From: Bacteroidetes bacterium GWF2_40_14
GTDB taxonomy: Bacteria; Bacteroidota; Bacteroidia; Bacteroidales; UBA932
Direction of reading: 5' to 3'
NCBI GenBank assembly: GCA_001769195.1
Contig: MEOK01000038.1
Coordinates: 135,020 to 199,019 of the forward strand
DNA: 64,000 bases
This document shows positions 1 to 64,000 of the stretch, piece after piece. Both the position numbers and the translations under genes were made by a program. The notes beneath the pieces are model-generated. The model saw only the letters and a list, made by a program, of their open reading frames with translations, ran no database searches and had not been told where the DNA came from. The stretch's first letter is position 1. Each line of letters starts with the position of its first letter.

Positions 1-4
1 AGTA

Positions 5-724
5 TCATCTAATATACCATTTTCGTTGGGTTGGGAGTATGTCAGAAGAGATTCCAAATTTATAGGTTGTCATGGGGTTCAATGCGTTGAAAAGAAGTGT
101 TGTGTCTTCTTTCGAACTGATTGTTTCAAGTATGGCCCCTAGAAATGCAATGGTAGCTGGGTTGTATTTAAGCGCCAGTTTTTTTATAGTTGTTATTTGT
201 TCCGGAGTAATTGCTTTGAATAATGTCAGGAGCCTTTTACAGGCATTATCGGGCATTGTATCAGGAATCTCTTTGAAGAATCGCAAACAATCCAGGAGTT
301 GGAAAAGAGGAATATTTTCCTTTATTATTGTATTTTCCTGTTTTACAAATCTGATTCGGTATATGCCTCTTTTAATTGCCTTTTTCTCTTTTTTGGTTGC
401 GATTCGAAGCGAAGCTGGAACCTGAGTTGTCAGTCCCAAATCATTGAATACAGAATAGCCTGTTAAGTAGCCGATTGTTTTACCATTTTTATCAATCAGA
501 TCTTTAACTATCTGATAAGTGTCAGGCTGTAATTCGCCAAATTTACTAATCTGAGGTTTGTAAAACCGACCTTTTGAAAGACGGCGGATTTTTTCCTGAG
601 CGACCAGCATATTCAAAGCTTTATTGACAGCTTTTAGCCTGTTCACCTCTATGGAAAAATCGGAAGAGGTGAATACAAATCCCATTGGAAATCGGTCTAT
701 AGTATCTTTTATAATATCAGTCAT
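5..724 (-). CDS. DUF6088/AbiEi-like type IV toxin-antitoxin antitoxin family protein
   Basis: 239 aa ORF with N-terminal winged-helix-like region and 'LSKGRFYKP...GYLTGYSVFNDLGLTTQVP' pattern typical of AbiEi/DUF6088 proteins; stop TGA overlaps an ATG (ATGA) at the window edge. Confidence 0.7.
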   Translation of the reverse strand: MTDIIKDTIDRFPMGFVFTSSDFSIEVNRLKAVNKALNMLVAQEKIRRLSKGRFYKPQISKFGELQPDTYQIVKDLIDKNGKTIGYLTGYSVFNDLGLTTQVPASLRIATKKEKKAIKRGIYRIRFVKQENTIIKENIPLFQLLDCLRFFKEIPDTMPDNACKRLLTLFKAITPEQITTIKKLALKYNPATIAFLGAILETISSKEDTTLLFNALNPMTTYKFGISSDILPTQRKWYIR

Positions 725-755
725 TTGAAAAGATATGTTCTTAGCAAATATAAAT

Positions 756-795
756 AAAATAAGCGAGTTTTTACCCGTATAAACTCGCTTATTTT
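756..795 (-). terminator. Intrinsic terminator-like hairpin
   Basis: Perfect 15-bp inverted repeat AAAATAAGCGAGTTT/AAACTCGCTTATTTT with 10-nt loop, downstream of the fic gene on the minus strand. Confidence 0.7.
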
Positions 796-871
796 AAAAA
801 TATTTGGTAAAACAACTTTAAGTAACTATTAGATAGGTGTTTAGTTGAAGTTAGTTAATGATGTTTAAGAA

Positions 872-992
872 ATAGTTATAAATTGATGTATGCAGGATTG
901 GAGATACCTCGTGCCCGAGGAGGGAGGGGCCACGTTTGCGAAGCAAATGGGGAGGCGTATCTCCAATTCTGTATATATTATTTGAACTAACT
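872..992. repeat. 121-bp palindromic repeat, copy 1
   Basis: Near-identical core to 1961-2081 at constant offset 1089; TGTATGCAGGATTGGAGATAC...GTATCTCCAATTCTGTATATA arms with two internal small hairpins. Confidence 0.85.
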
Positions 993-995
993 TTG

Positions 996-1871
996 TTATT
1001 CATTCTCTTCATAATAATATGAATAATCAATTCCTTTCATAAACATTTCGCGGCTGCTGATTTCATCGGTAAGGGCATTTTTTAGCAAGTTCTTAAGCTC
1101 CGTGCTGTTTGTCGAACTTTTTACCATTGCGCTCAGATAATCAGTTTTATTAATCTTACTCCAATCAACGCAACGTTTTAATCGTTTCTTGAAAATCAAA
1201 TCCAGCCAAATGCGTGTGCATCGCCCATTGCCTTCCATGAATGGGTGTGCAATGTTCATTTCTACATATTTATCGGCAATTTCGTCGAGTGTGTTTTCAG
1301 GCATTTCTTCAATTTGCTTTAATGTATTACTCAGAAACCGTGCTGCTGCGAATTGAAAGCCACCTTTTGAAATGTTTTTTTGTCTTATTTTTCCTGCAAA
1401 GTCATATAACCCACCGAAAATATAGGCATGAATTTGCTGCAAACTTTTCGTCGTTCCGATTTCTGCTTCGCTAATGAGATTGCTTTCGAAAAATGAATAA
1501 GCCTTTTTCTTACTCTGCCCGTCAATACTGTTGTCGCTGTATGTAAACCAGTCCAAAAATTTGACGGCTTTATTATTTGGAAAATGCTTGGCAAGAGAAA
1601 TAACGCCATCACTGTCAAGGGTGTCAGCCAAACGTTTTTTGCCATCAGGTGCCACGAATCTGAACCCGTGAGTAGCACTCACGAGTTCGTTTTGTTCTTT
1701 GATAAGTTTACGCTTTAGCCAACGCCAATAGTTGTTTGCTTTTGTATAATCGTCCTGTCCATAGAGCACTGCAACAACATCGACAACATTAAACCACCAT
1801 TTGTTGTTCTCTTCGTCCCATATGGCACGAACTTCACGGTCGTCGAAAAAACGGATTGAAATTTTACTCAT
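996..1871 (-). CDS. Bro-N-like N-terminal domain fused to Fic (protein adenylyltransferase) domain
   Basis: N-term '[33 protein letters not shown]' resembles Bro-N/antirepressor domain; C-term Fic motif [14 protein letters not shown]; internal Met (MSKIS) preferred over the ORF-track start lying in the repeat. Confidence 0.85.
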
Positions 1872-1960
1872 GCCAGTTAAGAATGTTGATCTGAAATAGT
1901 TATTCAATTTATTATTAACAAATATAAGAACAATACCGGCAATTGTAAAGGGTTTTGCCA

Positions 1961-2081
1961 ATAGTTATAAGACAATGTATGCAGGATTGGAGATACCTCG
2001 TGCCCGAGGAGGGAGGGGCCACGTTTGCGCAGCAAATGGGGAGGCGTATCTCCTATCCTGCATACATTATTTGTACTAACT
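1961..2081. repeat. 121-bp palindromic repeat, copy 2
   Basis: Direct repeat of 872-992; 21-bp arms 1976-1996 and 2046-2066 complementary with one mismatch; internal hairpins CCTCG-TGCC-CGAGG and TTTGC-GCA-GCAAA. Confidence 0.85.
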
Positions 2082-2087
2082 AAAACA

Positions 2088-2117
2088 AAAGAGAGTGACC
2101 TTACGATCACCCTCTTT
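2088..2117 (-). terminator. dnaK terminator
   Basis: AGAGGGTGATC/GTCACTCTCT hairpin followed by T-rich tract in the minus direction, just downstream of dnaK. Confidence 0.7.
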
Positions 2118-2145
2118 ATGAGTTATTATTTACAGAGTCAGGTAA

Positions 2146-4059
2146 TTACTTAACCTCTTCGAAGTCTACGTCGGTAACCTCTTTGTCGGACCCACCAGTG
2201 CCTGAGCCTTCTGTAGGACCGGCACCCGGATCTGTTCCTTGTGCAGGACCGCCCTGGGCTGCTTTGGCCATATCTTCAGAAGCTGCGTGCCATGCTGCAT
2301 TCATTCCCTCCATTGCCTTGTCAATGGTAGACACATCGCCCGATTTGTGAGCCTCTTTAAGAGCAGCCAGTGCGCTTTCGATTGCTCCCTTTTTGTCGGA
2401 AGGAATCTTGTCGCCATACTCCTTAAGGTTTTTCTCGCTCTGGAACACCATTGCATCGGCAGCATTTATCTTATCCACCTTCTCTCTCTCTGCCTTATCT
2501 GTAGCTTCATTGGCCTTAGCTTCATCCTTCATTTTCTTGATCTCTGCCTCACTTAATCCGCTAGATGCTTCAATTCTGATCTTCTGCTCTTTGCCTGTTC
2601 CTTTGTCTTTAGCAGAAACGTGCAGGATACCATTTGCGTCTATATCAAATGTAACTTCAATCTGAGGAACACCTCTTGGAGCAGGAACAATGCCATCGAG
2701 ATGGAACCTGCCTATTGTCTTGTTATCTTTAGCCATAGGTCTCTCTCCCTGAAGAACGTGAATCTCCACCGATGGCTGGTTGTCGCTGGCAGTACTGAAA
2801 ACCTCCGACTTACGAGTAGGAATTGTTGTGTTTGACTCTATCAGCTTTGTCATTACAGAACCGAATGTCTCAATACCAAGTGAAAGAGGAGTTACGTCAA
2901 GAAGCAGTACATCCTTTACATCGCCGGCAAGAACACCACCCTGGATGGCAGCACCAACTGCTACTACCTCATCGGGATTAACCCCCTTGCTTGGAGCTTT
3001 TCCGAAGAACTTCTCGACAATCTGCTGGATTGCAGGAATACGTGTAGAGCCTCCTACAAGAAGAATCTCGTCAATATCACTTGCCTTGTAGTTAGCATCG
3101 CTCAGAGCTTTGCGGCAAGGTTCAACTGTTCTCTGTATTAAAGAGTCGCAAAGTTGTTCGAACTTGGCACGTGTAAGAGTTTTAACAAGGTGTTTTGGAA
3201 CGCCATCAACAGGCATTATGTAGGGCAGATTGATTTCTGTAGAGGTCTGGCTTGAAAGCTCAATTTTTGCTTTCTCGCCGGCTTCTTTAAGTCTTTGAAG
3301 TGCCATAGGGTCCTTTCTTAAGTCAAGACCACTGTTTTCACTCATGAACTCCTCAGCCAGCCAGTCAATAATCTTCTGGTCAAAGTCGTCACCGCCAAGG
3401 TGAGTGTCGCCGTTTGTAGATTTCACTTCAAAAACGCCCTCTCCAAGTTCCATGATTGAGATATCAAATGTGCCACCTCCAAGGTCAAACACAGCAACTT
3501 TCATCTCTCTGTGTTGTTTGTCAAGACCATAAGCCAACGCTGCAGCAGTAGGCTCATTTATGATCCTCATTACCTTAAGACCAGCAATTTCTCCGGCCTC
3601 TTTGGTTGCCTGCCTCTGTGAGTCACTAAAATATGCAGGTACTGTAATAACTGCCTCTGTAACCTCTTGTCCAAGATAGTCCTCAGCTGTCTTCTTCATT
3701 TTCTGAAGAATCATTGCCGAAATCTCCTGTGGAGTATATTGACGACCGTCAATATTCACCCTTGATGTATTGTTGTCCCCTTTTTCTACTTTGTAAGGTA
3801 CACGATGAACCTCCATTTGAACGCGGTCATAGGATTCTCCCATGAATCTCTTGATAGAGAAGATGGTCCTTGTTGGATTTGTGATTGCCTGTCTCTTTGC
3901 AGGGTCTCCGATTTTTCTCTCTCCGTTGTCTGCAAATGCAACAACGGAAGGGGTTGTTCTCTTGCCTTCGCTGTTAATAATGACAGTAGGTTCGTTTCCC
4001 TCCATCACTGCTACGCAAGAGTTTGTGGTTCCAAGGTCAATTCCGATAATTTTTCCCAT
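2146..4059 (-). CDS. dnaK: Molecular chaperone DnaK (Hsp70)
   Basis: 637 aa, [21 protein letters not shown]..., ATPase motifs and Hsp70 substrate-binding domain. Confidence 0.99.
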
Positions 4060-4170
4060 AATATTGATAGAATTTTAATTGTTTTCTTTGCTTTGCCCAT
4101 GATAGCATCTAACATTGTGCCAAATGGAAAAACTGACAAGGTGGCAGAGTTGTCGTCTTAATTATTTACT

Positions 4171-4178
4171 TAGCTTTG
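4171..4178 (+). promoter_or_regulatory. Bacteroidota -7 box (TAGCTTTG) for panB
   Basis: Matches TAnnTTTG about 36 nt upstream of the panB ATG. Confidence 0.4.
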
Positions 4179-4214
4179 TGACTCGAAAAATCATGATTAT
4201 TTAATTTAAAGGAT

Positions 4215-5030
4215 ATGTCTGTAGAGGGAAAAAAGCGCATCATTACAACGCAAAGACTGCTTGAGATGAAGCAAAGAGGCGAGAAAATCGCAATGTTGAC
4301 CGCATATGATTATACATCAGCCAAGATTATTGACGAAGCCGGGATAGATATCATACTGGTTGGCGATTCTGCTGCAAACGTAATGGCAGGGCATGAAACC
4401 ACTCTTCCTATTACTTTGGATCAGATGATTTACCATGCCCAAAGTGTTGTTAAGGCGGTAAAGAATCCCATGGTTGTTGTAGATATGCCATTCGGTGCCT
4501 ATCAGGGAAATTCCAAACAGGCTGTTTTCAGCGCAATCCGCATTATGAAGGAGTCCGAGGCAGATGCTGTAAAGGTTGAAGGGGGTTCGGAAATTCTTGA
4601 ATCGGTAAGCAGAATACTGTCGACAGGTATTCCGGTTATGGGACATCTTGGTCTTACTCCTCAATCAATTCATAAGTTCGGGACATACAGTGTCAGGGCA
4701 AAGGAAGAGGCCGAAGCTAATAAGCTGATTGAAGACGCACTGGCATTGGAAGATGCAGGCTGTTTTGCATTAGTTCTGGAAAAAATTCCGGCAACATTGG
4801 GAACCAAAGTGGCAGAAGCTTTGAAAATTCCGGTGATAGGTATTGGTGCAGGGAACGGTGTGGATGGTCAGGTTCTTGTGATGCATGACATGCTGGGACT
4901 TACACAAGAGTTCTCACCCAGGTTCCTGAGGCGTTACCATAACCTCCACGATGAGATGCTGAAAGCTGTTAAAAACTATATAAGTGATATCAGGAGCAGG
5001 GAGTTTCCAAATGATCAGGAACAATACTAA
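4215..5030 (+). CDS. panB: 3-methyl-2-oxobutanoate hydroxymethyltransferase
   Basis: 271 aa, '[48 protein letters not shown]' PanB signature. Confidence 0.98.
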
Positions 5031-5031
5031 T

Positions 5032-5715
5032 ATGAATATTCTCTATGAGGACAATCATCTGATTGTCGTAAACAAAAGGTCTGGAGAGATTGTCCAGGGC
5101 GATAAAACAGGAGACAAGCCTCTGAGTGAAATCATTTCAAGATTTATTGCCGACCGCGACAATAAGCCTGGGGCAGCATTCATTGGTGTTCCTCATCGTC
5201 TTGACAGACCGGTTACCGGCATTGCTGTCTTTGCAAAGACATCAAAATCTTTGGAAAGGCTTAATGAGATGTTCAGGAACAGTGAGATAGAAAAAAAATA
5301 CTGGGCAATAGTAGCCAACAAACCCGAAAATCCCGTTGGAGAACTCAAACATTATCTTGTCAGGAACGAGAAGCAAAACAAGTCATATGCAAGCCTTCTG
5401 CCTAAGAAGGATGCAAAGGAGGCAAGGTTGCTATATAAAGTTCTGGCAAGCAGCGACCGCTATCATCTTATTGAGGTTGAGCTCCTCACCGGAAGGCACC
5501 ATCAGATAAGGTGCCAGCTTGCAGAGATTGGCTGTCCTATAAAGGGTGACCTTAAGTATGGTGCACCAAGGTCCAATCCCAACGGAAGCATCTCACTGCA
5601 TGCAAGGAGTATAAAGTTTATCCATCCTGTAAAGAAGAGTGAAGTTATTATATTGGCACCTCCTCCTGAAGATTCTCTTTGGAATGCTTTTATGAAGATT
5701 GTCAAAGTTCAGTAA
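5032..5715 (+). CDS. RluA-family pseudouridine synthase
   Basis: 'GVPHRLDRPVTGIAVFAKTSKSLERLNEMF' RluA motif; no S4 domain; ATG 5032 just after panB stop. Confidence 0.92.
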   Translation: MNILYEDNHLIVVNKRSGEIVQGDKTGDKPLSEIISRFIADRDNKPGAAFIGVPHRLDRPVTGIAVFAKTSKSLERLNEMFRNSEIEKKYWAIVANKPENPVGELKHYLVRNEKQNKSYASLLPKKDAKEARLLYKVLASSDRYHLIEVELLTGRHHQIRCQLAEIGCPIKGDLKYGAPRSNPNGSISLHARSIKFIHPVKKSEVIILAPPPEDSLWNAFMKIVKVQ

Positions 5716-7105
5716 TACCGGCTTTGTATACAGCCATTGCACGCAATCGTGCAGTTGTGTGATCTACAATGGGTCTTGGATATTCCGATGGATTGTCGAA
5801 TTCCGGAACCCATTTTCTAATATAAATATTATCAGGATCAAATTTCTTTGTCTGTAATTCGGGGTTGAATATTCTGAAATATGGAGCAGCATCACATCCG
5901 CAGCCAGCTGCCCATTGCCAGTTTCCATTGTTTGCAGAGAGATCGTAGTCAAGAAGTTTTGCGGCAAAATAACTCTCCCCGATTTGCCAGTTGATAAGCA
6001 GATGTTTGGCAAGGAAACTTGCAGTAATCATTCTCACCCTGTTATGCATGAATCCTGTCTGGTTAAGTTCCCGCATTCCTGCATCAACAATTGGATAACC
6101 TGTCTCTCCCTTGCACCATTTTTCCAGTTCCCTCTCGTCATTCCTCCATGAAATATAACTGTACCTCCTTTTAAATGGACCATCTGCCGCATATGGAAAA
6201 TGATATATGACTGACTTGAAAAACTCACGCCATATCAACTCTCCAAGCCAGGTGTTGTTTAGCTCAATTGCTGAGCGGACAAGACCGCGAATGCTGATTG
6301 TGCCGAATCTTATATGTACACTTAGACGTGTAGTTCCGTTCTCATTAGCGGGATCGTTCCTGGTATTGTGGTAGCCTGCAATTATTGAATTTATAATGCA
6401 CGGTTTTGTGAAAATATTTCCAGATGGGATAAACCCTATTTCATCGAGGGCTGGCAAGTTTTTGAATAGTTTAAGAGAACCATATTCAAAGCGGTTCAGT
6501 TCTGACAATTGTTGCATGTCAGATGACATTACAAAGTTATCTGTCTGCTCTTCGGATGGCCAATATTTCAGATGGGTTACAGGCTCATTATTTAGTTTAT
6601 TGAGCCATTGTCTTGAATATGGTGTGTATACTGTATATGGTTGTCCATCAGGTTTAAGAATATCGTCTTTTGAGAAAATAACCTGATCTTTAAAGCATTG
6701 AAAAGTTATTCCTCTGTTTTTGAGCAGCAAGGCAATTTTCACGTCTCTCTCTACAGCATATGGTTCATAATCATCGTTGCAGAAAACTGAGGAGACATCG
6801 AATTCAGAAGATATGAATTCAAACGCAGCTTCCGGGGCATCATAAATATACAGAATTGAGCCCTCTCCGGAACAAAATCCTTTTAACTGGGAGATTTCCA
6901 TTTCCAGTCGTAAAAGGGCCTGATGTATGAAATCTACCCTTCTGTCGCGTCTGTCCGGGAGTTGATTGAGGATTGTTGTGTCGAATATGAAAAGAGACAA
7001 TACCCTTAACCCGGATCTTAGTGCCTCATACAAACCTCGGTTGTCTTCCAGCCTGAGATCGTTTCGAAACCAGAATATGTTGATTTTTTCCTTTAGCATA
7101 ATCAT
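5702..7105 (-). CDS. phr: Cryptochrome/photolyase family protein (deoxyribodipyrimidine photo-lyase)
   Basis: 467 aa, 'IFWFRNDLRLEDNRGLYEAL', 'WREFF', 'GYPIVDAGMRELNQTGFMHNRVRMITASFLAKHLLINW'. Confidence 0.96.
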   Translation of the reverse strand: MIMLKEKINIFWFRNDLRLEDNRGLYEALRSGLRVLSLFIFDTTILNQLPDRRDRRVDFIHQALLRLEMEISQLKGFCSGEGSILYIYDAPEAAFEFISSEFDVSSVFCNDDYEPYAVERDVKIALLLKNRGITFQCFKDQVIFSKDDILKPDGQPYTVYTPYSRQWLNKLNNEPVTHLKYWPSEEQTDNFVMSSDMQQLSELNRFEYGSLKLFKNLPALDEIGFIPSGNIFTKPCIINSIIAGYHNTRNDPANENGTTRLSVHIRFGTISIRGLVRSAIELNNTWLGELIWREFFKSVIYHFPYAADGPFKRRYSYISWRNDERELEKWCKGETGYPIVDAGMRELNQTGFMHNRVRMITASFLAKHLLINWQIGESYFAAKLLDYDLSANNGNWQWAAGCGCDAAPYFRIFNPELQTKKFDPDNIYIRKWVPEFDNPSEYPRPIVDHTTARLRAMAVYKAGITEL

Positions 7106-7635
7106 GCCTTAAGATAGGAGAGGTCCTTGCCATCTGCCTCTCCCTCCCGTATCTGAGTTGAAGAGACATCTATCTCAGGAGCATCAATAAGCCTGGCACC
7201 ATACCTCTTGCACAGCTCTTCACCATCGAACCCGCTGCGGGGATATACCCATACCTGATACTCTTTAAGAAGATTTTCCCAGTGTTTCCATTGTTCGATA
7301 ATTGCAAGATTGTCTGCGCCGATTATAAGAATAAATTCATTATGAGGTTCCAGAGAACTTAATTTCCTTAATGTGGAGATAGTGTATAAGGGGACAGGCA
7401 AAGAAAATTCAATGTCCGATACAACTACCTTATTTCCAAGATGCCGTGCGGAACACCTTACATGTTCCAGCCTGTCGGCACTGTTGTTAACCTGTGCTTT
7501 ATCCTTTAAGGGATTCTGAGGGCTCACAACCAGTCTTAGCTGATCTATCTCACCATTGTCCAGAAGGTATTTACATATGGCTATGTGGCCTATATGCAGA
7601 GGGTTGAATGATCCAAAAAAGAGAGCAACACGCAT
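7102..7635 (-). CDS. nadD: Nicotinate-nucleotide adenylyltransferase
   Basis: 'VALFFGSFNPLHIGHIAICKYLL', 'ISSTQIR'-like 'VSSTQIREG'. Confidence 0.95.
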   Translation of the reverse strand: MRVALFFGSFNPLHIGHIAICKYLLDNGEIDQLRLVVSPQNPLKDKAQVNNSADRLEHVRCSARHLGNKVVVSDIEFSLPVPLYTISTLRKLSSLEPHNEFILIIGADNLAIIEQWKHWENLLKEYQVWVYPRSGFDGEELCKRYGARLIDAPEIDVSSTQIREGEADGKDLSYLKA

Positions 7636-7650
7636 TTATTTAATTTTAGA

Positions 7651-8223
7651 CTATGGTTTTTCCGAGTAAAAATTTTCTACAAGCTTTTCTGCCTCTTTCA
7701 GGCAAATGTCGAGGTTCTCATTTACCAGAACCCTGTCGAAATATTTGGCAAATGTTAACTCCTCATTTGCTTTTGCCACTCTTTTGTCAATAGTGTCGGC
7801 AGAATCTGTGCCTCTTGCCAGCAATCTTTCCCTGAGAATATTAATGGACGGGGGCTGTACAAAAACAGCAAGCGCACTGTGGCCGTACAACTTTTTCAGG
7901 TTTACCCCACCTTTTACATCAATGTCAAAGACAACGATCTTACCTGCCAACCATATCCGTTCAACTTCGCTCTTTAGTGTGCCATAGAATGAACCTGAGT
8001 ATACCTCTTCATACTCGACAAAATTGCCAGCTTCTATCCTTTTAACGAAATCTGTTTTGTCAAGAAAAAAATAGTCATGGCCATTCACCTCTTCTCCTCT
8101 GGGCAAACGCGATGTTGCAGAGACAGAAAACTCCAAAAATGGATATTTGTCAAGCAGATGGCGCACTATCGTTGTTTTTCCGGCCCCGGATGGAGCGGAG
8201 AATATCAGAACCTTGTTATTCAT
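7651..8223 (-). CDS. gmk: Guanylate kinase
   Basis: 'LIFSAPSGAGKTTIVRHLLDKYPFLEFSVSATSRLPRGEEVNGHDYFF'; ATG at 8223 chosen. Confidence 0.97.
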   Translation of the reverse strand: MNNKVLIFSAPSGAGKTTIVRHLLDKYPFLEFSVSATSRLPRGEEVNGHDYFFLDKTDFVKRIEAGNFVEYEEVYSGSFYGTLKSEVERIWLAGKIVVFDIDVKGGVNLKKLYGHSALAVFVQPPSINILRERLLARGTDSADTIDKRVAKANEELTFAKYFDRVLVNENLDICLKEAEKLVENFYSEKP

Positions 8224-8989
8224 ATTGATCACGTTCGCTTTTAACTTTAGACAAATCATTTAAAAACCGGGCAATTTTTTCAGTACAGCATTTTAAGAAT
8301 CTTTCACCTTTTTCAGGAGTTGCACCTATAGGATTCCCAACACCGGTATCATCTGAAATATATATCCACCTTCTTGGAGTCCACGCCCATTTTTCCTTGA
8401 ACCCATCAATCGCAAATTTCCGCTCTTTGCCATCACCTGCCTCCTCAAGAGGAAGTACTAGATCAGGGGCAACATACTGCATACATGATGTCTCAAGCTC
8501 TCCTGCATGGTCGCCCGCCTCCTTGAAGAACCCATCAGGTTTACATGCTGTCCACCAATTTATTGCGCTCATGAGAATATGCGGATATTCAAGAGAGAGT
8601 TCCCTGATTATGGGAACGAATGCGTTACCACCGTGAGCATTAAGTATGACTAACTTTTTTATGCCATGCTTGTCCAGGACCTCAAGAATATCTCTTACAA
8701 TAGCTATTTGAGTGGACGGTCTCATGTTCATACAGAGCTTCACCTCCATCTGTCCGGTATTAACACCATATGCAATCGACGGCAGAACAATACAGCCTGC
8801 ACCATTCCTATTTGCAATTTCCGCAGCATCAGCCGCAACTTTCTCTGCTAAAATGGTATCAGTTCCGTAGGGAAGATGATAGTTATGTGCCTCTGTGGCT
8901 CCCCATGGTAAAATTGCTATGTTAAATGACTCATCTTTAACTGTTTTCCAGTTAGATTCCTGTAATACATGAGGTTTCATAATTTTCAA
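8216..8989 (-). CDS. Creatininase family protein
   Basis: 'ILPWGATEAHNYHLPYGTDT', 'ILNAHGGN', 'GDHAGELETS' metal-binding motifs. Confidence 0.92.
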   Translation of the reverse strand: MKIMKPHVLQESNWKTVKDESFNIAILPWGATEAHNYHLPYGTDTILAEKVAADAAEIANRNGAGCIVLPSIAYGVNTGQMEVKLCMNMRPSTQIAIVRDILEVLDKHGIKKLVILNAHGGNAFVPIIRELSLEYPHILMSAINWWTACKPDGFFKEAGDHAGELETSCMQYVAPDLVLPLEEAGDGKERKFAIDGFKEKWAWTPRRWIYISDDTGVGNPIGATPEKGERFLKCCTEKIARFLNDLSKVKSERDQYE

Positions 8990-8997
8990 TTTATAAG

Positions 8998-9005
8998 CAA
9001 AGTTA
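8998..9005 (-). promoter_or_regulatory. -7 box (TAACTTTG) for creatininase-gmk-nadD-phr run
   Basis: CAAAGTTA on plus strand, reads TAACTTTG on minus strand just upstream of 8989. Confidence 0.5.
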
Positions 9006-9016
9006 GATTTTTATGT

Positions 9017-9024
9017 TAACTTTG
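9017..9024 (+). promoter_or_regulatory. -7 box (TAACTTTG) for fba
   Basis: TAnnTTTG match upstream of the ATG at 9059. Confidence 0.5.
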
Positions 9025-9058
9025 CCGCGAAAAGGTTTAATAATAAATTTTAGATATT

Positions 9059-10021
9059 ATGATTTCATACAAAGAACTTGGTTTAGTAAACACAAAAGAA
9101 CTATTTGCCAAAGCAGTAAAGGGCGGGTATGCAATTCCTGCTTTTAACTTTAACAATATGGAACAGATGCAGGCGATAATCTCGGCCTGTGTAGAGACAA
9201 AATCTCCGGTCATTCTGCAGGTATCAAGTGGTGCAAGAAAATATGCCAATCAGACACTACTACGTTATATGGCTCAGGGAGCAGTTGAATATGCCAAAGA
9301 GCTTGGTGCAAACATTCCCATAGTACTTCACCTTGATCACGGCGATACTTTTGATCTCTGTAAATCATGCATAGACATGGGTTTCTCTTCTGTCATGATA
9401 GACGGTTCCCACCTTCCTTTTGACAAAAACATAGAGCTGACAAAACAGGTTGTAGAGTATGCTCATGCTCATGATGTTTCTGTAGAGGGTGAACTAGGAG
9501 TTCTGGCAGGCGTTGAGGATGAAGTATCTGCAGAACACCACACATATACACAACCCGAAGAGGTAGAAGAGTTTGTGAAAAAGACAGGTGTGGACTCTCT
9601 AGCGATTTCAATTGGAACTTCTCATGGAGCTTTCAAATTTAAACCGGGACAGAATCCGGAAATCCGATTAGATATTCTTAAGGAAATTGAGGTGAGAATA
9701 CCAGGGTTCCCAATAGTACTCCATGGTTCTTCAAGCGTGCCTCAGGATATCGTAGCAGAAATAAACAAATATGGTGGCAAACTAAAGGATTCAATAGGAA
9801 TTCCTGAGGACCAGCTAAGACAAGCTGCAGCCAGTGCCGTATGCAAGATTAATATCGACTCAGATGGTCGTCTTGCTATGACTGCTGCAATAAGAAAAGT
9901 TTTTGCTGAGAAGCCTGAAGAGTTTGACCCGCGTAAGTATCTTGGACCGGCACGTGACGCATTAAAGGCTCTTTACAAACACAAAATTCTGAATGTTCTG
10001 GGTAGTAACGACAAAATGTAG
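9059..10021 (+). CDS. fba: Class II fructose-1,6-bisphosphate aldolase
   Basis: 'GGYAIPAFNFNNMEQMQAII', 'VLHLDHGDTFDLCKSCIDMGFSSVMIDGSHLPF'. Confidence 0.97.
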   Translation: MISYKELGLVNTKELFAKAVKGGYAIPAFNFNNMEQMQAIISACVETKSPVILQVSSGARKYANQTLLRYMAQGAVEYAKELGANIPIVLHLDHGDTFDLCKSCIDMGFSSVMIDGSHLPFDKNIELTKQVVEYAHAHDVSVEGELGVLAGVEDEVSAEHHTYTQPEEVEEFVKKTGVDSLAISIGTSHGAFKFKPGQNPEIRLDILKEIEVRIPGFPIVLHGSSSVPQDIVAEINKYGGKLKDSIGIPEDQLRQAAASAVCKINIDSDGRLAMTAAIRKVFAEKPEEFDPRKYLGPARDALKALYKHKILNVLGSNDKM

Positions 10022-10050
10022 TTCATTCTTACAATCAGATATATAAATGG

Positions 10051-10078
10051 CGGCTGATTTTTCAGCCGTTTTTTTTGT
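10051..10078 (+). terminator. fba terminator
   Basis: CGGCTGA-TTTT-TCAGCCG followed by T8. Confidence 0.9.
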
Positions 10079-10090
10079 TGAAATATTTAT

Positions 10091-10110
10091 TAGTTAGTCT
10101 AAACTAACTA
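10091..10110. promoter_or_regulatory. Putative MarR operator palindrome
   Basis: TAGTTAGT-CTAA-ACTAACTA, perfect 8-bp arms, overlapping the -7 box TATATTTG (10109-10116) 4 nt before the ATG. Confidence 0.65.
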
Positions 10111-10120
10111 TATTTGCTGA

Positions 10121-10531
10121 ATGAATAATCTGATAAATATAATCGCAAGACTCTCCGATATTATGGGCCGTATGGAGGACAGGGCCAAGGAGCAATATAA
10201 CACAACAGGCTTGTCGCTGACTCAGATGCATTATCTGGAAACAATCGGCCATCTCAACAATCCCAGCCTAACAGAATTGTCAGCTGCACTAAATCTTTCT
10301 AAGCCAACTGTCACAGTTGCAATTGACAAGCTGATAGAAAAAGGTTGCGTTTACAAGGTACGCTCGGACAACGACAGAAGGAGCACCCACCTTCACCTGA
10401 CAGAAAACGGCAGGTTATTGAATCAAATGCATGATTTTGCACATCAATCCATTGCTGAACTTTTTACGAAAAATCTATCACATAAAGAGACTGAGCAACT
10501 TATAGAAATTATTGACAAAGCTATCAGATAA
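10121..10531 (+). CDS. MarR family transcriptional regulator
   Basis: 'LTQMHYLETIGHLNNPSLTELSAALNLSKPTVTVAIDKLIEKGCVYKVRSDNDRRSTHLHLTENG' wHTH. Confidence 0.95.
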   Translation: MNNLINIIARLSDIMGRMEDRAKEQYNTTGLSLTQMHYLETIGHLNNPSLTELSAALNLSKPTVTVAIDKLIEKGCVYKVRSDNDRRSTHLHLTENGRLLNQMHDFAHQSIAELFTKNLSHKETEQLIEIIDKAIR

Positions 10532-10538
10532 ATATTGT

Positions 10539-13088
10539 ATGGAAAACAAAACATCACAAAAAAACTATCAAGGACTCTCGCAGGAGGAGGTAAACGCTCG
10601 TCGTAGTAAATACGGACTTAACGAATTACCCTCTTCAAAAAACCGGGGAGCATTAAAAATAGCGGTTGGAATTCTAAAAGAACCGATGTTCCTTCTTCTG
10701 GTTGCTTGCGGTTCGTTATATCTGTTTCTTGGTGATATTCAGGAGGGTATTATGCTAATGAGTTTCGTTCTGGTAATCATGGGCATTGAATATTTCCAGG
10801 AAAGAAAAACCGAGAAGGCGCTTGATGCTTTAAAGGACCTGGCCAGTCCAAGGGCACTAGTGATAAGAGAAGGCGAGACATTTAGAATTGCTGGCAGGGA
10901 GGTAGTGATGGGAGACATTATAGTTCTACAGGAGGGTGACAGAGTACCTGCAGACGGCAGGGTACTTCATTGTGTGAACCTTTTGGCAGACGAATCACTC
11001 CTGACCGGAGAATCAGTTTCCGTAAGAAAGAGAGAGTGGGAGGAGAACGATAGTGATTTTGTTCCGGGAGGAGACGATATTCCATGTGTATATTCGGGAT
11101 CTATGATAGTACAGGGTAACGGAATTTTCGAAGTGACAGGTATAGGCATAAACACAGAAATTGGGAAAATTGGAAAAGCTTTGGAGAGTGTAAAGGAGGA
11201 ACCAACAAAGCTAAACAGAGAGATGGGGGTTCTTGTAAAGAGACTTGCAATAATTGGTGTGATTCTTTGTGTGGCGGTTATTGGAATATATACTTTAACA
11301 CGAGGAGATTTACTTCAGGGGTTTCTCGCAGGTATAACACTGGCAATGGCAATGTTGCCTGAAGAGTTTCCTGTTGTACTCACAGTATTTCTGGCAATAG
11401 GAGCTTGGAGAATATCAAAAAAATCTGTATTAACCAGAAAACCGGCTGCAATTGAGACACTTGGATCTGCTACTGTACTGTGTACAGACAAAACAGGTAC
11501 CCTTACACAAAATAAAATGACAGTTAATTCTCTATATAATGGAGAAGAAGTTATAAATGTTTCTGTCATAAGAGATGTTCCTGAACAATATCATGAAATT
11601 ATAGAGTATGGAATTCTTTCCAGCCAGGTAGATCCGTTTGATCCGATGGAAAAAGCCATTACAAATATTGGGTATAATTACCTTACTGACACTGAACATA
11701 TACACAATGACTGGATTATGGAGAAAGAATATCCTCTTTCCAAGGAGTTGCTTGCAATGTCGAGGGTATTTTCCAACCCATCAAGTCATGAACGAGTTAT
11801 TGCGGCAAAAGGAGCTCCTGAGGCAATTTTTGATCTGTGCCACTTATGCAGCGAGAGTATATTGAAATATGAAAAGACAGTTTCCGGACTGGCATCGGCA
11901 GGGCTCAGGATAATTGGAGTGGCAAAGGCTAAACTGACACCACGTGACCTACCGCAGATTCAACATGATTTTGATTTTGAGTTTGTTGGATTGATAGGAC
12001 TTTCGGACCCTATCAGAGAGAGTGTGCCCAAAGCAGTGGAAGAGTGTTATAAGGCTGGTATCAGAGTAATAATGATAACAGGTGATTATCCTGTGACAGC
12101 AATAAATATTGGTAAGGAGATAGGACTTGCACACCCCGAACTTTGCATAACAGGTTCTGAACTACAGTTGATGAGTGAGGAGGAACTTTGCAAAAAGATT
12201 AAAGAAGTAAACATTTTTGCAAGGGTTGTTCCGGAGCAGAAGCTGAAAATTGTGAATGCTCTTAAGAAAAATGGTGAAATTGTTGCTATGACGGGAGATG
12301 GCGTCAACGATGCACCGGCATTGAAAGCAGCAAACATAGGAGTTGCAATGGGAGAGAAGGGTACGGATGTAGCCAGGGAGGCCTCTTCACTAGTTCTGAT
12401 GGATGACAATTTTTCGTCAATTGTGGGAGCAGTTAAAATGGGGCGCAGAATATTTGACAACCTTCAGAAAGCTCTCAGTTATATTTTTGCAATACACGTT
12501 CCCATTGCCGGATTATCACTTATACCAGTGTTTTTTGCAGACCTTCCATTAATACTCTGGCCTGTTCATATTGTTTTCCTTGAACTGATCATTGACCCGG
12601 CATGTTCAATAATATTCGAAGCTGAGAAAGAGGAGAAAAATGTAATGTCCAGACCACCCAAGGCAATTGACGAGCCCTTCTTTGGTATGGGGAAAATATT
12701 GCTTAGTTGTTCGCAAGGAATTGGTATACTGATCATCACGCTATTAGTTTACTTTGTAGGCCTTGATCTCGGGTATTCAGAAAAGGCAGTCAGGACGCTT
12801 ACTTTTGTAACATTAATATCTTCAAATATAGCTGTAATATTATCGAACAGATCATGGTCGGAAAATATTTTCAGGATAATCCTTACTCCAAACAGTAGTG
12901 TAAAATGGGTTGTAGGGGGGGCCGGATTCTTTCTGATTCTGATACTGAACTCACCATTTTTAATAAGTCTTTTTCAGTTTGAAAGCATAAAATTTTCTGA
13001 AGCAATAATCTGCGTTCTTCTGGGGTTTTTAAGTATTATCTGGTTTGAAATTTACAAGGCAAGGAGGAAGAGAAGCGCAATAATATAA
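10539..13088 (+). CDS. Cation-translocating P-type ATPase (P2-like)
   Basis: DKTGTLTQNKM phosphorylation motif, GDGVNDAPALK, TM4 'PEEFPVVLT', TM6 'FLELIIDPACSIIFEAE'. Confidence 0.95.
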   Translation: MENKTSQKNYQGLSQEEVNARRSKYGLNELPSSKNRGALKIAVGILKEPMFLLLVACGSLYLFLGDIQEGIMLMSFVLVIMGIEYFQERKTEKALDALKDLASPRALVIREGETFRIAGREVVMGDIIVLQEGDRVPADGRVLHCVNLLADESLLTGESVSVRKREWEENDSDFVPGGDDIPCVYSGSMIVQGNGIFEVTGIGINTEIGKIGKALESVKEEPTKLNREMGVLVKRLAIIGVILCVAVIGIYTLTRGDLLQGFLAGITLAMAMLPEEFPVVLTVFLAIGAWRISKKSVLTRKPAAIETLGSATVLCTDKTGTLTQNKMTVNSLYNGEEVINVSVIRDVPEQYHEIIEYGILSSQVDPFDPMEKAITNIGYNYLTDTEHIHNDWIMEKEYPLSKELLAMSRVFSNPSSHERVIAAKGAPEAIFDLCHLCSESILKYEKTVSGLASAGLRIIGVAKAKLTPRDLPQIQHDFDFEFVGLIGLSDPIRESVPKAVEECYKAGIRVIMITGDYPVTAINIGKEIGLAHPELCITGSELQLMSEEELCKKIKEVNIFARVVPEQKLKIVNALKKNGEIVAMTGDGVNDAPALKAANIGVAMGEKGTDVAREASSLVLMDDNFSSIVGAVKMGRRIFDNLQKALSYIFAIHVPIAGLSLIPVFFADLPLILWPVHIVFLELIIDPACSIIFEAEKEEKNVMSRPPKAIDEPFFGMGKILLSCSQGIGILIITLLVYFVGLDLGYSEKAVRTLTFVTLISSNIAVILSNRSWSENIFRIILTPNSSVKWVVGGAGFFLILILNSPFLISLFQFESIKFSEAIICVLLGFLSIIWFEIYKARRKRSAII

Positions 13089-13094
13089 GAATGA

Positions 13095-13952
13095 CTATCT
13101 TGCAATACCTCCCATTATGTCCAGCAACTCATTTGTTATTGCCTGTTGACGGGTCTTATTGTATTGAACTGTGAGCTCCTGAATAAGCTTTGTTGCATTG
13201 TCAGAGGCAAGTTGCATCGCTACAGTACGAGCCGCATGTTCAGCTGCATTTGAATCTCTTAGTATAGCAAATATTTTAAAAGTAAGAACCTTGTCAATAA
13301 GCTCTTCTATAATTTTTTCTCTGCCTGGCTCAAAAATGTAATCAGCAGGATTACTTTTTTCTTCATTCAACGAATTTACAGGAAGGAAAATCTCTCGGGT
13401 AACAACCTGATTGGCAATAGTCTTGAAATGATTGTAAATAAGTTCTATCCTGTCCACTTTCTTTTCCCTGAAAAGAGACATTAACTCAATAGCTAGTTGT
13501 GAGCTTTGTGCGTATGTTGGTTTCTCTACCATGCCGTGATCTACTCTTTCTACAGGGTATTTTAGATGTATTAAGGTCTTTGAAATTTTTTTTCCAACAG
13601 GGAACAACATAATGTTCTCCTGGCCTAAATTCTTGTACTCCTCTATAACGCTCTTTATTTCTTTTTCAATATTTGAATTGAAGGCTCCGCACAATGAGGA
13701 ATTTGATGAAAGTGCCACTACAGCAATTCTTGAAACCGGACGGTTTTCTGTATAGGTAGATGTAAAATCGATTTGTCCGGCAACAGTCTCAATGAAAATT
13801 TCCTTAAGTGCTCTTTGATACGGACCCATACCAACAGCAGCAAGTTGTGAACGATGCAGCTTGACAGATGAAATCATTCTCATTGCAGATGTTATCTTAA
13901 GGGTATTGTTTACCGAAGCAATCCTTCCCTTTACTTCTTTGAGCGATGCCAT
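13095..13952 (-). CDS. atpG: ATP synthase F1 gamma subunit
   Basis: 'LKEVKGRIASVNNTLKITSAMRMISSVKL', C-term 'NKTRQQAITNELLDIMGGIAR'. Confidence 0.97.
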   Translation of the reverse strand: MASLKEVKGRIASVNNTLKITSAMRMISSVKLHRSQLAAVGMGPYQRALKEIFIETVAGQIDFTSTYTENRPVSRIAVVALSSNSSLCGAFNSNIEKEIKSVIEEYKNLGQENIMLFPVGKKISKTLIHLKYPVERVDHGMVEKPTYAQSSQLAIELMSLFREKKVDRIELIYNHFKTIANQVVTREIFLPVNSLNEEKSNPADYIFEPGREKIIEELIDKVLTFKIFAILRDSNAAEHAARTVAMQLASDNATKLIQELTVQYNKTRQQAITNELLDIMGGIAR

Positions 13953-13955
13953 CTT

Positions 13956-15536
13956 CTATAATTTTTCTGAGGACCCGGTTAAAGAAAGAGCCACTTTCTC
14001 TATTGTAGATGTAACTTCATCATCAAGTATCCCTTGTCTTAATTTGTCCAAAACATCGGTACTTCTTATGCTGTTTAAAAAATTCACTTCAAAATCAGGT
14101 ACTTTACTCACAGGAATATTTTTCAAAAGACCATGTGTGCCACAGTAAAGAATTGCAATCTGCTCTTCAACAGGCATTGGGGAGTATTGAGGTTGAACAA
14201 GAAGGCGTGTGTTCTTCTGTCCTTTATCTATCGTCCTTGCAGTTACAGGATCCAGGTCTCCTCCGAATTTTGTAAAGGCCTCGAGTTCTCTGAATTGAGC
14301 CTGGTCAATTTTTAAGGTACCTGCCACTTTTTTCATAGCTTTAATCTGGGCATTTCCACCCACACGAGATACTGATATCCCTACATTTATTGCAGGTCTG
14401 TTGCCCTGATTAAAAAGCGCAGTATCAAGAAATATCTGTCCATCGGTAATTGATATGACGTTTGTTGGAATATAGGCCGATACATCACCTGCCTGGGTCT
14501 CGATTATTGGCAGTGCAGTAAGAGATCCACCTCCTTTTACCTTGCCTTTCAATGTATCTGGAAGATCGTTCATTTTACATGCAACCTCCAGCTGATCAAT
14601 TATCTTGGCCGATCTTTCAAGAAGCCTTGAGTGAAGATAGAAAATATCTCCCGGGTATGCTTCACGGCCCGAAGGGCGACGTAGTATAAGAGAAAGTTCA
14701 CGATAGGCAACAGCTTGTTTTGTAAGGTCATCATAAACTACAAGTGCGTGGCGACCCGTATCCCTGAAATATTCTCCGATTGCTGCCCCTGAAAATGGTG
14801 CAAAATATTGCATGGCAGCAGAATCAGAAGCTGTGGCGGCAATAACAACCGTATAACTCAAAGCTCCCTTCTCCTTTAGTAAATTTACAATTGAAGCTAT
14901 TGTAGAACCTTTTTGGCCAATTGCAACATAGATGCAATAAACCGGTTTCCCGGCAAGAAAATTCTCTTTCTGATTTAGAATAGTATCAATCGCAATAGAT
15001 GTTTTACCCGTTTGACGGTCACCGATTATGAGCTCCCTCTGACCTCGCCCTATAGGTATCATTGCATCAATAGCCTTAAGTCCCGTCTGAAGTGGTTCGT
15101 TAACCGGTTGTCTGAATATTACCCCGGGTGCTTTTCTTTCCAATGGCATCCCGGTAAGATCTCCATTAATTGATCCTAGTCCGTCAAGTGGCTCTCCCAT
15201 GGCATTGATCACACGTCCAAGCAAACCCTCACCAACATCTATGGAGGCTATCCGGCCTGTTCTTTTTACTCTGTCTCCCTCTTTTATATGGTCCGAGGGA
15301 CCAAGTAAAACAACGCCAACGTTATCTTCTTCCAGATTCATCACAACTGCTTCCATACCATTGTCAAACTCAAGAAGTTCGTTTGACTCTGCATTAAGTA
15401 GTCCATATACTCTGGCAACACCGTCGCTAACTTGAAGTACGGTTCCAACTTCTTCAAAATTTAACCTGGCATTGATTCCCTGAAGCTGCATTTTCAATAC
15501 TTCTGAAACCTCACTTATTTTAATATTTTCGGACAT
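13956..15536 (-). CDS. atpA: ATP synthase F1 alpha subunit
   Basis: '[18 protein letters not shown]', 'SRLLERSAK', full-length 526 aa. Confidence 0.99.
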
Positions 15537-15551
15537 ATAATATTCTATTTT

Positions 15552-16097
15552 CTAATTATTTACAACAGAAAACTGCTCTCTTATGCGTTTTAACTGAGTT
15601 GCAACACTGGCATCTAAACGGGTATAATTGAGTTCAAATACGAAGCCACCCAAAATGGAGGGTTCTACACTCTTTTTGAGTTCGACAGAACCATTAAACT
15701 TGTCGGTGATGAGATTCTTAATAGAGTCTTCCGTTTGGCGGGTTATTGGAACAGCTGTAACCAGACTGCATATGTTAATATTCTTTTTTTTATTATACAG
15801 ACTTATGAAAACAAGAGAAATTGAATGTAACAGGTCTTCCCGTTTGTTTTCTGTAAGAAGGTCTATAAATTGATCAACTTCTCTTGTGATTATTGCTCCA
15901 GATGCACATCTTATGAGTGCAATCTTATTATCGGTAGAAATAAATGGAGCAGATAAAGATTTTTCAAAATCAGGAACCTCAAAAAAACTAAGGGCCAACT
16001 GTTTCATCTGAGCGTAAACCTCCTGCTCTCTACCCCTTTCAAGGGCATAGGACAACAATGCCTTTGCATACCGGGTGGAAATAATACCTCTGTTCAT
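15552..16097 (-). CDS. atpH: ATP synthase F1 delta subunit
   Basis: 'STRYAKALLSYALERGREQEVYAQM', 'EPSILGGFVFELNYTRLDASVATQLKRI'. Confidence 0.95.
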   Translation of the reverse strand: MNRGIISTRYAKALLSYALERGREQEVYAQMKQLALSFFEVPDFEKSLSAPFISTDNKIALIRCASGAIITREVDQFIDLLTENKREDLLHSISLVFISLYNKKKNINICSLVTAVPITRQTEDSIKNLITDKFNGSVELKKSVEPSILGGFVFELNYTRLDASVATQLKRIREQFSVVNN

Positions 16098-16100
16098 TTT

Positions 16101-16601
16101 CTATGACCTTATCTCTGAACTCTCCTCAAGAAATCTGTTAATCAAATCCATCTGAGCAGGAGTGTTGTTCAATTCTGCCCTTACAATCTTTTCTGCAACA
16201 TCTACAGACAACATTGCAATCTGAGATCTTATTTTTAGCAAAGATGCATTCCTTTCTTTTTCCATCTCCTTTCTGGCCTCCTCTATTTGTCTTGAAGTCA
16301 GTTCTTTTGCCTCTTTTATGGCGGAATTTATTATAGTTTCTTTAATAAGGTCAGCCTCATGTAATATTTTTTTATGTTCCTCCCTTGCAGAAGAAATAAT
16401 AGAATCACTCTCAGCTTTAAAATTGGCAAGAAGATCATTTGCTGTCCGGGCATCGTCAAGTGACTTCTGGATACTTGCCCTTCGTTCTTCCACAATATTT
16501 ACAATAACGGGAAATCCATACTTAGCCAATATTAAAAATACAAGGCTGAATGAAATTACCATCCAGAACAATAAACCGGCATCGGGTATGAGTAATGACA
16601 T
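16101..16601 (-). CDS. atpF: ATP synthase F0 b subunit
   Basis: 'PDAGLLFWMVISFSLVFLILAKYGFPVI' TM plus long helix; start at MSLLIPD preferred. Confidence 0.95.
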   Translation of the reverse strand: MSLLIPDAGLLFWMVISFSLVFLILAKYGFPVIVNIVEERRASIQKSLDDARTANDLLANFKAESDSIISSAREEHKKILHEADLIKETIINSAIKEAKELTSRQIEEARKEMEKERNASLLKIRSQIAMLSVDVAEKIVRAELNNTPAQMDLINRFLEESSEIRS

Positions 16602-16612
16602 GACAAAAAAAA

Positions 16613-16864
16613 TTACAATGCCATGAAACAAACCACAATAGCAAAAAGACATGCCCCCTCTATCAATGCAGAAGCAATGATCATGGACATCCGTATGTCA
16701 TTTGCAGCCTCCGGCTGGCGGGCAATTGCCTCCATCGCAGAGGAACCAATTTTGCCGATACCAATAGCTGCGGCAAGAGCAGCTATCGCAGCACCGAGTG
16801 CTGCACCTAAAGTGCCAATGCCGAAATTTGTTGCGGCTGCTGCTAAAAATGTAAATAGTAACAT
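16613..16864 (-). CDS. atpE: ATP synthase F0 c subunit
   Basis: 83 aa two-TM proteolipid, 'EAIARQPEA', 'ASALIEGACLFAIVV'. Confidence 0.97.
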   Translation of the reverse strand: MLLFTFLAAAATNFGIGTLGAALGAAIAALAAAIGIGKIGSSAMEAIARQPEAANDIRMSMIIASALIEGACLFAIVVCFMAL

Positions 16865-16895
16865 AGTAGTTGAATATTTTGTTGTTAATATAAAA

Positions 16896-17948
16896 TCAGT
16901 ATACCTCCTGTTTGTGTTTCTCTACCCTTGAGAGACCAATAAAAACCGCAGAGAGCATTGTAAATACATATGCCTGTATATAGGCTACCAAAATCTCTAC
17001 AAAAATCATAAAGACGCTCAATATTACAGACAATAGAGTCATCCCGGAATTAACAGCCGGACCCATTGCTACAGTAACAAATATGAGAGAGGTTAATCCG
17101 AGTATAATTGCATGTCCAGCCATAATGTTAGCAAATAGACGGATCATAAGAGCAAAAGGTTTTGTAAATAAGGCGAATATTTCAATAACAGGCAAAAGAG
17201 GCAACGGAACCTTCATCCACAATGGAACATCCGGCCATAAGATCTCTTTCCAATACTCCTTTGTTCCAAAAATGTTGACCGCTAAAAAAGTGCAAAGAGC
17301 CAGCCCCATGGTTACGGCAATATTGCCTGTGGTATTTGCTCCACCGGGGAAAAGAGGTATAATACCCATTATGTTATTTGTAAAAATAAAAAAGAAGGCA
17401 GTCAGCAGGTAAGGCGAGTATTTTAAATAATCCTTGCCGATGCATGACTTGATTATGTTGTCGTTGATATCCATTATGAATATTTCCATCGCTCCTGTAA
17501 ACCCCCTGGGGGCGTCAACAGGTTTTTTTTTGTACCATTTTGCCACATGGAGTATTATCAGGATAAGAATAATGCTGTTTAATAAAAGCGCAAGTGCATT
17601 TTTTGTGAGAGACAGATCGATTGGTCTTACCTCGTTTCCTGCTGAATTTATTTCTACAACTTTGTCAAGATGTCTCTCTTCCCGTGATATTCTGAAATAC
17701 TTGTATGTTTTGCCATTTTCCAGTTCAGAAGAGAGAAAGATATTCAATCCTGTTGTTTTGCTGAATACTATGACAGGTAATGGAACTGTTACATGAGTAT
17801 CTCCCCAGGTAGCAATATGCCAACCGTACGAATCTCTTAAATGAGAAAAAACGATTTGCTTGACATCTATCTCTTCTGCAAGTATCGTGGATCTCCCATA
17901 TACCATAAGAAAGAGGAGTGACACCAATATTTTAATTTTTCTTTTCAT
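16896..17948 (-). CDS. atpB: ATP synthase F0 a subunit
   Basis: 'PFALMIRLFANIMAGHAIILGL' with N-terminal signal-like sequence and extended N-terminal region. Confidence 0.96.
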   Translation of the reverse strand: MKRKIKILVSLLFLMVYGRSTILAEEIDVKQIVFSHLRDSYGWHIATWGDTHVTVPLPVIVFSKTTGLNIFLSSELENGKTYKYFRISREERHLDKVVEINSAGNEVRPIDLSLTKNALALLLNSIILILIILHVAKWYKKKPVDAPRGFTGAMEIFIMDINDNIIKSCIGKDYLKYSPYLLTAFFFIFTNNIMGIIPLFPGGANTTGNIAVTMGLALCTFLAVNIFGTKEYWKEILWPDVPLWMKVPLPLLPVIEIFALFTKPFALMIRLFANIMAGHAIILGLTSLIFVTVAMGPAVNSGMTLLSVILSVFMIFVEILVAYIQAYVFTMLSAVFIGLSRVEKHKQEVY

Positions 17949-18360
17949 CTCTGATTCTCTCTTTCTCGAACTTTAAAAATAGTATAGTTTCAATAAACAG
18001 ATAGAAAAAGTAAAACCCGATTGTCGTTATTGAGAACTCATTAGTTAAATCGTTACCGAAGATACTGTATAACAAAATAGCCGACACGGTTATCAAAAAC
18101 TTCAGCCCTCTCAGCATCATGTATACATTGATTAATTTTTTAGGGTCTTTTCTTTTATAAAATATAAGCGACCAATTAAGGGCTATTCCCAGCAAAGTGA
18201 AATAACCCGGGATAACAGGATAAAGTACGAAATATTTATCTGGATAAAAATAATATAACACCACACCTACAACTATACCCACTATAACATAAAAAAACAA
18301 TAGCGAAACCAGCATATCCCTTTTTACTTTGTGCATTTTAATCAGTTTTAATCTGTACAT
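17932..18360 (-). CDS. Small membrane protein in atp operon (AtpI-like position)
   Basis: 142 aa with about 4 hydrophobic segments between atpC and atpB. Confidence 0.7.
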   Translation of the reverse strand: MYRLKLIKMHKVKRDMLVSLLFFYVIVGIVVGVVLYYFYPDKYFVLYPVIPGYFTLLGIALNWSLIFYKRKDPKKLINVYMMLRGLKFLITVSAILLYSIFGNDLTNEFSITTIGFYFFYLFIETILFLKFEKERIRDEKKN

Positions 18361-18587
18361 ATTGTTATTGAGTCATTTCTTATCTTCACAAAACCTCCGT
18401 TAACGCCAATTGTTTCATATGCCTGAGAGTTTTTTATGCGATATTTGATTATGCCCTTTGCCAAGATTGAGATAAGAGGTGCATGCCTTTTGAGTAAGGT
18501 AAAGCTCCCTTTTTCTCCGGGGAGTGTGACAGATTCAATATCACCGTTAAATAATGTACCCTCTGGTTGTAATATAATTAATTTCAT
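18348..18587 (-). CDS. atpC: ATP synthase F1 epsilon subunit (short, beta-sandwich only)
   Basis: 79 aa 'LIILQPEGTLFNGDIESVTLPGEKGSFTLLKRHAPLISILAKGIIKY'. Confidence 0.93.
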   Translation of the reverse strand: MKLIILQPEGTLFNGDIESVTLPGEKGSFTLLKRHAPLISILAKGIIKYRIKNSQAYETIGVNGGFVKIRNDSITICTD

Positions 18588-18600
18588 ACTTTATTCATCG

Positions 18601-20127
<1,527 letters not shown>

Positions 20128-20137
20128 TTATTAGTTC

Positions 20138-20145
20138 CAAATATA
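20138..20145 (-). promoter_or_regulatory. -7 box (TATATTTG) upstream of atpD
   Basis: CAAATATA on plus strand = TATATTTG on minus, 22 nt upstream of the atpD start. Confidence 0.45.
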
Positions 20146-20167
20146 CAAAAAAATACAAGTTATAAGT

Positions 20168-20545
20168 TTATTGTCGTTTTCTTTTATCAGGATAACTTGT
20201 AAGGCTTGAGATGGTCATGACAAGACCCATTACAAGGGAGAGAGAGGCAATAATCAAACCGACAACCATAAGAAGGCTGCCGGTTTCTACATCTTTATAT
20301 TCTGAAAGAAAGGAAAAAAGGAAGAAGAGACTTAACGCTACACCAATGGCCCCTAACGATGCTCCTGCAAATTTGTTCTGAAACACAAACTGGATGAAAA
20401 CCAGCATTGCAATTACAAGTGCTATATAATTTATTGGTTCGTTTTCTGAATAGGTGTTATAAAACCAAAATATCAGAATTGAAATATAAAAAATATAAGG
20501 AAGCTGAAAGAGCAGGAACCTTTTAATATTTGAGCAGTTTTTCAT
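20168..20545 (-). CDS. Hypothetical membrane protein
   Basis: 125 aa, about four hydrophobic segments, co-directional between qmoC-like gene and atpD. Confidence 0.6.
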   Translation of the reverse strand: MKNCSNIKRFLLFQLPYIFYISILIFWFYNTYSENEPINYIALVIAMLVFIQFVFQNKFAGASLGAIGVALSLFFLFSFLSEYKDVETGSLLMVVGLIIASLSLVMGLVMTISSLTSYPDKRKRQ

Positions 20546-20594
20546 GTAGATTTTACAGGTAAAATTCTACACAAATATAAAAGAAATAAATCGA

Positions 20595-21641
20595 TTATAC
20601 AACTGTTAATTTTGCAAAATACATTGCAAACGATCTGTATAAGAAGTGTGTCCATTTGCCAAATGGTACAATAATCAAAGCCCATTGTGCCAAAACCGCA
20701 AGGTGGAAAAGATACAACCATTTGTTGTTTTCAAGAATGTCAAGGTCAATAAAAAGCCTCACAGCAAAAGCTGTAACACCCATCAGAAGAAGCCAGATTA
20801 CAAAGAACCAGTCCGATGGTTGGGAGTGTTTGCTCACCTCTTTGTTTTTCTTAACCCTTCCAAGAACGAAATCGAAGGTAACAACAAAAATCACTGCGCT
20901 TACAACATAACCAAGTACAATTACGAATATACTTTCTGATCCAAACCAATCCAGAAAAACAGTAGTAAAAAGCAAGGTGAGGTATCCAATTACCAGAATG
21001 AAATGTTCAAACCACCTTTTTTGGTTGTCGTCACAGCCAAGTGCCCTCTTTTGGGTAAACATATGGATTAAGAACTCTCCAAGACTTTTTATATATTTCA
21101 TAAAACTGACATTCTTTCCTGGTTTTATTATTGTAAAATACCACATCCTCGCAATATTTGGTATCAGTATAACTGCAAAAACACCAGCAATAGCCAACAT
21201 TTCAAACATGTGGCCTGAATGCATGATAACCTCCATGTCAAACTTCTCGTAGGCAGCAAAGACCACAACTCCAATTGCTACAAGAACCATCGCTATAATT
21301 GTTGCAGTCAATGATTTGTAAAGATACCCCGACAAACCTGTCCAGTCATATTTAGCCATTAGCCAGCGTCTAAGAGACATCATCAGTTCACCGGGATTAG
21401 CCGTTTGCGGACAATTTGTCGAACATTCCCCACAATAATAGCAAAGCCATGGTTTTAGAGATGCGGCAATCTCCTCCTCATTTCCTGTTTCGCTAAGACG
21501 CACCATAGATCGGGGGAATGAATCCTCTCCTGTAGATAGGGAGCAGACAGCAGTACATGTACCACAATTGTAGCATGAACCGAACTCAGTAGCACCATAT
21601 TTCTTAAGTTCCTTGCCAAATTTTGGATTAATTCTGCTCAT
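20595..21641 (-). CDS. QmoC-like fused HdrC/HdrE: 4Fe-4S dicluster domain plus respiratory cytochrome b-like membrane domain
   Basis: 'CYNCGTCTAVCSL' and 'CYYCGECSTNCPQTANPGELMMSLRRWL' dicluster, then 5-6 TM segments (NarI/HdrE-like). Confidence 0.85.
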   Translation of the reverse strand: MSRINPKFGKELKKYGATEFGSCYNCGTCTAVCSLSTGEDSFPRSMVRLSETGNEEEIAASLKPWLCYYCGECSTNCPQTANPGELMMSLRRWLMAKYDWTGLSGYLYKSLTATIIAMVLVAIGVVVFAAYEKFDMEVIMHSGHMFEMLAIAGVFAVILIPNIARMWYFTIIKPGKNVSFMKYIKSLGEFLIHMFTQKRALGCDDNQKRWFEHFILVIGYLTLLFTTVFLDWFGSESIFVIVLGYVVSAVIFVVTFDFVLGRVKKNKEVSKHSQPSDWFFVIWLLLMGVTAFAVRLFIDLDILENNKWLYLFHLAVLAQWALIIVPFGKWTHFLYRSFAMYFAKLTVV

Positions 21642-21918
21642 TTTTCTTTAGTTTATATGTGAAATACTCATCATTATCATCAACTGAACCTACCGATACA
21701 AATCCAAATTTCACCAAAGACATAACAAGAAACATTGTCTTATCTCTTGGTATTCCTGTTCCTGTACTAAGTTGGGCAATAGTTCTCTCTCCCAGCCCAA
21801 GTTCTGTCAATATAGATTTCTTATCTTTGTTGAACTGTTTCAAATTCTCTTTAACCTCGTCGGAAACCTTTCTCCTGTCGCGAAGTATTTTAACTGTCAT
21901 TATTTTTTCTGTAGACAT
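21628..21918 (-). CDS. Small winged-helix-like protein in Hdr/Qmo-like operon
   Basis: 96 aa 'ILTELGLGERTIAQLSTGTGIPRDKTMFLVMSLVKFGFVSVGSV' wHTH-like; overlaps the next gene by 14 bp. Confidence 0.6.
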   Translation of the reverse strand: MSTEKIMTVKILRDRRKVSDEVKENLKQFNKDKKSILTELGLGERTIAQLSTGTGIPRDKTMFLVMSLVKFGFVSVGSVDDNDEYFTYKLKKNEQN

Positions 21919-21930
21919 AAACTCTCCTTA

Positions 21931-23646
21931 TTATTTAGCCAGTACATCAATCATACTCTCCATCTCTTTATTGGTAAAAGAAATGAGTTCTATGGAGTCC
22001 GAAGGACAAACAGGAAGACACATTCCGCAACCTTTGCACGTACTTGTATTAATAGTTGCAACACTCTTTCCCCCATCATCAATCATCGAAACAGCATTAA
22101 ACGGACAAGCTTCACTACATGCATTGCACCAGTTGCAGCTCGATTTGTCAACATATGCAATTATTGGTTCTAGTTCAAGTTCTCCTTTGCTCACAAACGA
22201 ATGCGATTTTGCTGCTGCAGACATTGCAGAATTAACAGATTCCATTACATTTTTTGGTCCCTGACATGTTCCTGCAATAGTAATCCCGTCAATAACGGTC
22301 TCAACCGGACGGAGTTTCATGTGAATCTCATTGAAAAATTTGTCTCTGCCTTTAGGTAGTTTGAATAAAGAACCTAAACTTGTATCTTTATCCGGAACCA
22401 TTCCTGTTATAAGAACAACCAGGTCTGCAATTGCCTCTATCTCTTTTTTCTCAGAAAGCAGGTCGCCAGCTTTTATAGATATAGCACCATCATATTCAGT
22501 TACAACCGGTGGCTTCTTGTCCAGAAACTGAATATAAATATCTCCGACTCTGTTAGACTCTTTGTAAATCAACTCTTGCTTTCCGTAAGTCCGTACACCC
22601 TTGGTAAAATGATAATTTTGAATTTCCGGGTATTTGTGTTTCACATCAAGTGAAGCCTGAACAGCCGCTGTGCAACAATAGCGAGAACAATATTTGTTGT
22701 CACCTTTTGCCTGCCGGCTACCAACGCAATATATGTATGCAATGGAACCTATCTTTTTGTCATTATAAATAAGCTTTTCATTGCTGTTTCTGAGAAGCTT
22801 TCTGAACTGAGGAAGGGTTATAACATTTTTAATCTGATTATAACCAAACTCTCCATCTGCAGGAGTATATGAGTTAAAACCAGTAGCAACCAGTATGGAA
22901 CCTACATTTATATCCTTTTGGGATTGACCCTGAGACCCGGAAATATTCACTTTTAACTTAAAGTCTCCAATGTTTCCTGAATAGCCAACAACCTCAGAGT
23001 TTGTCATTAGTGTAATGTTCTTCTCGTTTTTAATATCCTCTTCCAAAATATTCAGAAGTTCTTTACCGGTTAACTGTTCCGGACTTATTGTGTCAAGTTC
23101 GTGAAGTTTTCCGCCAACTCTTGAATCTCTTTCAATCAGGAACACCTCGTCCTGCATTCTGGAAAGGGATATAGCTGCCTTCAGGCCGGCAACTCCGCCT
23201 CCAATAACGGCTACAGAACGTTTTGATTCGATAACAATTGGTTCAAGCGACTCTGCCAGACGCGCCTTTGCAATGGCAGCTTTAACAAGCAAAATGGCCT
23301 TTTCTGTAGCTCCGGTTTTATCGTCTGAATGTGCCCAGGATGCCTGTTCACGGATATTTGCATGAACATAATTATATTTGTTGAGACCTGCACGTTCACT
23401 AACTGCACGGAAGGTTGATAGATGAAGCTTTGGAGAACAACTGGCAACAACAATACCGCTCAGGTTATTCTCTTTTATATCTGTATCCATATCATTCTGG
23501 TTTGAATCACCACATGCAAACATTGTAGTCTTTGCCAGAATGACGCAATCCTCGTCCTTTATTGAATCTTTAACCTTTTCTATGTCGACATAGTCGGAGA
23601 TGTTTCCGCCACAGGCACATATATATATTCCAAGTTTTTTTTTCAT
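21931..23646 (-). CDS. HdrA-like (QmoB-like) FAD/iron-sulfur protein
   Basis: 'IYICACGGNISDYVDIEKV', 'ANIREQASWAH', 'VAVIGGGVAGLKAAI', two C-terminal 4Fe-4S motifs CNWCNACSEACP and CKGCGMCLPVCP. Confidence 0.9.
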   Translation of the reverse strand: MKKKLGIYICACGGNISDYVDIEKVKDSIKDEDCVILAKTTMFACGDSNQNDMDTDIKENNLSGIVVASCSPKLHLSTFRAVSERAGLNKYNYVHANIREQASWAHSDDKTGATEKAILLVKAAIAKARLAESLEPIVIESKRSVAVIGGGVAGLKAAISLSRMQDEVFLIERDSRVGGKLHELDTISPEQLTGKELLNILEEDIKNEKNITLMTNSEVVGYSGNIGDFKLKVNISGSQGQSQKDINVGSILVATGFNSYTPADGEFGYNQIKNVITLPQFRKLLRNSNEKLIYNDKKIGSIAYIYCVGSRQAKGDNKYCSRYCCTAAVQASLDVKHKYPEIQNYHFTKGVRTYGKQELIYKESNRVGDIYIQFLDKKPPVVTEYDGAISIKAGDLLSEKKEIEAIADLVVLITGMVPDKDTSLGSLFKLPKGRDKFFNEIHMKLRPVETVIDGITIAGTCQGPKNVMESVNSAMSAAAKSHSFVSKGELELEPIIAYVDKSSCNWCNACSEACPFNAVSMIDDGGKSVATINTSTCKGCGMCLPVCPSDSIELISFTNKEMESMIDVLAK

Positions 23647-23660
23647 CTCATTATGTCTGT

Positions 23661-24956
23661 TTATTGATTAAGATAGCATATAGCCTCTGTTGAGGCTGAC
23701 CCGGCAGATAGTATTGAATCCGGAATGTCCTTGGGCCCGGTGGCAGTTCCTGCAACAAAAACACCCTCGATTGTAGTTTTTGCAGGGCTCAGCAAAGGAT
23801 CACTCTGCTTAACAAATTGCAGTGAATCAAGTTCCAGTTTATGGGTAGTAAAGAGACCGGCAGGTTCGCTGTTTGGCTTGACACCTACCGAAAGTACAAC
23901 CAGGTCATGATCGGCTTCCTTAAGTTTTCCTGATGCAAGGTCTTCATATCTTAGTGTCAGGTTGCCATTCTCTTTTTCTGAAATTCTGCCAATCTTCCCT
24001 TTTACAAAACGCACACCCATTCCTGCAGCCTGTTCGTAAAATTCTTCGTAACCCTTGCCATAAGCCCTAATATCAATGTAATATATTGTAATGTCTGCCA
24101 TAGGAAGCGCTCCCATTAGCAGTTGGGCTTGTTTTATTGAATACATACAGCAAATTTGTGAACAGATAGGGTTTCCTAATGAGTCGTCTCTCGATCCTGC
24201 GCACAAGACATAAGCAATTTTATCCGGAACTTTGCCGTCACTTGATCGTAAAATTGTATGAAAAGGACGGGTAGGGGCAAGCAGTCTCTCCATCTGCATT
24301 GATGTTATTACATTTTTGGCCTCTCCATAATTGTATCTTGGAACATTAGAAGGGTCATAAAGTTTGAATCCTGTTGCTACTATGGCTGTTTTTGCAGTTA
24401 TTACATAATCACGCGGCTCTTGTGTGAAATCTATACAACCAGGGGGACAGACCTTTTCACATGCACCGCAAAGTGTGCAATTTTCTATATCAATTGCAGC
24501 TACTTTAGGACTGGCAATACTGAATGGTATGTAAGCGGCCTTACGCCCAACCAGATTATATTGAAACTGATCCTTAACTATTACCGGACAAGCCTCTTCG
24601 CATAGCTGACATGCTGTGCAATCTTCGGCAACAACATATCTCGGTCTTCTGGTAACCTTTGCTACAAAATCATGTTCTCCCCTCTTTTCTACAGATGTAA
24701 GGTCACTTTCAGTAAAAATTGTTATGTTTGGGTGGCGTGATATTTCTGAAACCTTTGGTGTTGTGATACATGCAGAACAATCAAGTGTTGGGAATACCTT
24801 GCTGAGCATAATCATCTTACCACCTAAAGAGAGTCTTTTCTCAATGATGATTACCTTATAACCGTTGCTGGCGAGATTCAGTGCAGCCTCTCCACCTGCA
24901 ATTCCTCCTCCAATAACCAGTGCATCAAACGATAATGTGGTTGGCTCTTTTTGCAT
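23661..24956 (-). CDS. HdrA-like (QmoA-like) FAD/iron-sulfur protein
   Basis: 'ALVIGGGIAGGEAALNLASNGYKVIIIEK', 'FPTLDCSACITTPKV', CTACQLCEEACP and CTLCGACEKVCPPG. Confidence 0.9.
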   Translation of the reverse strand: MQKEPTTLSFDALVIGGGIAGGEAALNLASNGYKVIIIEKRLSLGGKMIMLSKVFPTLDCSACITTPKVSEISRHPNITIFTESDLTSVEKRGEHDFVAKVTRRPRYVVAEDCTACQLCEEACPVIVKDQFQYNLVGRKAAYIPFSIASPKVAAIDIENCTLCGACEKVCPPGCIDFTQEPRDYVITAKTAIVATGFKLYDPSNVPRYNYGEAKNVITSMQMERLLAPTRPFHTILRSSDGKVPDKIAYVLCAGSRDDSLGNPICSQICCMYSIKQAQLLMGALPMADITIYYIDIRAYGKGYEEFYEQAAGMGVRFVKGKIGRISEKENGNLTLRYEDLASGKLKEADHDLVVLSVGVKPNSEPAGLFTTHKLELDSLQFVKQSDPLLSPAKTTIEGVFVAGTATGPKDIPDSILSAGSASTEAICYLNQ

Positions 24957-24960
24957 AATT

Positions 24961-25356
24961 CTAATTTTCCGGTTTTATTAGTAATTCATTAAAACTTTTG
25001 ATTTGTTTTACAAAAGATTCGCTACATACAGAACAAATCGCAGCCATTCTAAGTCTTGCAGGTTCCAGCCCTTTTTCTTTCATCATTATGTGGGTTCTTT
25101 CCACAATAGATCCGGTTTTCTCTATGCAGCTCTCTCCAAAAGAGCAGTCACTGCCATCTGCGGCTATAAACACACCATCGAACCCCTTTTCAAAAGCTCT
25201 CATTATCCACTTTGGCTTAATCCCGCTTGAACATCTGATTGCTATAGTGTATACCTGAGGAGGATAGTGTAATTTTAAAAGGCCCGCCATATCAATGGCG
25301 GGATCAGAAATTTTCTCAGTTGAGAAGACCAGGATTTTTGCACTCCTTTTATTCAT
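24961..25356 (-). CDS. MvhD/FlpD-like hydrogenase iron-sulfur subunit domain protein
   Basis: 131 aa 'YTIAIRCSSGIKPKWIMRAFEKGFDGVFIAADGSDCSFGE' MvhD-type pattern. Confidence 0.8.
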   Translation of the reverse strand: MNKRSAKILVFSTEKISDPAIDMAGLLKLHYPPQVYTIAIRCSSGIKPKWIMRAFEKGFDGVFIAADGSDCSFGESCIEKTGSIVERTHIMMKEKGLEPARLRMAAICSVCSESFVKQIKSFNELLIKPEN

Positions 25357-25365
25357 TACTAAAAT

Positions 25366-25626
25366 CTAAATCTCGTTTTTGCGCATATATATCTTATAGT
25401 AGCCATTCTCCTCAACTGTTCCAAGGTAGTCATGGCCCTGCTTGTTACACCATTTGGGTATATCAACTTTTGTTCCTTCGTCGGCAGATAGAATTTCCAT
25501 TACCTCCCCCTCTTCAATAGTACTGAGAGCCTTTTTAGCTTCCAAAAGTGGCCCTGGACATGCTGTTCCTCTTGCATCAACACTTTTTGCCACATCTAAC
25601 TTTTTTAATTCTTCAGTTGTCATCAT
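25366..25626 (-). CDS. TusA-family sulfurtransferase
   Basis: 'SVDARGTACPGPLLEAKKAL' CPxP motif. Confidence 0.93.
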   Translation of the reverse strand: MMTTEELKKLDVAKSVDARGTACPGPLLEAKKALSTIEEGEVMEILSADEGTKVDIPKWCNKQGHDYLGTVEENGYYKIYMRKNEI

Positions 25627-25656
25627 GATATTTGTTTTTTGTTTTGTTTTTTAATA

Positions 25657-26223
25657 TTATATGAATAGTTGAGCGGCACTCTCTCCTGCGTCGGTAACAA
25701 ATGTTGCTGCTCCAGCAAAAGAGAGATGAGGGTAATCTATAAGCTCCTCTTTTTTGAAGCCCATAAGACCCATAGACATTTCACAAACTATAATCTCTAT
25801 TCCAAGTTCTCCAGCTGTCTTGAACATCTCATCCAAAGAGAGAACGTTTTGCTTTTTCATAAGATATTTTATCATCATCGGACCCATTCCGGCCATATTC
25901 ATGTTTGATAATTTGAGCTTGTCTTTTCCCTTAGGAAGCATAATGCCAAACATCTTTGAGATAAAATCCTTGCCCTTTGCGCTCTTCTTCTTATCTCTAA
26001 GTGCAGAAAGTGCCCAGAATGAGAAGAAAATCTTGACTTTTGTGTCCATTGCTGCAGCTGCAATGGAAATTATCATTGTTGCAAGTATTTTATCCAGATC
26101 GCCTGAAACACAGGCAATGGACAGTTGGTCCTTCCTGCCATCCTGTAATTTAGTAACCTTTTTTTGCAGCTTGTCAACCTGTTGCTGAAGTTGCTGAATT
26201 TGTAATTGTAGTTCTTCTTGCAT
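25657..26223 (-). CDS. DsrE/DsrF/DrsH-like (DsrE2-type) family protein
   Basis: N-terminal coiled coil, 'SIACVSGDLDKILATMIISIAAAAMDTKVKIFFSFWAL', 'IIVCEMSMGLMGFKKEELID'; internal Met at 26223 as start. Confidence 0.85.
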   Translation of the reverse strand: MQEELQLQIQQLQQQVDKLQKKVTKLQDGRKDQLSIACVSGDLDKILATMIISIAAAAMDTKVKIFFSFWALSALRDKKKSAKGKDFISKMFGIMLPKGKDKLKLSNMNMAGMGPMMIKYLMKKQNVLSLDEMFKTAGELGIEIIVCEMSMGLMGFKKEELIDYPHLSFAGAATFVTDAGESAAQLFI

Positions 26224-26250
26224 AATTATTGGTTTGATATATAATTTGTG

Positions 26251-26258
26251 CAAAGGAA
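26251..26258 (-). promoter_or_regulatory. Candidate -7 box (TTCCTTTG) for the dsrE-like operon
   Basis: CAAAGGAA on plus strand; one mismatch from TAnnTTTG. Confidence 0.3.
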
Positions 26259-26312
26259 CATAATTTTTTAAGTCTTTTTATGTAAGATAATATGATATTG
26301 ATGGCGAAAAAC

Positions 26313-26328
26313 TGTGATATGAATCACA
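26313..26328. promoter_or_regulatory. Crp/Fnr-type binding site
   Basis: TGTGATATGAATCACA: perfect TGTGA-N6-TCACA (6-bp arms TGTGAT/ATCACA) in the divergent intergenic region. Confidence 0.75.
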
Positions 26329-26335
26329 ATTTTGC

Positions 26336-26343
26336 TAACTTTG
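26336..26343 (+). promoter_or_regulatory. -7 box (TAACTTTG) for crp/fnr-type gene
   Basis: TAnnTTTG match 19 nt upstream of the ATG at 26363. Confidence 0.5.
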
Positions 26344-26362
26344 TATTAGAATAATATTTCTT

Positions 26363-27040
26363 ATGGAAAATAAATGTGCTTTCTGTGATTATAAGTCTGC
26401 TGCAGCCAGGAAACTAACTATCGATGAGATAGATAAATTGTCTGTTAACTGCCTTACAGTAAAGTTCAAAAAAGGAGATTCTATTATCAGGCAGGGTACA
26501 TATTCAACAAATGTTGCATATCTTAAGAGTGGACTTGTAAAGATTCATATTGACGGGCCCTATCACGTGCAAGTTGTAAGAATTGTAAAACCTTCCAGCT
26601 ACCTGGGCCTCCCGACAACATTCGGTGACAAGATAAATCAGTATTCAGTAACAGCAATTGAAGAGTCGGAGGTTTGCTTTATCGATATTTCACTTTTCAG
26701 GAAGCTTCTGGCTACTAACCCCGACTTCAGCAATCAGATTCTTATTGAACTTTGCAAGGGGGAGTTGGAATCTTATCAGAAATGTGTCAACCGCACACAA
26801 AAGCAGACAAGGGGCAAACTTGCAGATGTGCTACTTGATTTTGCTGACAATATTTATCATTCTGACATTTTTCCTGTTCTAATAAATCAAGAAGATATTG
26901 GCAATCTGGTTGATGCTTCAAGAGAGAGTGTGAGTAGAGTCCTTAGTGAGTTCGTAAAAGATGGCATTCTAAAAATCTCTGGCAGAAACATTGAGATTAT
27001 AAACAAAAATACCTTAAAACAAATAAGTGCTAAAGGGTGA
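26363..27040 (+). CDS. Crp/Fnr family transcriptional regulator
   Basis: cNMP-binding-like N-term, HTH 'INQEDIGNLVDASRESVSRVLSEFVKDGIL'; N-terminal CxxC (KCAFCDY). Confidence 0.95.
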   Translation: MENKCAFCDYKSAAARKLTIDEIDKLSVNCLTVKFKKGDSIIRQGTYSTNVAYLKSGLVKIHIDGPYHVQVVRIVKPSSYLGLPTTFGDKINQYSVTAIEESEVCFIDISLFRKLLATNPDFSNQILIELCKGELESYQKCVNRTQKQTRGKLADVLLDFADNIYHSDIFPVLINQEDIGNLVDASRESVSRVLSEFVKDGILKISGRNIEIINKNTLKQISAKG

Positions 27041-27051
27041 AAGCCGGTTGT

Positions 27052-27852
27052 TCATCTGAATTGTTTGTAGATAAGCCAGAAAGAGACAGAAATAACAGCT
27101 ATTGCCACTACCCAGTTGATGAATCTGATTCCCCAGCTTATGGCAACCCTAGACGCAACTATTGCCCCGCAAACATTCCCCACAGCATAAATAAATGCAA
27201 CCGGCCAGTTCACCTGACCATGCAAAATGAATACAGCAAGAGCCAAAGGGGTGTACAGAAGCACAGCAAACTGTTTGATTGCATTTGCTTTAAGCATGTC
27301 CAAACCATAGAAATAGATACTACCGAAAATTATCAAAATTCCCACACCCGCATGTGTAAACCCCCCGTAAATTCCTACAACAACAAAAACAATGAATTTA
27401 AGAGGAGTCAGATTATCCTTTATCCCATTATTCCCTTTTATAGAGAGTTTGCTGTCTGTCATAAGTGATATTGCCATTATAGGCAGAAGAATCCCCATGA
27501 CAATTTCGACTATCTGCGTATTCAACACTGCGACAAGCTGTGCACCAATGATTGAACCTATGGCTACCGGAATACCAACCTTGGTGCCGATTTTTGTGTC
27601 GAGGTACCCTTTCTTCTTAAAGATTAGTGTAGAGACCGCAAACTGGGAAAGTACTCCTACACGCGAAGTTCCGTTTGCAACATTAATTGGCATACCCATT
27701 GCCATAAACAATACATAGGAGAGGGCAGTGGCCATCCCTGCAAGAGTATTGATAAACCCTACAACAAAACCAACCAATACCAGTATTGCTATCATTGAGG
27801 GAGAGAAAGGATCTGTATTGAGAAGGTAGTCGGTTATGGTAGTGAACATCAT
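27052..27852 (-). CDS. TSUP (TauE/SafE) family transporter
   Basis: 'VGFVVGFINTLAGMATALSYVLFMAMGMPINVANGTSRVGVLSQ' duplicated TSUP fold. Confidence 0.92.
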   Translation of the reverse strand: MMFTTITDYLLNTDPFSPSMIAILVLVGFVVGFINTLAGMATALSYVLFMAMGMPINVANGTSRVGVLSQFAVSTLIFKKKGYLDTKIGTKVGIPVAIGSIIGAQLVAVLNTQIVEIVMGILLPIMAISLMTDSKLSIKGNNGIKDNLTPLKFIVFVVVGIYGGFTHAGVGILIIFGSIYFYGLDMLKANAIKQFAVLLYTPLALAVFILHGQVNWPVAFIYAVGNVCGAIVASRVAISWGIRFINWVVAIAVISVSFWLIYKQFR

Positions 27853-27977
27853 GGCTGATTATTGACCCAAAGATAGAGAATAATTGGTAAAGGTGTCAAT
27901 TTGTCTTGTTAGCCTCTTTGGCAAATTATTTGTGATTATCTTTACAGCTTTGAACAGATAAAAAATTACATATACAG

Positions 27978-28547
27978 ATGAAAGAACACAAGAGAGATAA
28001 ACATGGTATGGATCATGATAAGGAACATGCTAATAAAGAGGAGATAAGTGAAGTGAAAGTTGACTGTAAGCAGGAGGAACCACAACAATCTCAACAAATT
28101 GAAGAGAGTTCAGAAGATAAGATTGCCGCCCTTAATGACAAATATTTGCGTTTAGCTGCAGAATTTGATAATTATCGCCGCAGAACTGCAAAGGAGAGAC
28201 TGGACCTGGTTATGACAGCGGGCGAAGAGACTATTGTTGGAGTGCTTCCTGTTCTTGATGATTGTGAAAGAGCTCTTGATGTACTGCATCGTTCGGATGG
28301 TGACAATTCAGTTGCAATAGAGGGAACGGAGATTATATATAATAAATTGTTCAGTTATTTGGAATCCAAAGGACTTAAGAAAATAGAATCTGTCGGCAAG
28401 GAGTTGAATACTGATTTTCATGAAGCCATAGCTCAATTACCTGCACAAAAGAAAGAACACCGAAACAAAATTATGGAGGTGGTTCAACAAGGATACACAC
28501 TTAATGGCAAAGTTATCCGTTTTGCCAAGGTAGTAATTGGTATTTAA
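27978..28547 (+). CDS. grpE: Nucleotide exchange factor GrpE
   Basis: '[23 protein letters not shown]', '[20 protein letters not shown]'. Confidence 0.97.
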
Positions 28548-28557
28548 CTTACATATA

Positions 28558-29727
28558 ATGACTAAAAGAGACTATTACGAAGTATTGGGTGTGTCAAAAG
28601 GGGCATCGGCAGATGAGATAAAAAAAGCTTACCGAAAACTTGCCATCAAATACCATCCCGACAAAAACCCTGGAAATAAGGATGCAGAAGAAAAGTTCAA
28701 GGAGGCCGCAGAGGCTTATGATGTTCTGAGCAACCCTGACAAAAAGGCTCGTTTCGACCAGTTCGGACACGCAGGAATGAATGGAGCAGGCAATAGCGGG
28801 GGTGGATTCAGCGGAACAGGATTTTCAATGGACGACATATTCAGTCAGTTCGGAGATATTTTCGGAGGACACTTTGGAAGTGGTTTTGGAGGTTTTGGCA
28901 GCTACGGACAATCATCAAGAGGCGGAAGAAGAGTTAACAGAGGGTCAGATATAAGGATACGCGTTAAGCTCGATCTCAAAGAGATTGCTCACGGAGCAGA
29001 AAAAAAAGTAAAGATAAACAAACAGGTATCCTGCAACGAATGTAATGGCAGAGGAGCAAAATCAGAAGCAGATATCCATACCTGTGACACTTGTAAAGGG
29101 AGCGGTCAGGTTACCAGAATCACTCAGACAATTCTTGGCAACATGCAAACTGCATCGGTTTGTCCATCATGTGGAGGCGAAGGGAAAACAATAACCAAGC
29201 CATGTTCAAAATGCGGAGGAGACGGACTGGTCAAGGAGATGGAGGAGATAACATTCAAGATTCCTGCCGGAGTAGCTCAAGGAATGCAGCTCACCGTTCA
29301 AGGCAAAGGAAATGCAGCTAAGAGAGGAGGAGTCAATGGTGATCTTCTTGTGGTAATAGAAGAGGAGGGTCATCCAGAACTTCAAAGAGATGGGAATGAC
29401 CTTATATACTCACTTTTCATATCTGTAACAGATGCGATACTCGGAAATGAGGCTGATATTCCTTCAGTAGACGGAAAGCTCCGTATCAAGATTGAGCCGG
29501 GAACACAATCAGGCAAGATATTAAGATTGAGGGCAAAAGGATTGCCTGACGTTAATGGTTATGGAAATGGTGACTTGTTGGTGTACATTCAGGTTTGGAC
29601 ACCAAAAAAACTAGACAGACAGGAAAGGGAGATAATGGAAAAACTAAAAGGTTCTGAAAATTTCAAACCCAAACCCGACAAAGATGACAGAAACTTTTTC
29701 GAAAGGATGAAAAAGATGTTTTCTTAA
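28558..29727 (+). CDS. dnaJ: Chaperone DnaJ
   Basis: J-domain HPD, four CxxCxGxG zinc-finger repeats. Confidence 0.98.
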
Positions 29728-29735
29728 AAACTTAC

Positions 29736-31445
29736 TTGATGATTACTGGAAATTTTTTTGGCAAGCTATACAGATTTTTTGCCTTTTCACTTATTATAAT
29801 TACTCCATTATCTGCTGTTTCGCAAACAACGGGCAGTTTTCGAGTACCACTCGATTTAGCAGTTTCACTATCGGGAAGTTATGGTGAGCTTAGAGCAACA
29901 CATTTTCATGCCGGGCTTGATTTTAGAGTAGGAGGTGTTGTCGGAGCAAAAATACTTTCCGCAGGGGAAGGTTATGTTTCAAGAATATCAATATCGTCTG
30001 GAGGCTATGGAAATTCACTATACATAACACACCCAAACGGAAGAACTACAGTATATGGACATCTTCTTGATTTTGTTCCAAAAATAGCTATGTGGACGGA
30101 GGTAAGACAGTATGAGAAAGAGAGTTTTGAAATAACCATATATCCGGATTCATTGCTGTTTCCTGTAAAAAAAGGTGAATTTATTGGCAGAGCAGGAAAT
30201 ACAGGATCGTCTGGTGGTCCACATCTTCATTTTGAGATAAGAGATACTGAAACACAGGTGCCGCTTGATCCGGTAAAGGAGGGTGGATTCATGATAACCG
30301 ACAACCTTGTTCCTCAGATTCAGCGGGTTAATTTTTACGGAATACGCAATGTTAAATCTATTCCTGTAACAGCCCTTGTAAGAAGCTATACAGCTCCGGC
30401 CACAGCTGTGACCATTGTTCCTGATACATTTTATGTTGCTGTTGATGCACTGGACAGAATGAACAACACAGGTTCCAGACTGGCAGTTGCCAGCTATAAT
30501 TATTATCTGGATAACGAGAAGGTCTTTTCTTTCAATCCTGTTGGTATTCCGTTCGACAAGGGGCGTTATATAAATACCATTGTAGAATACGGAGAAAAGA
30601 AGCAAGAAGGACGTTCAATGGTTAAGAGCTGGGTGGAACCGGGGAATGCTCTTACATCAAATGTTAAAGCAAAAAATGACGGACTCTTCATTCTGAAGGA
30701 CGACAAAGATCATACAGTCATGATTGAGGTCTTTGATTATAAATACAACAGAGCCACCAGAAGTTTTAAGGTAAGAAGAGGCCATACTTATGCGGTGAAT
30801 GAAAATGGTGCCGGATCTCATGGAAATGAAAAAGCTATGCCTTGGTTCATTCCAAATAATTATGAGCTTGGCAACATGAAGCTGACCCTTCCTCCGGGCT
30901 CTCTTTACAGTTCCATACTCTTTACAGCAGATTCCTCTGTTTTTAATGGTACAACATTGTGGAGGCTCCATGACGAAAATACTCCGATTCATATATCTGC
31001 ACGTCTTTCAATAAAGTCAGATATACAATCATCACTAAAAAACAAGGCTGTAATTGCAATATTAGATAACAAGGGAAGGCTTGGCTCACTCGGTGGTGAG
31101 TGGAGGGGCGATTATCTGGAAGCAAACATGGCCTCTTTCGGAAAATTCCTTGTTGTTGCAGATACAACAGCACCAAATATTCTTCCGGGTTTTAAGGATG
31201 GAGAGAACATATCCTCAAGAAAAGCTGTTAAATTCACCATCTCTGACAACCTTTCGGGGATTGCATCGTATAAGATTCATATTGACGGAAAATGGATTTT
31301 AGCTAACTTTGATTACAAGACACGAAGCCTGGTTGCAACACTTGATCCGCGCAGGGTACTTAAGGGCAGGAGTCATAATCTGGAAATTGTAGTAATTGAC
31401 AACAGAGGAAATGAAAACAAACTTATAACCTCATTTATATGGTAA
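29736..31445 (+). CDS. M23 family metallopeptidase with C-terminal accessory domains
   Basis: Signal peptide, 'HFHAGLDFRV', 'GSSGGPHLHFEIRD'. Confidence 0.92.
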   Translation: MMITGNFFGKLYRFFAFSLIIITPLSAVSQTTGSFRVPLDLAVSLSGSYGELRATHFHAGLDFRVGGVVGAKILSAGEGYVSRISISSGGYGNSLYITHPNGRTTVYGHLLDFVPKIAMWTEVRQYEKESFEITIYPDSLLFPVKKGEFIGRAGNTGSSGGPHLHFEIRDTETQVPLDPVKEGGFMITDNLVPQIQRVNFYGIRNVKSIPVTALVRSYTAPATAVTIVPDTFYVAVDALDRMNNTGSRLAVASYNYYLDNEKVFSFNPVGIPFDKGRYINTIVEYGEKKQEGRSMVKSWVEPGNALTSNVKAKNDGLFILKDDKDHTVMIEVFDYKYNRATRSFKVRRGHTYAVNENGAGSHGNEKAMPWFIPNNYELGNMKLTLPPGSLYSSILFTADSSVFNGTTLWRLHDENTPIHISARLSIKSDIQSSLKNKAVIAILDNKGRLGSLGGEWRGDYLEANMASFGKFLVVADTTAPNILPGFKDGENISSRKAVKFTISDNLSGIASYKIHIDGKWILANFDYKTRSLVATLDPRRVLKGRSHNLEIVVIDNRGNENKLITSFIW

Positions 31446-32494
31446 AAATTATTGGTCTCATGTCGGGAACATCTCTGGATGGACTGGATATCTGCTATGT
31501 GAGTTTTGATCTGCTCGGAACAAAATGGAGCTATAATATTATTAAGGCAGAAGCCGAAGAGTATCCACTGGATATTAAGGATAAACTGGCCAACGCTCAG
31601 AATATGACAGCATTGGAATATGCTCTTTTCAATTCGGATTATGGTATCTATGTTGGTCAGAGAGTTAAGGCATTTATGGACAGAAATGGTGCAAAGCCAG
31701 ATTATATTGCTTCTCATGGTCATACAATCTTCCATCAGCCGGCAAAGAGATTTACGGCTCAGATAGGATCAGGAGCAGGAATTGCTGCTGAAACGGGAAT
31801 TGATACAATATGTGATTTCCGTACAACAGATGTTGCATTATATGGTCAGGGTGCCCCACTGGTTCCTGTTGGAGACAGAAACCTCTTTGGGGATTTCGAT
31901 TATTGTCTTAACCTTGGAGGTTTTTCAAACATATCTTCTGACAACAACGGAACTCGGTTGGCTTTTGATATTTCGCCGGTGAATTATGTTCTAAACTATT
32001 ACACAAGAACCATTGGTCTCGATTTTGACCGTGATGGAGAAATGGCAAGAGAGGGAATTGTCAATCATGAGCTTCTGGAAAAGTTGAATAATCTGGATTT
32101 TTATACCCATACAGGGCCGAAGTCGCTTGGCAGAGAGTGGGTAGAAGAGGTGGTTATTCCACTGATTGACTCTTATAATATCACTTTAAACGACAAACTT
32201 TCAACCTTTTGTGAGCACGTTGCGATTCAATTAGGTAGAAATATAACTGGTGGTAAGGTATTACTCACAGGTGGAGGTGCATTCAATAAGTATCTCGTTG
32301 AGAGAATGGCTGCGAATGCTCCACAGTGTGAATACCAAGTTCCGGATAATCAGACTGTCAACTTTAAGGAGGCTCTCATTTTTGCTTTTTTGGGAGCATT
32401 ATTTGTGTACGATATTCCAAACTGTCTGTCGTCAGTTACAGGAGCAAGATATGACTGCATCGGAGGTGCTCTTTACAAGGCTGGTATTAAGTAA
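31439..32494 (+). CDS. anmK: Anhydro-N-acetylmuramic acid kinase
   Basis: 'IGLMSGTSLDGLDICYV', 'ASHGHTIFHQPA', 'ILTGGGAFN'-like 'LLTGGGAFNKYL'. Confidence 0.96.
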   Translation: MVKIIGLMSGTSLDGLDICYVSFDLLGTKWSYNIIKAEAEEYPLDIKDKLANAQNMTALEYALFNSDYGIYVGQRVKAFMDRNGAKPDYIASHGHTIFHQPAKRFTAQIGSGAGIAAETGIDTICDFRTTDVALYGQGAPLVPVGDRNLFGDFDYCLNLGGFSNISSDNNGTRLAFDISPVNYVLNYYTRTIGLDFDRDGEMAREGIVNHELLEKLNNLDFYTHTGPKSLGREWVEEVVIPLIDSYNITLNDKLSTFCEHVAIQLGRNITGGKVLLTGGGAFNKYLVERMAANAPQCEYQVPDNQTVNFKEALIFAFLGALFVYDIPNCLSSVTGARYDCIGGALYKAGIK

Positions 32495-32500
32495 TTAATT

Positions 32501-32531
32501 TTTGGATTATAGAAAATAATTCATACATTTG
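32501..32531 (+). promoter_or_regulatory. Bacteroidota sigma-type promoter for rplS
   Basis: TTTG-N19-TACATTTG, matching the TTTG/N19-21/TAnnTTTG consensus. Confidence 0.75.
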
Positions 32532-32605
32532 CAGTCCGAAAAATATAAAGCAACCGCTTATAAGAACACAGGTGTCTGTAATGTTGCGCTAATACATTGA
32601 TAAAA

Positions 32606-32983
32606 ATGGATTTAATTAAAATTGCAGAACAGGCATTTGCCACTGAAGCAAAAGTATTTCCTCCTTTCAAGGCTGGAGACACTGTTACCGTTACCTACAA
32701 GATCAAGGAGGAGACTAAAGAGCGCCTTCAAAAGTATCGTGGAGTAGTTATTCAAAGAAAAGGAACAGGTTCAACTGAAACTTTTACCGTTCGAAAGATG
32801 TCAAACGGAGTAGGAGTAGAAAGAATCTTTCCTGTTTCATCTCCTTTCATCGATTCAATCGAACTTAACAAACGTGGTAAAGTTCGCCGTGCCAGAATCT
32901 TCTACATAAGGGAACTGACTGGTAAGAAGGCTCGTATCAAAGAGAGAAAATATACTGCTGTAGCTAAAGAATTAGAGGGCTAG
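32606..32983 (+). CDS. rplS: 50S ribosomal protein L19
   Basis: '[33 protein letters not shown]...[22 protein letters not shown]'. Confidence 0.98.
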
Positions 32984-32998
32984 CCCTTATATGACAAT

Positions 32999-33072
32999 GG
33001 CCCCGTAGCTCAACTGAATAGAGTTTCTGACTACGGATCAGGCGGTTACAGGTTTGAATCCTGTCGGGGTCA
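32999..33072 (+). tRNA. tRNA-Arg (anticodon ACG)
   Basis: GGCCCCG/CGGGGTC acceptor, anticodon arm TCTGA-CTACGGA-TCAGG, T-arm ACAGGTTTGAATCCTGT. Confidence 0.93.
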
Positions 33073-33080
33073 CTTAATAG

Positions 33081-33121
33081 AACAAGAGGCCGGATAAAGT
33101 TGATTTATCCGGCCTCTTGTT
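33081..33121. terminator. Bidirectional terminator hairpin
   Basis: Perfect 18-bp stem AACAAGAGGCCGGATAAA / TTTATCCGGCCTCTTGTT between tRNA-Arg and convergent gene. Confidence 0.9.
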
Positions 33122-33133
33122 TATTTGTACGAT

Positions 33134-33604
33134 TTAAAAGCAATATATTGGCCGGTAAGATTTGTCTCTTTTAAAGAGTCGTTTGCCATTTTTATTTATC
33201 ATTGAATTCTTTTTAATGAACATCTTTTGTTGAGGAGAAAGTGTAGCCCGAAATTGCTTTTTCATTTCCTTAACTTTCAGCTGTCTCTCTTTTATCATAT
33301 TAACCTGCTTATCTGTAAGAGAAGCCCTGAATGCCCTTATACGGTCAATCTTTATCAAACGAGGGTCGGTAAGCATCTCTTTTTGCTGTTTTGAGAGAGT
33401 AGCCTTGAATGCCTCCTTCATCTCTGTTCTCTTTTTTTGATTCTCCTTCAGCATCTCTTTCTGTGTTAATGTCAGTACAGATTTCCCAACTTGTACTCTT
33501 TGTTTTGACTGATTAGCTTTGGTTTGTTCTTGCGCAACCAGAATACTGCTAAAGAATAAAAACCCAGTGATGATTGTCAGTGCTTGTCTGATAATTGTTT
33601 TCAT
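33134..33604 (-). CDS. Periplasmic Spy/LTxxQ-like repeat protein
   Basis: Signal peptide plus repeated 'AFKATLSKQQKEML', 'AFRASLTDKQVNMI', 'QFRATLSPQQKMFI' units. Confidence 0.6.
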   Translation of the reverse strand: MKTIIRQALTIITGFLFFSSILVAQEQTKANQSKQRVQVGKSVLTLTQKEMLKENQKKRTEMKEAFKATLSKQQKEMLTDPRLIKIDRIRAFRASLTDKQVNMIKERQLKVKEMKKQFRATLSPQQKMFIKKNSMINKNGKRLFKRDKSYRPIYCF

Positions 33605-33750
33605 TTTTGCTTGTTTATTGATTTCAATATATTTGATGACATGAAATGCTTAATGTTAAAAGTGATACTGATTAATTGATGAATTAATCATGTAATATAT
33701 ACAAAGAATAGTGTAATGTTTCATATTTACTAAGTTCGTAATTTTACAAA

Positions 33751-34512
33751 ATGAAAAAGATAAATTTTTTATTACTAATTGTTTTGATCGGGAGCTTGAG
33801 TATTAGTTCCTGCTTGAGTAAAAATGGTACAACCTCGAAACTATCCGTTAGAATGACAGATGCACCTGGGCCTTATAATGCAGTTTACGTCGACATTGTG
33901 GGAGTAGAAGTTACCGGAACTAATAATGACGCGGTTTTACTTGATGTTAATCCGGGTATTTATAACCTTCTTAATTTTTCCAATGGAAAAGATACTCTTA
34001 TTGGTACAGGTACCCTGGATGTTGGCAGTGTTGAACAAATCAGACTTATTTTGGGACCAAATAATACTGTAATAGTTAATAACGTTAGTTATCCTTTGAG
34101 CACTCCAAGTGCAGAACAATCCGGATTAAAACTTCAGGTACATAAAATACTTGAAGCAGGCGTGGAATATGAAATACTCCTCGATTTTGATGCTAACCAA
34201 TCGATTGTTGAAACAGGAAATGGTGTGTATAAACTAAAACCGGTTATAAGGACAATAGAAAATGCGATAGGCGGATCAATCAAGGGAAAAATCACTCCTA
34301 TTGGTCAAATAGCTACAATAACAGCAACGTCTGCAGCGGCATCGTACTCTTCTGTTGTAAATGCCAATGGTGACTTTCTTATCAAGGGTCTCCCTGCCGG
34401 GACATATTCTGTAACAATAACTCCTGTATCACCACTGGTTGTAGTTATAAAAACTAATATTACTGTTACAACAGGTGTTTCCACCGACATAGGAACAACA
34501 ATCCTGCAGTAA
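33751..34512 (+). CDS. DUF4382 domain-containing lipoprotein with C-terminal carboxypeptidase-regulatory-like domain
   Basis: Lipobox 'SISSCLS', 'LSVRMTDAPGPYNAVYVDIVGVEV', 'INGSFLIKGLPAGTYSV'-type tail ('NGDFLIKGLPAGTYSVTITP'). Confidence 0.85.
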   Translation: MKKINFLLLIVLIGSLSISSCLSKNGTTSKLSVRMTDAPGPYNAVYVDIVGVEVTGTNNDAVLLDVNPGIYNLLNFSNGKDTLIGTGTLDVGSVEQIRLILGPNNTVIVNNVSYPLSTPSAEQSGLKLQVHKILEAGVEYEILLDFDANQSIVETGNGVYKLKPVIRTIENAIGGSIKGKITPIGQIATITATSAAASYSSVVNANGDFLIKGLPAGTYSVTITPVSPLVVVIKTNITVTTGVSTDIGTTILQ

Positions 34513-34609
34513 ATTATAAGGTATGAAAGTTGTAACATATTCGAAATATTACGTAACATTTTAAAAATATTGCCACATAACTTTGTCAACAATAAAAATA
34601 AGATTTCTT

Positions 34610-35107
34610 ATGAAAAAATTAATTCTTTTAGTCGTTTTATGTACTAGCGGTTTGTTAAGTCAGACAACATACGCGCAAGTAACATTCAGAATCAATATTG
34701 GTAGTCAACCCATTTGGGGTCCTGTGGGATACGACCATGTTGAATATTACTATTTACCGGATATTGATGCATACTATTATGTACCAAGGCATCAGTTTAT
34801 CTTCTTTGAAAGAGGTCGCTGGATAATCAGAACATCACTCCCGGTACGTTACAGAAATTATGACATGTATAATGCAAGGAAAATTGTCATCAATGAACCA
34901 AGACCTTACCTGCGTCATAACGAATATAAATCGAGATACGGTTCATCCAGGGATCATCAGAATCAGCAAACGATACGCGATAGTCGTGATTCAAGATATT
35001 ATATGAACAAAAGCCATCCGGAACATAATAACTGGAAGAACAGCCAAAGGAACGACAAGAAACAAAAGAATCAGAAAAATCAAGGAAGAGATAGAAATAA
35101 GAGGTAA
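34610..35107 (+). CDS. Hypothetical secreted protein with basic disordered C-terminus
   Basis: Signal peptide; 'IGSQPIWGPVGYDHVEYYYLPDIDAYYYVPRHQFIFFERGRW'; K/R/N/Q-rich tail. Confidence 0.65.
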   Translation: MKKLILLVVLCTSGLLSQTTYAQVTFRINIGSQPIWGPVGYDHVEYYYLPDIDAYYYVPRHQFIFFERGRWIIRTSLPVRYRNYDMYNARKIVINEPRPYLRHNEYKSRYGSSRDHQNQQTIRDSRDSRYYMNKSHPEHNNWKNSQRNDKKQKNQKNQGRDRNKR

Positions 35108-35146
35108 ACGACTTGCGTATTTCCAGAGAATTCAATTCTGATAAAC

Positions 35147-35187
35147 AACCGCGGTTTATAATAATTAGTTATTGTAAACCGCGGTTT
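35147..35187 (+). terminator. Terminator-like hairpin with nested palindrome
   Basis: AACCGCGGTTTATAATAA...TTATTGTAAACCGCGGTT followed by TCTTTATT. Confidence 0.75.
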
Positions 35188-35225
35188 CTTTATTAAATTT
35201 ACCTCATGCATTAATCTCAACTATT

Positions 35226-36545
35226 ATGAAGAGAATGATTCTTATGTGTGCAAGTGCTATTATGATATGCACTTTTACAGTTCTTACTATTGCTTCAGGA
35301 CAGACTGACATTACAAAATGGCAGTACGGAAAAAGAGGTGCAGTATCCATCACCTATGACGGTGGTTCTATGAACCAGTTCCGCAAGGCTCTGCCAATAA
35401 TGGACAGATTAGGGTTTCCTGCAACTTTTTTTATTGTAACAGGCGTAATTCCCGGCTCTCAATTTCAGGGTAAGTTTATTGGGCGCCCTGTGAAGGAAAT
35501 TATTGATGAAACTGCATCAATTCCTACAAATAAGGATAATTTCCTTGAGCGCTCTTCCGCCGCTCCTTATCTTGGATATACTGGCACTCTTGAATATCAT
35601 ACCGATGCCGGAAACAGGGTAGAAACAGGAAAGTTTAAGGAGGCATACAAAATAATGGATGATTTGTATGCTAAGGTACGCAATGGAGATTTTCCACCAG
35701 GAAACAGAATAAATCAGGAGGTATTTGCAGGTCGCGGAGTCACCTGGGATGAGATCAGGTTATATGCAAAGCAAGGTCATGAAATGGCAAGCCATACAAT
35801 AACGCATCCTCAAATGGCTGCACTCGACGATGTTAACTTGATTTATGAACTGGAAAAGAGCGGAGAAGAGATTCGAAACCAACTCAATCAAAAATATGTG
35901 TTTTCTGCTGAATGCCCATATGCTACAGAGGATGAGCGTGTAATGCAGCATTCTTATAAGGTCTATCCTGCTCTGAGAAACAGAATGCCTGAACGTTTTC
36001 TTGCAGAGCTTAACCGTTCAAACCGTAAGAATCCAGGCTCTTTTAGTAGTGAGTATGTTCAATGGCAACGTGGGGCTACAACCAAAACTCCTTTGCCAAT
36101 GATGAACTCCTGGATAGATACAACTGTTGCAAACATAAATGTCTGGTTGGTGCTTGCTTTTCATGGTGTTGACGGAATTGGCTGGGAGGCTCTTACCAGT
36201 GAGTTGCTAGATGAATTTTTTAGTTATATGAAATCAAAAGAGGATGACCTCTGGGTTGCTACATTTGCCGATGTGACTAAATATATGCGTGAAAGGATGA
36301 ATTCAACTGTAAAAACATCGGAGAGCGATAAGAAAATATTGGTCAGTCTTACACTTACACTTGATTCGGACATATATGATATCCCGCTGACATTAAAGAG
36401 TTATGTGCCATCAAGCTGGAAAGAAGTGTTGGTAGAGCAGGGGAGTGAAAAAAAGAGAATATATCCACAAAGAGATATAAAAGGAAGTTATGTGCTTTAT
36501 CAGATACGTCCGAACAGCGGTATACTCGAATTGACAGGAGAATAA
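35226..36545 (+). CDS. Polysaccharide deacetylase (NodB-like) family protein
   Basis: 'AVSITYDGG', 'HEMASHTITHPQMA', signal peptide. Confidence 0.85.
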   Translation: MKRMILMCASAIMICTFTVLTIASGQTDITKWQYGKRGAVSITYDGGSMNQFRKALPIMDRLGFPATFFIVTGVIPGSQFQGKFIGRPVKEIIDETASIPTNKDNFLERSSAAPYLGYTGTLEYHTDAGNRVETGKFKEAYKIMDDLYAKVRNGDFPPGNRINQEVFAGRGVTWDEIRLYAKQGHEMASHTITHPQMAALDDVNLIYELEKSGEEIRNQLNQKYVFSAECPYATEDERVMQHSYKVYPALRNRMPERFLAELNRSNRKNPGSFSSEYVQWQRGATTKTPLPMMNSWIDTTVANINVWLVLAFHGVDGIGWEALTSELLDEFFSYMKSKEDDLWVATFADVTKYMRERMNSTVKTSESDKKILVSLTLTLDSDIYDIPLTLKSYVPSSWKEVLVEQGSEKKRIYPQRDIKGSYVLYQIRPNSGILELTGE

Positions 36546-36560
36546 AACAAAAAATCTGTT

Positions 36561-37577
36561 ATGAAAATAATCTGGTTTCTTATTTCGCTTTGCCTATTTT
36601 ATGCTTGTAAAGAAAAAGTTGCAGTTGAGGAGAAACCTGTGACACAGTCTGGTTGTTCGGCTGCCTCAACAGGCTTCACTCCTTTGAATGATCTTGGGAC
36701 AGGAACATTTACAAATGCGTGGGGCGACAAATGGAAGGGCGGACTTTACCCGAATGGTTCCAATTTTATACCCCCTGCACACAAAGCCATTGGAATTCAA
36801 CTAGCAAATCAGGTTCTGGGACTTAATGCAGAGGGGAATCCTGATGCAATAAATGGAAAAATTGTATGGTTAAGCATAGGAATGTCAAATGCCACACAAG
36901 AGACTCAACAATTCATTCCTCTTGCAAAGGCTTTCCTGAATAAAAATTCAATGCTTACCTTTGTAGATGGAGCGGTAGGAGGGATGACAGCTACGTATAT
37001 CTCAACCGTAACTTATCCTAATTATACAACTTACTGGAATACTGTTGCAAACAGACTTTCGACAGCTGGTGTAACTGCAAAGCAGGTTCAGATAATTTGG
37101 CTGAAAGAGGCTAATGCAGCCGGAACAACACCTGTAAAACAATACTATGACTCCCTAACCGTGCAATTCAAACGAATCATGCATGAGCTTAAAAACAGGT
37201 TTCCAAATGTAAAACAGTGTTATATCGCCAGCCGTATCTCTGCAAGATATGCGACTACTACACTAAACCCGGAACCTTACTCTTATTATACCGGATGGGC
37301 GGTGAAAAAAGTAATAGAAGAGCAGATCAATGGCGATTCTCAATTGACATATTCTGGAACAAATGCTAAGTCACCATGGTTGGCCTGGGGGATATATTTG
37401 TGGTCAGACGGCAGTACACCTCAGATAACAAATCCTAATGTATTCTGGAACTGTCAGACAGATTTAAATGCAAGTGACGGAACACATCCCTCTGCAACCG
37501 GAGCAAAAAAAGTGGGAAACCTTCTGGTTACATTTTTTTCTACTGATTCTACATCCACACCATGGTTTTTGGAATGA
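36561..37577 (+). CDS. SGNH/GDSL-like hydrolase lipoprotein
   Basis: Lipobox 'LFYACKE', 'IVWLSIGMSNATQE', 'DGTHPSATGAKKVGNLL'. Confidence 0.65.
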   Translation: MKIIWFLISLCLFYACKEKVAVEEKPVTQSGCSAASTGFTPLNDLGTGTFTNAWGDKWKGGLYPNGSNFIPPAHKAIGIQLANQVLGLNAEGNPDAINGKIVWLSIGMSNATQETQQFIPLAKAFLNKNSMLTFVDGAVGGMTATYISTVTYPNYTTYWNTVANRLSTAGVTAKQVQIIWLKEANAAGTTPVKQYYDSLTVQFKRIMHELKNRFPNVKQCYIASRISARYATTTLNPEPYSYYTGWAVKKVIEEQINGDSQLTYSGTNAKSPWLAWGIYLWSDGSTPQITNPNVFWNCQTDLNASDGTHPSATGAKKVGNLLVTFFSTDSTSTPWFLE

Positions 37578-37608
37578 CAGTAAAATAGTAATCAGGAGTA
37601 GACAGACC

Positions 37609-38862
37609 TTATAAAACACCCAAATCGATGTTCACAGATGCTCCTGAAACCAAATTAAGAAAATTGTATTTGCTCTGATGGAAGAATGTTTTCTCCAGGT
37701 TTGTATAGAGCTTAAAGAACAACCCCTGAGTGATATGTTGTTCAGCAAAGATGCCACCGGCAAGACTGAGCCCTTTTGATGCAGTAATAGTATAACCATT
37801 AAAACTATTTTCTATCAGGCCGGAATAGCCGACAGCTATTTTACTACCAAATCTGCCAGTTCTTGTTACAGGATAAGAGTAGCAAGGTCCGGCAGATAAA
37901 GTGAACCAGTTAATATGGGGACCACTGAATCTGAAATTACCCCTGACAACTTGAGTTGGTGAGCTGTTTGCTGTGAGAGAGCCACCTAGACCCCAGTTTT
38001 TATTTACATAGTAAGCTCCTTCAACTCCTGCAGAGGTACCCCAGGTGCAGTTCAGATTAACTGTAGAAGCTACAGGTATAGTATTTAATGTTTTGTTAAA
38101 TCCAAATGTCATTCCTATAAAAGAACCGGGCGTTTCCGAATTAAAACAGGAATAATCTTTGTTAGAGAGAAGTATACCTCTTTTTTTAAAAATAAGCTCA
38201 GAAAAATAGTATCCCAACTCGGTTGACAAAATGCCGATACCTGCACCAAGCAATGCATCCTGAAGGTAATGCTTATCGTTCAGAACCCTGACTAAAGCAG
38301 TAGTGGTGGCAATGGAATAAGCACCAATGCTGTACCACGGACTTCTGGTAAGTCCGTATTCGTGATGAACCATATTCGCGCTCATAAATGCCAGAGCAGT
38401 ATGACCACTTGGGAATCCATTGTTTGCCGAATTGTCCGGTCTGGTCTCTTTAACGGTATATTTTATCCCATTTACCAATAATGCCATAGTTACTGCAGAT
38501 AGTGCATGGGTTGTAAGCATCCTGCCCATTGAGCTTCTTCCTTTTACACCACCTGCTCTCAAACCATATAGCATGGCAGTTGGTATGTATTGTATGTAGT
38601 CATCTGCTCTGGAATAGAAATCAGGGGCGAAACCGTTCCGCAAATCCTGGAACCTCTTTCCGGGAGTGTAGAGGATTATGCCTGAAACAATAAACGGAGT
38701 AGCAATGTATGCAGTCATGTATAGTTGCGACTGTTTAAGGGTGTCCAGATATTGAAGCCGTTTTACAAGAGCTCGTTGTAGGGGGGCACCCTGTGAGAAT
38801 GCCTCTCCACCTGAAAAGAGAATTATAAGTAATGTTATTAACAGACCTTTATATCTTATCAT
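37609..38862 (-). CDS. PAP2 family phosphatase with C-terminal outer-membrane-like domain
   Basis: 'KETRPDNSANNGFPSGHTALAF' and 'RVLNDKHYLQDALLGAGIG'. Confidence 0.88.
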   Translation of the reverse strand: MIRYKGLLITLLIILFSGGEAFSQGAPLQRALVKRLQYLDTLKQSQLYMTAYIATPFIVSGIILYTPGKRFQDLRNGFAPDFYSRADDYIQYIPTAMLYGLRAGGVKGRSSMGRMLTTHALSAVTMALLVNGIKYTVKETRPDNSANNGFPSGHTALAFMSANMVHHEYGLTRSPWYSIGAYSIATTTALVRVLNDKHYLQDALLGAGIGILSTELGYYFSELIFKKRGILLSNKDYSCFNSETPGSFIGMTFGFNKTLNTIPVASTVNLNCTWGTSAGVEGAYYVNKNWGLGGSLTANSSPTQVVRGNFRFSGPHINWFTLSAGPCYSYPVTRTGRFGSKIAVGYSGLIENSFNGYTITASKGLSLAGGIFAEQHITQGLFFKLYTNLEKTFFHQSKYNFLNLVSGASVNIDLGVL

Positions 38863-38876
38863 AATCTCTCGTTTTA

Positions 38877-40352
38877 CTACAAAAGAGGGCTGAGGAGCCT
38901 TGCCAATGACTCTTTGATTTGATTACCAACACTCCTTTTTGCCCACTTTGAGCTAGCCAGGGATTTGCATCTTTCAATATCTTTGATAAACTGTTTGTCA
39001 ATTTGTTGAGTTATGTCGCTATTGTATATAACAGCGGTAATTTCAAAGTTGTGTTCTAATGACCTGTTGTCAAAATTTGCTGACCCTATAATGCATAACT
39101 CCCCGTCAATGCAAATAACTTTTGAATGGTTGAAACCTTTACTGAAAAGATATACTTTTACACCTGCATCTAGAAGTTCAGTTGCATAAGACATTGTACT
39201 CCAATAGGCGATTGTGGTATCGCTTTTCTCGGGTAACATGAGAGAGACCTCAACTCCTCCCAATGCCGAAATTTTCAGAGCATTCAAAAGAGATTCGTTA
39301 GGAGTAAAATATGGAGTTATCAGATTAATGTGATGTTTTGCCTTTGATATTGCAGCAAAGTAACACTGCATAATACTGGCCCAGTCGCTGTCTGGTCCGG
39401 ATGTTATAATCTGTGAGTAAAAATGATAGTTTTCTCCTTCTACTTTAATATTGGAAGTGTTTATTGAAGGAAAGTATTTTTTCTTTCTTTTGAACTGCTG
39501 ATTTATTATAAAGTATCTGTCAAGCAGGAAACTTGATTGAAGCGCCGCCACAGATTCCCCTTTGATTTTTATATGAGTATCTCTCCACTCTTCAAACTGA
39601 CCTCCGTAATAATATCTGTCGGCAATGTTCACCCCTCCCAGAAACCCGGCAATACCATCAACGACAAGAATTTTCCTGTGGTTTCGATAGTTGATTTTAG
39701 ATGTTGGTGACAGAAACCTAACGGGAGAGAATTTTAAAACTTCTATGTTTTCGGATTTAAGTTCGTCTGTATAATTTTTTTTCAATCCCCAGCATCCCAC
39801 ATCGTCAAAGATCAAACGTACCTCAACTCCCTCTCGGGCTTTGGTAATCAATAAATCCTTGAATCTGTTGCCAATTTCATCATCTTCAATTATGTAAGAC
39901 TGAAGGTGAATGTGTTGGCGGGCACCCTTAATACTTTGAAACATAGAGTCCAAAGCCTCTCTTCCAGAAAAAAATATCTCTATACTTGTGTTCAGACCAA
40001 CAACACTTTTGTTTCCCTTAATATTGAGATTGATGAGATTTCTGTATTGGTGAAGCTCTTCGGGTACCGACTCCGGATGAGTATTGAAGAGTTTCATCTG
40101 CTGATAACTTAACAGCCGTCTGTACCTTTCGTCACGTACCCCTTTTCTATTGTATATTTTAGTTTTCCTGAAGTTCTGACCAAAAAGAATGTAAAAGAAA
40201 AGACCAACATATGGAAGCAGTAAAATAACAATTATCCAGGAGAGGGACTTTACAGGATCGAGCTTTCTGTATATTATGCGAATTGAAACAGAAATAGCCA
40301 ACAGGTAGTAAACCAGATAGACTGTCAATGATATGATTTCATTGTAAGCCAT
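38877..40352 (-). CDS. cls: Cardiolipin synthase
   Basis: Two HKD motifs 'NHRKILVVDG' and 'NHSKVICIDGELCIIGSANFDNRS', N-terminal TMs. Confidence 0.96.
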   Translation of the reverse strand: MAYNEIISLTVYLVYYLLAISVSIRIIYRKLDPVKSLSWIIVILLLPYVGLFFYILFGQNFRKTKIYNRKGVRDERYRRLLSYQQMKLFNTHPESVPEELHQYRNLINLNIKGNKSVVGLNTSIEIFFSGREALDSMFQSIKGARQHIHLQSYIIEDDEIGNRFKDLLITKAREGVEVRLIFDDVGCWGLKKNYTDELKSENIEVLKFSPVRFLSPTSKINYRNHRKILVVDGIAGFLGGVNIADRYYYGGQFEEWRDTHIKIKGESVAALQSSFLLDRYFIINQQFKRKKKYFPSINTSNIKVEGENYHFYSQIITSGPDSDWASIMQCYFAAISKAKHHINLITPYFTPNESLLNALKISALGGVEVSLMLPEKSDTTIAYWSTMSYATELLDAGVKVYLFSKGFNHSKVICIDGELCIIGSANFDNRSLEHNFEITAVIYNSDITQQIDKQFIKDIERCKSLASSKWAKRSVGNQIKESLARLLSPLL

Positions 40353-41072
40353 TTATTTGACTCCTTTTCTGGCGGTGTAAAGGACTGCAACGCCTCCTGT
40401 AAGCGATTTGTAATGAACATCTGTGAAGCCTTCATCTGTTATCTCCTTACACAGATCTCCATATTGGGGGAAACTCTTGACGGATTCCGGAAGATAGGTA
40501 TAGGCCTTCATGTCTTTAGAAATGAATCTGCCGATTAAGGGTAATATTTTGAGAAAATATAAGTTGAACAATCCGCGCCATACACAGTTTCTTGGTGTTG
40601 CAAATTCCAGAATTGAAAGGTATCCTCCTTTTCTGAGAACTCTGATAATCTCTTTCAGAGAAGATTTTCTATCCTCAAAATTACGAATACCAAAAGTTAT
40701 TGTAACAGAATCAAAACTGTTGTCGGACATTGGAATAGAATCTGCGGATGCCAATATGAAAACAGGAGGGGGGGTATTGCCTGAACTTATTCTACTGCTC
40801 TTAAACCTGGCAACATCAAGCATCTTTTCAGCAATATCGGCCCCAACAACTTCAAAGCCTGATTTGTAAAGCGCAATTGTCATATCACCTGTCCCGCACG
40901 CAAGATCAAGTACTTTTTCCGGATTATGGACCTTTACAAAGTTAAGTAGTTTTCTTCTCCATATTTTGTCAATACCTAAAGAAAGAAGATGGTTCAGAAA
41001 ATCGTACTTGCTCGCTATATTATTGAACATAGAAGAGACTGATTCACGATCTTTTTGCAATGCATTATCCAT
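40353..41072 (-). CDS. ubiE: Demethylmenaquinone (ubiquinone/menaquinone) methyltransferase
   Basis: 'MFNNIASKYDFLNHLLSLGIDKIWRRKL', 'VLDLACGTGDMTIALYK'. Confidence 0.96.
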   Translation of the reverse strand: MDNALQKDRESVSSMFNNIASKYDFLNHLLSLGIDKIWRRKLLNFVKVHNPEKVLDLACGTGDMTIALYKSGFEVVGADIAEKMLDVARFKSSRISSGNTPPPVFILASADSIPMSDNSFDSVTITFGIRNFEDRKSSLKEIIRVLRKGGYLSILEFATPRNCVWRGLFNLYFLKILPLIGRFISKDMKAYTYLPESVKSFPQYGDLCKEITDEGFTDVHYKSLTGGVAVLYTARKGVK

Positions 41073-41638
41073 TACTCAAGATAGTCAACTATATAACCAA
41101 ATGACAGGTCGTCTATCCTTAGTTCACCCTTTGTCACGTGACCAAGAAGAGTAAGCTTAATGCCGTTATTGAATATGAAGTCTACTAGTTTGCCCTCTTT
41201 TTCTGTACTTACACTTACTAAAATTGAACAATTCCTGTCATTGAAAAGGAACTCCTTGTCACTTATCTCTGCATCTCCTGTTATGTCAAAGCCAAGTTTC
41301 TTCACGCCACAAGCCTCCACAAGACCACAGAACAGACCGGCTTCCTTTAATGAATGAGCACTTGTAACAAGACCTTTTTCAAATGCATCGTACAGGATTT
41401 CTACTACAGAACTATTGTCGTCGTCCTCTTCCACATAGTTGCCAAGCAGATATATTGTATCACCCTTTTTGTCGAAGTTGACTGGTATCTTGTGCCCATG
41501 TCTTGAGAATTCCGGGTCAAAAGGATTCTTGCTGTATTTTGATAAGCTTTCTTGTAATTCTGTACTCTCGGTAAGGATGTCGCTAATTTCAACAAGGTCT
41601 TCAATGTTTGAAATCTGCTTTTTGAAATTGTCGTTCAT
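41072..41638 (-). CDS. Orphan AIR-synthase C-terminal (PurL/PurM C-domain)-like protein
   Basis: 'GLVTSAHSLKEAGLFCGLVEACGVKKLGFDITGD...FLFNDRNCSILVSVSTEKEGKLVDF...LLGHVTKGELRI' resembles AIRS_C. Confidence 0.6.
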   Translation of the reverse strand: MNDNFKKQISNIEDLVEISDILTESTELQESLSKYSKNPFDPEFSRHGHKIPVNFDKKGDTIYLLGNYVEEDDDNSSVVEILYDAFEKGLVTSAHSLKEAGLFCGLVEACGVKKLGFDITGDAEISDKEFLFNDRNCSILVSVSTEKEGKLVDFIFNNGIKLTLLGHVTKGELRIDDLSFGYIVDYLE

Positions 41639-41728
41639 ATATTGCTTTTTAATATTTGATGCTAAGTTACAAACTTTTTTGCAAACTATTTCAATCTACA
41701 GAAATTCATGTTATCTTTGTACTACCGC

Positions 41729-41812
41729 GCCCAGATGGTGAAATTGGTAGACACGCTACTTTGAGGTGGTAGTGCCGGTTCCGGTGTGCAAGTTCGAGTC
41801 TTGTTCTGGGCA
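41729..41812 (+). tRNA. tRNA-Leu (anticodon GAG)
   Basis: GCCCAGA/TCTGGGC acceptor, CTACT-TTGAGGT-GGTAG anticodon arm, long variable arm. Confidence 0.92.
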
Positions 41813-41866
41813 CATTTGTTAAAACTTTATAAATCAAGCCGTTGGTCACAGCGGCTTTCTTATTGT

Positions 41867-42793
41867 ATGAAAATTGTATTTCTAGACTCAGCAACTATAG
41901 GCGCAGATGTATCATTACAGCCTATTGAGACATTAGGAGATTTTATATGCTATCCTTCTACTTCTCCTGAACAGGTAGCAGAGAGGGTGAAGGACGCAGA
42001 TGTCCTCATTGTAAATAAGGTATTGACCGGTAAAGACGAAATTGACGCAGCTCCAAATCTCAAACTGATATGTGTAGCTGCTACTGGAATGAATAATGTC
42101 AATATTCCATATGCCAATTCAAAGGGAATACCGGTAAAAAACGTATTTGCATATTCAACTGACAGTGTTGCTCAGATTACCTTTTCTCTGGTACTGGCTC
42201 TTATTTCCAAACTAGGATACTTCGACAATCATGTCAAGACAGGGGAGTACTGTAAAAGCAACCACTATACCTGCACCGACCGTACATTCTTTGAACTTAA
42301 GGGAAAGAATTTTGGAATTATTGGGATGGGGACAATCGGGAAAAGAGTAGCGGAGATTGCTAAGGTATTTGGTGCAAACGTCTCATATTATTCAACAAAC
42401 GGTTTACCACACTGCAAGGATTACCCATCAGTCACTTTGGATGAGCTTCTTGCAAAATCAGATATAATATCGGTACATGCACCTCTTAATGATAAAACCA
42501 GAAATCTCATATCACTGAATGAGCTCAGGAAAATGAAGCCCACTGCATACATTGTAAACATGGGCAGAGGAGGGATAATCAACGAAGAAGATCTGGCAAA
42601 GGCATTGGATTTCAATCTTATTGCCGGGGCTGGTATTGATGTATATGAAAATGAGCCTATTCCGGCAGATCATCCGTATCTTGGAATACAAAATATGGAG
42701 AATATTATTCTTACCCCTCATATAGGATGGGCAAGCGTTGAGGCAAGAAAGCTTCTTGTGCAAAAGATTGCGGAAAATATAAAATCTATTTGA
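41867..42793 (+). CDS. D-2-hydroxyacid dehydrogenase
   Basis: 'KNFGIIGMGTIGKRVAEIAKVFGANV', 'MKPTAYIVNMGRGGIINEEDLAKAL', 'LTPHIGWAS'; start placed after the tRNA. Confidence 0.95.
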   Translation: MKIVFLDSATIGADVSLQPIETLGDFICYPSTSPEQVAERVKDADVLIVNKVLTGKDEIDAAPNLKLICVAATGMNNVNIPYANSKGIPVKNVFAYSTDSVAQITFSLVLALISKLGYFDNHVKTGEYCKSNHYTCTDRTFFELKGKNFGIIGMGTIGKRVAEIAKVFGANVSYYSTNGLPHCKDYPSVTLDELLAKSDIISVHAPLNDKTRNLISLNELRKMKPTAYIVNMGRGGIINEEDLAKALDFNLIAGAGIDVYENEPIPADHPYLGIQNMENIILTPHIGWASVEARKLLVQKIAENIKSI

Positions 42794-43613
42794 GGGGAGA
42801 GTCTGGTTCCTTTTTCATGTAGTTATATTCAAGCCTGTCTACAAGCCTTGGAAAGAACTTATTCAAAATAACAAGCAGCTTGCCCACAGGAGTAAGGACA
42901 ACCTGGGCTTTCTTTTTTTCAATTCCCTTTAAAAGATGACGGGCACACTCTTCTGCAGACATCATCTTGTCCTCTGCTCTTGGTGTCTTGCCTTGATGAC
43001 TACCGTCTGCAACGAGGGCCTCTTGTCTTATATTCGACGCAGTGAATCCGGGAGCAAAGATCATCACATGAAGTTTGTCTTTGAGATGTTCTACCCTTAG
43101 AGTGTCCAGAAAACCATACACTGCAAACTTTGAGGCAGAGTAACCTGTTCGGGCAGGGAGTCCTTTGAATCCTGCAATCGATATGACACCTACTACAGAA
43201 CCGCCGGTATTTAAAATATGGGGTAAGGCATATTTTGTACAATACACCGTACCCCAAAAGTTTACATCCATAAGTTGTTTGATTACAGAAAGATCGAGGT
43301 CCTTAAAAAGAGCTCTCATAGATATTCCTGCATTGTTTACCAGTATGTCAAGTTTGCCGAATCTGGCAATAGTCTGCTCAATAAGATTCTTGCAATCATT
43401 CTCAATTGTGACATCTGTTTTTACAGACAGAACCTCAGTAATTGCAGAGAGTTCTCTCTCAGTCTCCAAGAGCTTGTCAATTCTGCGGGCAGCCAGCACA
43501 ACCTTGGCTCCCCCCTTTGCAAATTCCATGGCTGCTGCCAATCCTATTCCAGAACTGGCACCGGTAATCACAACAACCTTATCTTTATAGAACATCTGAC
43601 AGTGTTTAATCAA
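42786..43613 (-). CDS. SDR family oxidoreductase (3-ketodihydrosphingosine reductase-like candidate)
   Basis: 'VVVITGASSGIGLAAAMEFAKGG', 'LVNNAGISMRALF', 'GYSASKFAVYGF'. Confidence 0.9.
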   Translation of the reverse strand: MIKHCQMFYKDKVVVITGASSGIGLAAAMEFAKGGAKVVLAARRIDKLLETERELSAITEVLSVKTDVTIENDCKNLIEQTIARFGKLDILVNNAGISMRALFKDLDLSVIKQLMDVNFWGTVYCTKYALPHILNTGGSVVGVISIAGFKGLPARTGYSASKFAVYGFLDTLRVEHLKDKLHVMIFAPGFTASNIRQEALVADGSHQGKTPRAEDKMMSAEECARHLLKGIEKKKAQVVLTPVGKLLVILNKFFPRLVDRLEYNYMKKEPDSPLK

Positions 43614-44862
43614 GGGATTTGTCCTGCATCTCCTCGCTCTTGTAAATACCTTTCTTCAGATTGGCAGCTATCTGGTCAAAAGCATTGAGGGTGTATTCAA
43701 CATCTTCAAGAGAGTGCATTGCTGTAGGAATGACTCTGAACATTATAACACCTTTTGGAACAACAGGATAGATTACACACGAGCAGAATATCCTATGGTT
43801 CTCCCTCAAATCGATCAGGATATTTGTAGCTTCAGCAACATTGCCTTCCAGAAAAATTGGTGTGACACAGGCTTCTGCCTTGCCAATGTTAAATCCTCTT
43901 TTTCTTAGGCCTTCCTGCATTGCTCTGGTTATTGTCCAAAGTTTCTCGCGAAGTTCGGGCATTGTCCTTATCATATCGAGACGCTTAAGGCAACCCTCAA
44001 CCAAAGGCATTGGTAGTGATTTTGCGTAAATCTGTGAACGAAGATTGTATCTTAGGTAGTTGATTATTGAAGTTGGTCCGGCAACAAAGCCCCCTATTGC
44101 AGCCATTGATTTTGCAAAAGCACCGAAATAGAGGTCAATCTCATCCATTACATTGTAGTGTTCCGAAGTTCCTCTGCCATCATTACCCATAACTCCAAAT
44201 CCATGAGCATCATCTATCAAAATTCTGAATTTGTATTTTTTCTTGAGCTCAACAATTTTGTCAAGAATTCCTAGGTCACCGGTCATGCCGTATACTCCCT
44301 CTGTAATGAGAAGGATTCCTCCTCCTGTCTCGGCAACAAGTTTTGATGCACGTTCCAGAGCCTTTTCGCATTTAACGATATCATTATGAGGATATACTAT
44401 TCTCTGACCCATATGAAGCCTTACACCATCCATTATACAGGCATGCGCCTCTGAGTCATATACTATAATATCGTGTCTGTTGACAAGGGCATCAATTGTA
44501 GAGACCATACCCTGGTAGCCGAAATTGAAAAGATACGCATCTTCTTTCTTTTCAAAATCTGCAAGTTCCCTTTCAAGTTGTTCGTGAAGCTTAGTTTGCC
44601 CCGACATCATTCTGGCACCCATAGGGTAGCCAAGTCCCCATTTTATGGTAGCTTCCGAATCTGCTTTTCTTACTTCAGGGTGATTAGCCAGACCAAGATA
44701 GTTGTTGAATGTCCAGGCAAGCACCTCTTTGCCGTTAAATATCATTCTGGGTTGAATCTGACCCTCAAGCTTAGGAAAAGTAAAATATCCGTGAGCTTTT
44801 ACTCTGTACTGTCCCAGAGGACCCCCTTCATCGTTGATGATTCTTTCAAAAATATCCATTGT
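43606..44862 (-). CDS. Alpha-oxoamine synthase family aminotransferase (serine palmitoyltransferase / Kbl-like)
   Basis: 'WTFNNYLGLANHPEVRKADSEATIKWGLGYPMGARMMSGQTKLHEQLE', 'IDDAHGFGVMGNDGRGTSEH', 'GAFAKSMAAIGGFV'; start at MDIFERI. Confidence 0.88.
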   Translation of the reverse strand, partial: TMDIFERIINDEGGPLGQYRVKAHGYFTFPKLEGQIQPRMIFNGKEVLAWTFNNYLGLANHPEVRKADSEATIKWGLGYPMGARMMSGQTKLHEQLERELADFEKKEDAYLFNFGYQGMVSTIDALVNRHDIIVYDSEAHACIMDGVRLHMGQRIVYPHNDIVKCEKALERASKLVAETGGGILLITEGVYGMTGDLGILDKIVELKKKYKFRILIDDAHGFGVMGNDGRGTSEHYNVMDEIDLYFGAFAKSMAAIGGFVAGPTSIINYLRYNLRSQIYAKSLPMPLVEGCLKRLDMIRTMPELREKLWTITRAMQEGLRKRGFNIGKAEACVTPIFLEGNVAEATNILIDLRENHRIFCSCVIYPVVPKGVIMFRVIPTAMHSLEDVEYTLNAFDQIAANLKKGIYKSEEMQDKSLD

Positions 44863-44870
44863 ATAAAAAA

Positions 44871-47772
<2,902 letters not shown>

Positions 47773-47844
47773 TCACTCTGTTATTAAAGAAAACAAAGTT
47801 AAGGAAAATAGAGAAAAAAACCTAATAAATAAGATTACAGTTTA

Positions 47845-49665
47845 TCATAGTTTAAAGATGGCACCCACTCCGGCACCAATGCCCGGGCCGCCATAGTACA
47901 TGCTGTATAATTCGCAGGAATCAAGGATGTTATTTAATTTAAGATATAATGAAATCTTGTTATTTAATACATAGGTGACATCGAAGTTCAGAGTAGTAAA
48001 CCTGGACATAAATTCTGCCGTTGTATTTTGATCGCTGTCGTACGGATTGAAATAGAACAGGGTAGGGGTTTTGGATCTTAAATGCAAAGATGCTCCGAAA
48101 ACTATACGCTCTCTCCAGTTGTAGCGCCCGAAAGCCCTTAGTTCAAATGGGGAGTGATTATAAACTGTAGATGAGTCCTTATTTGTATAGTCGTTGTATT
48201 CAAAGCTCAGTCCCGACTCAAACGCCTCTGACTTCCAGGCAAACTCGCCCCCTGCGCAAAACTTATGCATATCCCCATAAGTGGCAATAAATGTGTTTCT
48301 TGGTCCATACCATATGTTCGTATAGTAAAACAGATTCATCTCCTTTACAAATCTGGTATAACCACCGTAGATATTATACGAGAATCTGTCCTTAACCTGA
48401 CCTTTGAATCCGGCTTTTACTATTAAAGGCTCTTCAGTGTTTTGAATGTCTAAATTAGGAGTTATCCAAGGGTTCTCAGACATTATATCCTGATAAGTAC
48501 GGAAGTGGTTTTTCCCATCTACCAGGGAGTAGAACCACAACCTGTTCTTTATAAGTTCGTAGCTTAAATTTCCTTTGAAAAATATGTTGAAAGCATCCAC
48601 AGATGGGTTGATGTACTTGTTAAGACGGACCCCTATTTCAAACAACCATCTGTTCTGGCTGAATGTATAGTATGGGTGGATTTCAAGATCAGACCTGTTA
48701 AAGCTTGTACTGTTTATTCCATTTGATGTCTGATACCTGAAAGCTACTGCGAATTTGTGGAATTTTGCAAAATTGTGACCTGCAACACCTCCCATATTGA
48801 GATAGGTTTCGTCAAAGTCTCTGAGAGAATTCATTACATTATATACAGGTGGAGTTGCGTACTTACCTCGGTCTCCCATATAGGTGTAACTCAGGTCGAG
48901 CCCGTAAAAAAATGTATTGGGTTTGCTATTGGTAGACCTTATATGGAACCTCCCCCTGAATTTGTCATATACATGCGACAATGAGTCCATCATATATGCA
49001 GATGTGAGAGTTCTTGGAAAGTGGGTGCTGTTTGGGTTTAAAACCATAAGTTCAACAGGCATCGTGTAGTCTGCTGCCTTAGGCTGATTGTAACCGTAGA
49101 AACTATGGAAATTCTTGTCGTAGTCTGCATCAATCCCAAGCTCTCCGGTTTTCCATTTGTAACCGAAGTTTAGACCAAGATTGTTCCTGGCAGAGGGGGC
49201 AGATACCTTCTGCTTGTCCCTTGTGGTATTCGGACCATCTACATTAACCAGTGGAACCTCACCCCAGAATGAGTTGTGTTTTCCGTATATGACAAGTGAA
49301 AGCGCAGAGGGGAGATTAGGTTGCAGATAAAGATCAAGATGAGGATTAAATGGATAGTTGAAACCAACATTGCCATAGAATACCGGGTATTTGACATTGG
49401 GATCCTTCTCAATCTGTGCCGAAGGGAGGGGAGAAAACTCATAAAGATCCTTGATAGGCTTTTCAAAAATTGAGTAATCGAAGATAAGGTTGAAATTTCC
49501 CACAGTGTCAGAAAACACAGTGTTAAGCCTGCTCTTCTGAATCTCCAGCAACTTTGCATCAAAATCACGTTTAACCTCAAGTGTTGGATCTATCTTTTGC
49601 TGAGAATATAACGTCACAGGAAGTGCTGCGGTGCAAAAAATCAATATTTTCAAGTATCTGCTCAT
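47845..49665 (-). CDS. Putative outer membrane beta-barrel protein (TonB-receptor barrel-like, no obvious plug)
   Basis: Signal peptide, alternating aromatic beta-strand pattern, C-terminal 'LYLKLNNILDSCELYSMYYGGPGIGAGVGAIFKL'. Confidence 0.75.
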   Translation of the reverse strand: MSRYLKILIFCTAALPVTLYSQQKIDPTLEVKRDFDAKLLEIQKSRLNTVFSDTVGNFNLIFDYSIFEKPIKDLYEFSPLPSAQIEKDPNVKYPVFYGNVGFNYPFNPHLDLYLQPNLPSALSLVIYGKHNSFWGEVPLVNVDGPNTTRDKQKVSAPSARNNLGLNFGYKWKTGELGIDADYDKNFHSFYGYNQPKAADYTMPVELMVLNPNSTHFPRTLTSAYMMDSLSHVYDKFRGRFHIRSTNSKPNTFFYGLDLSYTYMGDRGKYATPPVYNVMNSLRDFDETYLNMGGVAGHNFAKFHKFAVAFRYQTSNGINSTSFNRSDLEIHPYYTFSQNRWLFEIGVRLNKYINPSVDAFNIFFKGNLSYELIKNRLWFYSLVDGKNHFRTYQDIMSENPWITPNLDIQNTEEPLIVKAGFKGQVKDRFSYNIYGGYTRFVKEMNLFYYTNIWYGPRNTFIATYGDMHKFCAGGEFAWKSEAFESGLSFEYNDYTNKDSSTVYNHSPFELRAFGRYNWRERIVFGASLHLRSKTPTLFYFNPYDSDQNTTAEFMSRFTTLNFDVTYVLNNKISLYLKLNNILDSCELYSMYYGGPGIGAGVGAIFKL

Positions 49666-49676
49666 AATCTCTCTGT

Positions 49677-52600
49677 TTATTTTGCTCTGTTTTCTATTTT
49701 GGATAACCTTAATTTTATTTGCTCAGCAATGTCATCTTTGCCTTTTTGCTTATAGGAGTCAAGTATGCTCTTGAATGTTGCCTCTGCCTGTGCCCAGTTT
49801 TCTCTCTCGGCGTAGCTGTCACCCAGAAGAATGAAGCTCTTTGCCAGCCAGTAAGTCTGAGGAGTGTCGGAGTCTGAAAAGGCAAACACCTCTTTTTCCA
49901 CAGAGGTAAAATCACCATTGTCAAATGTATTTGATATTAAAAGATATGTACATTCTGCTCCCTCAGGTGACATTTTGTTTTTTGACAACTCCCTCAAAAG
50001 TGGAAGTGCGCTTGATCTTTCTCCCAGAAGATAGTGCGATTTTGCCATTATATACTTAACTCGTAATTTATTGGTCTCATTAAGGTTAAGAATGTTTGCC
50101 CGCTGAGATTCTGCCAGTGCATTCTCATACTGACGCGACATAAAGAACGAGTTAATCTTACCCATTTGTGCCTCCATCTTGTTATTGTCGAGAAGAGCAA
50201 TGATTCCGAGAGTTGAATAGCCTTTAAGAGCTTGTTCATAGTCTTCCAGCTGATAAGAGATTCTCGCAAAATTAAGTGTGGCAAGTTCCGTAAAAGAACT
50301 CTCTCCCTTCTCCATTACCTTCATAAAAGCATCCCGTGCAAGTTCAGGCTTGCCAACCTTCATATACGAGTCTCCAAGATAAAAATATGCCTGAGAAATT
50401 TTGGTTCCATTGCCAAAACGACTTATAAATGACTGCAAAGAACTTACAGCGGCAGAGAAGTTGCCGGAAATGTACTGTTTTTCTGCAGAGTTGAAGATTA
50501 TTAGCTCCTTTTCATCTGTTGTCCTGGCCTTAGAGAGTCCAAGTTTGTCGAGGTAAGCTAGAAATTCCTCTGCATTACCCCTCTCCTGATAAATATTCTC
50601 CAACCCTGATATTGCACTTTGTGCTTCAGGTGAAAGAGGACTCTCTTCCAGTATTCGTTTGTAAAAATCTATAGCCTTGTCGCTCTCCTCTTGATTGATA
50701 CTTATCATGCCCATTTCCAGAAGCGCCTTTGAATAGTAGTGACTGTCCCTGTATACTTCACTTAGCTCCTGGAAATACACCATTGCCCCGCTGTTGTCGC
50801 CAGTCTGTACCAGAGTTCTACCCAATTCATAAAGGACCTCAGGGTGGTACTTTGTCTTTGATTGAGTTTCCAGGATAGACTTAAGTACATCGGTCTTATT
50901 CTTATCATCGCCAAGAAGCCCGTATGAGATAGCCATCTGATATTTGGCGTATGTCGACATTAAAATATCCTTATCAGAAATTTGGGAGAATACATCTACA
51001 GCACCCGAATAGTCCCTCTGCATGAAAAGACAATCGCCAAGTCTGAGTTTTGCCTCATTCCCGTAAGTTGTTTCAGCCCTGGGAGAGTTAAGATATTTTC
51101 TGAACCACTCTTCTGCCATTTTGAAGTTGGTAAGCTTAAAGTAGTTATAACCAAGATTATAGAGAGTGGTATAATATTCCGGAGTCTGCCTGAAGGGCAT
51201 GTCTCTGGTGGCAAGGTTGAGATTTATATCTGCAGATTTCTGAAATTGATTATCTCTGTATAATGACTCGGCAAGCCAGAAATTTGCAAGACTCTTCATA
51301 CGTGTATTGTAACCCGCATTTGCTACAGAGAGTTCGAAGTAAGGGATAGCATCCCTGAATCCACCCAGATTAACCAGTTGTATACCCCTAAGGAAGGATG
51401 CCTTCTGCAGATTAAGTAAGTCTCTTGATGTGGGCCTTTTGATTTTGGATAAGGCATCAACTGCCGATTTGTAATCCTGTGAAAGCAGATAATAACTTGC
51501 AATATAGTTCTGTATGTCATTGAATTTTGAATCAGGAGGTGTAAACTCTCTTAAATATTGCTGAAACCGGGTAATGTCAGAATTAAGGTCAAAAGAGAGC
51601 TTTGCATAATTGAAAAGAGCATCCTCTCTTATTAGCTGGTCAAACTGATATTCCGATGCTGTCTTGAAGGAAGCCAGAGCCATCTGTTTATTCTTTAATT
51701 CTACATAACAATGCCCAAGATGATAGTGGGCATTTTGTGAAAGACTGTCCTGCAACTCAGTTACCATTTTGAAAGACTCTATAGCAGAACCATAGTTCTT
51801 TAATTTATAAGAGATTATCGCTTGGTAATAAATGTCCTTCCTTGTCAGTTCTTCGCCTGACAGTGAGTATTTCTCAAAGTAGTACCGTGCTTTTTCTGTA
51901 TTGCCCATAGCGAAATATGCTTCTGACAGAATTCTTGCAGTCTTGTTTTTAAACTCCTGAGAGACTATCTCATAAACTTTGTTACCCTTATCCAATACAA
52001 CATCGAAGTTTTTTAGCATAAAGTTGGATTCCAGCTGATAAAACTGTGCAAGGGCAGAAAACCTGGGGTCATTCTCAATTCTTTTGAACATTTCAATTGC
52101 TTTTACAAAGCTTTTCTTCATGTAATAGATGTATGCCGAGTAATAGTATCCGGGGTTAGTGTATGATGAGTATGCACCTTTACAAACTTTGTCAAACTCA
52201 GAAAGTGCCCTCTCGAGATTCCCGTTTCTCATATAAGTGTAACCAAGTTTAAAGTCAAACTCAGTCTTGTTCTTCTTTATGAGATTGGCACTTGTTATTT
52301 TGTTGAGTACCTCCAGAGCTTTGTCAAATGAATTTTCATTTATGAAATATGTTGCATATTTCAGATATATGGTTTCAAGCTGGCTGGAAAAAGGGAAATT
52401 ATTCTCGTATTCTGTAACAATAGCATCAAGGTTAGGTTTATTTAATTCAATAGCTATAAGAGTTTTATATCCCCCTGCTTCGGCCCTTTTCACACTATTT
52501 ATCTCCCCACTTTGTTCAAGGGCCTTGTCAAATTCCAGGTCTGCTGCCTGATAAAGCGACTTAGAATAAAGTTCCACACCATTATTGTAATGTTCCGGAA

Positions 52601-52700
52601 ATTTATTTCCAATCTGTTGAGTAGCTGCCTTTTCTATTGTAAATAGAGAAATAAGTGCGAAAAAACATATTTTAGAACACCCTCTTATAAAAATATTCAT
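49677..52700 (-). CDS. Large tetratricopeptide repeat protein
   Basis: 1007 aa with many TPR-like A/B helix pairs, N-terminal signal sequence. Confidence 0.9.
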   Translation of the reverse strand: MNIFIRGCSKICFFALISLFTIEKAATQQIGNKFPEHYNNGVELYSKSLYQAADLEFDKALEQSGEINSVKRAEAGGYKTLIAIELNKPNLDAIVTEYENNFPFSSQLETIYLKYATYFINENSFDKALEVLNKITSANLIKKNKTEFDFKLGYTYMRNGNLERALSEFDKVCKGAYSSYTNPGYYYSAYIYYMKKSFVKAIEMFKRIENDPRFSALAQFYQLESNFMLKNFDVVLDKGNKVYEIVSQEFKNKTARILSEAYFAMGNTEKARYYFEKYSLSGEELTRKDIYYQAIISYKLKNYGSAIESFKMVTELQDSLSQNAHYHLGHCYVELKNKQMALASFKTASEYQFDQLIREDALFNYAKLSFDLNSDITRFQQYLREFTPPDSKFNDIQNYIASYYLLSQDYKSAVDALSKIKRPTSRDLLNLQKASFLRGIQLVNLGGFRDAIPYFELSVANAGYNTRMKSLANFWLAESLYRDNQFQKSADINLNLATRDMPFRQTPEYYTTLYNLGYNYFKLTNFKMAEEWFRKYLNSPRAETTYGNEAKLRLGDCLFMQRDYSGAVDVFSQISDKDILMSTYAKYQMAISYGLLGDDKNKTDVLKSILETQSKTKYHPEVLYELGRTLVQTGDNSGAMVYFQELSEVYRDSHYYSKALLEMGMISINQEESDKAIDFYKRILEESPLSPEAQSAISGLENIYQERGNAEEFLAYLDKLGLSKARTTDEKELIIFNSAEKQYISGNFSAAVSSLQSFISRFGNGTKISQAYFYLGDSYMKVGKPELARDAFMKVMEKGESSFTELATLNFARISYQLEDYEQALKGYSTLGIIALLDNNKMEAQMGKINSFFMSRQYENALAESQRANILNLNETNKLRVKYIMAKSHYLLGERSSALPLLRELSKNKMSPEGAECTYLLISNTFDNGDFTSVEKEVFAFSDSDTPQTYWLAKSFILLGDSYAERENWAQAEATFKSILDSYKQKGKDDIAEQIKLRLSKIENRAK

Positions 52701-52737
52701 GTGATAAAATTATTTGTCTTATAATGTAATTAAGCTT

Positions 52738-52754
52738 CAAATTTAGTAAATTTG
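52738..52754. promoter_or_regulatory. Palindromic divergent -7 boxes (TPR gene / ftsE)
   Basis: CAAATTTA-G-TAAATTTG: two TAnnTTTG boxes back to back. Confidence 0.5.
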
Positions 52755-52774
52755 CAAGAATAAAGCCACAAATT

Positions 52775-53500
52775 ATGCAGCCCGAATTTGAGAAACCCCT
52801 TATTGAACTGGTAAATCTGGATATAGTTAAAGAGGAGAGTCTTATACTCGCCGATGTAACACTAACTGTTGTCCCTTCTGATCTTATCTATCTGGTTGGC
52901 AAAGTAGGCAGCGGAAAGACTTCACTTATCAAGACAATTATAGGAGAGGTTCGTGTCACACGAGGCCAGGCCAGGGTTGCCGGTTTTGATCTCAGAAAAA
53001 TCAAGGAGAGTCAGATTCCTCTTCTAAGAAGGAAGCTAGGAGTGGTCTTTCAGGATTTTCATCTGTTAAATGACCGTTCCGTATATGATAACCTAAAATT
53101 TGTCCTTCAATCAACCGGCAGAAAGGATAAAAAAGAGATCGACTGGATAATCAAGTCTAAACTGGAGAGTGTGGGTATGTATTTGAAATCACACAAAATG
53201 CCACATCAGCTCTCAGGAGGAGAACAACAACGTGTTGCCGTGGCCAGGGCCCTTCTCAACGACCCGCAGATTATTCTGGCAGATGAACCTACCGGGAACC
53301 TGGATACTGACTCTGCATTTGAATTCATGGAGTTGCTAATGAGAATTCACAAGGAGCAGGAGCCTGCAATTATTATGGCCACGCATAACAGGGCTCTTGT
53401 AAAAAGATATCCGGGCAAAGTCATGCTTTGCGAAAATCTTGTTTGTAAGGAGATTAACATGTCGCAGGAGATTGATTTCTCACAAATGCTGGATGATTGA
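52775..53500 (+). CDS. ftsE: ABC-type ATP-binding protein FtsE
   Basis: Walker A '[10 protein letters not shown]', signature '[16 protein letters not shown]', 226-241 aa FtsE-like; no adjacent ftsX. Confidence 0.85.
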
Positions 53501-53507
53501 TAGTCCG

Positions 53508-54173
53508 ATGAAAAAAGGAGAACTTTACAAAAAGGTTATTGAGTGGTTCGAACAGAATATGCCCATTGCAGAGAGCGAACTTCATTTCGACAATCCATAC
53601 CAACTTGTAGTTTCTGTTATACTTTCTGCCCAATGTACAGATAAACGGGTAAACATTGTAACAAGAGAATTGTTCAGACAATACCCTGCCGTTAAGGATC
53701 TTGCAAAGGCCAGTGTTGAGGATATATTCAAAGTAATCTCTTCTGTCAGCTACCCTAACAATAAAAGCAAACATCTTGCAGGAATGGCAAAAATGCTTGT
53801 AGAGAGGTTTGATGCACAGGTGCCTTCAGATACGGATGCTCTTCAGATGCTGCCAGGAGTTGGGAGAAAAACTGCAAACGTGGTAGCATCAATAATTTAC
53901 AACAAACCAGTAATAGCTGTTGACACACATGTTTACAGGATTTCCAGAAGGCTTGGACTGTCGGATAAGACAACTCCGCTTGGCGTGGAACTGGACCTTA
54001 CAGAGAATATCCCAGAGGATAAAAGAGCCAAGGCACACCATTGGCTAATTCTTCACGGTAGATATGTATGTGTTGCCAGGAGACCGAAATGCGAAATCTG
54101 TGGGCTAAAGGATTTCTGCCTACATTATCATATTAATGGCGGTACTGATCTCCAGAAAGGTAGCCCCGGCTGA
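53508..54173 (+). CDS. nth: Endonuclease III
   Basis: HhH 'LPGVGRKTANVVASIIYNKPVIAVDTHVYRISRRLGL', C-terminal FeS cysteines. Confidence 0.96.
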   Translation: MKKGELYKKVIEWFEQNMPIAESELHFDNPYQLVVSVILSAQCTDKRVNIVTRELFRQYPAVKDLAKASVEDIFKVISSVSYPNNKSKHLAGMAKMLVERFDAQVPSDTDALQMLPGVGRKTANVVASIIYNKPVIAVDTHVYRISRRLGLSDKTTPLGVELDLTENIPEDKRAKAHHWLILHGRYVCVARRPKCEICGLKDFCLHYHINGGTDLQKGSPG

Positions 54174-55538
54174 CGGTCCGAAACTTCCTCCGACAACTCC
54201 TATCATATCTTTCCTGTTAAAGCACTTGTCTTTAAGCAGGGTCTTAACTGAACTCTTTATAAAGTCGTCCTTACTGTCATAAATATTTATAAGGTAGCCG
54301 TACACTCCGTATGAAAGAGACAATTCCCTCATAACGTAATCTTTGTAGCATTTAGCATAGATAGGAACATTTGGTCTGAATGCAGATATATACCTTCCTG
54401 TCCTGCCGGTCATCGTATCAAAAACAATCGCCTTTATGGGTAGTTTGACAGTTGCATCGACAATGCCTTTTGCAAGTACTGCAGCAACAGGTTCAGAGAT
54501 GTCAATCATGTTCAGGTTTAGAAATGGCTCGTGCTGCTTCTCAATTTCAAGAGCTATTTTTGTCATTGTCTCTACAGCTTCAAGAGGATACTTTCCATTT
54601 GCTGTCTCACCGCTTAGCATAATTGCATCGGTACTTTGATATATGGCATTTGCTATGTCAGTTACCTCAGCCCTTGTTGGTCTGGGATGTTCAATCATAG
54701 AATGAAGCATCTGAGTTGCAATAATCACGGGCTTTTTTCTTGCCTGGCACTTCATTATTATGTCTCGTTGGATGGTAGGTATCTTCTGATATTCAATTTC
54801 CACACCAAGATCACCCCTGGCCACCATAACTCCATAGCAGTATGTGAGAATCTCGTCAATATTATTCACACCCTCCTGATTTTCAATTTTGGAAATAATC
54901 TTCAGGTGACTGTTGTGTTCATTGAGAATCTTCTGTACCGCCATAAGATCGTCTCTGTTTCTTACAAATGAGTGTGCAATGAAATCAAGATTATTCTCGA
55001 TTGCCCATAAAATGAACTCCCGGTCCTTGTCTGATATTGATGGGAGCTTAATATTCACATTAGGAACATTAAGGCTCTTTTTTCCGCTTATGATACCCTT
55101 GTTGTTCGCAACACATATCAGCCTTCCATCCTTTTTGCCGATTGTTGTAAGGGATATCTCTCCGTCATCTATAAGTATGTTAACACCGACAGGTACTTCA
55201 GCTACAAAATTGTAGTAATTGGTATATAGAAGCCCTTTGGTGGAGATGCCTTCTACATTGTCGGCAAACTCGACACTATCTCCGGCTTCAACAGTAAAAC
55301 CCTCGCTGTCATCCATCTTTGTTATTCTGATCTCAGGACCCTTTGTGTCAATAAGTATTGCTATCTTGTCAGAGACCTTTCTGACATTCTCTACTATCTT
55401 CAGTGAAGAATCTAGTGATGTATGAGCAGAATTGATTCTTACCACATTCATTCCGGCCTCATATAATGATTGAATAAACTCAGGATTGCATCTTCTGTCT
55501 GATATGGTGCAGATGATCTTGGTTTTCTTTTCGTGCAT
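54120..55538 (-). CDS. pyk: Pyruvate kinase
   Basis: 'KIICTISDRRCNPEFIQSLYEAGMNVVRINSAHTS', 'MVARGDLGVEI', 'IMLSGETANGKYP'. Confidence 0.97.
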   Translation of the reverse strand: MHEKKTKIICTISDRRCNPEFIQSLYEAGMNVVRINSAHTSLDSSLKIVENVRKVSDKIAILIDTKGPEIRITKMDDSEGFTVEAGDSVEFADNVEGISTKGLLYTNYYNFVAEVPVGVNILIDDGEISLTTIGKKDGRLICVANNKGIISGKKSLNVPNVNIKLPSISDKDREFILWAIENNLDFIAHSFVRNRDDLMAVQKILNEHNSHLKIISKIENQEGVNNIDEILTYCYGVMVARGDLGVEIEYQKIPTIQRDIIMKCQARKKPVIIATQMLHSMIEHPRPTRAEVTDIANAIYQSTDAIMLSGETANGKYPLEAVETMTKIALEIEKQHEPFLNLNMIDISEPVAAVLAKGIVDATVKLPIKAIVFDTMTGRTGRYISAFRPNVPIYAKCYKDYVMRELSLSYGVYGYLINIYDSKDDFIKSSVKTLLKDKCFNRKDMIGVVGGSFGPSAGATFLEISTAINMIM

Positions 55539-55578
55539 AATTGTATTAGTTTTGTTCTGCAAAAGTAATTCATTTTAT

Positions 55579-56493
55579 TTGAAAAAGACCTATCGTAACA
55601 ATTTGGTAGCAGACTATGCCTCATACCTGAGGCTGGAGCTCTCGCTTTCCAAAAACACCATAAGTTCCTACTGTTCAGATATTGAAAAGCTGTATTCATA
55701 CGTTTCCGGAGATAAAGGAGACTCTGCTGACGGGGCGCTGGATAAAGTAACCCCAGAGTTGTTGTCAGGTTTTCTTGCTGCACAGCTTAATGCTTCCCTT
55801 TCAAAAAGATCGCAGGCAAGATTAATCAGTTCTCTAAAATCTTTTTACAAATATCTGGAAATAGAAGGAATTATAACCTCCAATCCTACGGAACTGCTGG
55901 ATTCACCCAAGATGAAACCATATCTGCCTACGGTACTCTCTGTATCTGAGGTGGAAGATATAATCAATTCCGTGGACCTTTCAGTAGAGGAGGGGCACAG
56001 AAACAAGACAATTTGCGAAGTTCTCTATTCATGTGGACTGAGAGTAAGCGAACTGGTAAACCTGAAGATTTCAAACCTTTTCCTGCCGGAAGGGTTTATT
56101 AAGGTGACAGGAAAAGGGAGCAAGCAGAGATTGATTCCGATAGGGGGACCGGCGACAGAAGCCCTGCAGATTTATCTGGGGTTGAGGAAGCTCAAGAAGG
56201 TTAACAAGGGATGTGAAGATACAGTCTTTCTTAACAGGAGAGGAGGAAAGCTCAGCAGAGAGATGATCTTTATAATGATTAGAAAACAGGCAGTTGTTGC
56301 GGGTATAAGCAAGGAGATATCGCCTCATACCTTCAGACACTCGTTTGCAACTCACCTTGTAGAAAACGGAGCCGACCTGAGAGTCGTGCAGGAGATGCTG
56401 GGGCACGAGAGCATACTTACAACTGAAATATACACCCATATAAACAGTGAGCGCTGGAAAGAGGGAATATTAAGGTGCCACCCCAGACGCTGA
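55579..56493 (+). CDS. xerD: Site-specific tyrosine recombinase XerD/XerC
   Basis: 'HTFRHSFATHLVENGADLRVVQEMLGHESILTTEIYTHI'; likely TTG start (no ATG at expected position). Confidence 0.92.
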   Translation: MKKTYRNNLVADYASYLRLELSLSKNTISSYCSDIEKLYSYVSGDKGDSADGALDKVTPELLSGFLAAQLNASLSKRSQARLISSLKSFYKYLEIEGIITSNPTELLDSPKMKPYLPTVLSVSEVEDIINSVDLSVEEGHRNKTICEVLYSCGLRVSELVNLKISNLFLPEGFIKVTGKGSKQRLIPIGGPATEALQIYLGLRKLKKVNKGCEDTVFLNRRGGKLSREMIFIMIRKQAVVAGISKEISPHTFRHSFATHLVENGADLRVVQEMLGHESILTTEIYTHINSERWKEGILRCHPRR

Positions 56494-56518
56494 TTATTAA
56501 TTAACAATAATTGAACAG

Positions 56519-58435
56519 ATGATTTTTAAAAGAGATTTGTGTATCAGAGGGGCATTTGTGATTGCCATGGGTTTAGGAGCATGCAATAATATTTTTGCTA
56601 TAGAAAAGGATACTTTAACTATCAACAAGCTTAACAGCGTGGTGGTTACTGCAAATAAGACCAGAATCAACAGAAACAATGTGCCGCTTTCGCTCTCGGT
56701 AATAGAGAGGGCAGAGATTGATGCCAGCAGTGAGTCGTCTCTGATGCCTGTCCTTTCACAGCATATACCCGGCCTTTTCGTTACCCAGAAGGGCATTACA
56801 GGTTTTGGCTTCTCAGAAGGAGCAGCCGGAGTAGTTAACATAAGAGGCGTGGGACAGAGTAATAAAGTACTTATGATGCTTGATGGTCAGCCTCAATGGG
56901 CAGGTATTTTCGGACATTCACTTCCAGACACATATGTTGCATCAGACGTAGAGAGGGTAGAGGTCATCCGTGGCCCTGGCTCTCTGTTATACGGTTCAAA
57001 TGCAATGGGTGGTGTGATAAATATAATAACAAGAGATCAGCTGACAGACGGGAGGGTGACAAGGGGTAGAATAATGGCCGGGTCTTTTGGAACTGAGAAG
57101 TACATGATCAATAACGGATACAAGAGAGGCAAGTTGAGCAGTTTTGTATCGTTTAACCATGACCGGACAGATGGCCATCGCGAGAATTCGAAGTTCAGCA
57201 TCACAAACGGATTCGCAAAGATTGGATATAAATTTGACGACAGATATAAAATTTCGGCCGATTTAAGTATTGCAAAAATCTACAATCATAATCCTGGTAA
57301 GGAGAACGACCCGATTATAGACAACAACATGAATATTTTAAGGGGGGCAACATCGCTCTCACTTGAAAACAACTACAACAAGAGCTCTGGTGCTTTTAAA
57401 TTCTTCTACAACTGGGGCGATCATCTTATTGGTGACGGATACAGACCAGGTACGCCAAGGCTAAACTACTTTTTCAATTCTAAAGATCACATTACAGGAG
57501 CAATGTTGTTTCAGACATTCGGCCTCTTTAAAGGGAACACTTTTACTATTGGAGCAGACTATAAAAACTGGGGTGGAGTGGCATGGAACTCATACTTTCA
57601 AGCCCCGGAATCGAGCTTGCCTGCAACTCCGGACCTTATACTGGTAGACAAAAGTGTGAATGAGCTTGCCGGATATCTTATTGCCCAGCAGGAAATTGCA
57701 GGGAAACTGACAATTAATGGAGGTATAAGATACGAGAATAACAGTGTTTTTGGTGGGGCATTGGTTCCCCAGATAGGAGCAACGCTCAGAGCTTTTAAGG
57801 ATAACGTAATCAAATTATCGGTTTCCAAAGGATTCAGAAGTCCGAATATTAGGGAGATGTATATGTTTCCGCCTCAGAATCCGAACCTTAAACCGGAAAA
57901 CTCTGTCAACTACGAAATTTCGTTTGAGCAGACACTGTTCGGAGGTGACCTTACCGCTATTCTGACAGGATTCTATATAGATGGAAAGGATATGATTCAG
58001 GTGGTAATGGTGAACGGACGCCCCTTGAATGTTAACACGGGTGCCTTTATAAACAAAGGTTTTGAGGTAGAAGCAAGCTACCGTCCTTTTGCTCAGATGC
58101 GTTTTGATGTTAACTATAGTTATCTGCATACAAGCAAACCACTTATTGCAGCACCTGAGAACAAGCTGTTTGTTAACGGAAGCTATTCGCCGGGTAGATT
58201 GAGCCTTAATCTGAACATGATGTACGTGGGGTCGTTGTACCTTAACACAACCAGCTCATTAAAGGAGAGTTATACCCTGTTGAATGGTAAGATATCATAC
58301 AGATTCTGGTCGGAGGACCGTGGTCTGAATCTGTTTGTGAAAGGTGAGAACCTGACAGGCGTAAAATACTATATCAACGAGGGTTTCCCCATGCCGGGAA
58401 CAGTTGCAATGGCGGGTCTCGATTTCAGTTTCTAA
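56519..58435 (+). CDS. TonB-dependent receptor
   Basis: Plug 'VNIRGVGQSNKVLMMLDGQPQWAGIFGHSLPDTYVASDVERVEVIRGPGSLLYGSNAMGGVINIITR'. Confidence 0.96.
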   Translation: MIFKRDLCIRGAFVIAMGLGACNNIFAIEKDTLTINKLNSVVVTANKTRINRNNVPLSLSVIERAEIDASSESSLMPVLSQHIPGLFVTQKGITGFGFSEGAAGVVNIRGVGQSNKVLMMLDGQPQWAGIFGHSLPDTYVASDVERVEVIRGPGSLLYGSNAMGGVINIITRDQLTDGRVTRGRIMAGSFGTEKYMINNGYKRGKLSSFVSFNHDRTDGHRENSKFSITNGFAKIGYKFDDRYKISADLSIAKIYNHNPGKENDPIIDNNMNILRGATSLSLENNYNKSSGAFKFFYNWGDHLIGDGYRPGTPRLNYFFNSKDHITGAMLFQTFGLFKGNTFTIGADYKNWGGVAWNSYFQAPESSLPATPDLILVDKSVNELAGYLIAQQEIAGKLTINGGIRYENNSVFGGALVPQIGATLRAFKDNVIKLSVSKGFRSPNIREMYMFPPQNPNLKPENSVNYEISFEQTLFGGDLTAILTGFYIDGKDMIQVVMVNGRPLNVNTGAFINKGFEVEASYRPFAQMRFDVNYSYLHTSKPLIAAPENKLFVNGSYSPGRLSLNLNMMYVGSLYLNTTSSLKESYTLLNGKISYRFWSEDRGLNLFVKGENLTGVKYYINEGFPMPGTVAMAGLDFSF

Positions 58436-58443
58436 TCAGAAAG

Positions 58444-59973
58444 CTATTCCCACTCAATTGTTGCAGGTGGTTTAGAAGAGATGTCGTAGACCACTCTGTT
58501 GACCCCTTTTACTTTGTTGATTATCTCATTCGATACTTTCGCAAGAAACTCATAAGGCAGATGAACCCAGTCGGCTGTCATTCCATCTGTAGATGTAACC
58601 GCCCTTAATGCAATAGTATACTCATAAGTTCTTTCGTCACCCATGACACCGACGCTCTTGATTGGAAGCAGAATTGTAGCTGCCTGCCATACCTTGTCGT
58701 AAAGACCTGCTTCACGTAAACCGTGGATAAAATGATAATCAGCCTCCTTAAGAATATCCAGCTTCTCCTTGCTCACCTCACCAAGGACACGGATTCCAAG
58801 ACCAGGACCCGGAAAGGGATGACGGGAAATGAGTTCGTTTTTAATTCCCAGGGCACGACCAACCCGTCTCACCTCGTCCTTAAAAAGAGAACGAAGGGGT
58901 TCGACAATTTTCAGTTTCATAAAATCAGGCAATCCACCAACATTGTGATGCGATTTTATTGTTGCACTTGGCCCGTTTACAGAGGCAGATTCGATAACAT
59001 CGGGATATATTGTCCCCTGGGCCAGCCATGAGGCATTCTCAATTTTATGTGATTCGGCGTCGAAAACTTCTATGAAGGCATTGCCGATTGCCTTTCTTTT
59101 CTTTTCAGGGTCGGAAACTCCCTTTAATGCTGCGAGGAACCTCTCTCCGGCATCTACCCCGGTCACATTAAGGCCCATATCCTTATATGATTCCAGAACC
59201 GAATTGAATTCATCCTTTCTCAGAAGACCATTGTCTACAAATATGCAGTGAAGGTTCTTCCCAATTGCCCTATGGAGCAGTACTGCGGCCACAGTTGAAT
59301 CTACACCACCAGACAAACCCAGTACAACACTATCGTTTCCAAGCTTGGTCTGCAACTCCTTAACTGTACTCTCTATGAAAGAGTCCGGGGTCCAGTCACC
59401 TATGCAGCCACATATTCCCTTAACGAAATTTTCAAGAATCTGTGCTCCCTGATCGGTATGGAAAACTTCCGGATGAAACTGTACGGCAAATGTCTTCTCA
59501 CCCTCTATGCGGAAAGCTGCATTAGCAATATCCCCGGTAGATGCAACAGGAACCGCCCCTTGGGGAAGCCTTGATATTGTATCACCATGAGACATCCAAA
59601 CCTGAGTGTTTGTTGTTATATTTCTGAACAGCGGACAACCCGGGTCATCAATTTTGAGCATTGCACGGCCGTACTCTCTTGCAAGCGAAGCATTTACTTC
59701 TCCTCCAAAATGATGGGCAAGGTATTGGGCACCGTAACAAACAGCCAGAAGCGGAAGTTTTCCTTTGATTTGCGACAAGTCTGCCATTGGAGCCTGTGGA
59801 TCACGTACAGAAAAGGGACTACCTGAAAGGATTACCCCTTTTACACTTGAATCAAGTACAGGAATTTTGTTGAAAGGTGCTATTTCGCAATAGACGTTTA
59901 GTTCCCGTAATCTGCGACCAATCAGCTGAGTAAACTGTGAACCAAAGTCCAGTATAATTATTTTTTCTACCAT
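58444..59973 (-). CDS. guaA: GMP synthase (glutamine-hydrolysing)
   Basis: '[25 protein letters not shown]', '[20 protein letters not shown]'. Confidence 0.98.
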
Positions 59974-60002
59974 TTACTGATAAATTTTCGTATATTAACC
60001 CG

Positions 60003-60010
60003 CAAAAGTA
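60003..60010 (-). promoter_or_regulatory. -7 box (TACTTTTG) for guaA
   Basis: CAAAAGTA on plus = TACTTTTG on minus. Confidence 0.5.
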
Positions 60011-60021
60011 ATATTTTTATC

Positions 60022-60029
60022 TACTTTTG
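60022..60029 (+). promoter_or_regulatory. -7 box (TACTTTTG) for typA
   Basis: TAnnTTTG match 10 nt upstream of the ATG at 60040. Confidence 0.5.
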
Positions 60030-60039
60030 CAGCTTAATT

Positions 60040-61836
60040 ATGCAAAAAATAAGAAACATTGCCATCATTGCTCACGTAGACCATGGCAAAACCACACTTG
60101 TGGACAGAATGATTCTTCAGGCAACACTCGCCAGGGATGCCGAAAAGATGGGAGAACTAATCCTGGACAGTAACGATTTGGAGAGAGAAAGAGGTATAAC
60201 CATTCTGGCAAAGAATGTATCTGTTCCCTACAAAGATTATAAAATCAATATTATAGACACTCCTGGCCACGCCGACTTTGGTGGTGAAGTAGAGAGGGTG
60301 CTAAATATGGCAGACGGAGTACTGCTGCTGGTAGATGCATTTGAAGGCACAATGCCTCAGACAAGGTTCGTACTTCAGAAGGCTATTGAGATGGGCAAGA
60401 AACCTATAGTTGTAATTAATAAGGTAGACAAGCAGAATTGTCGTCCCGACGATGTGAACGAGCAGGTCTTTGACCTTATGTTCAGCCTTAATGCCACAGA
60501 GGAACAACTTGATTTCAAGACAGTTTACGGGAGCGCCAAGCAGGGATGGATGTCTCTTGACTGGAGAAAGCCAACAACAGATATATCAGCATTGCTGGAT
60601 ACAATCCTTGAGGAAATACCGGAGCCGGAGATGCTTGAGGGAACACCTCAGATGCTTATCTCTTCTCTTGAGTACTCTCCTTATGTGGGACGTATAGCAG
60701 TGGGAAGAATGAGAAGAGGCATGCTAAAACCCGGAATGCAGGTATCTCTGTGTAAAAGGGATGGCACTTTCGAAAAGTCAAAAGTGAAAGATCTTCTGGT
60801 CTTTGTCGGGCTTGAAAAACTAAGGACAGACGAAGTAAGAAGCGGAGATATTTGTGCAGTTGTGGGAATAGACGGGTTTGAAATCGGTGATACAATTGCT
60901 GATATCGAAAATCCTGAACCACTCCCTCCAATCACCATAGATGAGCCTACAATGAGTATGCTCTTTACAATAAATGACTCTCCGTTTTTCGGGAGAGAGG
61001 GAAAATTTGTGACATCGCGTCATATAAAGGACAGGCTTGAGAAGGAGCTTGAGAAGAATCTTGCGCTCAAGGTCAAGGATGGCCTTACTGCAGACTCATT
61101 TATAGTTAACGGTCGTGGCATTCTCCATCTTTCGATATTGATCGAGACAATGAGGAGAGAAGGTTTTGAGCTTCAGGTAGGACAGCCGAAGGTTCTTGAC
61201 AAGACAATCAATGGCGTAAGATGTGAACCAATAGAGCACCTTACAATTGACCTTCCGGATGAGATGGTAGGTAAAGCTATAGAAATGGCAACACGTAGAA
61301 AGGGGAGCCTTCTGCACATGGAACACAGGGGCGACAGGGTGCATCTCGATTTTGATATTCCTGCACGCGGCCTGATTGGTCTTAGAACCAACCTTATGAC
61401 AGCAACTCAGGGCGAAGCGGTAGTGGCTCATCGTTTTAAAGGATATGAACCATTCAAGGGAGAGATTGAGAAGCGGAACAACGGCTCTCTTGTAGGCCTC
61501 GAAACCGGTATGGCAATTGCCTATGCGATGGACAAGCTTCAGGACAGGGGCAAGTTTTTCATCCATCCGGGCGATGAGATTTATGCAGGACAGGTTGTGG
61601 GAGAGCACTCTCGTGGGGAAGATCTTGGAATAAATATCTGCAAAACAAAGAAATTGACAAATATCAGAGCATCAGGAACCGACGACAAGGCAATGCTTGC
61701 ACCGCCTATTATCTTCAGTCTTGAGGAGTCTCTGGAGTATATTCAAGAGGATGAACTGGTTGAGATTACGCCAAAATCAATCAGACTAAGGAAAATTTAT
61801 CTCGACGAGAACGATAGAAAAAGAAGAAAGGGCTGA
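60040..61836 (+). CDS. typA: Translational GTPase TypA/BipA
   Basis: 'IRNIAIIAHVDHGKTTLVDRMI', 'LERERGITILAKN', 598 aa. Confidence 0.98.
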   Translation: MQKIRNIAIIAHVDHGKTTLVDRMILQATLARDAEKMGELILDSNDLERERGITILAKNVSVPYKDYKINIIDTPGHADFGGEVERVLNMADGVLLLVDAFEGTMPQTRFVLQKAIEMGKKPIVVINKVDKQNCRPDDVNEQVFDLMFSLNATEEQLDFKTVYGSAKQGWMSLDWRKPTTDISALLDTILEEIPEPEMLEGTPQMLISSLEYSPYVGRIAVGRMRRGMLKPGMQVSLCKRDGTFEKSKVKDLLVFVGLEKLRTDEVRSGDICAVVGIDGFEIGDTIADIENPEPLPPITIDEPTMSMLFTINDSPFFGREGKFVTSRHIKDRLEKELEKNLALKVKDGLTADSFIVNGRGILHLSILIETMRREGFELQVGQPKVLDKTINGVRCEPIEHLTIDLPDEMVGKAIEMATRRKGSLLHMEHRGDRVHLDFDIPARGLIGLRTNLMTATQGEAVVAHRFKGYEPFKGEIEKRNNGSLVGLETGMAIAYAMDKLQDRGKFFIHPGDEIYAGQVVGEHSRGEDLGINICKTKKLTNIRASGTDDKAMLAPPIIFSLEESLEYIQEDELVEITPKSIRLRKIYLDENDRKRRKG

Positions 61837-61841
61837 TTGGG

Positions 61842-61872
61842 GTTGCTATTTTCAAAAAATAGATTAACTTTG
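61842..61872 (+). promoter_or_regulatory. Promoter for yceD-like/rpmF/fabH
   Basis: GTTG-N19-TAACTTTG, close to the TTTG/N19-21/TAnnTTTG consensus. Confidence 0.6.
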
Positions 61873-61888
61873 CGGGCTCATTTTATTT

Positions 61889-62407
61889 ATGGGAAAGAGT
61901 TTAAACAGAGATTATATTATCCCGATAAAAGGGTTATCAATTGGCAGACATCAGTATGGTTTTTCAATTGACAACTCATTTTTTGAAGGTTTTGAAAACT
62001 CTGAAATACTGAAAGCTTCTCTTAATGTAGAGGTTGAGCTTGTGAGGGAGACTACATGGATAAAGCTGGAGAGTAAGATAAAAGGAGAGGTAATGGTAGA
62101 GTGTGACAGGTGCCTGGATGAGTTCATGCTTCCTGTAGATACAACTGCCGGGCTGATTGTAAAATTTGTGAGAAATGAGGATGAGGATGATGATGACGCA
62201 ATTATAACACTTGACCCAACAGAGACTGAATTGGACCTGAAGCAGTTTTTTTATGACTATATATGTCTGTCACTGCCGCTTCAGAAGATTCACAAAGAGG
62301 GAGAATGTAACCCTGAAATGATTGCAAAACTTAAATCTGTCGCCGGAGAGAAGGTTGTTAAAGAAAATGGCTCACCGTTTGACAAATTAAAAAATTTACT
62401 GAATTAA
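61889..62407 (+). CDS. DUF177 (YceD-like) protein
   Basis: 'ECDRCLDEFMLPVDTTAGLIVKF', immediately upstream of rpmF. Confidence 0.9.
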   Translation: MGKSLNRDYIIPIKGLSIGRHQYGFSIDNSFFEGFENSEILKASLNVEVELVRETTWIKLESKIKGEVMVECDRCLDEFMLPVDTTAGLIVKFVRNEDEDDDDAIITLDPTETELDLKQFFYDYICLSLPLQKIHKEGECNPEMIAKLKSVAGEKVVKENGSPFDKLKNLLN

Positions 62408-62428
62408 TACTGTTAAAAATATTTTAAA

Positions 62429-62611
62429 ATGGCACATCCGAAACACAGAATTTCAAAGGCTCGTAAAGGAAAACGTAGAACTCACTATAAAGCAGAACTT
62501 CCTACATTGGGCAGCTGCTCAAATTGCGGTGCTGCAGTACTTTATCATAGAGTTTGCCCAGAGTGCGGCTTTTACAGAGGTCGTCTAGTAATAGAAAAAG
62601 CTACATCTTAA
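62429..62611 (+). CDS. rpmF: 50S ribosomal protein L32
   Basis: 'MAHPKHRISKARKGKRRTHYKAELPTLGSCSNCGAAVLYHRVCPECGFYRGR'. Confidence 0.98.
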   Translation: MAHPKHRISKARKGKRRTHYKAELPTLGSCSNCGAAVLYHRVCPECGFYRGRLVIEKATS

Positions 62612-62628
62612 CGCAGATGAGAATTGAG

Positions 62629-62672
62629 ATTACCGAGATCTGCAGTTTTATGGCCATGATCCCGGTAATTTT
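62629..62672 (+). terminator. Terminator-like hairpin between rpmF and fabH
   Basis: ATTACCGAGATC...GATCCCGGTAAT followed by TTTTTTA. Confidence 0.6.
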
Positions 62673-62722
62673 TTATGTTCACTTGAATCCAAACTTATTA
62701 TAATTATTAAGAGTAATACCAT

Positions 62723-63724
62723 ATGAGTAATAAGAAAGCAATCATAACAGGAATCGAAGCGTTTTTACCGGAATATATTCTGACTAATGACGAGATTTCG
62801 ACAATGGTTGAGACTACCGATGAGTGGATAATGTCACGCATTGGTGTAAAAGAGAGAAGGATACTTAAAGAGGATGGGCTTGGTACATCGCATCTTGGAG
62901 CCGAAGCCGTAAAAAAGCTTTTAGCCAAAACAGGAACAAAACCGGAGGAGATTGACATAGTTCTTTGTGCAACTGTGACTCCTGACATGATGTTCCCTGC
63001 TACTGCAAACATTATATGTGACAAGGTAGGTATCGTGAATGCCTGGGGTTATGATATTAACGCAGGGTGTTCAGGATTTCTTTTTTCCTTTGCCACAGTA
63101 GCATCATTCATCGAATCCGGACTTGCTAAGAAAGTGGTGCTTGTAACCGGAGAGCGGATGTCTTCAATAACAAACTATCAGGACAGGACAACATGCCCGC
63201 TTTTTGGAGACGCAGCAGTTGCAATGTTGATAGAGCCTACAGAAGATCTTTCGCTTGGATTACAGGACTCAATACTCCACGTAGATGGCATCGGGCGCCA
63301 GTTTCTTTACCAGAAGGCAGGTGGATCTATGTATCCCGCAACAGAGGAGACAGTAAAGAACAGGGAGCATTTTATCTATCAGGACGGTCAGGTTGTGTTC
63401 AAGTATGCAGTTAGCAGAATGGCAGATGTCTCTGTAGAAATGATGGAGAAGCACAATCTTAAAGCAGAAGACATTGCATTTTTGATTCCTCACCAGGCTA
63501 ACATGAGGATCATTGAGGCTACAGGCAGGAGAATGGGGCTGACAAAAGAAAAAATACTGATAAACATAGAAAAATTTGGCAATACTGCAGGAACTTCCAT
63601 ACCTTTGGTGCTGTGGGAATTTGAAAAGAAAATGAAAAAAGGTGACACTCTCATATTCTCTGCCTTCGGGGCAGGATTTACCTGGGGTGCCATGTATTAT
63701 AAATGGAGTTACGATACTAAGTAA
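62723..63724 (+). CDS. fabH: 3-oxoacyl-ACP synthase III
   Basis: 'ATVTPDMMFPATANIICDKVG..INAGCSGFLF', 'PHQANMRIIEATGRRM'. Confidence 0.97.
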   Translation: MSNKKAIITGIEAFLPEYILTNDEISTMVETTDEWIMSRIGVKERRILKEDGLGTSHLGAEAVKKLLAKTGTKPEEIDIVLCATVTPDMMFPATANIICDKVGIVNAWGYDINAGCSGFLFSFATVASFIESGLAKKVVLVTGERMSSITNYQDRTTCPLFGDAAVAMLIEPTEDLSLGLQDSILHVDGIGRQFLYQKAGGSMYPATEETVKNREHFIYQDGQVVFKYAVSRMADVSVEMMEKHNLKAEDIAFLIPHQANMRIIEATGRRMGLTKEKILINIEKFGNTAGTSIPLVLWEFEKKMKKGDTLIFSAFGAGFTWGAMYYKWSYDTK

Positions 63725-63731
63725 CATTCAT

Positions 63732-63803
63732 GGCCCTATAGTTCAAGGGATAGAACGGAAGTTTCCTAAACTTCAGATTCGCGTTCGAGTCGCGGTGGGG
63801 CTA
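63732..63803 (+). tRNA. tRNA-Arg (anticodon CCT)
   Basis: GGCCCTA/TGGGGCT acceptor, GAAGT-TTCCTAA-ACTTC anticodon arm, T-arm GCGTTCGAGTCGC. Confidence 0.9.
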
Positions 63804-63820
63804 CAAAATTCGTTTTTGCA

Positions 63821-63862
63821 AAGGCTAAGTAATTATGTTTTAAGTTACTTAGCTTTTTTTAT
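63821..63862 (+). terminator. tRNA-Arg terminator
   Basis: GCTAAGTAA(TT)...(AAG)TTACTTAGC followed by T-run. Confidence 0.75.
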
Positions 63863-64000
63863 TATCTCTCCTAATGTGTGATTTACATCTCTTTTAGATT
63901 GAAGTGCTATAGCCTGAGAGGGCATGCAACCGCATTTACCCACTATGTATTCTAAGACTTTTCCAAATAAAATTTTAATTTTTATTTGGAGGTAAAATTT

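Follow-up and report, generated by a model that had tools for sequence, protein, structure and literature searches.

In the window, i.e. the whole 64-kb stretch of DNA that was analyzed, a seven-gene operon (20595-26223, minus strand) encodes a DsrE2-type protein, TusA, FlpD, two HdrA proteins, a small winged-helix (wHTH) protein and a QmoC-like HdrC-HdrE fusion. All seven genes lie where the original prediction had placed them and are tightly packed, with successive intergenic distances of 30, 9, 4, 14, 12 and -14 bp. The operon and its divergent upstream region comprise the following features.

25657-26223, minus strand: DsrE2-type sulfurtransferase, 188 aa (PF13686, DrsE_2, 152.9 bits; PDB 3pnx, 7.8e-26, also 2qs7)
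25366-25626, minus strand: TusA sulfur carrier, 86 aa, with Cys23 in a CPGP motif (PF01206, 87.0 bits)
24961-25356, minus strand: FlpD/MvhD-like protein with an altered cysteine set (PF02662, 98.4 bits)
23661-24956, minus strand: HdrA-like FAD/2x[4Fe-4S] protein, 431 aa, in the QmoA position (HdrA2 model, 478.7 bits; tree support 100/100)
21931-23646, minus strand: HdrA-like FAD/FeS protein, 571 aa, equivalent to QmoB minus its FlpD domain (HdrA2 model, 470.4 bits; tree support 100/99)
21628-21918, minus strand: winged-helix subunit, 96 aa (AF2 pLDDT 88; fused to the HdrA C-terminus in 18 relatives)
20595-21641, minus strand: QmoC-like HdrC-HdrE fusion, 2x[4Fe-4S] plus a predicted 6-TM cytochrome b-type domain (qmoC model, 147.6 bits)
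26363-27040, plus strand: divergent Crp/Fnr-type regulator with an N-terminal CxxC and C105 (Pfam cNMP_binding and HTH_Crp_2)
26313-26328, no strand assigned: TGTGA-N6-TCACA operator between the divergent genes, the sole match in the window
27052-27852, minus strand: TauE/SafE-family transporter beside the regulator, an optional neighbor of uncertain membership in the system (PF01925, 121 bits)

The gene identities first proposed were borne out by Pfam matches for DsrE, TusA, FlpD, both HdrA proteins and the HdrC-like N-terminus of the membrane protein. The claimed absence of HdrB also held: no CCG domain was found in the operon. CCG proteins are encoded elsewhere in the source genome, and none of its CCG matches falls inside the operon.

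Among the sulfur-carrier genes, the DsrE2-type protein has a single invariant cysteine, C147, in 42 sequences. It is a PF13686 member, but it differs from the A. vinosum-type DsrE2, scoring 65.5 bits against an equivalog cut-off of 210 and lacking, by hydropathy, any predicted TM helix where that type has two. TusA combines its PF01206 match with the expected CPxP motif, whose C23 is invariant in 59 sequences, while C60 is conserved at 81%. In the source genome, Petrimonas IBARAKI and Bacteroidales CF, TusA is restricted to the operon, and the source genome has a single copy.

The FlpD protein carries five invariant cysteines (C42, C71, C77, C108 and C111), a set unlike that of both hydrogenase-type and Qmo-type FlpD, and together with the second HdrA it corresponds to a split QmoB/HdrA2. 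Each HdrA protein falls in a clade of its own. The FeS cysteines of the 571-aa HdrA are invariant or nearly so, and beyond the likely cluster ligands no further conserved cysteine marks a persulfide site in either HdrA. In some relatives, e.g. Petrimonas, a GltD/NfnB-like NAD(P)H module is inserted within the 431-aa HdrA position. In the QmoC-like protein, eight FeS cysteines, C203, H144, H213 and H332 are invariant over 80-81 sequences, and its invariant or near-invariant histidines are candidate heme b ligands.

The 96-aa protein, without any Pfam or NCBIfam match, was modeled as a winged helix, as originally suggested, with SmtB/ArsR/MarR as the closest folds. Its fusion to the C-terminus of the second HdrA in relative loci argues that it is a structural subunit of the complex and not a free regulator. 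A role as operon regulator was ruled out by these fusions, by the lack of cysteines and by an invariant acidic wing (DDxDE). The operon regulator is instead the divergent Crp/Fnr protein, whose gene occurs in 38 of 46 loci, with C8 invariant and C5 and C105 conserved at 96%. One TGTGA-N6-TCACA site was observed in the window versus 0.07 expected, and the motif recurs in 33 of 42 intergenic regions of relatives, versus about 0.02 expected per 500 bp. One additional site lies elsewhere in the source genome.

Conservation of TusA and DsrE next to the Hdr genes, on which the original prediction depended, was borne out among anaerobic Bacteroidota. In 80 named independent loci, nearly all from Bacteroidota, gene set and order are identical on every contig of sufficient length, and the arrangement is thus not due to chance. 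Given enough contig, TusA is kept in 53 of 53 of these loci, and the wHTH, separate or fused, in 74 of 74. Of 45 orthologous QmoC-like genes in an independent set of 393 genomes from the order, 38 have TusA within 8.5 kb, the majority of the remaining seven being close to a contig end; occurrence in the order is patchy, at about 45 of the 393 genomes. The TauE-family gene was found in only 3 of the 80 loci and was rejected as a core component.

Genome-wide absences were judged family by family on the source genome, which is 97.5% complete. AprA has no match there, nor any above the family cut-off in four relatives tested; Petrimonas IBARAKI lacks it too, and the sulfite reductase family PF01077 (DsrAB-type) is missing from both the source genome and Petrimonas IBARAKI. 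The partners that the original prediction had not seen are therefore lacking, and with them a full sulfate-reduction or reverse-Dsr pathway. The molybdopterin oxidoreductase family PF00384, i.e. the catalytic subunit of Psr/Phs/Ttr, is not found in the source genome, Petrimonas IBARAKI or Bacteroidales CF. Menaquinone synthesis, assumed from the outset, is supported by futalosine genes: the absence of menA had raised the suspicion of a missing pathway, which was rejected on finding two MqnA/MqnD-family genes. NfnB/SudB-like proteins occur in all five genomes examined, and the source genome also has a cluster of CoADR-like, HdrC and HdrB genes; these Nfn/Sud-like and CoADR-like proteins are candidate alternative sulfur reductases.

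The likeness to Qmo complexes holds for the architecture, i.e. two HdrA-type flavoproteins and an HdrC-HdrE membrane fusion without HdrB, but identity with QmoABC is contradicted by score and phylogeny. The QmoC-like protein reaches 147.6 bits against an NF038018 equivalog cut-off of 300, as compared with 370.9 for a canonical relative from the same class, and in three trees long, fully supported branches set the subunits apart from AprAB-linked Qmo, with which the HdrA proteins did not group. The operon further differs in its split QmoB (HdrA plus FlpD), its extra wHTH, and TusA/DsrE as partner in place of AprAB. The reading as an ordinary QmoABC that serves AprAB, be it in a sulfate reducer or a disproportionator, has only the similar module set in its favor and is refuted by score, phylogeny and the missing AprA and PF01077; a reverse-Dsr role was likewise rejected. 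Type II Qmo, a Qmo of unknown function (PMC10504309), has a description that the operon fits, the comparison being by description only.

Among the closest known systems are [NiFe] hydrogenase-FlpD-HdrA-QmoC-HdrA clusters from the same taxonomic order (L113, L115, L117, L166, L169, L171, L172, L174 and L179). They have FlpD, two HdrA proteins and a QmoC-like anchor in common with the operon, and the QmoC-like subunits intermingle in the tree, but their HdrA clades are separate, their FlpD has the canonical cysteine motif and no wHTH was seen. Since a hydrogenase stands there in place of DsrE-TusA, the latter pair takes the redox-partner slot of the Hdr complex; in other sister clusters AprAB accompanies Qmo, while DsrE-TusA adjoins an FlpD with a changed cysteine set. 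Methanogen HdrABC-MvhAGD and HdrA2 share the HdrA FAD/FeS architecture and the FlpD link to a partner, but here HdrB and a clustered hydrogenase are absent and a membrane anchor is present. The YTD cluster and DsrEFH type II (PMC12998232, PMC13293266) likewise group TusA with DsrE-family genes in anaerobes, but they differ from the operon, which has an Hdr complex and neither YedE nor a Dsr pathway. Membership in the YTD cluster was rejected, as just a TauE-family gene and no YedE-type transporter is adjacent. No description of a DsrE-TusA-FlpD-HdrA-HdrA-wHTH-QmoC operon was found in the open-access literature, to which the search was confined.

As the best explanation, to which we give an even chance, the operon would encode a cytoplasm-facing, membrane-anchored oxidoreductase with TusA-bound sulfane sulfur and menaquinone as its two electron-exchange partners; it would usually run in the reductive direction, probably as a sulfane-sulfur reductase. 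We infer the direction and every step of sulfur and electron transfer as follows. DsrE would exchange sulfane sulfur with TusA. With the wHTH as a putative structural docking subunit, TusA-S-SH would dock at the FlpD/HdrA module, and a HdrA flavin would be the site where its terminal sulfur leaves as sulfide. Electrons would travel through the FeS clusters of HdrA and the HdrC domain, to or from a heme b/menaquinone site in the QmoC-like subunit. Sulfane sulfur from S0 or polysulfide could thus act as an electron sink for fermentation. This reading is favored by the strict synteny and the proximity of TusA in the separate sample, by the redox-partner slot that TusA-DsrE takes, by the conserved FeS cysteines and histidines, and by the menaquinone genes. 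Extra genes in some relative loci also favor it: secreted rhodaneses and a porin in some, and in others a cysteine desulfurase-like gene, the latter as judged by sequence only. The operon is carried by Petrimonas sp. IBARAKI, which lacks PF00384, PF01077 and AprA. For P. sulfuriphila, with 99% 16S identity to this strain, both S0 reduction and stimulation by S0 are described (PMC5940944); this phenotype link concerns one genus, and within it a relative, not the sequenced strain itself. In Petrimonas-type HdrA the NAD(P)H module suits electron input, and NAD(P)H may be an additional donor in that version. Against the best explanation stand the candidate alternative reductases (NfnB/SudB-like; CoADR-like with HdrC and HdrB) and the HdrA proteins lacking a persulfide-site cysteine.

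Energetics also count against the best explanation: menaquinol (about -75 mV) cannot by itself reduce S0 (about -270 mV) under standard conditions, and the reaction needs help from low sulfide, pmf or a second low-potential donor. In potential, the S0/sulfide couple falls roughly midway between ferredoxin and menaquinone. Tentatively, the HdrA complex could be a flavin-based confurcating or bifurcating one, in which the protein-bound persulfide TusA-S-SH is poised at mid-potential, with menaquinone on one side and either ferredoxin or, through the inserted module, NADPH on the other. The opposite direction, in which sulfide is oxidized onto TusA and electrons reach menaquinone (then fumarate) and possibly, by bifurcation, ferredoxin, is thermodynamically downhill to menaquinone, and the hydrogenase-linked sister clusters place a likely electron donor in the TusA-DsrE slot. 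Carriers such as Labilibaculum inhabit sulfidic water, and the new taxa of the study cited here lack sqr with one exception (PMC11129491). We still regard oxidation as unlikely, given S0 reduction by P. sulfuriphila, the lack of an obvious sulfur sink and an NAD(P)H module that reads more easily as electron input.

Three further readings are less likely still. TusA and DsrE might serve biosynthesis or polysulfide detoxification, with Hdr keeping them reduced; TusA is biosynthetic elsewhere, fermenters may need such detoxification and the operon has a local regulator of its own, but a quinone-linked anchor and two FAD/FeS subunits would be costly and the patchy distribution suits a housekeeping need poorly, making this improbable. 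It is also doubtful that TusA, or TusA-DsrE, acts as a DsrC-like thiol/disulfide carrier whose protein heterodisulfide, not a persulfide, is reduced: this is the classical Hdr activity, and DsrC partners FlxABCD-HdrABC in Desulfovibrio (PMC10504309), but TusA has a single invariant cysteine and the operon no HdrB/CCG catalytic subunit. Very improbable is sHdr-style oxidation to sulfite with export via TauE. Genetic linkage of dsrE2 and tusA with hdr genes is typical of sHdr oxidizers (PMC4175335), and TauE is adjacent. The defining hdrC1B1A-hyp-hdrC2B2 set with its HdrB subunits is missing, however, as is a sulfite reductase fold in the genome; TauE is rare in relatives, and sHdr has no comparable quinone anchor and the opposite expected direction. 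The neighboring genes scanned include none for the lipoate-binding protein LbpA of sHdr.

If the confurcating or bifurcating reading were true, the AprAB- and hydrogenase-linked Hdr/Qmo energy converters would be joined by the operon as a third class. A true TusA-persulfide:menaquinone oxidoreductase would mean that TusA can partner a quinone-linked HdrA complex in redox chemistry and that a winged-helix domain has a structural role in a respiratory-type complex, and it would name a sulfur-respiratory or electron-sink system for many fermentative Bacteroidota without recognized sulfur-reduction genes. Cryptic sulfide production in the sediments, digesters and sulfidic waters where they live would then be easier to explain, and the operon could account for sulfide from fermenters such as Petrimonas without any known sulfur-reducing enzyme.

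Seven minus-strand genes were located where the original prediction had placed them, separated by intergenic gaps of 30, 9, 4, 14, 12 and -14 bp, and a combination of Pfam and NCBIfam models identified DsrE_2, TusA, FlpD, two HdrA-like flavoproteins and a QmoC-like protein among their products. The relevant features of the window are as follows.

20595-26223, minus strand: operon of DsrE2-type, TusA, FlpD, first HdrA, second HdrA, wHTH and QmoC-like genes
20168-20545, minus strand: 125-aa protein with four predicted TM helices and no Pfam match, between the operon and ATP synthase genes

A Crp/Fnr gene is divergent from the operon, with a TauE gene coming next. Positions 645-768 of the HdrA2 model align to FlpD and the preceding part to the second HdrA, so that together these two make up one QmoB/HdrA2, split in two. 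The genome itself (3.36 Mb) is 97.5% complete.

By scanning bacterial genomes with the QmoC-like protein, we obtained 123 relatives and kept 80, nearly all Bacteroidota. Counted only at loci with a sufficiently long contig, the wHTH (separate or fused) was found in 74/74, the second HdrA in 70/70, the first HdrA in 58/58, FlpD in 55/55, TusA in 53/53, a DsrE-family gene in 50/50 and the divergent Crp/Fnr gene in 38/46. At the DsrE position, loci carry the 188-aa DsrE2 type or else a DsrE of ~140 aa, and some have an extra, third DsrE of ~125 aa. A further sample, collected regardless of TusA, covered 393 genomes of the same order; in it, 38 of the 45 QmoC-like orthologues (at least 60% identity) had TusA within 8.5 kb, most of the other seven lying near a contig end, and a QmoC-like gene adjoined 57 of 100 free-standing TusA genes among the matches listed. 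TusA and DsrE are thus kept beside the Hdr genes in relatives. Two genomes, G277 (L111, L112) and G602, carry two TusA-linked operons; in the latter they face each other on one contig (L173, G602:C7), one plain and one with an NAD(P)H-module HdrA.

Conservation extends to single residues. TusA Cys23, DsrE2 Cys147, five FlpD cysteines and QmoC-like His144, His213 and His332 are invariant in relatives, as are nearly all FeS-ligand cysteines of both HdrA proteins and QmoC; the HdrA pattern of the presumed flavin-proximal cluster (C252, C265, C269, C270) is also retained. Compared with the hydrogenase type, this FlpD no longer has the N-terminal CxxC and GC residues and carries C77 and C108xxC111 instead. 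The wHTH, which in 18 loci forms the C-terminus of the second HdrA and has no gene of its own, is read as a docking subunit because it lacks cysteines and has invariant acidic wing residues (D80, D81, D83, E84), despite a predicted fold (pLDDT 88) resembling SmtB/ArsR/MarR. The first HdrA of the Petrimonas type (~940 aa) contains an inserted GltD/NfnB-like module (PRK12771, 494.7 bits; Fer4_20; full Pyr_redox_2).

The likeness to Qmo suggested by the original prediction did not hold up as identity. The QmoC-like protein scored 147.6 bits against a cut-off of 300 on the QmoC model, on which a canonical QmoC of the same class reached 370.9. In trees against Qmo, as originally proposed, each HdrA of the TusA-linked loci forms one group in all bootstraps (100/100 and 100/99), apart from both the hydrogenase-linked and the AprAB-linked groups, with the caution that the branches between groups are long; in the QmoC-like tree TusA- and hydrogenase-linked loci are intermixed, far from AprAB-linked Qmo. 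Many clusters of the order share FlpD, two HdrA and the QmoC-like anchor with the operon but have a [NiFe] hydrogenase as partner in place of DsrE-TusA, in the order [NiFe] hydrogenase-FlpD-HdrA-QmoC-like-HdrA (L113, L115, L117, L166, L169, L171, L172, L174, L179), and these are apparently H2:menaquinone complexes in Bacteroidota, possibly bifurcating. The order also contains an AprBA-QmoABC cluster (L177, G595:C57, 2252-9441), with AprB- and AprA-like genes, so identified from sequence, directly upstream of the QmoABC-like set, which suggests that some Bacteroidales may respire sulfate or sulfite. This pattern fits a putative HdrA-QmoC engine whose partner can vary between AprAB, a hydrogenase and DsrE-TusA. 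Published descriptions cover Qmo together with a type II Qmo that has no assigned function (PMC10504309), sHdr accompanied by tusA-dsrE2 (PMC4175335) and YTD clusters (PMC12998232, PMC13293266); no prior description of this seven-gene operon was found in the open-access literature. We rate the TusA-linked operon as a conserved member of the Hdr/Qmo kind with a putative function.

A link to phenotype is offered by Petrimonas sp. IBARAKI, whose complete genome has the operon. The colonies in which this strain was obtained were black and contained sulfide. It shares 99% 16S identity with P. sulfuriphila, whose growth is stimulated by S0, which it reduces to H2S (PMC5940944); Petrimonas was regarded as an S0 reducer in another study as well (PMC9695182). 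Neither PF00384 (Psr, Phs, Ttr), PF01077 (DsrAB or other sulfite reductase) nor aprA was matched in the window genome, Petrimonas IBARAKI or Bacteroidales CF, and aprA had no match above cut-off in two Labilibaculum genomes; the lack of visible Apr and Dsr partners noted in the original prediction therefore extends to the whole window genome. TusA is single-copy and inside the operon in each of the former three. Given that the usual sulfur-reducing enzymes are missing, the operon ranks first among the candidates seen for Petrimonas S0 reduction, although others remain. NfnB/SudB-like proteins, possible competing sulfur reductases, occur in all five genomes. In the window genome, a CoADR-like gene (TIGR03385 360.7 bits, cut-off 578.8) accompanied by HdrC- and HdrB-like genes (L136, G000:C4:27000-43000, 6886-10366) is another possible disulfide/persulfide reductase. 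ORFs of ~780-880 aa with a TusA domain were seen in G296:C36 and G297:C11, near L131/L132, and in about 30 genomes; since that of Labilibaculum also matches a pyridine nucleotide-disulfide oxidoreductase model, they are probably fused persulfide reductases.

Most likely, the TusA-linked complex is a sulfane-sulfur reductase. DsrE and TusA would hand sulfane sulfur over to the FlpD/HdrA part, where a HdrA flavin would reduce it to sulfide with menaquinol electrons passed on through the heme b of the QmoC-like protein and FeS clusters; in the Petrimonas type, NAD(P)H would be a further donor. By standard potentials, menaquinol alone is too weak to reduce sulfane sulfur, so that the reaction would require a low sulfide level, pmf, or confurcation in which ferredoxin or NADPH takes part. 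The same complex may instead run in reverse, from sulfide to menaquinone. Menaquinone is likely made by the futalosine route in the window organism, since two MqnA/MqnD-family genes are present, though MenA was not found in the genome.

As for regulation, TGTGATATGAATCACA in the intergenic region of the divergent genes is the sole TGTGA-N6-TCACA match in the window (0.07 expected). The motif, with varied spacers, recurs in the corresponding intergenic region of 33 out of 42 relatives, compared to a background of ~0.02 per 500 bp when all loci are taken together; the only other site in the window genome is on a 6.8 kb contig (G000:C6:4085-4100). The regulator carries an N-terminal CxxC plus C105, which falls near FNR Cys122 when query residues 34-223 are aligned with positions 51-244 of the NCBIfam Fnr model. 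This suggests that the operon may be under a local, redox-aware Crp/Fnr switch.

Lastly, the region upstream of the TusA operon in L055, L061, L068, L094 and L102 holds a Porin_O_P gene and genes for three rhodaneses that are secreted or lipoproteins, and a gene resembling, by its sequence alone, cysteine desulfurase/class V aminotransferase adjoins the operon's DsrE in L175 (1381-2607) and L178 (15678-16913).
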